Of a stretch of 43,624 nt of DNA, positions 1 to 43,624 are shown in pieces. Each line of letters starts with the position of its first letter. Position 1 is the stretch's first letter. The notes under the pieces are model-generated. The model was not told the origin of the DNA. It saw only the letters and a program-made list of their open reading frames with translations, and did not search any database. A program made the position numbers and the translations under genes. The stretch comes from Candidatus Firestoneibacteriota bacterium (lineage in GTDB: Bacteria > Oederibacteriota > D2-FULL-39-29 > CAIOVX01). The stretch is from positions 1 through 43,624 of the forward strand of contig CAITPB010000255.1 in assembly GCA_903894145.1 (NCBI GenBank). Reading direction: 5' to 3'.

Positions 1-495
1 AAAATAGGGAATAATCTTAAAACAATCATCCACATCAAGTTCCGGAACAAGCCCCAGTTCTTCGACATGAAGAAGAAGCCCGTGTTCCCGCCTCCACTTC
101 ATAACTCCGCGCGCCTTGGTTGCCGCGTCTTTTAGTCCAAGTTCCTCGAACATCCTGCGCATCAGAAATTCCGAAGCGGTATTTATATTTGCCTTGCTTT
201 TCTCGTCCTCTATAGTAGCGGTGTAGACTCCCTCCCCGAATTTGACCTCCTTTTTTCCGCTGTTAAGCGAATTTATGCCGAGGAGATTTGAATACCTGTT
301 CTGAGCGCGGTTGGTTTCAAATACCATTGTATTGGCGCCGGCCTTGGCAACATAGAAGGCTTTTACCCGAAGCTCATAGTTTTTAACCGCCCTCTGTTGG
401 AGCTTAACGTAAACTGTCAGCCCGGCCGAAACCACCATAAGTATTGCGGATATCCAGAGAGCGGCCATGGCTATGTAGCCTCTTTCGTTCTTCAA
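1..495 (-). CDS. gspK: Type II secretion system minor pseudopilin GspK-like (partial, continues beyond left edge; probable TTG start)
   Basis: Manual minus-strand translation gives (M)KNERGYIAMAALWISAILMVVSAGLTVYVKLQQRAVKNYELRVKAFYVAKAGANTMVFETNRAQ..., a prepilin-like N-terminus and GspK-type body, placed after gspJ. TTG at 495-493 is preceded by GGGGG. Not in the supplied ORF track. Confidence 0.75.
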   Translation of the reverse strand, partial: MKNERGYIAMAALWISAILMVVSAGLTVYVKLQQRAVKNYELRVKAFYVAKAGANTMVFETNRAQNRYSNLLGINSLNSGKKEVKFGEGVYTATIEDEKSKANINTASEFLMRRMFEELGLKDAATKARGVMKWRREHGLLLHVEELGLVPELDVDDCFKIIPYF

Positions 496-507
496 AAAGC
501 CCCCTAG

Positions 508-769
508 ACCAAAATTCGAAAAAGCAAACTCGAAATTCGAATTACTCTGCGTCTTGTGATCAAGAACGCCAAGAATAAGCACCAGATCTCAAATCGCAAG
601 CACCAAATAAGCATCAAAAAAACAAAACAGCAAGAAGCAAAAAACAAAACTACCCCGAAACGAGCCAAAACTTTCTTCTTTTATGTTTATGTGTTTATTT
701 GTGATTTGGAGCTTGGGATTTGGTGCTTCCTCCCATTTCGAATTTCATGTTTCAGACTTCGGATTTGCT
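508..769 (-). repeat. Intercistronic imperfect inverted repeat built on the AAGCACCAAAT word with nested AATTCGAA-type outer arms (family A, copy 1)
   Basis: Outer left aagcaaactcgaaattcgaa pairs with outer right ttcgaatttcatgtttcagacttcggatttgctt. Inner left ataagcaccagatctcaaatcgcaagcaccaaataagc pairs with inner right gtttatttgtgatttggagcttgggatttggtgctt. Confidence 0.75.
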
Positions 770-1468
770 TTATCTCTCGTATGCCACCAGATTAACACAC
801 GATTCCAGGACCGCGTACACCGGCTTAACACCATAGCTTTTCGCCGTAACCTTAAAATTGACAATCTGAGGGAGCAAGTTATGATAATTATTGCCTCTCG
901 CTTTCATAAGAGAATAAGTGTCCCAGCTGTCAACCCAGGACTGCTTTTTTCCGTCGTAATAGGAAAACACTATCGCGGTAATATTCTCCAGAACTTCATT
1001 TTCCTCGTTTTTCCAGGGCGCGGTCGCGAAATCCCAGACTGAGCTTCTTTGAAAACAGGCCTCAACCCCTTCAGACGTCGAAGCCGGGCCATACGTAACT
1101 TTGGCCCTATACGACCTTCTGGGGAAATACTCCGGCCAGTAAAGAGTGACCGGTCTGGAATAGGTCATTACTTCCACAGAAACCGCCGTACCTTTAAATC
1201 CGAAATAATTCCGCTTAATCAGCGCCGATGTATAACCGGAGTTTTTGCTAAAAAAGACCGGTTCCGAAGCTCCGGTGGACCTTAAGTCCCTGGTTAAGTT
1301 TTTTACCATGTTGCGTGCCGAAAGATAGGCCTCACATTCTTTGCGATAATTGTCGTATGCACCCAGCCCCGCGGAAAAAGCGGCGTACACCCCGGACATT
1401 ATTATAACTATAATCCCCAGGCCTACCATCAGTTCAAGTAACGTATAGCCGCGCTCTCTCAGTTCCAA
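770..1468 (-). CDS. gspJ: Type II secretion pseudopilin GspJ-like
   Basis: Prepilin N-methylation motif RGYTLLELMVGLGIIVIIMSG; position between gspI and gspK. Confidence 0.75.
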   Translation of the reverse strand: MELRERGYTLLELMVGLGIIVIIMSGVYAAFSAGLGAYDNYRKECEAYLSARNMVKNLTRDLRSTGASEPVFFSKNSGYTSALIKRNYFGFKGTAVSVEVMTYSRPVTLYWPEYFPRRSYRAKVTYGPASTSEGVEACFQRSSVWDFATAPWKNEENEVLENITAIVFSYYDGKKQSWVDSWDTYSLMKARGNNYHNLLPQIVNFKVTAKSYGVKPVYAVLESCVNLVAYER

Positions 1469-1851
1469 TTCTGCACCGCCGGCTGCCTCGTAACAAAGAG
1501 GCTTTCCAGGCTTAAGGAACGGTCAGCCCCCCGCGCCTTATAGGCAACCCTCAGTTTAATGTTTATAAGCGAATAAAAATTGGTCCTTTGAACAACTGCT
1601 GATTGCTGTGACCAGGAAAAGCCCGGCCAGTCAGCCCCGAAGTCTCCTGACTCTGAAGCCTTGAACGCGTCCCGCCCGCCAAGCTGCTCCATCTCTTTCT
1701 GCGCGAGCGTTACCGCTATGCTTTGCTTTTTTATCTCTTCGACCGCAGCAAGCCCTGCCGCGACAGATTGAAGAGCCGCGACTATCACAATGCTCAGTAT
1801 CGCCACTCCGACAAGAGCCTCCAGAAGTATGTAGCCATGATTATTTTTCAT
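1459..1851 (-). CDS. gspI: Type II secretion pseudopilin GspI-like
   Basis: Prepilin motif HGYILLEALVGVAILSIVIVAALQ; overlaps gspJ and gspH; size 130 aa. Confidence 0.75.
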   Translation of the reverse strand: MKNNHGYILLEALVGVAILSIVIVAALQSVAAGLAAVEEIKKQSIAVTLAQKEMEQLGGRDAFKASESGDFGADWPGFSWSQQSAVVQRTNFYSLINIKLRVAYKARGADRSLSLESLFVTRQPAVQNWN

Positions 1852-2365
1852 AGTTCAGTAATTTTACCGTCCCGGTTGTTGCCGCGAAAACCAGTGTATA
1901 AACTTCCCCTTTTGCTCCTGAGAGCACCACGAAACCGCTTTCAGAACTTCCATCCGGGTAGAAAGTTATGTAATCCGGCGCACCTGATGCGGCTGCCCCG
2001 GATAAGGATCTCGGCGTATTCAAGCTCTTAATGGCTACTTCGCTGATTAGAACTATCTGCTTTACATCAGCCGTCACTTCGTACTGCATAGTAGCCGGGT
2101 TCATTCCGGATAGCGTTACGGTGTTTGCTCCCGGGTCAAAAGTCACGCGGTAATTTACCCCTTTTGCTTCTGCCAAGTTTCTAGCCAGGTCAGACATCCC
2201 TGCAGATTTCACAGCCTCTAAATAGGCCTTTTTCGAGGCATAGAAATTCCCGAACCAGATTGCGAGCACGGCCGTCATCGATATTATTATCGATACGACG
2301 ATGAGCATTTCAACAAGCGTGAATCCGGGGTTATTTGTTCTCTGACCAGTTCGTAATATCCGCAT
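1841..2365 (-). CDS. gspH: Type II secretion pseudopilin GspH-like
   Basis: Prepilin motif PGFTLVEMLIVVSIIISMTAV; position after gspG. Confidence 0.7.
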   Translation of the reverse strand: MRILRTGQRTNNPGFTLVEMLIVVSIIISMTAVLAIWFGNFYASKKAYLEAVKSAGMSDLARNLAEAKGVNYRVTFDPGANTVTLSGMNPATMQYEVTADVKQIVLISEVAIKSLNTPRSLSGAAASGAPDYITFYPDGSSESGFVVLSGAKGEVYTLVFAATTGTVKLLNYEK

Positions 2366-2768
2366 CAGGCCCCTGCCCGCCTTCCTTTCCGTCTCTGCCG
2401 TAAGAGCAGAGATCGTATCCGTTGGGATTATTCAGGCCGGGACACATATAAATGTATGTACCGTTCCAGGGATCGTTTCCGACCCGTTTCTTTATATATG
2501 GACCTTTCCAGCTGGTTGGAACCGGCTGGCTGGTCGGGGCGTTATAGAGCGCGTCCAGTCCTTGCTCGGTCGTCGGGTAAAAACCGTTATCCGCCTCATA
2601 GGCGTCGAGGGCCAGCTCCATCGTGGCAATATCAGACTTTGCCGCCGCTATCCTCGCGTCTTCGGTCCTGCCGAAGAACCGAGGGGCAAGGGTTGAGGCG
2701 AGGATGACGATAATTACGACGACTGTAAGGATTTCGATTAAGGTAAATCCTTTTTCCTTCTTAAACAT
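2331..2768 (-). CDS. gspG: Type II secretion major pseudopilin GspG
   Basis: KGFTLIEILTVVVIIVILASTLAPRFFGRTEDARIAAAKSDI...NGFYPTTEQGLDAL...DPWNGTYIY...SYGRDGKEGGQGPDADI, a classic GspG signature; RBS GGAGG upstream of ATG. Confidence 0.95.
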   Translation of the reverse strand: MFKKEKGFTLIEILTVVVIIVILASTLAPRFFGRTEDARIAAAKSDIATMELALDAYEADNGFYPTTEQGLDALYNAPTSQPVPTSWKGPYIKKRVGNDPWNGTYIYMCPGLNNPNGYDLCSYGRDGKEGGQGPDADITNWSENK

Positions 2769-2880
2769 ATGGCCTCCAAATTTACGTTTATAACGTTTGT
2801 AACGTTCTTAACGTTTATAACGAATAGCACAAATGCTTTACGTTACAAACCTTACAAACGTTATGAACGTTATAAACCGC
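2769..2880 (-). repeat. Intercistronic inverted repeat built from 9-bp units TAACGTTNN (family B, copy 1)
   Basis: Left arm about 2783-2828, loop acaaat 2829-2834, right arm 2835-2880. Ungapped comparison of the left arm with the reverse complement of the right arm gives 35/46 identities by hand count. Confidence 0.85.
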
Positions 2881-3989
2881 TATTTAACAATCGAACTCAA
2901 TCCCAATATCGGAAGCAGCACCGCGATTACTACAAAACCCACGCCCACCGCCATGACCAGTATCATGATAGGCTCCAGAAGAATTACAATCCTTCGCGTG
3001 GTCATCTCCATCTCTTTCTCGTAGTAAGCGGCTACCCTGCTCATAACATCCTCAAGTTTACCGGTTTCTTCCCCGACCTGAATCATCTGGATGATAGTTT
3101 TGGGAAAGAACGGTACATCTTTCAAGGCCAGGGAGAGACTGGACCCCCTCTCCACGCTTTTTGCCGCCGCCTTTATGTGCTTGGAAAGGACCGCGTTGCC
3201 GATAGTCTCGCCGGTAATTGAGAGCGCCTGCAGCATAGGGACCCCGCTTCCGGCCATTATGCTCAGAGAAAAGGAAAACCTCGTCAACAGGGCCTTCCGC
3301 ATTGCCGTGCCGAAAAGCGGAACATAGAGTACTGCCGTGTCAATTACCTCTCTTCCATTTTCCGTGCGTGAGTAGCGCGAATAAAATATTGCTCCGGCCG
3401 CAACTGCCGCAAGAATCACCCACCAGTAACCCGTAAAGAATGAACTGATGCCCATAAGTATCACGGTCGGAAGAGGGAGCGCCTGTTTGAATTCCGCGAA
3501 GAGCGTAACAAAAGTTGGAAGTATAACGGCCAGAATGAAGACCAGCACGGAAATTCCGACAAATAGCATTATCATCGGGTAGATCATCATCGTGGATATC
3601 TTAGACTGAAAATCCTCTTCCCATTCAAGCTGGTCGGCATACTTGGCCAGCGCCTTCTCGAACATACCGGTGACTTCTCCAACTTTGATGAGCCCTACCA
3701 TAAGCGGCGGAAAGGTTTGCGGATATTCGGACAAACATTCCGAGAAAGGAGTCCCGCCCTTTATCTTGTCTTTTATCTTTCCAACTATGCCTTTAAGCCT
3801 GGACTCTTCCATGCTATCCCAGAGTGTATTCATCGCCTGGTATAGCGGAACCCCTGCTCCGGACATAGTTGCCAGCTGCCGCGTGAAGGCGCTCAATTGC
3901 CCCACGCTCACCTTAGGAACATACAGGGAATTAAGCCGTTTGACGGCGTCTTTTATGGTAGCAAGCGCGCTCTCAGCCAACGTCTTCAT
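2880..3989 (-). CDS. gspF: Type II secretion inner-membrane platform protein GspF
   Basis: 369 aa; FTRQLATMSGAGVPLYQAMNTL, FSFSLSIMAGSGVPMLQALSITGE, IQVGEETGKLEDVMSRVAAYYEKE are T2SF motifs. Confidence 0.95.
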   Translation of the reverse strand: MKTLAESALATIKDAVKRLNSLYVPKVSVGQLSAFTRQLATMSGAGVPLYQAMNTLWDSMEESRLKGIVGKIKDKIKGGTPFSECLSEYPQTFPPLMVGLIKVGEVTGMFEKALAKYADQLEWEEDFQSKISTMMIYPMIMLFVGISVLVFILAVILPTFVTLFAEFKQALPLPTVILMGISSFFTGYWWVILAAVAAGAIFYSRYSRTENGREVIDTAVLYVPLFGTAMRKALLTRFSFSLSIMAGSGVPMLQALSITGETIGNAVLSKHIKAAAKSVERGSSLSLALKDVPFFPKTIIQMIQVGEETGKLEDVMSRVAAYYEKEMEMTTRRIVILLEPIMILVMAVGVGFVVIAVLLPILGLSSIVK

Positions 3990-5487
3990 CCTCCTGCGTG
4001 ACCTTTATAACTTCGTCAATGGTAGTAATGCCTTTTCTCACGCGCTCAAAACCATCGTCGCGCAGGGATCTCATACCGAACTCTCTCGCCTTATTCTTTA
4101 TATCACCTGTCATTGAGTGTTCCATCACCATTTTTTTCAGCTGCTCGTTCATCGTAAGCAGTTCGTAAATCCCGCTCCTTCCGTAATAGCCGGTGTTAAG
4201 GCATTTCTCGCAGCCCGTTCCTTTCATAAACTTGTCGCCGGGTTTTCTCTCAAATCTAAAATCCGCCAGATGGTCGTTGCCGGGATCATAGGGCTTGCCG
4301 CAGCTGTCGCACACAACGCGTACCAGCCTTTGCGCCATTATCCCTATGACTGAAGAAGCGACAAGATAGGGTTCTATCCCCATGTCAATAAGCCTTGTTA
4401 TTGAGCCCGCCGCGTCATTGGTGTGGAGTGTGGCAAAAACCAGATGGCCTGTAAGCGAAGCCCTTATAGCTATCTCCGCAGTCTCAAGATCCCTGATTTC
4501 TCCAATCATTATGATATCCGGATCGTGCCTCAGAATGTGGCGGAGTCCCTTTGCAAAGGTCAACCCGATTTTTGAATTTACTTGTATTTGGTTTATGCCT
4601 GAGAGGTGATACTCAACCGGCTCCTCAACAGTTATTATCTTCACGCTTGCCGAGTTAATCCTTGAAAGAGCCGTATAGAGGGTGGTGGTCTTGCCGCTGC
4701 CTGTCGGGCCTGTCACAAGGAAGATTCCGTGAGGCCTTGCTATAATGTTCTCAAAAGCTTTGTGCGTGTCGGGAAGCATGCCGAGCTGCTCCATACCGAA
4801 CAAGATACCTGCCTTGTCAAGTATCCTCATTACAACTCCCTCTCCGTAAAGGGTCGGGATAACAGAAACACGGCAATCAATCTGTTTGCCGCCTGCTTTA
4901 AGCTCTATCCTTCCGTCCTGCGGCAGCCTGCGCTCCGCAATATTCATCTCTGACATAATCTTGATTCTGGAGACTATCGCCCCGCGAAAATACTTTAGTT
5001 CCGCCGGCATCGGGACATCGCGCAACACGCCGTCAACGCGGAATCTGACCTGAAGCTCCCTCTCGAAGGGTTCCAGGTGAATATCGGTAGCCCTTTCTTT
5101 CAGGGCTTCCAGGAAAAGCTGGTTAACAAACTGGATGACTGAGGCGTCCTGAGCCATAGCGGTCTCGTCTATCTGCTCCGCTTCAGGGCCGGATCTGTCA
5201 AGAGACGCCCCGCTTTCAGCTATCATTCTCGCGACAGTATCGGCCCCGACCCCGTAATGTTTCTTTATGGCAAGCGTAATTTCTTCTTCCGGTGTTTCAA
5301 GAGGGGTTACCGGCTTATTAAAGATGAGTCGAATTTCATCAAGGACCTGAAGATTGTGACGGTCTGTTACGGCTACAACTACCGCGCCGTTTTCTTCTTT
5401 GACAGGAATTGCCTTGAATTTATTCGCGAACTTCAGGGGAAGCTTGGCGATAAGCCTTGTGTCAATCTCGATGTTGGAGAGCTTCAT
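3973..5487 (-). CDS. gspE: Type II secretion ATPase GspE
   Basis: Walker A GPTGSGKTTTLYTAL, VEEPVEYHLSGINQIQVNSKIGLTFAKGLRHILRHDPDIIMIGEIRD, tetracysteine CDSCG...CEKC, GRSGIYELL. Confidence 0.96.
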   Translation of the reverse strand: MKLSNIEIDTRLIAKLPLKFANKFKAIPVKEENGAVVVAVTDRHNLQVLDEIRLIFNKPVTPLETPEEEITLAIKKHYGVGADTVARMIAESGASLDRSGPEAEQIDETAMAQDASVIQFVNQLFLEALKERATDIHLEPFERELQVRFRVDGVLRDVPMPAELKYFRGAIVSRIKIMSEMNIAERRLPQDGRIELKAGGKQIDCRVSVIPTLYGEGVVMRILDKAGILFGMEQLGMLPDTHKAFENIIARPHGIFLVTGPTGSGKTTTLYTALSRINSASVKIITVEEPVEYHLSGINQIQVNSKIGLTFAKGLRHILRHDPDIIMIGEIRDLETAEIAIRASLTGHLVFATLHTNDAAGSITRLIDMGIEPYLVASSVIGIMAQRLVRVVCDSCGKPYDPGNDHLADFRFERKPGDKFMKGTGCEKCLNTGYYGRSGIYELLTMNEQLKKMVMEHSMTGDIKNKAREFGMRSLRDDGFERVRKGITTIDEVIKVTQEDEDVG

Positions 5488-5632
5488 ACTTCTTTATACC
5501 ACATAAGAGGACGCTCCTTTTGACACAAAACAGGAAGTCTTTGTCATTAGACCATTTCTAAGCTGCAAAGTTTCAAAAGACCTTACAGGACCTAAACATT
5601 AAACAATTGGAGGGGAACTTCCTTCAAGCTAT

Positions 5633-5760
5633 GCGGTTTATAACGTTACTAACGTTTGTAACGTTAATAACGAAAACAAAAGGCACCACTACCCCACAAC
5701 ATCTGAATACCAAACACTGCTTTACGTTATAAACGTTAAGAACGTTAAAAACGTTATTTT
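5633..5760 (-). repeat. Inverted repeat built from 9-bp units TAACGTTNN (family B, copy 2)
   Basis: Left arm 5633-5672 (gcggtttat aacgttact aacgtttgt aacgttaat aacg), right arm about 5721-5760 reading as its imperfect reverse complement; about 48 nt loop. Confidence 0.8.
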
Positions 5761-5853
5761 GCTATGCCGGACGAAGTACGGCATTATCAATATCCTACCT
5801 CACAAAACAGGACACACGAAGTGTGGCCTATAAACCTTAAGAACTTTTGTCTT

Positions 5854-8055
5854 TTACTTTATCCCTTTCTTCCACACCCCTCCGCCAAAAGTCGCCACAT
5901 ACATATCTCCGCCTTCGTAATCAAAAAATATCCGCTGAGGGGAAGCAAACGGGAAGTCAGTTTCGGACCACGAGGCTCCGCCGTCAACACTTTCCAGCAT
6001 ACCTCTTCCCTCTGTGGTCAGCAGGATGTGTTTTGTATTCCGCGGGTCTATGCAGGGCTTGAACGGATATATTACTTTTGGGGAAATATCCTTGGTCAAA
6101 TTCTTCCAGGTCTTCCCGCCGTCAACAGTCTTAAAGACGCCTCCATAATTCACACCTTTCAGACTGCCCATTGCGGTTAAATAAATAGTATCAGGATCAT
6201 TCGGGTCTATGTCAAATTCTACTGGCCAGAGAAGCAAAGTTCCGTCGCACTCGCTGGCTACCAGTTCCCAGTTTTCGCCGCGGTCTTTTGATCGGAAGAG
6301 CCCCCCGGGCACCGGATAATCGTTCGTGCCCTTGATCCTGTGCGCAGTTATGAGGCAATAGAGAGTTCCTTTCCTGTCTTTCGCTATCGTGTATACATCC
6401 GTATTGTCTGAAGCCATTTTGTGGTCAGACCTATTTTTCACAACCAGACCGTTGGACTTCTTAACCCAGGTCTTTCCTCTATCCAAGGACTTATAAACTC
6501 CGTCGGAATACATCACCGCGTAGAGCGCGTTATCCGTCCGGTCAAACAGCAGTTTGGTACAGGCCACCTTGGGAAGACCGTCCGAGACTACTTTCCAGGT
6601 CTTCGCGTAGTCGTCGCTTCTTAATACGCCGCCTGGATATTTTGCGCCTTCGCAGTTTGACCAATGGGGAATATCGTGCTCGTTGGAAGCCGCACCGTAG
6701 ACAACACCGGGGGTGTCAGGGTCAAAAGCCAGGTCATAGACCGTGTTCAGCCAGGCGCTCCCGGTTATCGCGATAGACCAGCTCTTACCAGAATCTTCGC
6801 TCCTCGCAAAACCTATATCGGTATAGCAGATGTAATGAATATTCTTTTTATTAGGATCAATATAATAATTCCAACTGGAGGATTCTTCCAGACCGCGCGT
6901 CTGCCATGCGGCCCCTTTTATCGGGGTTCCTTCCTGCATCAGTTTCGTGTAGGAGTAGTTCCAGCTCTTTCCCCCGTCAAGCGTAACCATAAGTTCGCCC
7001 ATCCCGCAGCCCGCAAGAATGTCAGGATTAGAGGGGCAAATGTTTGTACCCTGTGTAAGCGGCCCTGAATAGCCCTTGCCGAATTCGTAGGTTATCCAGC
7101 CAAGTTTGACATTCTTGTAATTGTCAGGTTTGAAGACGTTCTTCCAGGTATTCCCGGAATCTGTTGACTTGTAAATATCGAAAATATCCCTGTTTGTGAC
7201 ATAGACGGTATCAGGGTCGGATTCCGCCGTGTATAACGCGAAAGGGTTTGGCGCGGTTCTTGCCCCGGCAGGAGCAATATCCCAGTTTTCACCCCTGTCT
7301 AAGGAACGCCAGAGGTCAGTTCCCGCAAGACAATAGAGCGCGCATTTTCCCGCAATACTGCCTCCCGAGAAACTTTTCATCTCAGGTTTTTTGAGCTTTG
7401 AAATCCAGGTCTTTCCTCCGTCATCCGAACGGAAGATGCCATTCCTGGTGGCGGCAAATATCGCTTTGCCGAATTTGCTCCCGCTCTGATCAATAAGGAA
7501 ATTCAGCGTGCTGCCGGAAACGCCTTCGCAGGCTGCCCAGGTCGTACCTCCGTCCGCGCTTATAAAAGATCCCTTATCTGTTCCAAAAAGCATGGTATCC
7601 GGAGTTTCCCTGTCCAAGTAGATCTTAAGCACCCGGTCGACTGAGGGCATTTTTTCCGCAAGGATGCTCCAGGAGGAGCCGCCGTCTCTGCTGACTCTGA
7701 TACCGTAGGCGTCTTTAAAACTTCTTCCGGCGCAGTAAATTGTTCCGGCTTCCTTAGGGTGAAACACGGGAGTTCCCGGCAGTATGCCGTTCAACTCTTT
7801 CCAATCCACAGTTTTCCAGGACTTCCCATAATCAGCGCTGACATAGAACCCTGACATATCCCCGCCAAGAACCATTCGTGAAGGATCAACCGGAGAAATT
7901 GCCAGGGTTTGCATTCCTGCGGACTGTCCTATCCCTGTCTCGACCCACGCCGGCCCGGATTGCGCGGACGGCGAAATGCAGCACTTATTGCCGGCGCAGC
8001 CTGAGAGGAAGAGAAGTACAATAACCGGGAAGAGCAGGGACATTTTCGTAAACAT
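5854..8055 (-). CDS. Lipoprotein with BNR/Asp-box (sortilin/VPS10-type) beta-propeller repeats
   Basis: Lipobox LLFLSGC. About 13 Asp-box motifs (SADYGKSW, SDDGGKTW, SLDRGENW, TVDGGKTW, SVDGGASW and others). Start placed at MFTKM with GGAGG RBS rather than the ORF-track start at 8073. Confidence 0.85.
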   Translation of the reverse strand: MFTKMSLLFPVIVLLFLSGCAGNKCCISPSAQSGPAWVETGIGQSAGMQTLAISPVDPSRMVLGGDMSGFYVSADYGKSWKTVDWKELNGILPGTPVFHPKEAGTIYCAGRSFKDAYGIRVSRDGGSSWSILAEKMPSVDRVLKIYLDRETPDTMLFGTDKGSFISADGGTTWAACEGVSGSTLNFLIDQSGSKFGKAIFAATRNGIFRSDDGGKTWISKLKKPEMKSFSGGSIAGKCALYCLAGTDLWRSLDRGENWDIAPAGARTAPNPFALYTAESDPDTVYVTNRDIFDIYKSTDSGNTWKNVFKPDNYKNVKLGWITYEFGKGYSGPLTQGTNICPSNPDILAGCGMGELMVTLDGGKSWNYSYTKLMQEGTPIKGAAWQTRGLEESSSWNYYIDPNKKNIHYICYTDIGFARSEDSGKSWSIAITGSAWLNTVYDLAFDPDTPGVVYGAASNEHDIPHWSNCEGAKYPGGVLRSDDYAKTWKVVSDGLPKVACTKLLFDRTDNALYAVMYSDGVYKSLDRGKTWVKKSNGLVVKNRSDHKMASDNTDVYTIAKDRKGTLYCLITAHRIKGTNDYPVPGGLFRSKDRGENWELVASECDGTLLLWPVEFDIDPNDPDTIYLTAMGSLKGVNYGGVFKTVDGGKTWKNLTKDISPKVIYPFKPCIDPRNTKHILLTTEGRGMLESVDGGASWSETDFPFASPQRIFFDYEGGDMYVATFGGGVWKKGIK

Positions 8056-8087
8056 CGTACCTCCGCAAAACATGACACCTTGTTTAT

Positions 8088-8093
8088 ATTATA
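8088..8093 (-). promoter_or_regulatory. Candidate -10 box (TATAAT) upstream of the Asp-box lipoprotein
   Basis: Minus strand reads GGTTGTATAATATAAAC between the htrA terminator and the CDS start; the -35 match is weak. Confidence 0.35.
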
Positions 8094-8117
8094 CAACCGG
8101 GAAGGGCCCATTAAAAG

Positions 8118-8149
8118 AAAAAAGGGGGCGGATTTCTCCGCCCCCTTTT
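8118..8149 (-). terminator. Rho-independent terminator downstream of htrA
   Basis: Minus strand AAAAGGGGGCGGA-GAAA-TCCGCCCCCTTTTTT: 13-bp stem, tetraloop, T-tract. Confidence 0.9.
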
Positions 8150-8164
8150 AGGGATATCGACGAA

Positions 8165-9673
8165 TTATTCTTTGACAAGCACAACATACCTGCTGGTCTC
8201 TTCCCGCTCAACAAGCATAAGAATTCCTGCTTTAAGGTCGGCATCTTCAATTGCTTTGTCGAACTCCGCCGCGCTCTTTACGCCTTTCCTGTCTACTTCC
8301 TTTATAATATCTCCTTCCGCTATCTCAGCGTTATCCGCTATGCTGCCGTCTTCCACGCCGGTAACCACGACGCCGTCGCCGCTCTTTAGGCCATACAGCT
8401 TTGCTGTTTTATCCGTAAGCGTCTTTACGGTCACGCCTATGCTCGAGGATTTCTTCGTGCCTTCTTCTTTTTTCACAACTCCGTTCTCACCGGCTGATTT
8501 CTCGCCCCAGGGCGCAAGAACTATTTTAATATCTTTTTCCTTGCCGCCGCGGTTGACGGTCATGACAACAGGGTCTCCGACTTCCTTCGAAGCCACAGCC
8601 CCCGCCAGCTGCTTGCCGTTGCTTATCTCTTTGCCGTCCAGCTTTACGACAACATCCCCGGAGAGCAGTCCCGCCGCCTTGCCAGGCCCTTTTTCATCAA
8701 CTTCCGGAATAAGAACGCCGCTCTGTATCCCCAGCTTCTTAGCGAGCTTCGTGTCAATGTCTTGAAGCCGTATGCCGACCCAGGGTGTCTCTGCCACGCT
8801 CTTTTTCCCTTTTATCAGGCTTTCAAGTATCTTCTTGATATCCTTTATGGGAATAGCAAATCCAAGCCCCATGTTTCCTACATTTCCGGTGCTAAAATCT
8901 CCGGCGATCGCCATATTTACCCCGATTACCTCGCCGCTTATATTGAGGAGCGGCCCGCCGGAATTTCCCGGATTAATAGCGGCGTCTGTCTGTATTATGT
9001 TAGGTATCCTCTTTATAGCCCCATTAAGCTCGGGATTATCAAAGAGCCTGCCCTTCGCGCTCACAATTCCCATCGTAACGGTATTTGAATAGCCGAAGGG
9101 GTTGCCGATAGCGATGACAATGTCGCCGACCAGCGTCTGATCGGAATCACCAAGCTCAGCCGCGCGGAATTTCTTGTCTGATTTTATCTTTACAACCGCG
9201 ACATCATGCCGCTTGTCGTACCCCTTGACCTCCGCGTCGTAGGTGGTTTCGTCAAACATAGTTACCTTCACGCTGTTCGCGTCCTCAATTACATGATAGT
9301 TGGTAATAACATACCCGTCAGCGGTTACCACGAACCCGCTTCCCATTCCCGAAGATTTATACTGCGGCATTTTTTGTCTCTTTTTCGGAGTGTCTTCGTC
9401 ATCACCGCCGTTATCGCCTTTGAAGAACTTTCTCAAGTCATTCGGGAAATCAAAATTGAAACCGTATTTCCCTCCGGAAGTCTTCTCTGAAGTTTTTTTC
9501 TCGACAACAATAAGCACAACCGACGGATTGACCTGTTTAGCTATCTCTCTCAGGTTGTCCTGCATTGCCTTGAGCTCGCCCGCTGCCTCAACCTTCGCCG
9601 AGACGGGAAGTGCCAGCCCGGCTGCCAGAACCGCGCCCGCAAGGCAAATCAACATTCTTTTTACGGCATTCAT
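8165..9673 (-). CDS. htrA: Periplasmic serine protease HtrA/DegP family, two PDZ domains
   Basis: GSGFVVTADGYVITNYHVIEDA, DAAINPGNSGGPLLNISGEVIGVN; two C-terminal PDZ regions. Start placed at MNAVKRM (9673) with RBS GGGAGG overlapping the upstream stop. Confidence 0.93.
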   Translation of the reverse strand: MNAVKRMLICLAGAVLAAGLALPVSAKVEAAGELKAMQDNLREIAKQVNPSVVLIVVEKKTSEKTSGGKYGFNFDFPNDLRKFFKGDNGGDDEDTPKKRQKMPQYKSSGMGSGFVVTADGYVITNYHVIEDANSVKVTMFDETTYDAEVKGYDKRHDVAVVKIKSDKKFRAAELGDSDQTLVGDIVIAIGNPFGYSNTVTMGIVSAKGRLFDNPELNGAIKRIPNIIQTDAAINPGNSGGPLLNISGEVIGVNMAIAGDFSTGNVGNMGLGFAIPIKDIKKILESLIKGKKSVAETPWVGIRLQDIDTKLAKKLGIQSGVLIPEVDEKGPGKAAGLLSGDVVVKLDGKEISNGKQLAGAVASKEVGDPVVMTVNRGGKEKDIKIVLAPWGEKSAGENGVVKKEEGTKKSSSIGVTVKTLTDKTAKLYGLKSGDGVVVTGVEDGSIADNAEIAEGDIIKEVDRKGVKSAAEFDKAIEDADLKAGILMLVEREETSRYVVLVKE

Positions 9674-9674
9674 G

Positions 9675-10379
9675 TCATTTCCCTCCCTGAATTGCGCCAT
9701 AAGCGGCATTGCCTGCCGTAAGAGTGTCCTCTTCAAGCTCAAATTCCAACCTTGCGCTTTTTGCGCCGCTGACGTAGCCGGCCTTCATTCCGTAGGGAGA
9801 ACCGTTCCTGACAGCCCCTACACTCTTCAAGTCGTCCATAAACATATCCATGCGGTTCGGGTTGAGAACGACCACATATCTTTTCGGCGTTATACCCGGG
9901 ATGTTGGACTGCGCGTTGTTGTCTGTCACGGCGGCCGACGCGGTATCATATTTTTTCCTGATCTGTTCTATTTTCAGACCGGCCTTTGCCATCTCTCCGG
10001 CGGGGATGACAACCTTTGTGACTGAGAGTTTTTCGCTGCCGGGCGTACCCGCGCGGAAGATCACGCCTCCTGCAATAAGGCCTATCAAAACCCCGGAAAC
10101 CAGCGCAGCTCCGTTGCGGAAAGTGAGAAACTGGCCAAACCACTTAACCGCAGACCGAGACGCGCCGTCAAGTTTTTCGTCCAGCCCCCGGTAAAATTCC
10201 TCCGGAACTTCCTCCTCAGCCAGGTTTGAGAGTACCGCGGAATTTTCCTCCATCTGCTTTAGCGCCAAGGAGCAATTCGAACACTTTAAAAGGTGCAGGC
10301 GCACGCTCTCTGCCGAGCCGCGGGAGAGCTCTTTGTCCATATATTCGCTCAACAACTTCCTGGTCTCGTTACAGTTCAT
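9675..10379 (-). CDS. Anti-sigma factor, zf-HC2 N-terminal domain, one TM helix, periplasmic domain
   Basis: MNCNETRKLLSEYMDKELS...HLLKCSNCSLAL (Hx3Cx2C), TM GAALVSGVLIGLIAGGVIF; immediately follows ECF sigma gene. Confidence 0.8.
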   Translation of the reverse strand: MNCNETRKLLSEYMDKELSRGSAESVRLHLLKCSNCSLALKQMEENSAVLSNLAEEEVPEEFYRGLDEKLDGASRSAVKWFGQFLTFRNGAALVSGVLIGLIAGGVIFRAGTPGSEKLSVTKVVIPAGEMAKAGLKIEQIRKKYDTASAAVTDNNAQSNIPGITPKRYVVVLNPNRMDMFMDDLKSVGAVRNGSPYGMKAGYVSGAKSARLEFELEEDTLTAGNAAYGAIQGGK

Positions 10380-10992
10380 ATTCTCTCACCCCCGGTTGTT
10401 TTCCGGTAAGCATCAGCCTGAGTTCTTGCCTTCCACGGGATAATCTTGATTTCACAGTGCCTATTGATACGCCTGTCATCCTTGCTATCTCCTCGTATTT
10501 GTAGCCTTCAATGTCGCGGAGAACCATCACTGCCCTGAAGGGATCATCGAGCCGCATAAGGGCGCTCCTGACCTGCCTGTCGCGCTCGGCAGACTCCACA
10601 ATCTCCTCCGGACCGCAGGTCAGCTTGCGCTTGTCCTGCGAGACATCATCCAAAATCTCTCCGGCATTCGAGAGGCAGTCGCTTTTCCTTGAACGCAGCC
10701 GGTTCAAGCTGGTATTCACCGTTATCTTTCTGAGCCAGTATTTAAACGGAACCTCTCCGCGATACTGCCGTATTTTGGTAAAGGACTTTACAAAAGCGTC
10801 CTGCGCTGCTTCGAGCGCGTCCTCGCGGTTTCCCAGAATACGGAACGCGGCGGAGAACGCCAGGCCGCTGTAGAGCTTCACAAGAGCGTGAAAGGCCTCG
10901 CGGTCCTTTGAACGCTTTACCTTTTGGACAAGCCCCTTTTCGTAATTTGCCGAGGCTTCCTCAAGTATGTCCTGCTTTTTTTCTGCCGTCAA
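10369..10992 (-). CDS. ECF-type RNA polymerase sigma factor
   Basis: GNREDALEAAQDAFVKSFTKIRQYRGEVPFKYWLRKITVNTSLNRLRSRK and PFRAVMVLRDIEGYKYEEIARMTGVSIGTVKSRLSRGRQELR (sigma-70 regions 2 and 4). Confidence 0.93.
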   Translation of the reverse strand: MTAEKKQDILEEASANYEKGLVQKVKRSKDREAFHALVKLYSGLAFSAAFRILGNREDALEAAQDAFVKSFTKIRQYRGEVPFKYWLRKITVNTSLNRLRSRKSDCLSNAGEILDDVSQDKRKLTCGPEEIVESAERDRQVRSALMRLDDPFRAVMVLRDIEGYKYEEIARMTGVSIGTVKSRLSRGRQELRLMLTGKQPGVREYEL

Positions 10993-11918
10993 AATATCTT
11001 AAACCTCGGGAGGGGCCAGAGCCGGATCAGCGGCGTTCCTACTATATCCTTTGAAGAGACAAATCCCCAAAACCTTGAATCATCGCTCTCATCCCTGTTG
11101 TCGCCCATCATAAAATAGGCGTTGTATTTGACTTTGACCGGGCCGAAATTCTTAGGAAGGAGGGGCTGATGCCCGCCGTATTCAGTCTCCCTGATTTTCT
11201 TCAATTCCTCGGGCAGTATGTTCCCGTACACCCGCTGTATGAACCATTTCTGCTCGTCAGTCTTTCCGGGCGCAACGTTTGCGCCGTTTAAAAAGACTTC
11301 CCCGTTCTTTATCTCAAAAACGTCGTCCTTCTTCGGCACGATGACCGGCCCGAAAACATCCCTGTTGCCGTAGTAAGAATAATAGGGGGAACCTTTTTTT
11401 ATGATATTCTTGCCGTCAAAATACTGAACATACTCCTCTTCCTGCTTTACGCCGTTAACAAAGAGGGCCTTATCCTTGAGTTCAATCGTGTCTCCGGGCA
11501 GCCCGACACACCTTTTCACAAAATCCCTCTTTGCCCTTGTGGCCTTAATTTCTCCGGTTGACCGGTCATTCAAAACATAATGCTCCTGCCCGTTTTCATC
11601 TTTCTGCTTAACGGGGTTCAGTTCATGGTGAAAGAAAATAATAATATCGCCGTGTTTAAGCTCCCTTACCGGCAAAACCTTGGTGTCCGTGAAAGGCAGG
11701 CGAGTTCCCAGCACAAACTTGTTTGCAAACAGGTAATCCCCTACCAGAAGCGTTGACTCCATTGACCCGGAAGGTATGCTGTAAGCGGAAACCACAAAAT
11801 ACCTGATCAGGAGTGCTACTACCACCGCCCAAACAATGTCTTTTGTGTGCTGTTTAAGCACTCCTTTAACAGTATCCGGCGTCTGAGCCTTATCTTTAGT
11901 TTTTATTTCTTCGGACAT
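10989..11918 (-). CDS. lepB: Signal peptidase I
   Basis: SIPSGSMESTLLVGDYLFANKF (Ser), RDFVKRCVGLPGDTIELKDKALFVNG (Lys), MMGDNRDESDDSRFWGFV. Start at MSEEIKTK preferred (RBS GGAAGG). Confidence 0.95.
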   Translation of the reverse strand: MSEEIKTKDKAQTPDTVKGVLKQHTKDIVWAVVVALLIRYFVVSAYSIPSGSMESTLLVGDYLFANKFVLGTRLPFTDTKVLPVRELKHGDIIIFFHHELNPVKQKDENGQEHYVLNDRSTGEIKATRAKRDFVKRCVGLPGDTIELKDKALFVNGVKQEEEYVQYFDGKNIIKKGSPYYSYYGNRDVFGPVIVPKKDDVFEIKNGEVFLNGANVAPGKTDEQKWFIQRVYGNILPEELKKIRETEYGGHQPLLPKNFGPVKVKYNAYFMMGDNRDESDDSRFWGFVSSKDIVGTPLIRLWPLPRFKIF

Positions 11919-12042
11919 TTGACCTTCCTTTCCGTATTGACACGGATAGCCGCGAGTTTGTTCCATACGTCCCTATCAAACCAGAAATAGCCTTAATATT
12001 CAAGTATTCATTGGGAAACAAGCCTATCGGGGAAAACCGCTT

Positions 12043-12450
12043 TCAACGGTGCGGAGCAAACAAATTGAAAGGAAAATACGGAATATTCCGGAGAATCATA
12101 AAGACCAGAGCCAAAGCCGGGAGGATAATAAAGAACCTCGGGCTAAACCTTACTTCCGGAAGAATTTTCCTGCCTGAATAACCGTTAATCAGCAATGCCG
12201 CGGAGGCGTAGAAAAGCAAAATTATCCCGGGCAGAACGAACAGGTTCATCGAAAGAGATTCAACCGGCTTTCCGCGGGAAATAAGCCAGACAGCCCTCGT
12301 TCCTCCGCAACTGAAGCAGAAAAAACCGGTAAACCTGTGAAACAAACATGGCGGGAGAGAATCAAAATAAACCCTTGGGGTAATTACGGACAAAAGAAGC
12401 GCTGCAGCCGGCGCAGCAAAAAGAGTCCACCCTAGCGCCCGTTTGTTCAT
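12043..12450 (-). CDS. DUF2752 membrane protein
   Basis: CLFHRFTGFFCFSCGGTRAVWLISRGKPVESLSMN, matching the characteristic GxxCxxCGGTRA DUF2752 signature. Confidence 0.8.
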   Translation of the reverse strand: MNKRALGWTLFAAPAAALLLSVITPRVYFDSLPPCLFHRFTGFFCFSCGGTRAVWLISRGKPVESLSMNLFVLPGIILLFYASAALLINGYSGRKILPEVRFSPRFFIILPALALVFMILRNIPYFPFNLFAPHR

Positions 12451-12453
12451 CTC

Positions 12454-12984
12454 TTAGTCCATCAGCTCGGAAGTCATCTCGGCTAATAGCCGGTCTTTCT
12501 CTTCCGCGGACAGAATTTCAGACATGTTAGAAGCGTCAGAGCCGATTTGGTATTCTTCTATGGCTGTTGCAAACCACTCCGGGTTAGAACTCATCTTCCC
12601 TATAATCGCTTCGAGGCTGGCAGTGCTTGCCTTCCTGACTCTCACAGCGCGGCTAATTCTGCCGGCAGCCAGCGGAGCAAGAATCATCAAAAGAAGCAGG
12701 ATAACGGAAACAGACGCGGTAAGCGGCTTCCGCAGGAAGTCATACCAGGGTGAAGGTACAGACATTTTTTCGCGGAGTCTCGGCAGATAACCAGCCCAGA
12801 ACTCTTTTCCCGGATCTGAAACTCCGATAGTTCCCGCCGTATCTATCAATTCGCGGTAGAATTTTAATTCAGCCGCGCACTCCGCGCAGGAAGCCAGATG
12901 AGACTTCACTTTTGCGGCGGTTTTTTCTTCGAGGCACCCTTCGGCGTACTCCTCGATGTATTTGCCTGCCATTTTACAGTTCAT
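12454..12984 (-). CDS. Anti-sigma factor, zf-HC2 family
   Basis: MNCKMAGKYIEEYAEGCLEEKTAAKVKSHLASCAECAAEL (Hx3Cx2C), single TM helix; overlaps preceding ECF sigma gene. Confidence 0.8.
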   Translation of the reverse strand: MNCKMAGKYIEEYAEGCLEEKTAAKVKSHLASCAECAAELKFYRELIDTAGTIGVSDPGKEFWAGYLPRLREKMSVPSPWYDFLRKPLTASVSVILLLLMILAPLAAGRISRAVRVRKASTASLEAIIGKMSSNPEWFATAIEEYQIGSDASNMSEILSAEEKDRLLAEMTSELMD

Positions 12985-13546
12985 ATTTTGTCCTCATGCC
13001 CTTTTTTATCTTCTGCACCGCGTTGAAGAAGTTGGCTTTGGCGCCGCCGGTGGTGAGGCCGGTGGCCTGGGCGATTTCTTCGAATTTCATTTCATCGTAT
13101 ATCCTCATTACAAAGACGGCTCTCTGCTGGCGCGGAAGCGCGCACATCATTTCTTTCACGGCTTTTTTTAGCTGGTCCTTCTCTACGGACTCCTCACCCT
13201 GGCCTGCAGAGGAATCGCGAAGTTCAGCGGCCGAATCCAGCGGCTCCGTAAACCTGGCTGCTTTCTTCCTGGTCATACACACATTAAAAGTAATCCTGTA
13301 AAGCCAGGTAAAAAAATACTTTCTCTCTTTTAATTTCCTGAGCGCCTTGTAAGCTTTTATAAAAGCTTCCTGAGAAGCTTCCTCTGCATCGTGATGGTTT
13401 CCGAGAACGCGCAGGGCCAGGAAATATATTTTTTCTTTGTGCTTAAATACCAATCTGTTAAAAGCCTCTTCTTTACCCTGCAGGAAAAGCCCAATTAATT
13501 CAGCGTCTTCCTGCCCGCTATTTCCCTTCACTACTTCATTAGACAT
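12974..13546 (-). CDS. ECF-type RNA polymerase sigma factor
   Basis: GNHHDAEEASQEAFIKAYKALRKLKERKYFFTWLYRITFNVCMTRKK and RQQRAVFVMRIYDEMKFEEIAQATGLTTGGAKANFFNAVQKIKK. Confidence 0.92.
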   Translation of the reverse strand: MSNEVVKGNSGQEDAELIGLFLQGKEEAFNRLVFKHKEKIYFLALRVLGNHHDAEEASQEAFIKAYKALRKLKERKYFFTWLYRITFNVCMTRKKAARFTEPLDSAAELRDSSAGQGEESVEKDQLKKAVKEMMCALPRQQRAVFVMRIYDEMKFEEIAQATGLTTGGAKANFFNAVQKIKKGMRTKYEL

Positions 13547-13586
13547 CTTGCTCCGCCAAATGGTTCAAATGACGCTCACACGCCCA

Positions 13587-13615
13587 ATTATAGCCATAGA
13601 ACATGGAAATAACAA
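13587..13615 (-). promoter_or_regulatory. Candidate sigma-70 promoter for the second ECF sigma operon
   Basis: Minus strand TTGTTA-17 nt-TATAAT (-35 at 13615-13610, -10 at 13592-13587), 40 nt upstream of the ATG. Confidence 0.6.
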
Positions 13616-13633
13616 GGAATGATGAGCCTTCCT

Positions 13634-14500
13634 TCAATTGAGCTTTGCGAAAAGCGAAACGTAATGAGTATTCCCGAGCATGTCATTGAGTTTCGCGCCG
13701 TAGGTTAACGAGAAAGCGGAGACATTCAACTCAAGGCCGAAAGAGACGCAGTTTAGCAATCCATACTGGGCAGCAGTGTCGTATCTGTATCCAAACATCA
13801 GGGCAAGGAATTCTTCAGGTTTTACTGAAATGCCCGCGGAATAAACCGGTGAATATTCATTACTGAGTTCGGCGTCAATATCTGCCTTAAAACCGGAGGC
13901 AGAAACACCCAGCCCCGCGCGCAGCATTTCAGGCAGCCCCGGATAAGTGCCGGCATTTACAAGACAGGCGCCGAAAGAAATATTGTCCGAGAGCTGCACA
14001 AACCCCGAAACATCATAGAGGACGTGAAAAGAACAACTTTCGTCCAGATTTTCATAAGGGAATTTGATATTCAGCCCGGCCGCGGCTGTTTTGGAGAGGC
14101 CCTGCGCTATCGACAGCACCGGTACAGCTTGAAACGGAGAAAAGCCCCCCTCGGAAACCCCGAATCCGTCCCTCCTTTCCTGCGTGCCGGTCCAGAGATA
14201 CATAGCTGAGATGCCGAGCGCGGATGAGTTCCCCATTTGTCTCATTGCCGTGACAGTCTCATACCTTGCCCCTGCGAAGTATTCGGTGTGTGAAAAATTA
14301 AGAAATGTTCCGCTGGACCAACATAGACTTGAAGGCGAGAAGAATACCGTATCCGGCTCTCCCGGCAGTCCTGTCAAAGCGCCTCCCATGGCCGCGTATC
14401 TCGAGCCGGGAAAGACTTCCATGAACGCCAGTTCAGTCGTTCCGGCAGCACTGGATGCAAACCGGAGAAGAAGCACAAAAAATATAATTGCCTGCCTCAT
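13634..14500 (-). CDS. PorV/PorQ-like outer membrane beta-barrel protein
   Basis: Signal peptide, then LAFMEVFPGSRYAAMGGALTGLPGEPDTVFFSPSSL (PorV/UPF0164-like start), beta-rich body. Confidence 0.65.
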   Translation of the reverse strand: MRQAIIFFVLLLRFASSAAGTTELAFMEVFPGSRYAAMGGALTGLPGEPDTVFFSPSSLCWSSGTFLNFSHTEYFAGARYETVTAMRQMGNSSALGISAMYLWTGTQERRDGFGVSEGGFSPFQAVPVLSIAQGLSKTAAAGLNIKFPYENLDESCSFHVLYDVSGFVQLSDNISFGACLVNAGTYPGLPEMLRAGLGVSASGFKADIDAELSNEYSPVYSAGISVKPEEFLALMFGYRYDTAAQYGLLNCVSFGLELNVSAFSLTYGAKLNDMLGNTHYVSLFAKLN

Positions 14501-14521
14501 ATATGAAACCCCCTAAAATAA

Positions 14522-14546
14522 ACGCGGGCGCCTTAAGGCACCCGTT
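14522..14546 (-). terminator. Probable terminator downstream of ligA
   Basis: Minus strand CGGGTGCC-TTAA-GGCGCCCG followed by CGTTTATTTT; T-tract imperfect. Confidence 0.55.
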
Positions 14547-14574
14547 AGATTTCCTCTATGACTCGGAGCGTGCA

Positions 14575-16599
<2,025 letters not shown>

Positions 16600-16740
16600 C
16601 TACTGAAAAATGATCAAAGGATTAGAAGAAAATATTACGCGGATTAATAGCGTGCAGATGTGAAAGACTGTAAAGTATCAGACAATAACAAGAAAATATT
16701 TCCACCGGAGTAATTAGCCATTAGTTATCAGCACGTGCTC

Positions 16741-18312
16741 TTAGCCGTATACTTTATAATCTATCTCCGGAAAGATATTATCCTTATATTCTATCTCCGA
16801 CAGATAGGTTTGGTCTATCTTTCCGCTGCTTAAACTGTCATAGAGCCGCGTGAACCTGACGATATGCTCCTTCGTGCGGCGCACGGCGTAATTGACATTT
16901 GTGCCGGTTTTCATTATAAAGGCCCAGTCCGAAGACTGCGCGAGCAGAAGTTCCCTCGCCGCCTGGTTGAGCGCGCGCCTTTCAAGGTCGCCCGGAGAAT
17001 TAAATTTCTCCGCTAGCTCGCACATCCTGTCAGCCGCTTTGTGAAGGTGCCTGTAAACCCAGTCGTTCCCGCCTTCCAGCCAGACCTCGTGATAGCCCTT
17101 GTAGCCCCAGCTGGATTCGCAGGGAGCAGAGACCTGGTTTACGGGATACTCCGCGAGATATTCCGACGGGGTTATCATTTTGATTATATCCTGGTCATAA
17201 TGCATCTTTCTGAAGAGGAAGTTCAGGAAATCAGGCCCCTCATACCACCAGTGACCGTAAAGCTCGGCGTCGTAAGGTGAAATTATTATAGGTTTTCTGT
17301 CCATGCCCGAAGCAAGCCATTCAATCTGCTTCCCGCGGTTAAACAGGAAGTTGCCCGCGTGCTCGGCGCTTCTCTCAAGGGCGAACTGCGGATCGTAAGG
17401 CTCCTTGTGCGCGGTCTCACCGGTTATCTTGTAATATTTAACCCCGGTAAAGGTCCTGGTCCCGTTTGAATTGATGTAGGGTTTTATGTACTCATACTCA
17501 AGGTCAAAGCCGACATCGCGGTAGAAGTCCCGGTAGTTGGTGTCTCCGGGATAACCTTCCTTCGCGCTCCAGACCTGCTTGCTCGATTCCACGTCCCTCC
17601 CGAAGGCCGCAACTCCCGACGGGCAAAAGACCGGCGCGAAGATGCCGTACTTCGGGCGCGGCACTCCATACATTATGCCGTGCGTATCAACAAAGAAGAA
17701 TTTAATCCCGTGGTCTTTTAGCGTGTAGTCAACTCCCGGAAAATACGCGCACTCGGCAAGCCAGATGCCGTTAGGTTTCCTTCCCAGGTGTTTTTCGTGC
17801 GTGTCCACGGCAACCTTTATCTGGGCGTTGATGGCCTTCTGGTTTATCATCAGCGGCAGGTACCCGTGCGTGGCGCAGCAGGTGATAATTTCAAGTTTTC
17901 CGGCGTCCTGAACCTTTCTGAACGCGTTGACAAGGTTCTTGCCGTAACGAAGGAAATAATCACGCGCCTCAACGAACTTCCAGTTATACATATCGGCGGA
18001 TTTTTTAAACTCCTCCTGATACTCAGTCCTCTTCTTCTCTTTTGACGTAAGATCTATCAGTTTTTCTATATAGTTCAGGGCCCGGTCCTGAAGCAGCGGG
18101 TCTGAAAGCATCGACAGCAATGGAGGGGTAAGCGACATCGTAACCCTGAAATCTACTCCGTCCTTGAGCAATCTTTCATAAACAAGTAGGAGCGGGATAT
18201 AGGTCTCAAAGATTGCTTCGTACAGCCAGTCTTCTTCAAGGAAATCCGCGTGTTCAGGATGCCTGACATACGGCAGGTGGGCGTGGAGGACAACTGACAG
18301 GTAGCCTTTCAT
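16741..18312 (-). CDS. Glycoside hydrolase family 57 / DUF1957, probable 1,4-alpha-glucan branching enzyme
   Basis: MKGYLSVVLHAHLPYVRHPEHADFLEEDWLYEAI, WLAECAYFPG, SPYDAELYGHWWYEGPDFLNFL. Confidence 0.9.
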   Translation of the reverse strand: MKGYLSVVLHAHLPYVRHPEHADFLEEDWLYEAIFETYIPLLLVYERLLKDGVDFRVTMSLTPPLLSMLSDPLLQDRALNYIEKLIDLTSKEKKRTEYQEEFKKSADMYNWKFVEARDYFLRYGKNLVNAFRKVQDAGKLEIITCCATHGYLPLMINQKAINAQIKVAVDTHEKHLGRKPNGIWLAECAYFPGVDYTLKDHGIKFFFVDTHGIMYGVPRPKYGIFAPVFCPSGVAAFGRDVESSKQVWSAKEGYPGDTNYRDFYRDVGFDLEYEYIKPYINSNGTRTFTGVKYYKITGETAHKEPYDPQFALERSAEHAGNFLFNRGKQIEWLASGMDRKPIIISPYDAELYGHWWYEGPDFLNFLFRKMHYDQDIIKMITPSEYLAEYPVNQVSAPCESSWGYKGYHEVWLEGGNDWVYRHLHKAADRMCELAEKFNSPGDLERRALNQAARELLLAQSSDWAFIMKTGTNVNYAVRRTKEHIVRFTRLYDSLSSGKIDQTYLSEIEYKDNIFPEIDYKVYG

Positions 18313-19449
18313 TTATTTGCCCTCCTTTGTACATTTTGAAACATCAATTGTGAAGGCTTTCGTGAATTTTCCATCCGCGGACCTGGCCTCTATGGCAACA
18401 AGATGTTCGCCTTCATTTAAGTTGAACCTTGTACCGAAAGTTCCGTCGCCCGCGAGTTTAACGGGCTTGCCGTTCATAGTCACGGAAGCGTCGGGCTCGG
18501 TAGCCCCGTAAATAATTATCTCGGTTCCTACGCGAAACCAGAAAATAGGAGTTTTCTCCTTGCCGCTTCCCGGGCTGGACCAGCTCGAAAGCCAGCCTGA
18601 TGAACCGCCGTGAACTCTCTCGGAACCGCCCATAGTGTTTAGAGTTCCTGCCGCGGCGGCTGTCCCGGATTCCGCCGCGTTTTCGTTCCAGTCACCCTGC
18701 ATATGCCATTCTTTGGGATAGGCCCTTTTCATCAATTCTTCCGAGATAACCCATTCTTCATCCATAACCGAAGCGATGCAGTCGGCGGGAGTTTTTATGG
18801 TATTTGACCTCGCGTACGGAATAAATCTTCCGTCATGAAGAAACATTCCTATCTCCGCCAGCCAGCGCCTGTTTGGGTCTCCCGCGTGCAGGTACCAGGA
18901 CGACGCGCCTTCCGAGATCCTTACATCAAAATATCTGTTGGCGTTCCTGCCGTCAAAAATAACATTTGTAACATCATAGACGCGCAGCATAACGGTTCCG
19001 GAATTAAAACTTTCGCCGAGCCTTTCTTTCATTGAGGCGACGGAATCCCGGGTTACCTCCCAGTAAGTGAAGAGCCAGTGGGAATCCCTGGCCAGAAGAA
19101 CAATACAGGTTTCGTTGTAAAAAGACGGAAAAAGCGCGTTATAGTCTTCATCAGGTATGAAAACAGAGAAAGGCTTTTCTGTTAATATTTTGGAAGGCAA
19201 ATCCTGCTTTTCTTCCTGCTTTTGCTTTGACTCCGCAGGCTTCGCCGGCTGCGAGGGAACAGCCGTTTCGGGGTCTTTCTTAACAACCGGTTTCACGGGC
19301 AGCAACGGTTTATTCTTTGAGAGCTTCGCCCTTGCTTTCGCAAGCGGGCCCGCTGCCGGCTTCTTCACCTTCTTTCCGGAAGAAAGTTTTATTGTGTCGT
19401 CGCCCGAGGCGCCGGGAGGTCTTTTAGGATTTTTACTGATTGGCCCCAT
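18313..19449 (-). CDS. DUF4912 domain protein
   Basis: CIVLLARDSHWLFTYWEVTRDSV...LRVYDVTNVIFDGRNANRYFDVRISEGASSWYLHAGDPNRRWLAEIG; overlaps/abuts GH57 gene. Confidence 0.8.
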   Translation of the reverse strand: MGPISKNPKRPPGASGDDTIKLSSGKKVKKPAAGPLAKARAKLSKNKPLLPVKPVVKKDPETAVPSQPAKPAESKQKQEEKQDLPSKILTEKPFSVFIPDEDYNALFPSFYNETCIVLLARDSHWLFTYWEVTRDSVASMKERLGESFNSGTVMLRVYDVTNVIFDGRNANRYFDVRISEGASSWYLHAGDPNRRWLAEIGMFLHDGRFIPYARSNTIKTPADCIASVMDEEWVISEELMKRAYPKEWHMQGDWNENAAESGTAAAAGTLNTMGGSERVHGGSSGWLSSWSSPGSGKEKTPIFWFRVGTEIIIYGATEPDASVTMNGKPVKLAGDGTFGTRFNLNEGEHLVAIEARSADGKFTKAFTIDVSKCTKEGK

Positions 19450-19458
19450 AATTTCTCC

Positions 19459-20688
19459 TTAAAACAACTCAAGTTGAGAGTATCTGGCGAGCTCGCCTTC
19501 GTCAAAAAGCACTACTTTTCCCGGAACTCCGTCATAGCCGGGAAATACCCTGACATCAGACTTTCTGGACTTCAGTATTCCTTCGGCGACGGGTACCGGA
19601 GCAAGCCTTCTGACTTCTTCTTCAGGCAGGTCCAGGAGAAGAGAAAACTCGCTCCCGGCCTTTTCAACAAGTTTCAGGTACGCTTCCCTTACCTTCTGCG
19701 ACTCCGTGCCGGCGTTCATGCAGAAAGCCAGTATCTCATCCAGCGGCATAATGTTCCTGAACGGCAGATATTTTCCTTTGGCCTCATTCTCCGTCCTGTC
19801 CGAGAGATCCTCTACGCGCTGTAGAACGCCGCGTCTTACGGGTCTCCCGCAGGCAGTGCAAATATGCCCGAGATTAGCGCTTTCGAGCGGAGAAAAGCAG
19901 AGCCCGCACTCCTTATGCCCGCTCAGATAATTTCTTCCCTCTTCGGGGTAGAATTCTATCGTGTAGAGAAGTTCATCCCTGCGCTTATATTGCAGGGCGT
20001 TTTTAATCTCATAATAGTGGAGCGCGGCGCTAAAAACGCAAGCCTCTCTGCCGATGGTCCCGGGCATGTGGGCGTTCGAACCCGAAATCATCGTGATGCG
20101 GTCGAGGCATGACAGCCTCGCGCACATCTTCGGATCCGCTGAAAGCCCGGTCTCCGCCGCAAAGACATATTTCGCGTACTGCCCGAAACATTCCTCGAGC
20201 GTGCCATAGCCGCCGGTCCCCAGCACAGAAAACCCAGGAGCAAAAATGTGCGACGGCACCACAAAACAATCCATGGAAATATCACAAACAATCCGCACCA
20301 GCTCGGACGCTTCCAGATTAAGGAGCGGCCTCCCGCCGGCGGTCAGATCACCGTACTTTGAAAGAGCTTTGTTTATTCTCTCTATATGCTCAAACCCGGG
20401 AGAAAATATCTGAAGCTGTACCTTCCGGCTACCGTTCATCCCGATGTAAACGCAATTAACTTCTCCTGAAAGAATAAAATGAGTGTCATTAAATTTAAAT
20501 AGCCCGTTGCCCTGCGGTTTCAGCTTCCTGCGAAGCTCCGAAAGCCAGAGAGGATGCGTGATATCTCCGGCGGAAAGAAGATCAAGCCCTTTATATTTCG
20601 CCCACCGGGAGAGCGTCTCAAGGTCCATATCGCGGGTAGCTCCCAGGCTGAATTTACTGTGAATGTGAAAGTCCGCTCTAAAGTTCAT
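19459..20688 (-). CDS. PHP-domain protein, endonuclease Q (EndoQ)-like
   Basis: MNFRADFHIHSKFSLGATRDMDLETLSRWAKYKGLDLLSAGDITHPLWLSEL; zinc motif CGLCFSPLESANLGHICTACGRP. A TATAAT lies at 20722-20727, upstream of this start, so the ORF-track start (20733) is probably too early. Confidence 0.75.
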   Translation of the reverse strand: MNFRADFHIHSKFSLGATRDMDLETLSRWAKYKGLDLLSAGDITHPLWLSELRRKLKPQGNGLFKFNDTHFILSGEVNCVYIGMNGSRKVQLQIFSPGFEHIERINKALSKYGDLTAGGRPLLNLEASELVRIVCDISMDCFVVPSHIFAPGFSVLGTGGYGTLEECFGQYAKYVFAAETGLSADPKMCARLSCLDRITMISGSNAHMPGTIGREACVFSAALHYYEIKNALQYKRRDELLYTIEFYPEEGRNYLSGHKECGLCFSPLESANLGHICTACGRPVRRGVLQRVEDLSDRTENEAKGKYLPFRNIMPLDEILAFCMNAGTESQKVREAYLKLVEKAGSEFSLLLDLPEEEVRRLAPVPVAEGILKSRKSDVRVFPGYDGVPGKVVLFDEGELARYSQLELF

Positions 20689-20798
20689 ATGGAATCCCAG
20701 CTTGAGTGATTCATCCGCTTGATTATATAACATTTAGATAGAAAGAAAAAATGATTTTTTAAAAAAGGGGGCCATTTGAAGAATATTGCGGCGTCCGG

Positions 20799-22013
20799 CT
20801 AGAACTTATTTATCACAACTCCGGCAGGAAGTTTCGGGAAGAAATATGTCGATTTGTGGGGCATCCTTTCAAGTTTTACCGCTGTCTTTCTTATGTCAGA
20901 AGGTGAAATTGCCGGAACGAGAAAAACGGAGTCAAAACTGCCGGAATCCGCGGCCAAAAGAGCTTCTTCCGGATTCCTGATATAAGCGATGTTTTTAACC
21001 GGCGGGAGAGCTTTTAAAATGATATGGTGCAGAACGCTGGTTGATAATCTTTTCCAGGCAGCGGATCTTTTAAGAGGTATAGAGAGCGCAACACCCGCGC
21101 TCTTTGGAACAAGCGCATAAAACTTATGCCCGGAGTAAAATATTATATTTTCCGCGGAAGCCTCTTTTTTGCATGGGATTACGTTGAATTTACCCTCAAG
21201 CCTGTCTGCCAGCATTTTGGCCGAGACAGGGCTCGAGAACTTCACGGCCCTGTGCGTAGGGTAAACGATCAGCCCGCTGTCCTGCATTGAAACCAGAGCA
21301 AAAAGCGTGAAATTCCAGAGCGCTTTCGGGTCTCTCCCGTACTTTTTTTCGTTCTCTTTTTTGTAGGCCAGCGCTGTCTCGTATCTGTGATGCCCGTCGG
21401 CGATAAAGATCCGGCGCCTTTTAGTAAACGAGACAATCCGGTTAACCGCCGCCTCATCCGCAATCTTCCAAAGCTTTCCTTTCACGTTCTGTCCGCCGTC
21501 GCGCAGAGCGAATTCCAGGTCAGGTTTCATCTTTTTAAACTCTGACCAGTCAAATTTGCCGTCGTACACTCCGAATATAGGGCTGGTGTGCGCCCTGCAT
21601 GCCCTGAGCAGGTTCAACCGGTCCTGCTTGTGTTTTGGAAAAGTCTCTTCGTGAGGCAGCACCGATTTTTCCGAGAATTCTTCCGCCTTTACAAGAGCAT
21701 AAAACCCGGTCCGCTTAAGCAGGCGGCCGTTCATTTTGAAAGACTGTTCCAGAAGATAAAAAGAAGGGAGGGAATCCCGCGTCAGCGCGCCTTTCGCAAT
21801 CCATTTTAAAAGTTCTGTCCCTGAAGCGGAATACCTTCGCGCATCTTTTCCTTTTCTGAAATCCACCCGCACAATGTTATACGGGGAGGACTTGTAATAA
21901 TCCTCCCTCATCTCAGGGGAAATGACATCGTAAGGAAGCGTTAACTGACTGCTCAGGCTTCCTGTTTTTTCCGTGTTGTATGTTAGCCCTTTGAAAGGGA
22001 TTACTTCCGCCAC
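20799..22013 (-). CDS. DUF1015 family protein
   Basis: PFKGLTYN...LTLPYDVISPEMREDYYKSSPYNIVRVDFRKG; IFIADGHHRYETALAYKKE. Confidence 0.9.
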   Translation of the reverse strand: MAEVIPFKGLTYNTEKTGSLSSQLTLPYDVISPEMREDYYKSSPYNIVRVDFRKGKDARRYSASGTELLKWIAKGALTRDSLPSFYLLEQSFKMNGRLLKRTGFYALVKAEEFSEKSVLPHEETFPKHKQDRLNLLRACRAHTSPIFGVYDGKFDWSEFKKMKPDLEFALRDGGQNVKGKLWKIADEAAVNRIVSFTKRRRIFIADGHHRYETALAYKKENEKKYGRDPKALWNFTLFALVSMQDSGLIVYPTHRAVKFSSPVSAKMLADRLEGKFNVIPCKKEASAENIIFYSGHKFYALVPKSAGVALSIPLKRSAAWKRLSTSVLHHIILKALPPVKNIAYIRNPEEALLAADSGSFDSVFLVPAISPSDIRKTAVKLERMPHKSTYFFPKLPAGVVINKF

Positions 22014-22024
22014 TCTTACTCCTT

Positions 22025-22052
22025 AAAAAAACTCCCTTGGTTAGCAAGGGAG
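22025..22052 (-). terminator. Rho-independent terminator downstream of trxA
   Basis: Minus strand CTCCCTTG-CTAAC-CAAGGGAG followed by TTTTTT. Confidence 0.85.
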
Positions 22053-22078
22053 CAGTTTTTACTTTCTATTACCCGTTC

Positions 22079-22399
22079 TTATACAACCGCGGCGTCTATT
22101 CTTTTCTTTAGAGATTCCTTGGGCTGAACGCCGACCAATTGCTCCACCACCTGCCCGCCTTTGAAGATCATAACCGTCGGAATGCTCCTTATGCCGTACT
22201 TAGCCGCTATCCCGGGATTGTCATCTACATTGACTTTTCCAACCTTTACCTTGCCCGCGTATTCCTTGGCGAGTTCTTCGATAGTAGGACCTAGCATTCT
22301 GCAGGGCCCGCACCACTCTGCCCAGAAATCAACCAGCACCGGAGCCGCTGATTTCAGCACATCCGCTTCAAAATTCGCATCCGTAAAAGTTAACGCCAT
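22079..22399 (-). CDS. trxA: Thioredoxin
   Basis: [72 protein letters not shown] before ATG at 22399. Confidence 0.97.
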
Positions 22400-22459
22400 T
22401 TTTATACCCTCCAGTTTATTATATCCGGCCACTCAGGCCGTCAGTATGACACTAATCAG

Positions 22460-23221
22460 TTACTTCTGTTTTACGGCTTTTGCTTTCTCTAGAGCGTCTT
22501 TCGCAAGCTGGCACGCCTTATCAGCCCCTTCCCTGGCTTTCTGAAAGTTAGCGTTATCCATATCTAGCTTTGCCATGGCAAGCGCGTCTTCCGCGCTCTT
22601 TAAGATATCGGCAACCGTGGATTCGGCCCCGGCGTCTTTTGCGTCAATAACGGCAGTCTTCGCTTTTGCCATTGAATCATTAGCTTTCTCCACATCTTCT
22701 ATGGCCTTTCTGGTCTCGTTGTAAGCGTTCGCGGCCATGGATTTTGCGGCGGCAAACCTCCGGAGGCGCACGTTATTGTTGGCGTCCCAAAGGGTGTCCT
22801 TTATTTCCTTTATCTTCTTTCCGTAGGACCTGTCCAATCCTACTTCTGTCGCAAAGACAAGGCTCTTTTCTGTTTCGGCTATCAATTTCTGCACCTCGCC
22901 CGGAAGTTCTTTCACATCCCTGGCAAGCAGAGAAGCTTTCTCCGCCGAATCCTGCGCGCCGGCGTAATCATCCTTACTTAGGTATTCTTTCGCGCCGGCA
23001 AGTTTTGATCTTGCGTCGTTGTATGTTTCCTGCATATTGTCTTTATTGGGAGAAGCCTCAGCAGATTTCAGGTCTTTCTCAGCCTTGTCTACCGCCGCTG
23101 TCGCGGAACTGTAAGCCGCCTTGTCCGAAGGTTTTATGTATTTTGAGCAGCCGGCGCAGATAAAAACGACTGCGAGAGCCGCAACAATGAGCTTACGTGC
23201 CGCGTCTGTCTTATTAAACAT
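22460..23221 (-). CDS. Lipoprotein of alternating helical repeats (DUF4398-like)
   Basis: Lipobox VFICAGC; Ala/Lys-rich coiled repeats (AAYSSATAAVDKAEKDLKSAEASPNKDNMQETYNDARSKLAGAKEYL); GGAGG RBS at start 23221. Confidence 0.65.
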   Translation of the reverse strand: MFNKTDAARKLIVAALAVVFICAGCSKYIKPSDKAAYSSATAAVDKAEKDLKSAEASPNKDNMQETYNDARSKLAGAKEYLSKDDYAGAQDSAEKASLLARDVKELPGEVQKLIAETEKSLVFATEVGLDRSYGKKIKEIKDTLWDANNNVRLRRFAAAKSMAANAYNETRKAIEDVEKANDSMAKAKTAVIDAKDAGAESTVADILKSAEDALAMAKLDMDNANFQKAREGADKACQLAKDALEKAKAVKQK

Positions 23222-23245
23222 CAATTCCTCCATCATGAAAACAGG

Positions 23246-24121
23246 CTATTCTTTTGTCTTCCTTAAACCCTGCTCAAGGTTTGAGACCAGAGGCCGAAGC
23301 ATTGTCGTAAATTCCATCGGAAAAATATACTTCGTGGAAGGCGAGTTGCCCAGCGCCTTGAGCGTTTCAAGGTACTGCAGGCTCATGGTTTTTTCGTCTA
23401 TACTCTTCGCGGCGCCGAAAATGTTCGCGAGAGCCTGCGCGTAGCCTTCTGCTTCCAGCATCTGAGCCTGTTTCTTGCCTTCCGCTTTTAAAATGGCGGA
23501 TTGTTTCTCGCCTTCGGCGATTGTTATCGCGGCCTGCTTGGTGCCGTCGGATTCCGTCACAACCGCTCTTCTGTGCCTTTCCGCCGCCATCTGCTTGGTC
23601 ATCGCTGTCTGGACTTCTACGGGCGGCTGGATTTCCCTTATTTCCACGGAAGTCACCTTAACGCCCCACCTTCCGGTAACTTCGTCAAGTTTTGTCCGCA
23701 GTATATCGTTTATCTGTTCCCTCTTTGCGAGCACATCGTCAAGCGCGATATCGCCGACAACAGCGCGAAGAGTCGTGGTAGCGATGCCTTGCGCAGCTCC
23801 GGCGAAGTTCCTTACCTGAATGACCGAGGCGGAAGGATCTATTACCTTCCAGTATATAAGAAAGTCAACCGAGATCGGAGCGTTGTCTTTGGTAATGCAG
23901 GTTTGTTCCGGTATCTCGAGATAGGATTCCCTAAGATCCACTTCAACCACTTTGTCTATGATCGGAACAACTATTACAATTCCGGGTCCTTTCTCGCCCT
24001 GGGTCCTTCCCAGACGGAAAAGCACGAGCCTCTTATACTCCGGGACTATCCTTATTATATTTACAACCATTACGAAAACAGCGACCACAAGCACAATTAT
24101 CATGAAGATTCCCGGCGTCAT
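23246..24121 (-). CDS. SPFH/Band 7 (stomatin/slipin-like) membrane protein
   Basis: VPEYKRLVLFRLGRTQGEKGPGIVIVVPIIDKVVEVDLRESYLEIPEQTCITKDNAPISVD...AAERHRRAVVTESDGTKQAAITIAEGEKQSAILKAEGKKQA. Confidence 0.93.
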   Translation of the reverse strand: MTPGIFMIIVLVVAVFVMVVNIIRIVPEYKRLVLFRLGRTQGEKGPGIVIVVPIIDKVVEVDLRESYLEIPEQTCITKDNAPISVDFLIYWKVIDPSASVIQVRNFAGAAQGIATTTLRAVVGDIALDDVLAKREQINDILRTKLDEVTGRWGVKVTSVEIREIQPPVEVQTAMTKQMAAERHRRAVVTESDGTKQAAITIAEGEKQSAILKAEGKKQAQMLEAEGYAQALANIFGAAKSIDEKTMSLQYLETLKALGNSPSTKYIFPMEFTTMLRPLVSNLEQGLRKTKE

Positions 24122-24133
24122 AACCCCTCCTGC

Positions 24134-25420
24134 TTACTTAACTTTAGCGGACTCTCCGGTTCGTTCCACTATAAGTTTTATGCCTTCCAAACGCAGAACC
24201 TTTACTTTTTCCCCTTTCAATACCGGTTTCCCGTCGGCAGAACCGGCAGACCAGTCTTCTTTGTTTACAGAGACAATTCCGACAGGGTCTATTGCCACAC
24301 GCACATCTCCGGAAGCCCCCACAAGGCTTTTAATCCCTATCACAACTCTGTTCTTGAGCGCTTTTATTCCGATGGAAATGATTATAGCAAAAAACGCCGA
24401 GCTAATCACTACCATTGTAATTACCACGGCAAGGGACATTTTAAAATAGGGAATCATCGGGGAAAAGAGCAGAAGAGAACCTAGGAAGAGCGAAACCACT
24501 CCACCCGCGGCAAGAGCCCCGTGCGTTGTCGCCTTTATTTCCAAAATAAACAGCGCGACCGCAAGAACAAGCAGGGCGACTCCCGCGAAACTTATGGAAA
24601 GGCTGTTGAAAGAAATCAGCGCCAGTATCATGCAGATAACGCCTGCTGTCCCGGGAAACACAGCGCCGGGCGAAGCCAGCTCGTAGATAAGACCGTAGAT
24701 GCCGATCAAAAAGAGCACATAGGCGATTGTAGGGTCGTTAAGAGTGTTAAGCAAACTCTCCCGCCAGGTCATCTTCAGCCTGAGGATAGAAGCCTTGTTC
24801 GTGTTAATAACCGCCTCGGAACCGCTTAAAAGCCTGAATTTTTTGCCGTTCAGTTTTTCAAGCAATACCGCGGTGTCATCGGCGATGGCATCCGATATGC
24901 CGAGCTTTGCCGCCTCTGTCTCGGTTATTGACACGCTCTTCCTTACCGCGTCGTCCACCCAGGAAATATTCCTGCCGCGTTTTTCCGCCAGAGTTCTTAT
25001 ATAGGCCGCCGCGTCGTTGGTAATTTTTTCGGATGCCAGCTTGCCGTCCATATATACCGGATGGGCCGCGCCCATGTTTGTGCCTGAGGCCATCGCCACA
25101 TAATCAGCAGCCATCGCGATGAAGAGGCCTGCCGAAGCCGACCTCGCGCCCTTGGGAGCCACATGGACAACAACCGGAATTTTTGAAGCCAGAATTTTCT
25201 GCACGATATCGCGCATTGAATCGTTCATGCCGCCCGGCGTGTCGAGTTCAAGCACCACGCACTCCGCTTTCATCTTCTCGGCGTCAGAAATGCATCTTGT
25301 CAGGTAGGCAGCGGAGGACTGATTTATCGCTCCCCTAAACTCCACTATTGCAACGCTGCCCGCAAATACCCGGGACGCCGCGGCCAGCAGGAGCAGAAGG
25401 ACTGTAGTTCTTATTCTCAT
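24134..25420 (-). CDS. NfeD-family membrane-bound ClpP-class serine protease
   Basis: ECVVLELDTPGGMNDSMRDIVQKILASKIPVVVHVAPKGARSASAGLFIAMAADYVAMASGTNMGAAHPV; C-terminal TM plus NfeD OB-like domain. Confidence 0.92.
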   Translation of the reverse strand: MRIRTTVLLLLLAAASRVFAGSVAIVEFRGAINQSSAAYLTRCISDAEKMKAECVVLELDTPGGMNDSMRDIVQKILASKIPVVVHVAPKGARSASAGLFIAMAADYVAMASGTNMGAAHPVYMDGKLASEKITNDAAAYIRTLAEKRGRNISWVDDAVRKSVSITETEAAKLGISDAIADDTAVLLEKLNGKKFRLLSGSEAVINTNKASILRLKMTWRESLLNTLNDPTIAYVLFLIGIYGLIYELASPGAVFPGTAGVICMILALISFNSLSISFAGVALLVLAVALFILEIKATTHGALAAGGVVSLFLGSLLLFSPMIPYFKMSLAVVITMVVISSAFFAIIISIGIKALKNRVVIGIKSLVGASGDVRVAIDPVGIVSVNKEDWSAGSADGKPVLKGEKVKVLRLEGIKLIVERTGESAKVK

Positions 25421-26139
25421 GCTGTTATCCTCTTGACGGCGGCAAGATAGGCCCCGTAAACTGCCAGCGAAGGATCGAATATGTCCGCTGCAGGTATATC
25501 ACCTGCCAAAAGAGGGGCAAATCCTCCGGTCAGAACAGCCTTAGCTTTAAACTTTTTCTTGGCGCGCGACAACACCCCGTCTGCCATCGAACTCAACCCC
25601 CAGTAGGCCCCGTTTCTGATGGCCGCTTCGGTCTCAAGCGCCGCGAAACCGGCGGGTTTGCCATATTCCACGAGGGGAAGAAGCGCGGTCTTTTTCTCAA
25701 GATACTCCGTGAATAAAGGCGCTCCCGGCATTATGAGACCGCCGGCATATTCGCCTTTTCTGTTAATAATATTTAAAGTAGTTGCAGTGCCAAGGTCCAG
25801 AACTACCGCGGGAGAACCGTATTTTTCCCGGGCCGCGTAAGCCGCGAGAATACGGTCCACTCCGAGCGTTTCCTTTTTCTTGTAAAGGTTTTCCATGGGA
25901 ACATCGCGGGTGGTAAGCTCCAGAGCCAGCGGTACAGCCTTTCTCACAACAGCGGAAAGAGCCGGGACCACGGAGAAATAAACAACCGGGAGTTTTTGTG
26001 CCTTCGCGAATTTAGCGGAAAGAACCGCCCCTTTTTGCGTTGCGGGGAAAACTTTGAGCGACTTCTCTTTTCCGTTGCCGGCAAGCCAGACCTTCACTGA
26101 AGTGTTTCCAATATTGATTATAATGAGCCTAAGAGACAT
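25417..26139 (-). CDS. coaX: Type III pantothenate kinase
   Basis: IIINIGNTSVKVWLAG, GVDRILAAYAAREKYGSPAVVLDLGTATTLNIINRKGEYAGGLIMPG, VLTGGFAPLL. Confidence 0.92.
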   Translation of the reverse strand: MSLRLIIINIGNTSVKVWLAGNGKEKSLKVFPATQKGAVLSAKFAKAQKLPVVYFSVVPALSAVVRKAVPLALELTTRDVPMENLYKKKETLGVDRILAAYAAREKYGSPAVVLDLGTATTLNIINRKGEYAGGLIMPGAPLFTEYLEKKTALLPLVEYGKPAGFAALETEAAIRNGAYWGLSSMADGVLSRAKKKFKAKAVLTGGFAPLLAGDIPAADIFDPSLAVYGAYLAAVKRITA

Positions 26140-27106
26140 CGCCCGTCACCGCCCTCTTCACCGTGCCGTCCGCAAGCCGCACAAGGAGTGCGCAATCTCC
26201 GTCAATATCTTCGGCGATTCCTTCAACAAACTCGCCCCCGGACTGTATTTTAACCTTCCTTCCGAGGGTCGCGCATTTTCGTTTCCATTTCCGAATTATC
26301 GGTTCCGGCCCTTCCTGCTTGAAAAGCTCGTAATACTCCTCCAGGCTCTTCAGGGTTTCCGCAAGCAGCTTCACCCTTTGCACGTCTCTCTTCAATTCTA
26401 TTTTCAGCGAGGTGGCCCTACCGCGGACAGAATCCGGAAGGTCGTTCTTTGAAAGATTAACATTAATACCTATTCCGATTATGAGGTAATTTACAATATC
26501 CATCTCCGCCTTCATCTCGGTCAATATTCCGCAGAGCTTTTTTCCGTGAAACATTACGTCGTTTGGCCATTTGAGCTCCGCGTCCTCTCCGGTGACCTTC
26601 TTTATAGCGTCATGCACGGACAGTCCTGCGATAAAAGTGAGTTTGGGAGAATGGTAAGGGCTTATTTTCGGCCGGAGTATCACCGAGAACCAAAGACCTG
26701 ACCTCTCCGGCGAAAACCAGGTCCTTCCGAGCCGTCCTTTGCCCGCGGTCTGTTTTTCCGCGGTAACCACCGTGCCTTCAGGAACTTCTTTTTCGGTAAG
26801 CCGGGCCGCCATATCATTTGTGGAACCAATCTCATTAAAACAGTAGAGTTCCCTGCCGACATATTTTGTGCCCAGGGCGTTCTCTATCTCCGCCGGAAGA
26901 AGCAGGTCAGGCACCGACTGCAGGCGGTAACCGAGGTTAGTGTGACTCTCGAACTCGTAGCCCTGATCCATCAGCGAATGAATATGCTTCCAGATAGCGG
27001 TCCTGCTGACCTTAAACTTTTTACTGAGAGCTTCGCCGGAGAGGTACTTTTCCCCGGAAGTTCTTAGCAGCGAGAGTATTTCTTCTTCCGCCCCGCCTTT
27101 TCTCAC
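26129..27106 (-). CDS. birA: Bifunctional biotin-[acetyl-CoA-carboxylase] ligase / biotin operon repressor
   Basis: N-terminal HTH (GEALSKKFKVSRTAIWKHIHSLMDQGYEFES), GSTNDMAARL, EKQTAGKGRLGRTWFSPERSGLWFSVILRP, KWPNDVMFHGKKLCGILTEM. Confidence 0.95.
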   Translation of the reverse strand: MRKGGAEEEILSLLRTSGEKYLSGEALSKKFKVSRTAIWKHIHSLMDQGYEFESHTNLGYRLQSVPDLLLPAEIENALGTKYVGRELYCFNEIGSTNDMAARLTEKEVPEGTVVTAEKQTAGKGRLGRTWFSPERSGLWFSVILRPKISPYHSPKLTFIAGLSVHDAIKKVTGEDAELKWPNDVMFHGKKLCGILTEMKAEMDIVNYLIIGIGINVNLSKNDLPDSVRGRATSLKIELKRDVQRVKLLAETLKSLEEYYELFKQEGPEPIIRKWKRKCATLGRKVKIQSGGEFVEGIAEDIDGDCALLVRLADGTVKRAVTGDVS

Positions 27107-27363
27107 GCCTTGATCTCCCCGAATTGCTCTTCGTATTTCCTGATGTTGTCCGCGAGCGCGGCGGCAAAATTCTTCATATGGGAAGGCGAGGTTATTATCC
27201 TGGCGCTGACCTTGTTTTTGCTCTGTTGCGGCAGGACAAAGGCGAAATCTATCATGAACTCCGCGGGAGTATGAGCGATTGCCGCAAAATTTGCGTACAT
27301 GCCCCTGGCTGTTGCTTCATCTATGTCCAGGTTTATAGGTGAATTTCCGTTGCCTCCTGCCAT
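27103..27363 (-). CDS. DUF3467 family protein
   Basis: ARGMYANFAAIAHTPAEFMIDFAFVLPQQSKNKVSARIITSPSHMKNFAAALADNIRKYEEQFG. Confidence 0.85.
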   Translation of the reverse strand: MAGGNGNSPINLDIDEATARGMYANFAAIAHTPAEFMIDFAFVLPQQSKNKVSARIITSPSHMKNFAAALADNIRKYEEQFGEIKA

Positions 27364-27395
27364 AATGCCTCCTGAATAGTTTTTGGGCCTTAAAC

Positions 27396-28454
27396 TTAGA
27401 CCGCCCTTTGTCTGTTAATTTTCCAGATTTCCCTAACCTGTTCCCCGCCGGACACATAGACATTATCATATAAATTGACGGTAGTGCAACAATGGCTTGG
27501 CAATATCTTTATCCTGTCTCCAGGCATAAGAGAGCCCTGCGCCAACTTAAGTCTTGTGTGCTCTTCGTTCAGGTTCTCAATGCTTCCTGTTTTATCAAGC
27601 AACAGAGGCATGCCGTTCTCCGTCGTCAAGGCCTTGCGCCCCGCGTCAGCTGTGTACTCCCCTTTTCCTCTGGAGGCAAGGATTGTCGCGTGCACGCACA
27701 ATGAGGGAATAAATTCTTTCTTTATTGCCAGGTATTTAGTATCCATAAAAACATATGACCCGGGCTGAATATCCGTTATGTCTGAATTCCTGCCGGTAAG
27801 GTCATAAGTACCGGTGCCGCCGCCGGAGACAATTCCGCATTTAATATTAATCCCGGAAAGCAGTCTTTTCGTTCCGACAAGCAGTTCCATAGCGGCTGCC
27901 GCCGTTTTTTTCCTTTCTTCCGGATCGGAAAGCAGCACGGCATGCCCCTCATAGCCCTGCAGTCCTTTGAATTCAATATTTGGACAGGCCAGGACCTTTT
28001 TTACAAAATGAACGGCATCCTCTCCGGGTTTTCTCCCGGCCCGGTTCAGGCCTATGTCAACCTCGACCAACACTTTTAATTTAACTCCTGCCGCTCCGGC
28101 GAGCTTGTCAAGCAGCCTGAGGTTATTTTCCGAATCGACACAGAGCAGGACTTCGGAAGCAATGTCGCAAAGATTTAGAAATCTTTTTATCTTAGCCTGC
28201 TCAATCAGTTGGTTCGCGAGCAGCACGCTTTTGATTCCGCCTTTGACCAGAGCTTCCGCTTCATCTATAGTCTGCGCGGTAATTCCCACGGCTCCGGCTT
28301 TCATCTGCAGGCTGGCAATCTCAAGACATTTGTGGGTTTTAAAATGCGGCCTGATGCCGACATGGTTCTTCCTGCCGAAATCAGCCATCAGTTTAATGTT
28401 TTGCTTTAGCAGTTCAAGGTCCAGTACCAGAGCAGGCGTTACGATTTCGTTCAT
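27396..28454 (-). CDS. D-threonine aldolase / alanine racemase N-terminal-like PLP protein
   Basis: TPALVLDLELLKQNIKLMADFGRKNHVGIRPHFKTHKCLEIASLQMKAGAVGITAQTIDEAEAL (PLP Lys region); C-terminal LPSHCCTTVNLYDNVYV (DSD-like). Confidence 0.85.
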   Translation of the reverse strand: MNEIVTPALVLDLELLKQNIKLMADFGRKNHVGIRPHFKTHKCLEIASLQMKAGAVGITAQTIDEAEALVKGGIKSVLLANQLIEQAKIKRFLNLCDIASEVLLCVDSENNLRLLDKLAGAAGVKLKVLVEVDIGLNRAGRKPGEDAVHFVKKVLACPNIEFKGLQGYEGHAVLLSDPEERKKTAAAAMELLVGTKRLLSGINIKCGIVSGGGTGTYDLTGRNSDITDIQPGSYVFMDTKYLAIKKEFIPSLCVHATILASRGKGEYTADAGRKALTTENGMPLLLDKTGSIENLNEEHTRLKLAQGSLMPGDRIKILPSHCCTTVNLYDNVYVSGGEQVREIWKINRQRAV

Positions 28455-28975
28455 TTTTGCTCCAGGGCGGCTATAACAGCCCTGCAGAAGGCCGGCAGGT
28501 CATCCGGATTTCTTGAGGTTATGAGGTTGCCGTCAATTGCAACTTCTTTGTCCACAAAATTCGCGCCTGCGGCGGCCATATCATCTTTTATGGCCATGAA
28601 AGCCGTCGCGGTTTTCCCTTTTAGGATACCGGCGGAAACCAGCACCGAGCCCGCGTGGCAGATTGCGGCGATTACTTTACCCGCTTTAAAAGCGTCTGAC
28701 ACGAGCTTGACCGGCGCTTTGAAGCGCCTGATGAAATCGGGGGCCCAGCCGCCGGGAATTATTACGGCGTCAACGTTCTTGAAATCAACTTTATCAGCCG
28801 TGGTTGTCGTCTTTACCGGATAGCCGAACTTTCCGTGATAGAGTTCCGCGCTTCCGGTTCCCGCGACTATCACTTCGGCGCCTTCTTCCTTGAACCTATA
28901 GTACGGATACATTACTTCCATGTCCTGGAACTGCTCGGCGACAAGAATTACAACCCGTTTTCCTGTTAGAGACAT
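28451..28975 (-). CDS. DJ-1/PfpI family protein
   Basis: KRVVILVAEQFQDMEVMYPYYRFKEEGAEVIVAG...VIIPGGWAPDFIRR...KVIAAICHAGSVLVSAGILKGKTATAF. Confidence 0.93.
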   Translation of the reverse strand: MSLTGKRVVILVAEQFQDMEVMYPYYRFKEEGAEVIVAGTGSAELYHGKFGYPVKTTTTADKVDFKNVDAVIIPGGWAPDFIRRFKAPVKLVSDAFKAGKVIAAICHAGSVLVSAGILKGKTATAFMAIKDDMAAAGANFVDKEVAIDGNLITSRNPDDLPAFCRAVIAALEQK

Positions 28976-28986
28976 AAAGCCTCCTC

Positions 28987-29137
28987 ATTAATCAAATCTC
29001 AAATCACAAGCACCAAACCCCAAATAAAAACAAAAAAAACAAACCACAAACTGACCCTATAATTACTTGTATTTTATCCTTTTTTGTTCTTTGGTGCTTA
29101 TCTGGCGCTTGGTGCTTGTTATTTGGTGCTTGTTTTA
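28987..29137 (-). repeat. Intercistronic imperfect inverted repeat built on the word AAGCACCAAAT (family A, copy 2)
   Basis: Left arm attaatcaaatctcaaatcacaagcaccaaaccccaaataaaaacaaaaaa. Reverse complement of the right arm: attaataaaacaagcaccaaataacaagcaccaagcgccagataagcaccaaagaacaaaaaa. Confidence 0.8.
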
Positions 29138-30208
29138 TTAATACTTACCCAATTCCTTCGCCAGCCTCATAAACTCCTGAAACTGCGTCAGGGACACGCT
29201 GTCAGGAATAGAATGATCGGTTGCGACAATATAGCCGCCGTTCTTTTTCATCATCGGAATTAAGTGCCGCATTTCGTCCCACATCACCTGCGGTATTTTG
29301 TAGGACATCGCGTTTAGCCCGCCCATAAAGGTCAGCTTATCGCCAAACTCTTTCTTGAGCTTCTCCGGATCCATGCCGGCCTTGACTTCAAGCGGATTGA
29401 GAATATCAAGACCCATTCCGACAAGATCCGGAACAAACGGCATTATATCTCCGCAAGAATGCAGGTGCGCTTTCATTCCGTTGGCATGCGCGAAATCGAT
29501 GCATTGCTTGTGGAAAGGTTTGAGCAGTTCGCGGTACATGTCCAATGAGAAAAACTGATTGTACTTGTAGCCCATATCATCATACCAGAATACTTCGTCA
29601 AACTTATAGCCTTCGTCCAGAATGAGCTTTATCTGGCTCAGGTTCAGTTCAAGGTGTGTCTTAAACATATCCTGCATCCATTCAGGGTCCTCAACGAGCG
29701 CCATAAGAACCCGCTCCGTGCCTACCATCCATGAATGCGTCACATCAAATCCAAACCAGTTTACAAGCCCCATCCAGGCCCCTGCTTCCCGGTTCTTCTT
29801 ATAATTGGTCTTCAAATAACCCCATTCTATACGGTCCCTTGACGGCGTCATCCGCGCCTTTGCTTTTTCCCACGCATCGCGCGAGGTTATTGTAAAGTCA
29901 ATAAACTCGGGGGTGCTGCCGGCGTGCTTCCAGTTTTTCATAGTAACGCCCCATTTTGATTTCTTTATTATGTATTCCTCAGTTTCTTCAACCACTTCCT
30001 GCGGGTAACTCGGTGAATTGTCACAGATATGCCAGCGGCAGTATTTGTCCATACCAAAGAAGTCCTGAAAATCAGCGCCTTTCGGCATGCCTTCCCTTTC
30101 CCATCTCTCTACGGCTGTCGGCCAGGGATTGTCGATTATCGGGCAACGGTCAGCTTCCTTATGTTCAACTATCAATTTCACTCTCTCTCTTGTTGTCAGT
30201 TCTTTCAT
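29138..30208 (-). CDS. Uroporphyrinogen decarboxylase (URO-D) superfamily protein, probably a methyltransferase-like member rather than HemE
   Basis: LTTRERVKLIVEHKEADRCPIIDNPW start, HLHSCGDIMPFVPDLVGMGLDILNPLEVKAGMDPEKLKKEFGDKLTFMGGLN; lacks the HemE motif PxWxMRQAGR. Confidence 0.85.
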   Translation of the reverse strand: MKELTTRERVKLIVEHKEADRCPIIDNPWPTAVERWEREGMPKGADFQDFFGMDKYCRWHICDNSPSYPQEVVEETEEYIIKKSKWGVTMKNWKHAGSTPEFIDFTITSRDAWEKAKARMTPSRDRIEWGYLKTNYKKNREAGAWMGLVNWFGFDVTHSWMVGTERVLMALVEDPEWMQDMFKTHLELNLSQIKLILDEGYKFDEVFWYDDMGYKYNQFFSLDMYRELLKPFHKQCIDFAHANGMKAHLHSCGDIMPFVPDLVGMGLDILNPLEVKAGMDPEKLKKEFGDKLTFMGGLNAMSYKIPQVMWDEMRHLIPMMKKNGGYIVATDHSIPDSVSLTQFQEFMRLAKELGKY

Positions 30209-30217
30209 GGGAAACTC

Positions 30218-31486
30218 CTATAATGCCGAATGTTTTAGTAATGCCAGGCAGAATGCTATTGCCGGCAGGAACGGAACTAGCATAAAAAGGTAAGGATAGC
30301 TTTCAGTAATCTCAACCTCAAAATACCCGCAAGATAGAACATAACACAGGTGCACGGGTGAAAGCAACACTCCGGCATAACCGCTGATAAAAGCGAAGGA
30401 AAGCATCGGGATGTTTATGGAAGCCCCCTGCGCGAGGAACGGCAGTATGAGCGGGAAGGTAATGCCCACATAGGCCTGTACCACGCCGGTTAGAAGTCCC
30501 GCGGTAAAAGGCAGAGCGAAGACCACCAATAGCGGGCTTATCCCGGCGAAAATGAAATATTGATTCAGTTCGGTTATGGCGCCGGAGATATCCAGCATAT
30601 TCTTAAAATACATTACCCCGAATATCAGCAGGAGTATTTCCGGGGAAAGCGCTCTTTTCAGCAGTCCGGGCAGCAGTTTAAGCTCCATCCTGTAACTTAA
30701 CTGCATTGTGATTATCACGGCAAGCAGCGCCGGAATAAAAAGCCTGTTGTTTAACAGGACCGCGGCGGCAATGAAGAGCACAGGCAGAGTTCCTTCCAGC
30801 AGGTTAAGAATATGAGCCTTAAGGCTGTTGCCGTCTTTTGGCATGTCAGCGGGTTTTGGCACCTTATGGAAGGAAACAAACCAGCCCGCGGCCAGCATAA
30901 AGACCACGAGCGGCCACTGGCAGGAAACAAGAGATACAATGGCCACTCCAGTAATTGCCGAGGCCAAAAGCAATCCCGGGTAAAGCGGAAGTATCGGTTC
31001 CCAGATATGCCTGAACCAGTAATTTGCGAAGGCTTTTTTTGAGGCCTTCATATAGGAGCCCTTTAGAGCTTCTCCGACCATCGGAGCCGAAAATCTCGCG
31101 CCTCCGGCGGAGGGCAAGACCCCAAGAAGCACGGGAAAGAAGACCGCCACTTTTCTTGGGTCGCGGAGAAGGTGCCCTGCTGAAGCTATCATCCTGTCGA
31201 AAACTCCCGCCTTTCTCATAACAGATTCAAGCAGGCCGATGAGGTAAAGAATCAGCATAAGTTCCACGGTTATGAAAGAGCCGGTCTTAGGGTCCGGCTC
31301 AAAGACGGTGCGCAGAATATTGCGGAAGATTTCGACCGGGTCAATACGGAACATCAAAACAAGGAAGAACGCGGAGATAACGAGCGAAAGTCCAAGAGAG
31401 AGTTTTAAGCGCAACGCAAGGATTATCAGGACAAAGATGAAACCTACCTTGAAGATTATCCAGAAGTCGGGAGCGGCAACCGGCAT
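30218..31486 (-). CDS. DUF401 family integral membrane protein
   Basis: Multi-TM; LGVLPSAGGARFSAPMVGEALKGSYMKASKKAFANYWFRHIWEPILPLYPGLLLA, FISGYAGVLLSPVHLCYVLSCGYF. Confidence 0.8.
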   Translation of the reverse strand: MPVAAPDFWIIFKVGFIFVLIILALRLKLSLGLSLVISAFFLVLMFRIDPVEIFRNILRTVFEPDPKTGSFITVELMLILYLIGLLESVMRKAGVFDRMIASAGHLLRDPRKVAVFFPVLLGVLPSAGGARFSAPMVGEALKGSYMKASKKAFANYWFRHIWEPILPLYPGLLLASAITGVAIVSLVSCQWPLVVFMLAAGWFVSFHKVPKPADMPKDGNSLKAHILNLLEGTLPVLFIAAAVLLNNRLFIPALLAVIITMQLSYRMELKLLPGLLKRALSPEILLLIFGVMYFKNMLDISGAITELNQYFIFAGISPLLVVFALPFTAGLLTGVVQAYVGITFPLILPFLAQGASINIPMLSFAFISGYAGVLLSPVHLCYVLSCGYFEVEITESYPYLFMLVPFLPAIAFCLALLKHSAL

Positions 31487-31489
31487 GGA

Positions 31490-33202
31490 CTACATCCTTG
31501 ACGGGGCTGATACACCAAGCAGGTCCAAACCCCTCTTGATAACTTTGCGCACGGCGTTGATTAGAACAAGCCTTGCAAGCGAAAGTTCCCTGTCTTCGGT
31601 GACAACCCTGTGCTTATTATAGAAAGAATGGAACAGCCCTGCAAGCTCCTCAAGGTACTTTGGCACCAGGTGCGGGGAGCTTTCCAGCGCGGCGTGAAGC
31701 AGCGTATCCGGGAGATTGTTTATCTTTTTCAGCAGTTCCAGCTCTTCCGGTTCCTTTAGCAGCGAAAGATTCACTTCGGACGCCTTCTTGGGTTCTATTC
31801 CCGAGACTTTCGCGTGCTCAACGACATTGAAGATTCTCGCGTGAGCGTACTGCACATAATACACAGGATTCTCATCAGTGTGTTTTTTTGCCAGGTCCAT
31901 GTCAAAATCCAGGTGACTTTCCAGGCTGCGCCGCAGAAAGAAATACTTTGCCGCGTCCGGCCCGACATCCTCAACGAGTTCGTCCATAGTAATAAAACTG
32001 CCTTTGCGCTTGCTCATCTTGAACGGCTGTCCGTCCTTAATGAGATTTACCTGCTGGGCAATAAGCACCTGAAAGTCCTCGGCTTTATGGCCGAGAGCCA
32101 TAACAGCGGCTCTCATCCTCGGTATGTACCCGTGGTGGTCAGGACCCCAGATATTTATCAGTTTGTCGGCCCTGTCGAATTTCTCCTTATGATAGGCAAT
32201 GTCGGCCGACAGGTAGGTAAGCTCGCCGTCTTTCTTGATAAGCACCCTGTCCTTGTCATCCCCGGCGTTTACCGCGGTCGACATAAACCAGACAGCGCCG
32301 TCCTCTTCCTTGAGCAATCCTTTCCCGGCGAGTATTGCCGCGGTCTCTTTGACTTTGTTGTTTGCCGGATAGCGCTTCAAGACTTCCAAATCAGGGAGCT
32401 TTTTTTCTTCCGGCGCGTGAAGCAGGAGTTCGGAGTACCACAAATCGAATTCCACGCCGTAGGAAGAAAGGCTTTTTGCCTGATCCATAACCATCCAGGC
32501 AAGACCTTTGTGCTTGAATATTTTAATCCTTTCCTCTTCCGGGAAAACAAAATATTTATCCCCGTCTTCGTTCTTAATTCTTCCGGCAAGCTCTTTCACG
32601 TATTCCCCGGCGTAACAATCTTCAGGGAAAACAATCTTTTTGCCGAATAGTTCTTCATAGCGAAGGCTTATTGATTTTCCAAATATATTGGTCTGATTCC
32701 CGACATCGTTGATGTAAAACTCTTTTGTGACAGAAAACCCCGCATTCTTCAGTAAATTGGCCAGGCAATTCCCTACGGCGGCTGCCCGCGCGTTCACAAC
32801 ATTTAGAGGCCCTACCGGATTTGCGCTGACAAATTCAATGTTTATCCTGACACCCTTGCCGGCTGCTGAAGAGGCAAAATTCTCGCTTTCATCGACCTTG
32901 AGGAGCAGGTCAAAGAGATGTCCTTCGCTCAGGAAAAAATTTATAAAACCGGCGCCTGCTATCTCGGCTTTTGAAACCATTGTTTTATCAATTTCAAGGC
33001 GCGCGAGTATCTTCTCCGCGGCTTCGCGGGGATTCAGTTTGGCTCGCTTCGCAATCTGCATAACGAAATTGGTCGACAGGTCCCCGAACTTCCCGTGCCT
33101 GGGGACATCGAAGCCGATCTCTACGCCTTCCGGGTCAAACCCCGCTTCACTTGCGGCTTTTTTTAGCGCGTTTTTTAGGTTTTGCCTTACTTTTTCCAGC
33201 AT
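31490..33202 (-). CDS. argS: Arginyl-tRNA synthetase
   Basis: INIEFVSANPVGPLNVVNARAAAVGNCLANLLKNAGFSVTKEFYINDVGNQ, NIWGPDHHGYIPRMRAAVMALGH, PFKMSKRKGSFITMDELVEDVG. Confidence 0.96.
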   Translation of the reverse strand: MLEKVRQNLKNALKKAASEAGFDPEGVEIGFDVPRHGKFGDLSTNFVMQIAKRAKLNPREAAEKILARLEIDKTMVSKAEIAGAGFINFFLSEGHLFDLLLKVDESENFASSAAGKGVRINIEFVSANPVGPLNVVNARAAAVGNCLANLLKNAGFSVTKEFYINDVGNQTNIFGKSISLRYEELFGKKIVFPEDCYAGEYVKELAGRIKNEDGDKYFVFPEEERIKIFKHKGLAWMVMDQAKSLSSYGVEFDLWYSELLLHAPEEKKLPDLEVLKRYPANNKVKETAAILAGKGLLKEEDGAVWFMSTAVNAGDDKDRVLIKKDGELTYLSADIAYHKEKFDRADKLINIWGPDHHGYIPRMRAAVMALGHKAEDFQVLIAQQVNLIKDGQPFKMSKRKGSFITMDELVEDVGPDAAKYFFLRRSLESHLDFDMDLAKKHTDENPVYYVQYAHARIFNVVEHAKVSGIEPKKASEVNLSLLKEPEELELLKKINNLPDTLLHAALESSPHLVPKYLEELAGLFHSFYNKHRVVTEDRELSLARLVLINAVRKVIKRGLDLLGVSAPSRM

Positions 33203-33551
33203 CTTTTTTCTTTGTCTCCTTTAGAAATAATGCGTCGCCCCAGAGCCGCTCGAGCGCGTAAAACTCCCTCGTAGTCTGTTCAAAAACATGCACGACGACA
33301 TCGCTGTAATCAAGCAGAGACCAGTTGCTGCCGCGGTCCTGCTCGCGATGCGTAGCCCAAACACCTTCGCGCCTAAGTTCCTTTTCTATATTATCAGCGA
33401 TAGCTTCACAATGCGGAGACGAGTCCCCGCTAATTATCACAAAATAATCCGCGATGTAATTGAGGCCTTTCAGGTCCAGTATGGAAATATTTTCGCCTTT
33501 CTTGTCGTCCGCGAGTTCGACGATCCTGTCAACAAGCTTTTTGCCTTCCAT
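33147..33551 (-). CDS. rsfS: Ribosomal silencing factor RsfS
   Basis: DLKGLNYIADYFVIISGDSSPHCEAIADNIEKELRREGVW...NWSLLDYSDVVVHVFEQTTREFYALERLWGDA; Lys-rich C-terminal extension. Confidence 0.93.
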   Translation of the reverse strand: MEGKKLVDRIVELADDKKGENISILDLKGLNYIADYFVIISGDSSPHCEAIADNIEKELRREGVWATHREQDRGSNWSLLDYSDVVVHVFEQTTREFYALERLWGDALFLKETKKKDAGKSKAKPKKRAKKSRK

Positions 33552-34402
33552 TATTCCTCCTTGAATTGCTGCTGTTTTCTAAGCGCGGTTCTTGTTTCCC
33601 GCGTGTCGGTTTTCCAGTAACTTTTCCCGCTGACACTAACCGGCTCCCCGGGGAGGGTCAGCATCCTTGCGTCGCTCAGGCTGTAGTTTTTGAAAACACC
33701 GTAGAGCCTCAGAATTGTTTCCACGGGGACATTTGTTTTCAAATTCCTTTTAACTATTGAATACACCCTGGGAATTTTCTCGAGAGTCAGGTGCGTCTTT
33801 GCCTTGTCCAGAAACGCCGCCATAAACTTTTGCTGGCGCTCTATCCGCCCGATATCCGCTAACGGGTCGCTCCTGAACCGCAGGTATTTAACGGCCGCCT
33901 TTCCGTCAAGTTTTTGAAGCCCGGGCTTAAAATCAATATAGAGTCCGCCGGCAACATCGGTATAATGCATATTTTTCTTTATCTCAATTTTGATTCCGCC
34001 GAAAAGATCGACCAGCTCTTCTACAGCGCCGTAATCAACAAGAAAATAGTATGGAATAGAAAGCCCGGTGAGGCGCTCAACTTCTTTCCTGACTTCGTCC
34101 GCAGCGGCCGCGTGCCCGCTCTTAATGAAAACGGAAGCGTAGATGGTGTTTATCTTCATGTCGCGCCCACCGTATTTCACCAGGGTGTCCCTGGGGACAG
34201 AGAAGAGGGTTATCTTCACCGCCTTCACATCAATTATCGCCGCCATAATCGTATCGGAGTGCCGGCTGTTCTTCTCAACCTCATCGACGCCCAGCAGCAG
34301 AATATTCGAAAAGCTCTCTTTGGCCGTGAAATAATACCGGCTGACAACCGCCGTTCCGGCCAGAAGCGCGACTATGACCAACCATTTTATCAACTTGAGC
34401 AT
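33551..34402 (-). CDS. LytR-CpsA-Psr (LCP) family protein
   Basis: NILLLGVDEVEKNSRHSDTIMAAIIDVKAVKITLFSVPRDTLVKYGGRDMKINTIYA...AVKYLRFRSDPLADIGRIERQQKFMAAFLDK. Confidence 0.93.
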   Translation of the reverse strand: MLKLIKWLVIVALLAGTAVVSRYYFTAKESFSNILLLGVDEVEKNSRHSDTIMAAIIDVKAVKITLFSVPRDTLVKYGGRDMKINTIYASVFIKSGHAAAADEVRKEVERLTGLSIPYYFLVDYGAVEELVDLFGGIKIEIKKNMHYTDVAGGLYIDFKPGLQKLDGKAAVKYLRFRSDPLADIGRIERQQKFMAAFLDKAKTHLTLEKIPRVYSIVKRNLKTNVPVETILRLYGVFKNYSLSDARMLTLPGEPVSVSGKSYWKTDTRETRTALRKQQQFKEE

Positions 34403-34968
34403 TTTTTTACAAATGATTCCAACACTTTCACCGACAGGGGATGAAGTTTCTTGCCTTTGCGGGCTATATAGGTGAAATTGTTCGCCAGGGCCAGGACCAT
34501 TGCGGCATCAAGGTCTTCGCGTGAGATGGCGCGCAACTCAGCTACACCCTTATACGAGCGGCCCGGCTCTATCTTATCGGCCAGGAAGACAGCCTTGCTT
34601 AAACCGTCCATTTGAGGGCTTCCTGTCACATGATTCCTTATTGCCTTGAGTACCGAGGGATCCTTAACTTTAAAAACGCGCCTCGCGACCTCTTCCCCCG
34701 CTTTCGCGTGCCAGAGCGCCGGGATATTTTTCTCTTCGTCGCTATAACTTATATAGCGGAGCAGCGGGGCCACCTCCGCCGCTTTCATGTTCTTCCCCGC
34801 ATCGTGAAGCAGCCCTGCCAGTTTGGCCTTCTTTTCCGGCAGGCGGTGCCGCCTGGCAAGCCCGGCAGCAGTTTTTGAAACGCGCAGGACATGCAGGTAT
34901 TTTTCCCGCGGCAGAGACCTCTTCAGGAAAGCCTTTATCTCAGTGTTTATAGAGTTTTTCGTCGGCAA
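34390..34968 (-). CDS. yqeK: HD-domain YqeK-like (bis(5'-nucleosyl)-tetraphosphatase, symmetrical)
   Basis: YLHVLRVSKTAAGLARRHRLPEKKAKLAGLLHDAGKNM...ALWHAKAGEEVARRVF; downstream of nadD. Confidence 0.9.
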   Translation of the reverse strand: MPTKNSINTEIKAFLKRSLPREKYLHVLRVSKTAAGLARRHRLPEKKAKLAGLLHDAGKNMKAAEVAPLLRYISYSDEEKNIPALWHAKAGEEVARRVFKVKDPSVLKAIRNHVTGSPQMDGLSKAVFLADKIEPGRSYKGVAELRAISREDLDAAMVLALANNFTYIARKGKKLHPLSVKVLESFVKKCSS

Positions 34969-35521
34969 TGTATTTCTCCACTTCTCTCGGGACCATATAA
35001 TGAATGCTCTTGCCTGCCCGTATCAGATTCCTTATCTCCGTTGAAGAAACTTCAACATCCCGCACGTTCAGGAAATGCCCGACATTTCGGACCGCCTTCT
35101 CGATGGTATCATGTTCCGGACGCGTCATGACCACAAACTCACATTCGTTTATTAGAATATTTATGTCCTTCCAGGTGTGAAGCGCCGGCAAGATGTCGGC
35201 GCCAATGATAAAGAATATCCGCGCGTCCGGGTATTTCCCTTTAAAATGGCGCACGGTGTCTATGGAATAGGATTTACCCTTTCTCTTAAGTTCAACATCC
35301 GAGAGCGTGAACCCCGGGTTATCGCGTATTGCCAGCTTGACCATCGCCTGCCTGTGCCTCGCTTCAAGCATATCGCTCCCGACTTTGTGGGGAGGAGTGC
35401 CGCAGGGGATGAAGTACATTTTCTCAAGCTTGAGCTTGTTCAGTATGTCCTGGGCCACAACCAGGTGCCCAATGTGCACCGGATTAAAGGTTCCGCCAAA
35501 CAATCCTATCCTTCCGCTCAA
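34940..35521 (-). CDS. nadD: Nicotinate-nucleotide adenylyltransferase
   Basis: RIGLFGGTFNPVHIGHLVVAQDILNKLKLEKMYFIPCGTPPHK; FIIGADILPALHTWKDI; EVSSTEIRNLIRAGKSIHYMVPREVEKYI. Confidence 0.97.
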   Translation of the reverse strand: MSGRIGLFGGTFNPVHIGHLVVAQDILNKLKLEKMYFIPCGTPPHKVGSDMLEARHRQAMVKLAIRDNPGFTLSDVELKRKGKSYSIDTVRHFKGKYPDARIFFIIGADILPALHTWKDINILINECEFVVMTRPEHDTIEKAVRNVGHFLNVRDVEVSSTEIRNLIRAGKSIHYMVPREVEKYIADEKLYKH

Positions 35522-35560
35522 TTTGCCCCCTATGTTTCAAGCATCAGGCTTTTAGTTAAT

Positions 35561-38341
35561 CTAGAACAGATGCCCGACACCAATATAGAATATTCCCTGC
35601 GAAGCCGTATCCGTCCTTCTGCCGAGGTCCAGCCGGAGCACCACAGGCGCGCTCATGAGAGGGAAAACGTGGACACGCAACCCGAATCCGACGCTGTTTT
35701 TTAAACTGCCCAGAGGAAAACTGCCATAGCCGTCCCAGACGGCGCCGGTGTCAGAAAACAGCCCGAGCGCGATCTTTTTCAGCAGCAGCCAATTTAACGG
35801 GGCAAAACCGTAATCAATATTATCTATCAGCGTTATCCTTGCTTCAATGTTCCAGAGGAAAATATTGTTTCCGAGCATATCATTTTTCGGATAACCTCTG
35901 AGGGTCAGAATACCTCCCAATCCATAATCTCCCCTTTCCGTGTCTGCCGAAACACCCGCAAAAAGCCTGTTGGCGAGCACAGTCTCCCTATTAACGCAAA
36001 TATAGTCCCTTCTTTCAAGGTCAAGTTCTGTGTATCTTTTCGCGCCGCCAAAAACATAGTCCCCGTGAATAAGCTGGGCGGCAAATGCGCTTCCTGCGCA
36101 GGGCTCAGTGACATTGTAAGAAATACGGTCCTCGGTCCAGGCAACCCCAACAGAGTTGACCGGCCGTTCATACTGGTCTCCGGGAACGCCGTCAAAATAA
36201 CTTCTTGTCTCAATGCCGGCGCTTATGAAGAATTCCAGCCGCCTAAATCTGTCCACCGGAAAATATAGCGGCAAAGTCAGCGCTGTATCCTCTATCCAGT
36301 AGCTCGCCGGATTTCCGTCTGAACCTGTCTCCCCGTAAAAATTACGCCAGGAAGAAAATATAAGCCCAAATCCTGGAATCCCGGAAGTATTCTGGTAGGC
36401 TGCTGTTATGCCTGTCTGCAGGCCGCTGACATCCAAGCCGTAAAGACTAATACTGTTCTCCCCGAGCAGGTCGCTCGCCTGGGTGATACCGCCGCCCATG
36501 AGCCCCGCCGAAGAGTCATAGCCCAGAAGGAAGAAGAGCACGTCCGGGGTGAGCGCGGGTTCATATTTCCGGGATATTAGATTGCCAAACTTCACTTCCG
36601 GAAGCTCTTCCGCAGGCGCCTTTGAATCCGGCGGAGCAACACTCTTTAGAAGGTTCTCTTCCGGGTATTTCATCTGATAAAGGTTGTAACAGCCCTGCTC
36701 ATAATATGAGAAAACCAGGTTCTTTGAAACAACAGAAAAATCAGGCGAGAAACACCCGCCTGAAACCGAGGTAACCTGCAAGAACGATCCCGCTTCCGGG
36801 TTAAAGATATAAAGATCAAAGATGCCGTTCATGTCGCTTGAACAGAGAAACTTCCCTCCCGGCACAACACAAGGATTTATAGTGTCAAAAGATGCCGGTG
36901 TCAGAACCTTCTCAGACTTCTTCCCTGTCAGCAGCCCGGAGAGCCTGACAAGCACCCTTTTGCCGCCCCGTCTTGACACATAAACGACGGAATCTCCGCC
37001 GTCCAGCGGGGCCGGATCTGCGTCATCGTAGCGGTCATCAGTCAGCTGCTCCAACCCGCTCCCGTCTATCCGGGATGAATAAAGGTCTGATGTTCCCCTT
37101 GCTTCCCCTGCGAAGATGATTCTGTCCCCGGAAAAGGCAGGTGAATATACCGCGTCAAGCCCGCAGTCAAAAGAGGCTATTGGGCTTCCGCCGGCAGTTG
37201 AAAATATGCGAAGCATCTGCTTGCCGGCTATTTTCCCTGCAAACGCCAGGTGCTTCCCGTCCGGCGACACGGCAAGGCCCCCACCCGCGCCCGCGATGCT
37301 GTCGAAATCATACCCAATTAGCTCATAATCACTTCTGGTCTTAAGCTCTCTGCACCTTATGCTTTGATAATTGTTCCTGTCTGAAATATAAAAAAGCTTC
37401 CCGCCGTCAGGGGAGAACACCGCGCCTGTATTATGCACCTGCATCTGCTTTGTATCAGCGGTCACGGGAGAAGCAAAATCACCGGCGCGTTTCCTTCCAA
37501 CCGCCTGAGCCCAGTACTTGTCCTTGAGCCAATACTGCCATTTGGTATTCAACTCGTCTTGGGTAACGCCTGTCGCGTTAAAAAGCGCCTGGTCGCACGT
37601 CATGGATAAAATGTAAAACTCGCGCATTATTGCGCCTATCTTATCTTCTCCGTACTTTTCTGCGATAAAGTCAAAGAAAGACTTCGATTCCTTGTACATC
37701 TCCACTACATTCCTGCCGTCTGAATAAGAAAAACCTCCGAGCATATCCACCGGATGGGTCATATTGTTGGTTACCGCGTCGCGCAGAAGCATGTCGGTGA
37801 CAGATTTGTCCTCGTCAAAGGGCTCGTGGTCCGCCATTCCTTCCATGAACCACTGAGGCAGCAGCACAGACCTTACAAGTTTGTAGGATTTGCCGAAACC
37901 GCTGTAAAGGATCTCAAACTGAAACCTGTGAGTCAGCTCGTGCTCGATGACATGGGCAAAATAATCGCGGTTCGTAAAGACCGGAAGCACCACCCTGTCT
38001 TTGAGCGGCTCCGTAAAACCGCCGACTCCTTCGGTGATAATCTCGGAAGTAATGTTCGTCTGTTCAAAATCTATCCTGTTGCGGTAAATGAACAACTTTA
38101 TTTTTTCTTCGGGAATGACTTTGAATCTTTTGGAGAGCCTTGTATAGGCGCCTTCAGCTATAAGCGCCGCTTCCCTTGCCGGAGATTCGGAACCAATGGT
38201 GTAATAGACGAGAAAATTATTTGTTTCCAGCACCTGCCATTCCAGTTTCCTGTAGACAACTTTGTTTTTTCCAAAAGAGAAAGCAATAACCGGGAGCGCG
38301 AGCAGAAAAACCGCGAGGAAGAGCAGAATATTTTTTTTCAA
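35561..38341 (-). CDS. Secreted HExxH peptidase-MA-like domain + TolB/WD40-like propeller + Omp85-like C-terminal beta-barrel (probable TTG start)
   Basis: FAHVIEHELTHRFQFE...LPQWFMEGMADHE; PDGGKLFYISDRNNYQSI / SPDGKHLAFAG repeats; C-terminal GGILTLRGYPKNDMLGNNIFLWNIEARITL...YIGVGHLF. TTG at 38341 with GGGGG upstream gives a signal peptide (LKKNILLFLAVFLLALPVIAFS). Confidence 0.8.
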   Translation of the reverse strand: MKKNILLFLAVFLLALPVIAFSFGKNKVVYRKLEWQVLETNNFLVYYTIGSESPAREAALIAEGAYTRLSKRFKVIPEEKIKLFIYRNRIDFEQTNITSEIITEGVGGFTEPLKDRVVLPVFTNRDYFAHVIEHELTHRFQFEILYSGFGKSYKLVRSVLLPQWFMEGMADHEPFDEDKSVTDMLLRDAVTNNMTHPVDMLGGFSYSDGRNVVEMYKESKSFFDFIAEKYGEDKIGAIMREFYILSMTCDQALFNATGVTQDELNTKWQYWLKDKYWAQAVGRKRAGDFASPVTADTKQMQVHNTGAVFSPDGGKLFYISDRNNYQSIRCRELKTRSDYELIGYDFDSIAGAGGGLAVSPDGKHLAFAGKIAGKQMLRIFSTAGGSPIASFDCGLDAVYSPAFSGDRIIFAGEARGTSDLYSSRIDGSGLEQLTDDRYDDADPAPLDGGDSVVYVSRRGGKRVLVRLSGLLTGKKSEKVLTPASFDTINPCVVPGGKFLCSSDMNGIFDLYIFNPEAGSFLQVTSVSGGCFSPDFSVVSKNLVFSYYEQGCYNLYQMKYPEENLLKSVAPPDSKAPAEELPEVKFGNLISRKYEPALTPDVLFFLLGYDSSAGLMGGGITQASDLLGENSISLYGLDVSGLQTGITAAYQNTSGIPGFGLIFSSWRNFYGETGSDGNPASYWIEDTALTLPLYFPVDRFRRLEFFISAGIETRSYFDGVPGDQYERPVNSVGVAWTEDRISYNVTEPCAGSAFAAQLIHGDYVFGGAKRYTELDLERRDYICVNRETVLANRLFAGVSADTERGDYGLGGILTLRGYPKNDMLGNNIFLWNIEARITLIDNIDYGFAPLNWLLLKKIALGLFSDTGAVWDGYGSFPLGSLKNSVGFGLRVHVFPLMSAPVVLRLDLGRRTDTASQGIFYIGVGHLF

Positions 38342-38351
38342 GCAACCCCCG

Positions 38352-38582
38352 TCAATGCCCGCATGCAGAGCAATGTTTTTTTTTGCAGGAGCCCCCGCAA
38401 TCGCAGGAGTGGCCGGAGGAACCGGAGAATACAGTTCCGGACTTGAAACCAAACACAGACATTTTTTTCTTCGCTTTGGAAGCGCCGCAGGCCGGACACC
38501 TCACCTTGGAAAGAGAATTCCCAAAGACCAGGTCCTCAAAATCAACGCCGCATTTTCCGCAATTGAATTCGAATAGCGGCAT
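38352..38582 (-). CDS. FmdB-family zinc-ribbon protein with Cys/His-rich tail
   Basis: MPLFEFNCGKCGVDFEDLVFGNSLSKVRCPACGASKAKKKMSVFGFKSG; tail HSCDCGGSCKKKHCSACGH. Confidence 0.85.
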   Translation of the reverse strand: MPLFEFNCGKCGVDFEDLVFGNSLSKVRCPACGASKAKKKMSVFGFKSGTVFSGSSGHSCDCGGSCKKKHCSACGH

Positions 38583-38583
38583 G

Positions 38584-39567
38584 TCACTTACCGTACATGT
38601 AGCTCAAACCGTTCCCATGGAATATGCCGCGGAAACGTTCTTCGGCCGAATTATCGCCGAAGACCCTTTCCAGCAAGGACATTTCTTTCCGCGGTGTAAT
38701 AACTACCGGTTCCCCGCTGATGCCGCAGGCCTTTGCGGCCCAGTTAACGGCGTCTTCTTGGGTGCCCAGTTCGTCCACAAAACCGTACTGGAACGCCTGG
38801 CTGCCGGAGAAGATCCTGCCGTCGGCGTGCTTTTTAATCTCCGCGACTATCTGCTCCTTAGTTACGGCATCCTTGGAAACCGGAGTGCCCGTCTTTTTTA
38901 TCTTAGCCGCAAAAACCGCTCCCCTTCCTTCTGCTACGGCGTCCACGAACTGGGCGTAGACATCGTCTATCACGCCCTGCAGCAGCTGCCTTTCTTCTGT
39001 GGTCATCTTGCGCATAGAGGAACCGGTATCCTTGAACTTTCCGCTCTTTATAACTTCTTCTTTAACCCCAACCTTGTTCAGGAGTTCTTCGAGGTTCAGG
39101 TTCTCCATGATAACTCCTATGCTTCCCGTAAGCGTTCCCGGGTTTGAAAATATTCTGTCGCCGTAACAGCCTATATAATAGCCGCCTGACGCAGCCAGGG
39201 TCCCGAAAGAAACAACGACTTTTTTGTTATAGCCGTCTTTCTTTTTTACCTTCTTCAATTCCGCGACAATCTCCTGGCAGGCAGAAACCCCGCCTCCCGG
39301 AGAATCAATGCGCAGCACTATTCCCTTGATGCTCTGGTCCTTGCCGTATTTCTCGAGGATGTCAATTATCTTTGCCGAATAAAAGATAGGGCCTGATATT
39401 GTGACTAGAGCAAGTTTGTTGCCGGAGAAATTCCCGGTGAGTTTATGCGCGCTAATCGTCTGGCTGTCGCCGGCCGCGCCAATCAACGCCCTTAGAGAGA
39501 GAAAAACAACTAAAAGACAGGCAAAAACCAAAGCGGCCCTTATTATTGGTTTCCTGCTCTTTTCCAT
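38584..39567 (-). CDS. sppA: Signal peptide peptidase SppA
   Basis: KGIVLRIDSPGGGVSACQEIVAELKKVKKKDGYNKKVVVSFGTLAASGGYYIGCYGDRIFSNPGTLTGSIGVIMENLNLEELL. Confidence 0.95.
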   Translation of the reverse strand: MEKSRKPIIRAALVFACLLVVFLSLRALIGAAGDSQTISAHKLTGNFSGNKLALVTISGPIFYSAKIIDILEKYGKDQSIKGIVLRIDSPGGGVSACQEIVAELKKVKKKDGYNKKVVVSFGTLAASGGYYIGCYGDRIFSNPGTLTGSIGVIMENLNLEELLNKVGVKEEVIKSGKFKDTGSSMRKMTTEERQLLQGVIDDVYAQFVDAVAEGRGAVFAAKIKKTGTPVSKDAVTKEQIVAEIKKHADGRIFSGSQAFQYGFVDELGTQEDAVNWAAKACGISGEPVVITPRKEMSLLERVFGDNSAEERFRGIFHGNGLSYMYGK

Positions 39568-39586
39568 TTACGCCTCCGCTCCCGTC

Positions 39587-41266
39587 TTATGTTTTCTTTA
39601 GAATGTCGCCAAATGTTGACCTGCCGCCGGCTTCATCCTGATATTTTTTCATTTCGCTTTTATCCGCTTCATAGAGCGCCTCTTTGACGCTCAGGCTTAT
39701 CTTTCTACCTTCGAGGTCCAGCTTTATGACCTTTACTCGTTTATCCTCTCCCGGTTTCACGGCCGACTCGGCGGTCTCCACCGGCTCTGCGGCCAGTTCC
39801 GAGATATGAATAAAACCGTCCAGCCCCGCCTCAAGCTCCGCGAAAGCGCCGAAAGACACTACCCTGACAATCCTGCAATTAACTATAGTTCCTGCGGAGT
39901 ATTTTGACGGAATCTCTCCCAGCCAGGGATCGGCGGTGAGCTGTTTAATGCCGAGATGCACTTTTCTGTTTGCCTTATCAAGGTTCAAAACAACGGCCTC
40001 AAGCTTTTCCCCTTTACGGAAAAGCCCCTTGAGTTCATTTATGCGTTTTGTCCAGTAAATATCTTTCTTATGCAATACACCTTCTGCCCCGCCCTCCAGT
40101 TCCAGAAAAAAAGAGGAAACAGAGTATCCCGTCACTATTCCGGTTATTTTCGCTCCGGGAATAAATCGCTCCTCCGCGCCTGCAAAAGGGTCGGACTCAA
40201 GCTGTTTGAGCCCGAAGAGTATCTTTCTGTTGTTCTTATCAATGTTCAGGACTTTTACAGTGATGCTGTCGCCGATGGCTACAAGTTCCGAGGGATTCTT
40301 GACTTTCCTGGTCCAGGAAAGATCTGATACATGCAGGAGTCCTTCTATGCCTTCCTCTAGTTTGATAAAGGCTCCGTAATCAACGATGTTCACAATTCTG
40401 CCGTGTATCTCGGAACCGATAGGATATTTTTGTTCAATGGTTAACCAGGGATCCTCCTGCAGCTGCTTTAACCCGAAGGAGACCCTGTTCTTTTCACGGT
40501 CTATCCTCACCACCTTGACATCAACCTCGCTGTCAAGCGCGAGCAGTTCAGCCGGATGGTTAACTTTGCCCCAGGACATATCGGATATATGGAGCAGTCC
40601 GGTAACGCCGCCTATGTCGATAAAAGCGCCATAGGATGTAATGCTCTTAACAACGCCCTTCCTGATTTCGCCTTCGGCAAGCGAAGCCCAGATTTCCTGC
40701 TTTATACGGCGGCTTTTATCCTGCACCGCAAGTTTATGAGAAACTACTATCTCCCCGCGGTTTCTTCCGAACTTAATAATTTTGAAAAGGAGTTTCTTTT
40801 GGGAAGTCCCGGCGTTATCTTCCGGAAGATACTGGGACTGCGGAAGGAAAGCTTCGGCCCCTATGTCGGCCATGAAACCGCCTTTGACTTCCTGGACGAT
40901 TCTGCCTTCTACAAACTCGCGTTCCCTGAAAGCCTTTTCAATCACTGATAAGTAGTTGATCCTGTCTGCCCTGAGTTTTGAAAGTATTACGGTCCCGCTC
41001 CCGTCCCTGAACCTGTCAACAACCGCATCAACGACATCGCCGGGTTTAGCGGATAGGCTGCCGTCAGGCAGGAGGAATTCATTAACAGGGATAAGACCGT
41101 CAGATTTGTAACCGACATCTACTATTACGTGTTCTTTGCCTATCTGGAGGATTTTCGCTTTGACCTGCTTCCCTTCTTCAAGTTCCGCGAAGGATGAAGC
41201 CAGCATATCACCCATGGTTAAATTGTCTTCTGTCCCGCCGTTATTGATAATCTCTTCGTTTGACAT
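39587..41266 (-). CDS. rpsA: 30S ribosomal protein S1 (six S1 domains)
   Basis: Six S1 motifs including RKGVVKSITSYGAFIDIGGVTGLLHISDMSW, HGRIVNIVDYGAFIKLEEGIEGLLHVSDLSW, NCRIVRVVSFGAFAELEAGLDGFIHISEL. Confidence 0.95.
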   Translation of the reverse strand: MSNEEIINNGGTEDNLTMGDMLASSFAELEEGKQVKAKILQIGKEHVIVDVGYKSDGLIPVNEFLLPDGSLSAKPGDVVDAVVDRFRDGSGTVILSKLRADRINYLSVIEKAFREREFVEGRIVQEVKGGFMADIGAEAFLPQSQYLPEDNAGTSQKKLLFKIIKFGRNRGEIVVSHKLAVQDKSRRIKQEIWASLAEGEIRKGVVKSITSYGAFIDIGGVTGLLHISDMSWGKVNHPAELLALDSEVDVKVVRIDREKNRVSFGLKQLQEDPWLTIEQKYPIGSEIHGRIVNIVDYGAFIKLEEGIEGLLHVSDLSWTRKVKNPSELVAIGDSITVKVLNIDKNNRKILFGLKQLESDPFAGAEERFIPGAKITGIVTGYSVSSFFLELEGGAEGVLHKKDIYWTKRINELKGLFRKGEKLEAVVLNLDKANRKVHLGIKQLTADPWLGEIPSKYSAGTIVNCRIVRVVSFGAFAELEAGLDGFIHISELAAEPVETAESAVKPGEDKRVKVIKLDLEGRKISLSVKEALYEADKSEMKKYQDEAGGRSTFGDILKKT

Positions 41267-41323
41267 GGAAACTCTCCGTTGAACGGTAGCATGGCGCTCG
41301 GTTTGCGGCAGGAACAGGAAGGG

Positions 41324-42157
41324 CTAGAGTTTTTTAATTCTTTCCGCGACTTCTTTGATAATCCAGTCCGGAGTGGAAGCTCCGGCCGTGACGCCGGCCG
41401 TCTTTTTACCCCGGAACCAGGCAGTTTGTAATTCAGACGCGGCCTCTATGTGCCTGGTCTCTACACCCGTTGTCTCGCAAACTTCTGCCAAATGCTTAGT
41501 ATTGGCGCTGTTTTTCCCGCCTACCACAATCATTATATCAACTTCGCCCGCCAACTTCAAGGCGGAATCCTGGCGCTCATGAGTTGCGTTGCATATGGTA
41601 TTTAGTATTCTGAATTCCCTGGCTTTTCCGCTTAGCACTTTCATAATTGCTGAAAAATTGCCGTTAGACTGAGTTGTCTGAACAACTATTCCCATTTTCT
41701 TTACCGGATGCACCTTTTCCGCCTCGGCAGGGGTTCCCACAACAATAGCGACCTTTCCCGCATAGCCCTTAATGCCGATCACCTCAGGGTGGTCTGCTTC
41801 CCCTATTATTATAGGTGTATAGCCGTCGCGGGACAACTGCCTGACATATTCCTGCGGTTTTTTGACGAAAGGGCAAGTAGCGTCTATAATTCTCAGTTTC
41901 TTTAACTTAAACTGCCGCTCAACTTCAGGAGGAACACCGTGAGTCCTGATTATGATAGTACTGCCTTCTTTAACATTTTTCAGATTTTCAACAGCCTTTA
42001 TCCCTTTCAGGTCAAAATCTTTCACCACCTGCGGATTATGAATAATAGGGCCATAGGTATATACGCTGCCGGATATGCTGTTTGCTTTCAGAGCTGTATT
42101 TATTGCCCTTTTTACTCCGAAACAGAACCCCGCGTCTTTAGAAAGTTTTACTCTCAC
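41324..42157 (-). CDS. ispH: 4-hydroxy-3-methylbut-2-enyl diphosphate reductase
   Basis: DAGFCFGVKRAINTAL, YTYGPIIHNPQVVKDF, IIRTHGVPPEVE, DATCPFVKK, GGKNSANTKHLAEVCE, GVTAGASTPDWIIKEV. Confidence 0.96.
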   Translation of the reverse strand: MRVKLSKDAGFCFGVKRAINTALKANSISGSVYTYGPIIHNPQVVKDFDLKGIKAVENLKNVKEGSTIIIRTHGVPPEVERQFKLKKLRIIDATCPFVKKPQEYVRQLSRDGYTPIIIGEADHPEVIGIKGYAGKVAIVVGTPAEAEKVHPVKKMGIVVQTTQSNGNFSAIMKVLSGKAREFRILNTICNATHERQDSALKLAGEVDIMIVVGGKNSANTKHLAEVCETTGVETRHIEAASELQTAWFRGKKTAGVTAGASTPDWIIKEVAERIKKL

Positions 42158-42786
42158 CGCGCCTCCACGAACTTCTTTATTCCCGCTATCCTATCCATAA
42201 CCCTGTCTACTGACAGCTGGTATGTCTGCTTTTCGTCCGGCAGCGCGTAGATATCGGAAAGATCTACAGCCGGCCCGAAGTTTACACTCATTTTCGTAAG
42301 AAGCTTGGGAATATTTTTTCCTTTGGGGAGTGCATCGGCGCTTCCTTGGATATAACAGGGGATAACGGCGGCGCGCGATTCATACATAAGCATGCCGACA
42401 CCGGCTTTTCCTCTCTGTAATGTCCCGTCCGGACTCCTTGTCCCCTCCGGGAAAGCAATTACGGCCCCGCCTTTGTTCAAGACCTGTTTCACCTTTTCAT
42501 AACCTCCGCGGAATCCTGTCCCGCGGTTTAAGGGTATCGCGTGGATGGACCGCAGCAGCGCGCCGGCAAGCGGATTCTTGAAAAGCGTATCCCTGGCCAT
42601 ATACCAGGTCGGCCTGGACCAGATAGAAAGACCAACGGCAGGAGGATCAAACATGCTCGCGTGATTGGAAAGTATCAACAGGCTGCCTTTCTTCGGAACG
42701 TTCTCCAACCCGGTCACGGAAAAACGGAAAAATGTCCTGTAAAACATTGCACTGACAAACCTTCCGATGTTGAACATGGTGTTCAT
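42154..42786 (-). CDS. plsC: 1-acyl-sn-glycerol-3-phosphate acyltransferase
   Basis: LLILSNHASMFDPPAVGLSI (HX4D), VIAFPEGTRSPDGTLQRGKAGVGMLMYE. Start at MNTMFN preferred over 42801. Confidence 0.92.
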   Translation of the reverse strand: MNTMFNIGRFVSAMFYRTFFRFSVTGLENVPKKGSLLILSNHASMFDPPAVGLSIWSRPTWYMARDTLFKNPLAGALLRSIHAIPLNRGTGFRGGYEKVKQVLNKGGAVIAFPEGTRSPDGTLQRGKAGVGMLMYESRAAVIPCYIQGSADALPKGKNIPKLLTKMSVNFGPAVDLSDIYALPDEKQTYQLSVDRVMDRIAGIKKFVEAR

Positions 42787-42792
42787 ATGAAA

Positions 42793-42821
42793 ATAATACA
42801 ATAAGGCGGGGAGGAATACAA
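42793..42821 (-). promoter_or_regulatory. Candidate sigma-70 promoter directly upstream of plsC
   Basis: Minus strand TTGTAT (42821-42816) - 17 nt - TATTAT (42798-42793), 6 nt from ATG at 42786. Confidence 0.35.
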
Positions 42822-42840
42822 TAACAATGCTGTCTTAAAA

Positions 42841-42877
42841 GTTTATAAGGTTCGTAAAGTTCATAAGGTTTGTAAGG
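42841..42877 (-). repeat. Degenerate 9-bp tandem repeat (TAAGGTTNN), apparently single-armed member of family B
   Basis: gtttat aaggttcgt aaagttcat aaggtttgt aagg: same 9-bp period and gtttataa(c/g)g entry as copies 1 and 2, with AAGGTT replacing AACGTT. Confidence 0.7.
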
Positions 42878-42891
42878 TAAGAGCAGAACAC

Positions 42892-42918
42892 AAAAAAGGG
42901 CCGCGGAAACCGCGGCCC
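42892..42918 (-). terminator. Rho-independent terminator downstream of the secreted hypothetical protein
   Basis: Minus strand GGGCCGCGG-TTT-CCGCGGCCC followed by TTTTTT. Confidence 0.9.
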
Positions 42919-42939
42919 TCGTGTTTGAGAAATACTATT

Positions 42940-43542
42940 TTACTCTGCTTTCTTTTCTTTTTTCGCGTCCGGCTTTGCAGCCTTCTCATCTCCGCCGCCG
43001 TTGAGTTTCTCAAGATCATCCGCCCCAAGAAGCTGAACATTGCCTATGAAAAGAGGTCCTGTAAGTTTCCCGTTTATATTCCACTGTTTCAATTTCTTCT
43101 TCCAGTCTATCGCCGCGCCGTTATTGGCGCAGGCACCGGTAAGTTCAATCTCTATGGCATGCTTGCCGGGAGCAAACATAAGCGGCTGGTCAAACCTGCT
43201 CTGATAATCGCTTCCTTCAGGTTTTACAGTCAAAATAAGTCCCATCGGGGTTTTACCCGGGTTAACATACTCAAACCTTAAGAAATCAAAACCGTCCCAC
43301 ACGCCTTTTTTCGGCTGGTATTCTCCAAAGAACATATCTCCCGTAGGATAGGTTGCTGATTCGACTTTAAGGCTGACCCCGCCCTTGGTGAAAGCAGTCT
43401 CTTCGGAAAGATTTATGGTTATCGCGCCGCCCGTGTCATTCGGGAGTTCGCCTTTTTCAACATTCATTACATTCGCTTTTTTCGCAAAAGCCAAACCTGA
43501 AATCAGCAATATCGCCGCAAGAAAAACCATCATCTTTCTCAT
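42940..43542 (-). CDS. Secreted hypothetical protein
   Basis: 200 aa; signal peptide MRKMMVFLAAILLISGLAFA; RBS GGAGG upstream; terminator immediately downstream. Confidence 0.6.
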   Translation of the reverse strand: MRKMMVFLAAILLISGLAFAKKANVMNVEKGELPNDTGGAITINLSEETAFTKGGVSLKVESATYPTGDMFFGEYQPKKGVWDGFDFLRFEYVNPGKTPMGLILTVKPEGSDYQSRFDQPLMFAPGKHAIEIELTGACANNGAAIDWKKKLKQWNINGKLTGPLFIGNVQLLGADDLEKLNGGGDEKAAKPDAKKEKKAE

Positions 43543-43624
43543 ACTGCCTCCTGTTTTAAATCATGACATTTAGGTAGAAACTATTAACATGTTATACCAG
43601 TTCATTATACATTTCAACACCTTT

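Follow-up and report, generated by a model that had tools for sequence, protein, structure and literature searches.

Among described bacterial repeats, REPs lie less than 20 bp from the 3' ends of open reading frames, in convergent and unidirectional gaps (PMC3733652), and for those located at most 15 nt from a stop codon an effect on translation is reported (PMC12306157). Direct repeats of the heptamer TAACTGA, known from Beggiatoaceae, Cyanobacteria and Bacteroidetes, form a second system, for which a role at the RNA level has been proposed (PMC4679880). What drives REP-like repeats and what they are used for is disputed. The repeats analyzed here include one word family with an identical post-stop rule in three phyla, unrelated vocabularies exchange at orthologous junctions, and conserved words can be distinguished from unfavoured pairing; a direct test thus becomes possible of whether repeats of this type are selfish elements, structural elements or sequence signals. 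According to our interpretation, the locus probably belongs to a mosaic of dispersed REP/BIME-like repeats (families A, B, C/D and others), which are retained in 3'UTR and intercistronic positions and may have a REP-like role on transcripts.

Repeat elements around the T2SS operon

The window, i.e. the whole stretch of 43,624 nucleotides analyzed, corresponds to contig C255 of a Candidatus Firestonebacteria MAG (1.88 Mb, 283 contigs). Congeners retrieved via the repeat carry that same label; the own genome is denoted G000, and G001 to G003 (CAIWWK, CAIOVX and CAIWRR) were matched by exact sequence. Family A consists of tandem GTTYNTAAS nonamers with an AACGTT core. Treating families A and B as one was rejected, as they have no word in common. 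The elements and their principal neighbours are the following:

About 505 to 770, no strand assigned: family-B hairpin lying between the gspJ stop (770) and the gspK start (about 496), with AAGCACCAAAT / CAAATC words and outer TTCGAATTTC words
2331 to 2768, minus strand: gspG (Pfam T2SSG, 3.9e-36)
2784 to 2829, plus strand: family-A arm, separated from the gspG RBS by about 7 nt, reading GTTTATAAC GTTTGTAAC GTTCTTAAC GTTTATAAC
2834 to 2879, minus strand: family-A arm, its 5' end 2 nt past the gspF stop codon, 82% complementary to 2784-2829
2880 to 3989, minus strand: gspF (Pfam T2SSF, 1.3e-62)
3973 to 5487, minus strand: gspE (Pfam T2SSE, 2.7e-139)
5636 to 5674, plus strand: family-A arm on the gspE side, a nonamer array
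5718 to 5757, minus strand: family-A arm toward the upstream BNR/sortilin gene, a nonamer array
5758 to 5842, minus strand: C/D module, a dispersed repeat of two GC hairpins (CACACTTCGTGTG; GCCGTACTTCGTCCGGC) whose linker carries AGGTAGGATATT
5829 to 5850, minus strand: short degenerate A-type remnant TAAACCTTAAGAACTTTTG, recognized by alignment, adjoining the stop at 5854 and longer in G002
28987 to 29138, no strand assigned: family-B hairpin lying between the URO-D stop (29138) and the pfpI RBS
42832 to 42876, plus strand: one A-type array, AAG/AAA subtype, beside a terminator-like hairpin

The identity of the operon is based on Pfam matches to T2SSE, T2SSF, T2SSG and N_methyl pseudopilins; the match to T2SSJ is weak and below the cut-off. 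In or beside gspE-K lie two A-type nonamer elements (2784-2879 and 5636-5757) and one element of type B (about 512-766). Directly upstream of gspE, a gene at 5854-8073 encodes a BNR/sortilin-like beta-propeller protein of 739 aa, possibly a secreted cargo.

The first-pass annotation of the window had described five hairpin elements. Four of them fold far beyond shuffles: relative to dinucleotide shuffles, the z-score is -8.9 for the gspF/gspG element, -4.9 for the A element upstream of gspE and -3.2 for the RNA fold of the gspJ/gspK hairpin, and the URO-D/pfpI hairpin reaches -6.1. The fifth (42832-42880) is a single array without a hairpin, which folds no better than shuffles (z -1.0); at the orthologous place, G002 possesses an AAC-type array instead. 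The proposed span from stop codon to RBS applies to gspF/gspG, where the element starts 2 nt past the gspF stop and ends about 7 nt short of the gspG RBS, but not to the element upstream of gspE, which leaves about 149 nt to gspE and is separated from the upstream stop by the GC double hairpin at 5758-5842. The remaining junctions are short, as had been stated: codirectional gaps without elements have a median length of 20-27 nt. The suggested concentration in the T2SS operon (three out of five elements in 8 out of 40 junctions, post-hoc p 0.046) was abandoned; the repeats occur genome-wide.

Copy number, placement and taxonomic spread

The census of family A covers an unselected 381 kb of the congener G002 plus the window (425 kb in total), with genes predicted by a home-made gene caller. 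It comprises 80 non-redundant arrays, and none of them lies inside a called gene. In G002, arrays are present in 13 out of 18 convergent gaps, in 25 out of 288 codirectional gaps, and in only 1 out of 19 divergent gaps. The arrays are directional: the GTT end points toward the stop codon in 57 out of 77, and 40 of these 57 start at most 20 nt from the stop, whereas distributing the arrays randomly within their own gaps would give 10.5 +/- 2.8. The other 20 face a start codon, 13 of them at a distance of at most 45 nt and mostly as right arms before the RBS. Several convergent gaps show the order stop codon, array, intrinsic terminator. Respect for stop and RBS boundaries at other loci, on which the first-pass proposal had been staked beforehand, is therefore strong. 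Of the clusters, 29 consist of one array and 15 of an inverted +- pair, so that about a third are hairpins; among paired arrays, the order of a + arm followed by a - arm prevails. Single arrays in codirectional gaps are predominantly in sense orientation (14 versus 3 antisense, p 0.013, n=17). In 94% of the units, the spacer begins with a pyrimidine. The core AACGTT was also considered as an avoided signal; it is 3-fold depleted under a Markov-1 model, but the ratio is 0.95 under Markov-3, and the idea was rejected.

The exact pattern of family A, AACGTTNNTAACGTTNNTAACG, has 70 matches in the own genome versus 0 for the reversed control, 89-218 matches in the three congeners, and 0 in 36 more distant genomes. 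With the looser form (GTTNNTAAN x3), all 9 of 9 genomes of the order are positive, versus 0 out of 36 others of the phylum; the relatives in the order have AAA or AAG where the host has AAC. Among the matches listed, which give a lower bound for the spread of A across the genome collection, the exact pattern furthermore has 47 occurrences in the genome of Patescibacteria C14-29 (G045) and 30 in that of Ignavibacteriales AS27 (G046), versus 0 for the reversed pattern. In the stretches around these occurrences, all arrays lie outside the called genes. The stop-facing arrays cluster at the stop codon, with 13 out of 23 within -8 to +13 nt in the Patescibacteria genome and 6 out of 10 within -8 to +4 nt in the Ignavibacteriales genome, and the spacer preference (TA, TG, CA, CG and TT) is similar to that of the host. 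The nonamer common to Patescibacteria, Ignavibacteriales and the host reflects either shared descent by transfer or convergence. Matches from SUG1147 and RUG11225 were left out of account, as they resemble repeats of other types; Bacteroidales SUG1147 contains a longer repeat, CTTACTCTAAAATGTGTAACGTTTGTAACGTTTGTAACG, at L074, L085, L102 and further JALFZG loci, which has the TAACGTTTG word in common but apparently represents a separate family.

The other vocabularies are dispersed as well. Words of family B have 23 matches in the own genome (up to 2 mismatches) versus 2 in the control. The C/D double hairpin, with its conserved linker, is present in dozens of copies per genome in the genus, e.g. 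at 5758-5842 of the window, at about 8233-8340 of L263 and at many further loci. Another double-hairpin repeat of ~110 nt (CCCCGGAC..GTCCGGGG; GTGCCAAA..TTTGGCAC) was noticed at about 31210-31320 of G002:C27, from 2136 of G002:C84, and within the gspJ/gspK element in L267; a relative with the stems ATGCCGGA..TCCGGCAT (G002:C22, about 53960) suggests compensatory stems. Further junctions contain GATTACGCGGATTACACAGATTA hairpins and GGTTGGATGGTCAGATGG-type repeats (L299 3962-4082; L219 about 30-110; L300 243-739), the latter adjoining tRNA-like sequence.

Exchange, pairing and conservation at orthologous junctions

We surveyed 658 orthologous junction comparisons in the four congeneric genomes; most orthologous junctions show about 30% difference at third codon positions. 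The gspF/gspG arms are conserved in all four congeners (the arm at 2784-2829 in 4 species), and the loop contains a GC double hairpin in G002. The B hairpin between gspJ and gspK is kept in 3 congeners, and the copy of G002 contains a double-hairpin insert of ~108 nt. Upstream of gspE, the own genome and G003 have one A element, and in G001 and G002 the A arms surround a B-like hairpin; modules of type B or GC can thus be nested between A arms. Entire vocabularies are replaced as well. One junction possesses A in G000 and G003 (L215/L094) versus B in G001 (L243), and another has A in G002 and G003 versus a GATTACACAG-type hairpin in G001 (L299). One clean empty site documents block insertion: the gap measures 30 nt in G000 and G001 (L285/L283) versus 160 nt in G003 (L289), with about 130 nt inserted between CAATATATA and TGTCATT and no target duplication. 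Because of these cases of junction exchange and insertion, the proposal that unrelated vocabularies occupy one niche, with A versus B or a GATTACACAG-type hairpin at orthologous junctions and nested modules, is better supported than it was in the first-pass annotation. Some intergenic stretches (L015, L214 versus G001) are identical between congener MAGs, which points to recent exchange or mis-binning.

The first-pass annotation had proposed that selection may act on the long hairpin structure (serving processing, insulation or supercoil control) with the vocabulary being irrelevant. Hairpins from unrelated vocabularies at the same junctions, the strong folds of four elements in the window and the dominant + then - order of paired arms agree with this, as does the C/D module, which covaries strongly: over 48 distinct copies, pairing amounts to 96.5% versus 88.2% in shuffled ones, and 56 double-compensated cells compare with a shuffled maximum of 25. 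For family A, however, the proposal fails. The NN spacers match in only 15 out of 97 cases within true pairs versus 24.6% in permuted pairs, and the duplex energy is -31.4 for true versus -33.4 kcal/mol for random partners. B arms behave in the same way, with true partners pairing worse than random ones, and compensatory pairing in both families was rejected since the tests gave the opposite result. The mismatches of the gspF/gspG arms are preserved across four species, single arrays outnumber the A hairpins, and words and arrays are conserved. As an account of these junctions, selection on structure is thus improbable. Because A arms match their partners worse than random pairs do, their pairing is a consequence of the word that they share; the existence of two types of arm, or a loss of perfect palindromes, may account for the deficit. 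In family A, it is the word that is conserved and not the pairing.

In 49 alignable A junction pairs, divergence is 0.042 for words and 0.111 for spacers (ratio CI 1.7-5.5), whereby block exchange that preserves words lowers the word divergence too. An initial estimate (word 0.07, NN 0.27, third codon 0.30) was discarded, as it was biased by exact reference words and block replacement. At junctions with a third-codon divergence >=0.2, the 91 arrays fall into a conserved class of 48 (word 16/1290, NN 22/432) and 43 arrays exchanged wholesale as blocks; about half of the A arrays are hence conserved near-verbatim, and 33 out of 91 show zero spacer changes, though the flanking third codon positions are 35% diverged. 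Median divergence is 0.08 in A-bearing gaps versus 0.23 in element-free gaps (p 0.002). All of these conservation comparisons have species and loci in common and are hence not fully independent. Arrays could also look conserved verbatim as a result of recombination between populations, though the flanking codons at those junctions diverged. The letter-for-letter retention of many arrays hints at some role in message ending or processing.

This retention also bears on the main rival, according to which the repeats are selfish or neutral MITE-like palindromes without function, found only in gaps where insertion is harmless. Such an origin would readily accommodate the clean insertion, the nesting, the unrelated families in one niche, the block replacement and the tight gaps, but it leaves unexplained why arrays hug the stop codon far beyond random placement in the same gaps, why single arrays are biased toward the sense strand, and why 33 of the 91 arrays kept every spacer base beside diverged codons. 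We consider it rather unlikely.

The main exciting rival is a word-reading factor shared across phyla: a hypothetical DNA- or RNA-binding factor would read post-stop GTTYNTAAS arrays, and the hairpin would be incidental. Words change less than NN spacers, the first spacer base is nearly always a pyrimidine, pairing is not favoured, and the word, the spacer preference and the post-stop placement are alike in Patescibacteria and Ignavibacteriales. However, block replacement by itself keeps words and scrambles spacers, and there is no particular avoidance of AACGTT elsewhere than in arrays. Such a factor seems unlikely to us, although the hypothesis is attractive. We are similarly doubtful about its broader version, in which the arrays would constitute a cross-phylum post-stop code, i.e. 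sites of a hypothetical conserved factor marking the ends of coding sequences, with junctions acquiring, keeping or exchanging arrays or equivalent hairpins under selection.

Under the preferred interpretation of a mosaic of dispersed, non-coding REP/BIME-like repeats, the elements enter or supplant each other as blocks wherever a compact genome permits this, which it does at few sites, and they are kept directly after the stop, in intercistronic gaps, or between stop and terminator. The copy number, the placement, the nesting, the insertion and replacement of blocks and the near-verbatim retention of about half of the A arrays are observations; mobilisation in trans by some enzyme is an inference. 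On the transcript, a post-stop array or hairpin might then contribute to 3'-end protection, intercistronic processing or stop-codon events, as has been proposed for REPs.

Comparison with known repeat systems

Rfam yields no match in the window at the gathering score, only sub-threshold noise from miRNA hairpins. Similarities to MITEs are the short, non-coding sequence, the inverted arms and the clean two-arm insertion; the differences are that the one empty site shows no target-site duplication and that no parent transposon was found. In 14 intervals between + and - arrays of the sampled sequence, no transposase is evident among the proteins, which were judged by eye. With the TAACTGA repeats (PMC4679880), family A shares a tandem short word, the intergenic location and a patchy distribution across phyla. 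Those repeats differ in word and period, lie mostly just upstream of start codons, and have invariant units without a variable spacer; inverted repeats are almost absent.

The likeness to REP/BIME/REPIN (PMC3733652, PMC3116915, PMC12306157) goes further: these repeats, too, are high-copy, extragenic, mosaic and nested, occur as inverted pairs and singlets, and lie no more than about 20 nt from ORF 3' ends in convergent or codirectional gaps and rarely in divergent ones. As to a REPIN-type unit, we observed the 15 +- pairs besides the 29 single arrays and one two-arm insertion. Family A differs from REPs in being a tandem nonamer array and not one GC palindrome, in being AT-rich (about 30% GC), and in that its word recurs across several phyla. 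A known REP/REPIN population with a GTAG-tagged RAYT as its driver would share the placement, the copy number and the inverted-pair arrangement, and Y1 transposases are present in the genus. Yet the A and B arms bear no GTAG/CGTC tag; A arms start with GTT and mostly end with GTAAA, and the GTAG-like string of C/D belongs to the linker and not to the stem, and differs from copy to copy. No RAYT directly flanked by repeats was found; at one locus, generic arrays lie at a distance of more than 1 kb. Y1/RAYT genes are widespread in the phylum, and Y1 genes are equally common in members without the repeats. We therefore regard a RAYT-driven population as highly improbable.

The first-pass annotation had seen here a candidate for an undescribed system. 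The A word family itself was not found in the papers searched, where its letters gave only chance strings in unrelated contexts. Identity with REPs fails on the tag and on the flanking RAYT, but family A works like a REP/BIME population; since its placement and mosaic behaviour match REP/BIME (PMC3733652), this kind of repeat is already known.
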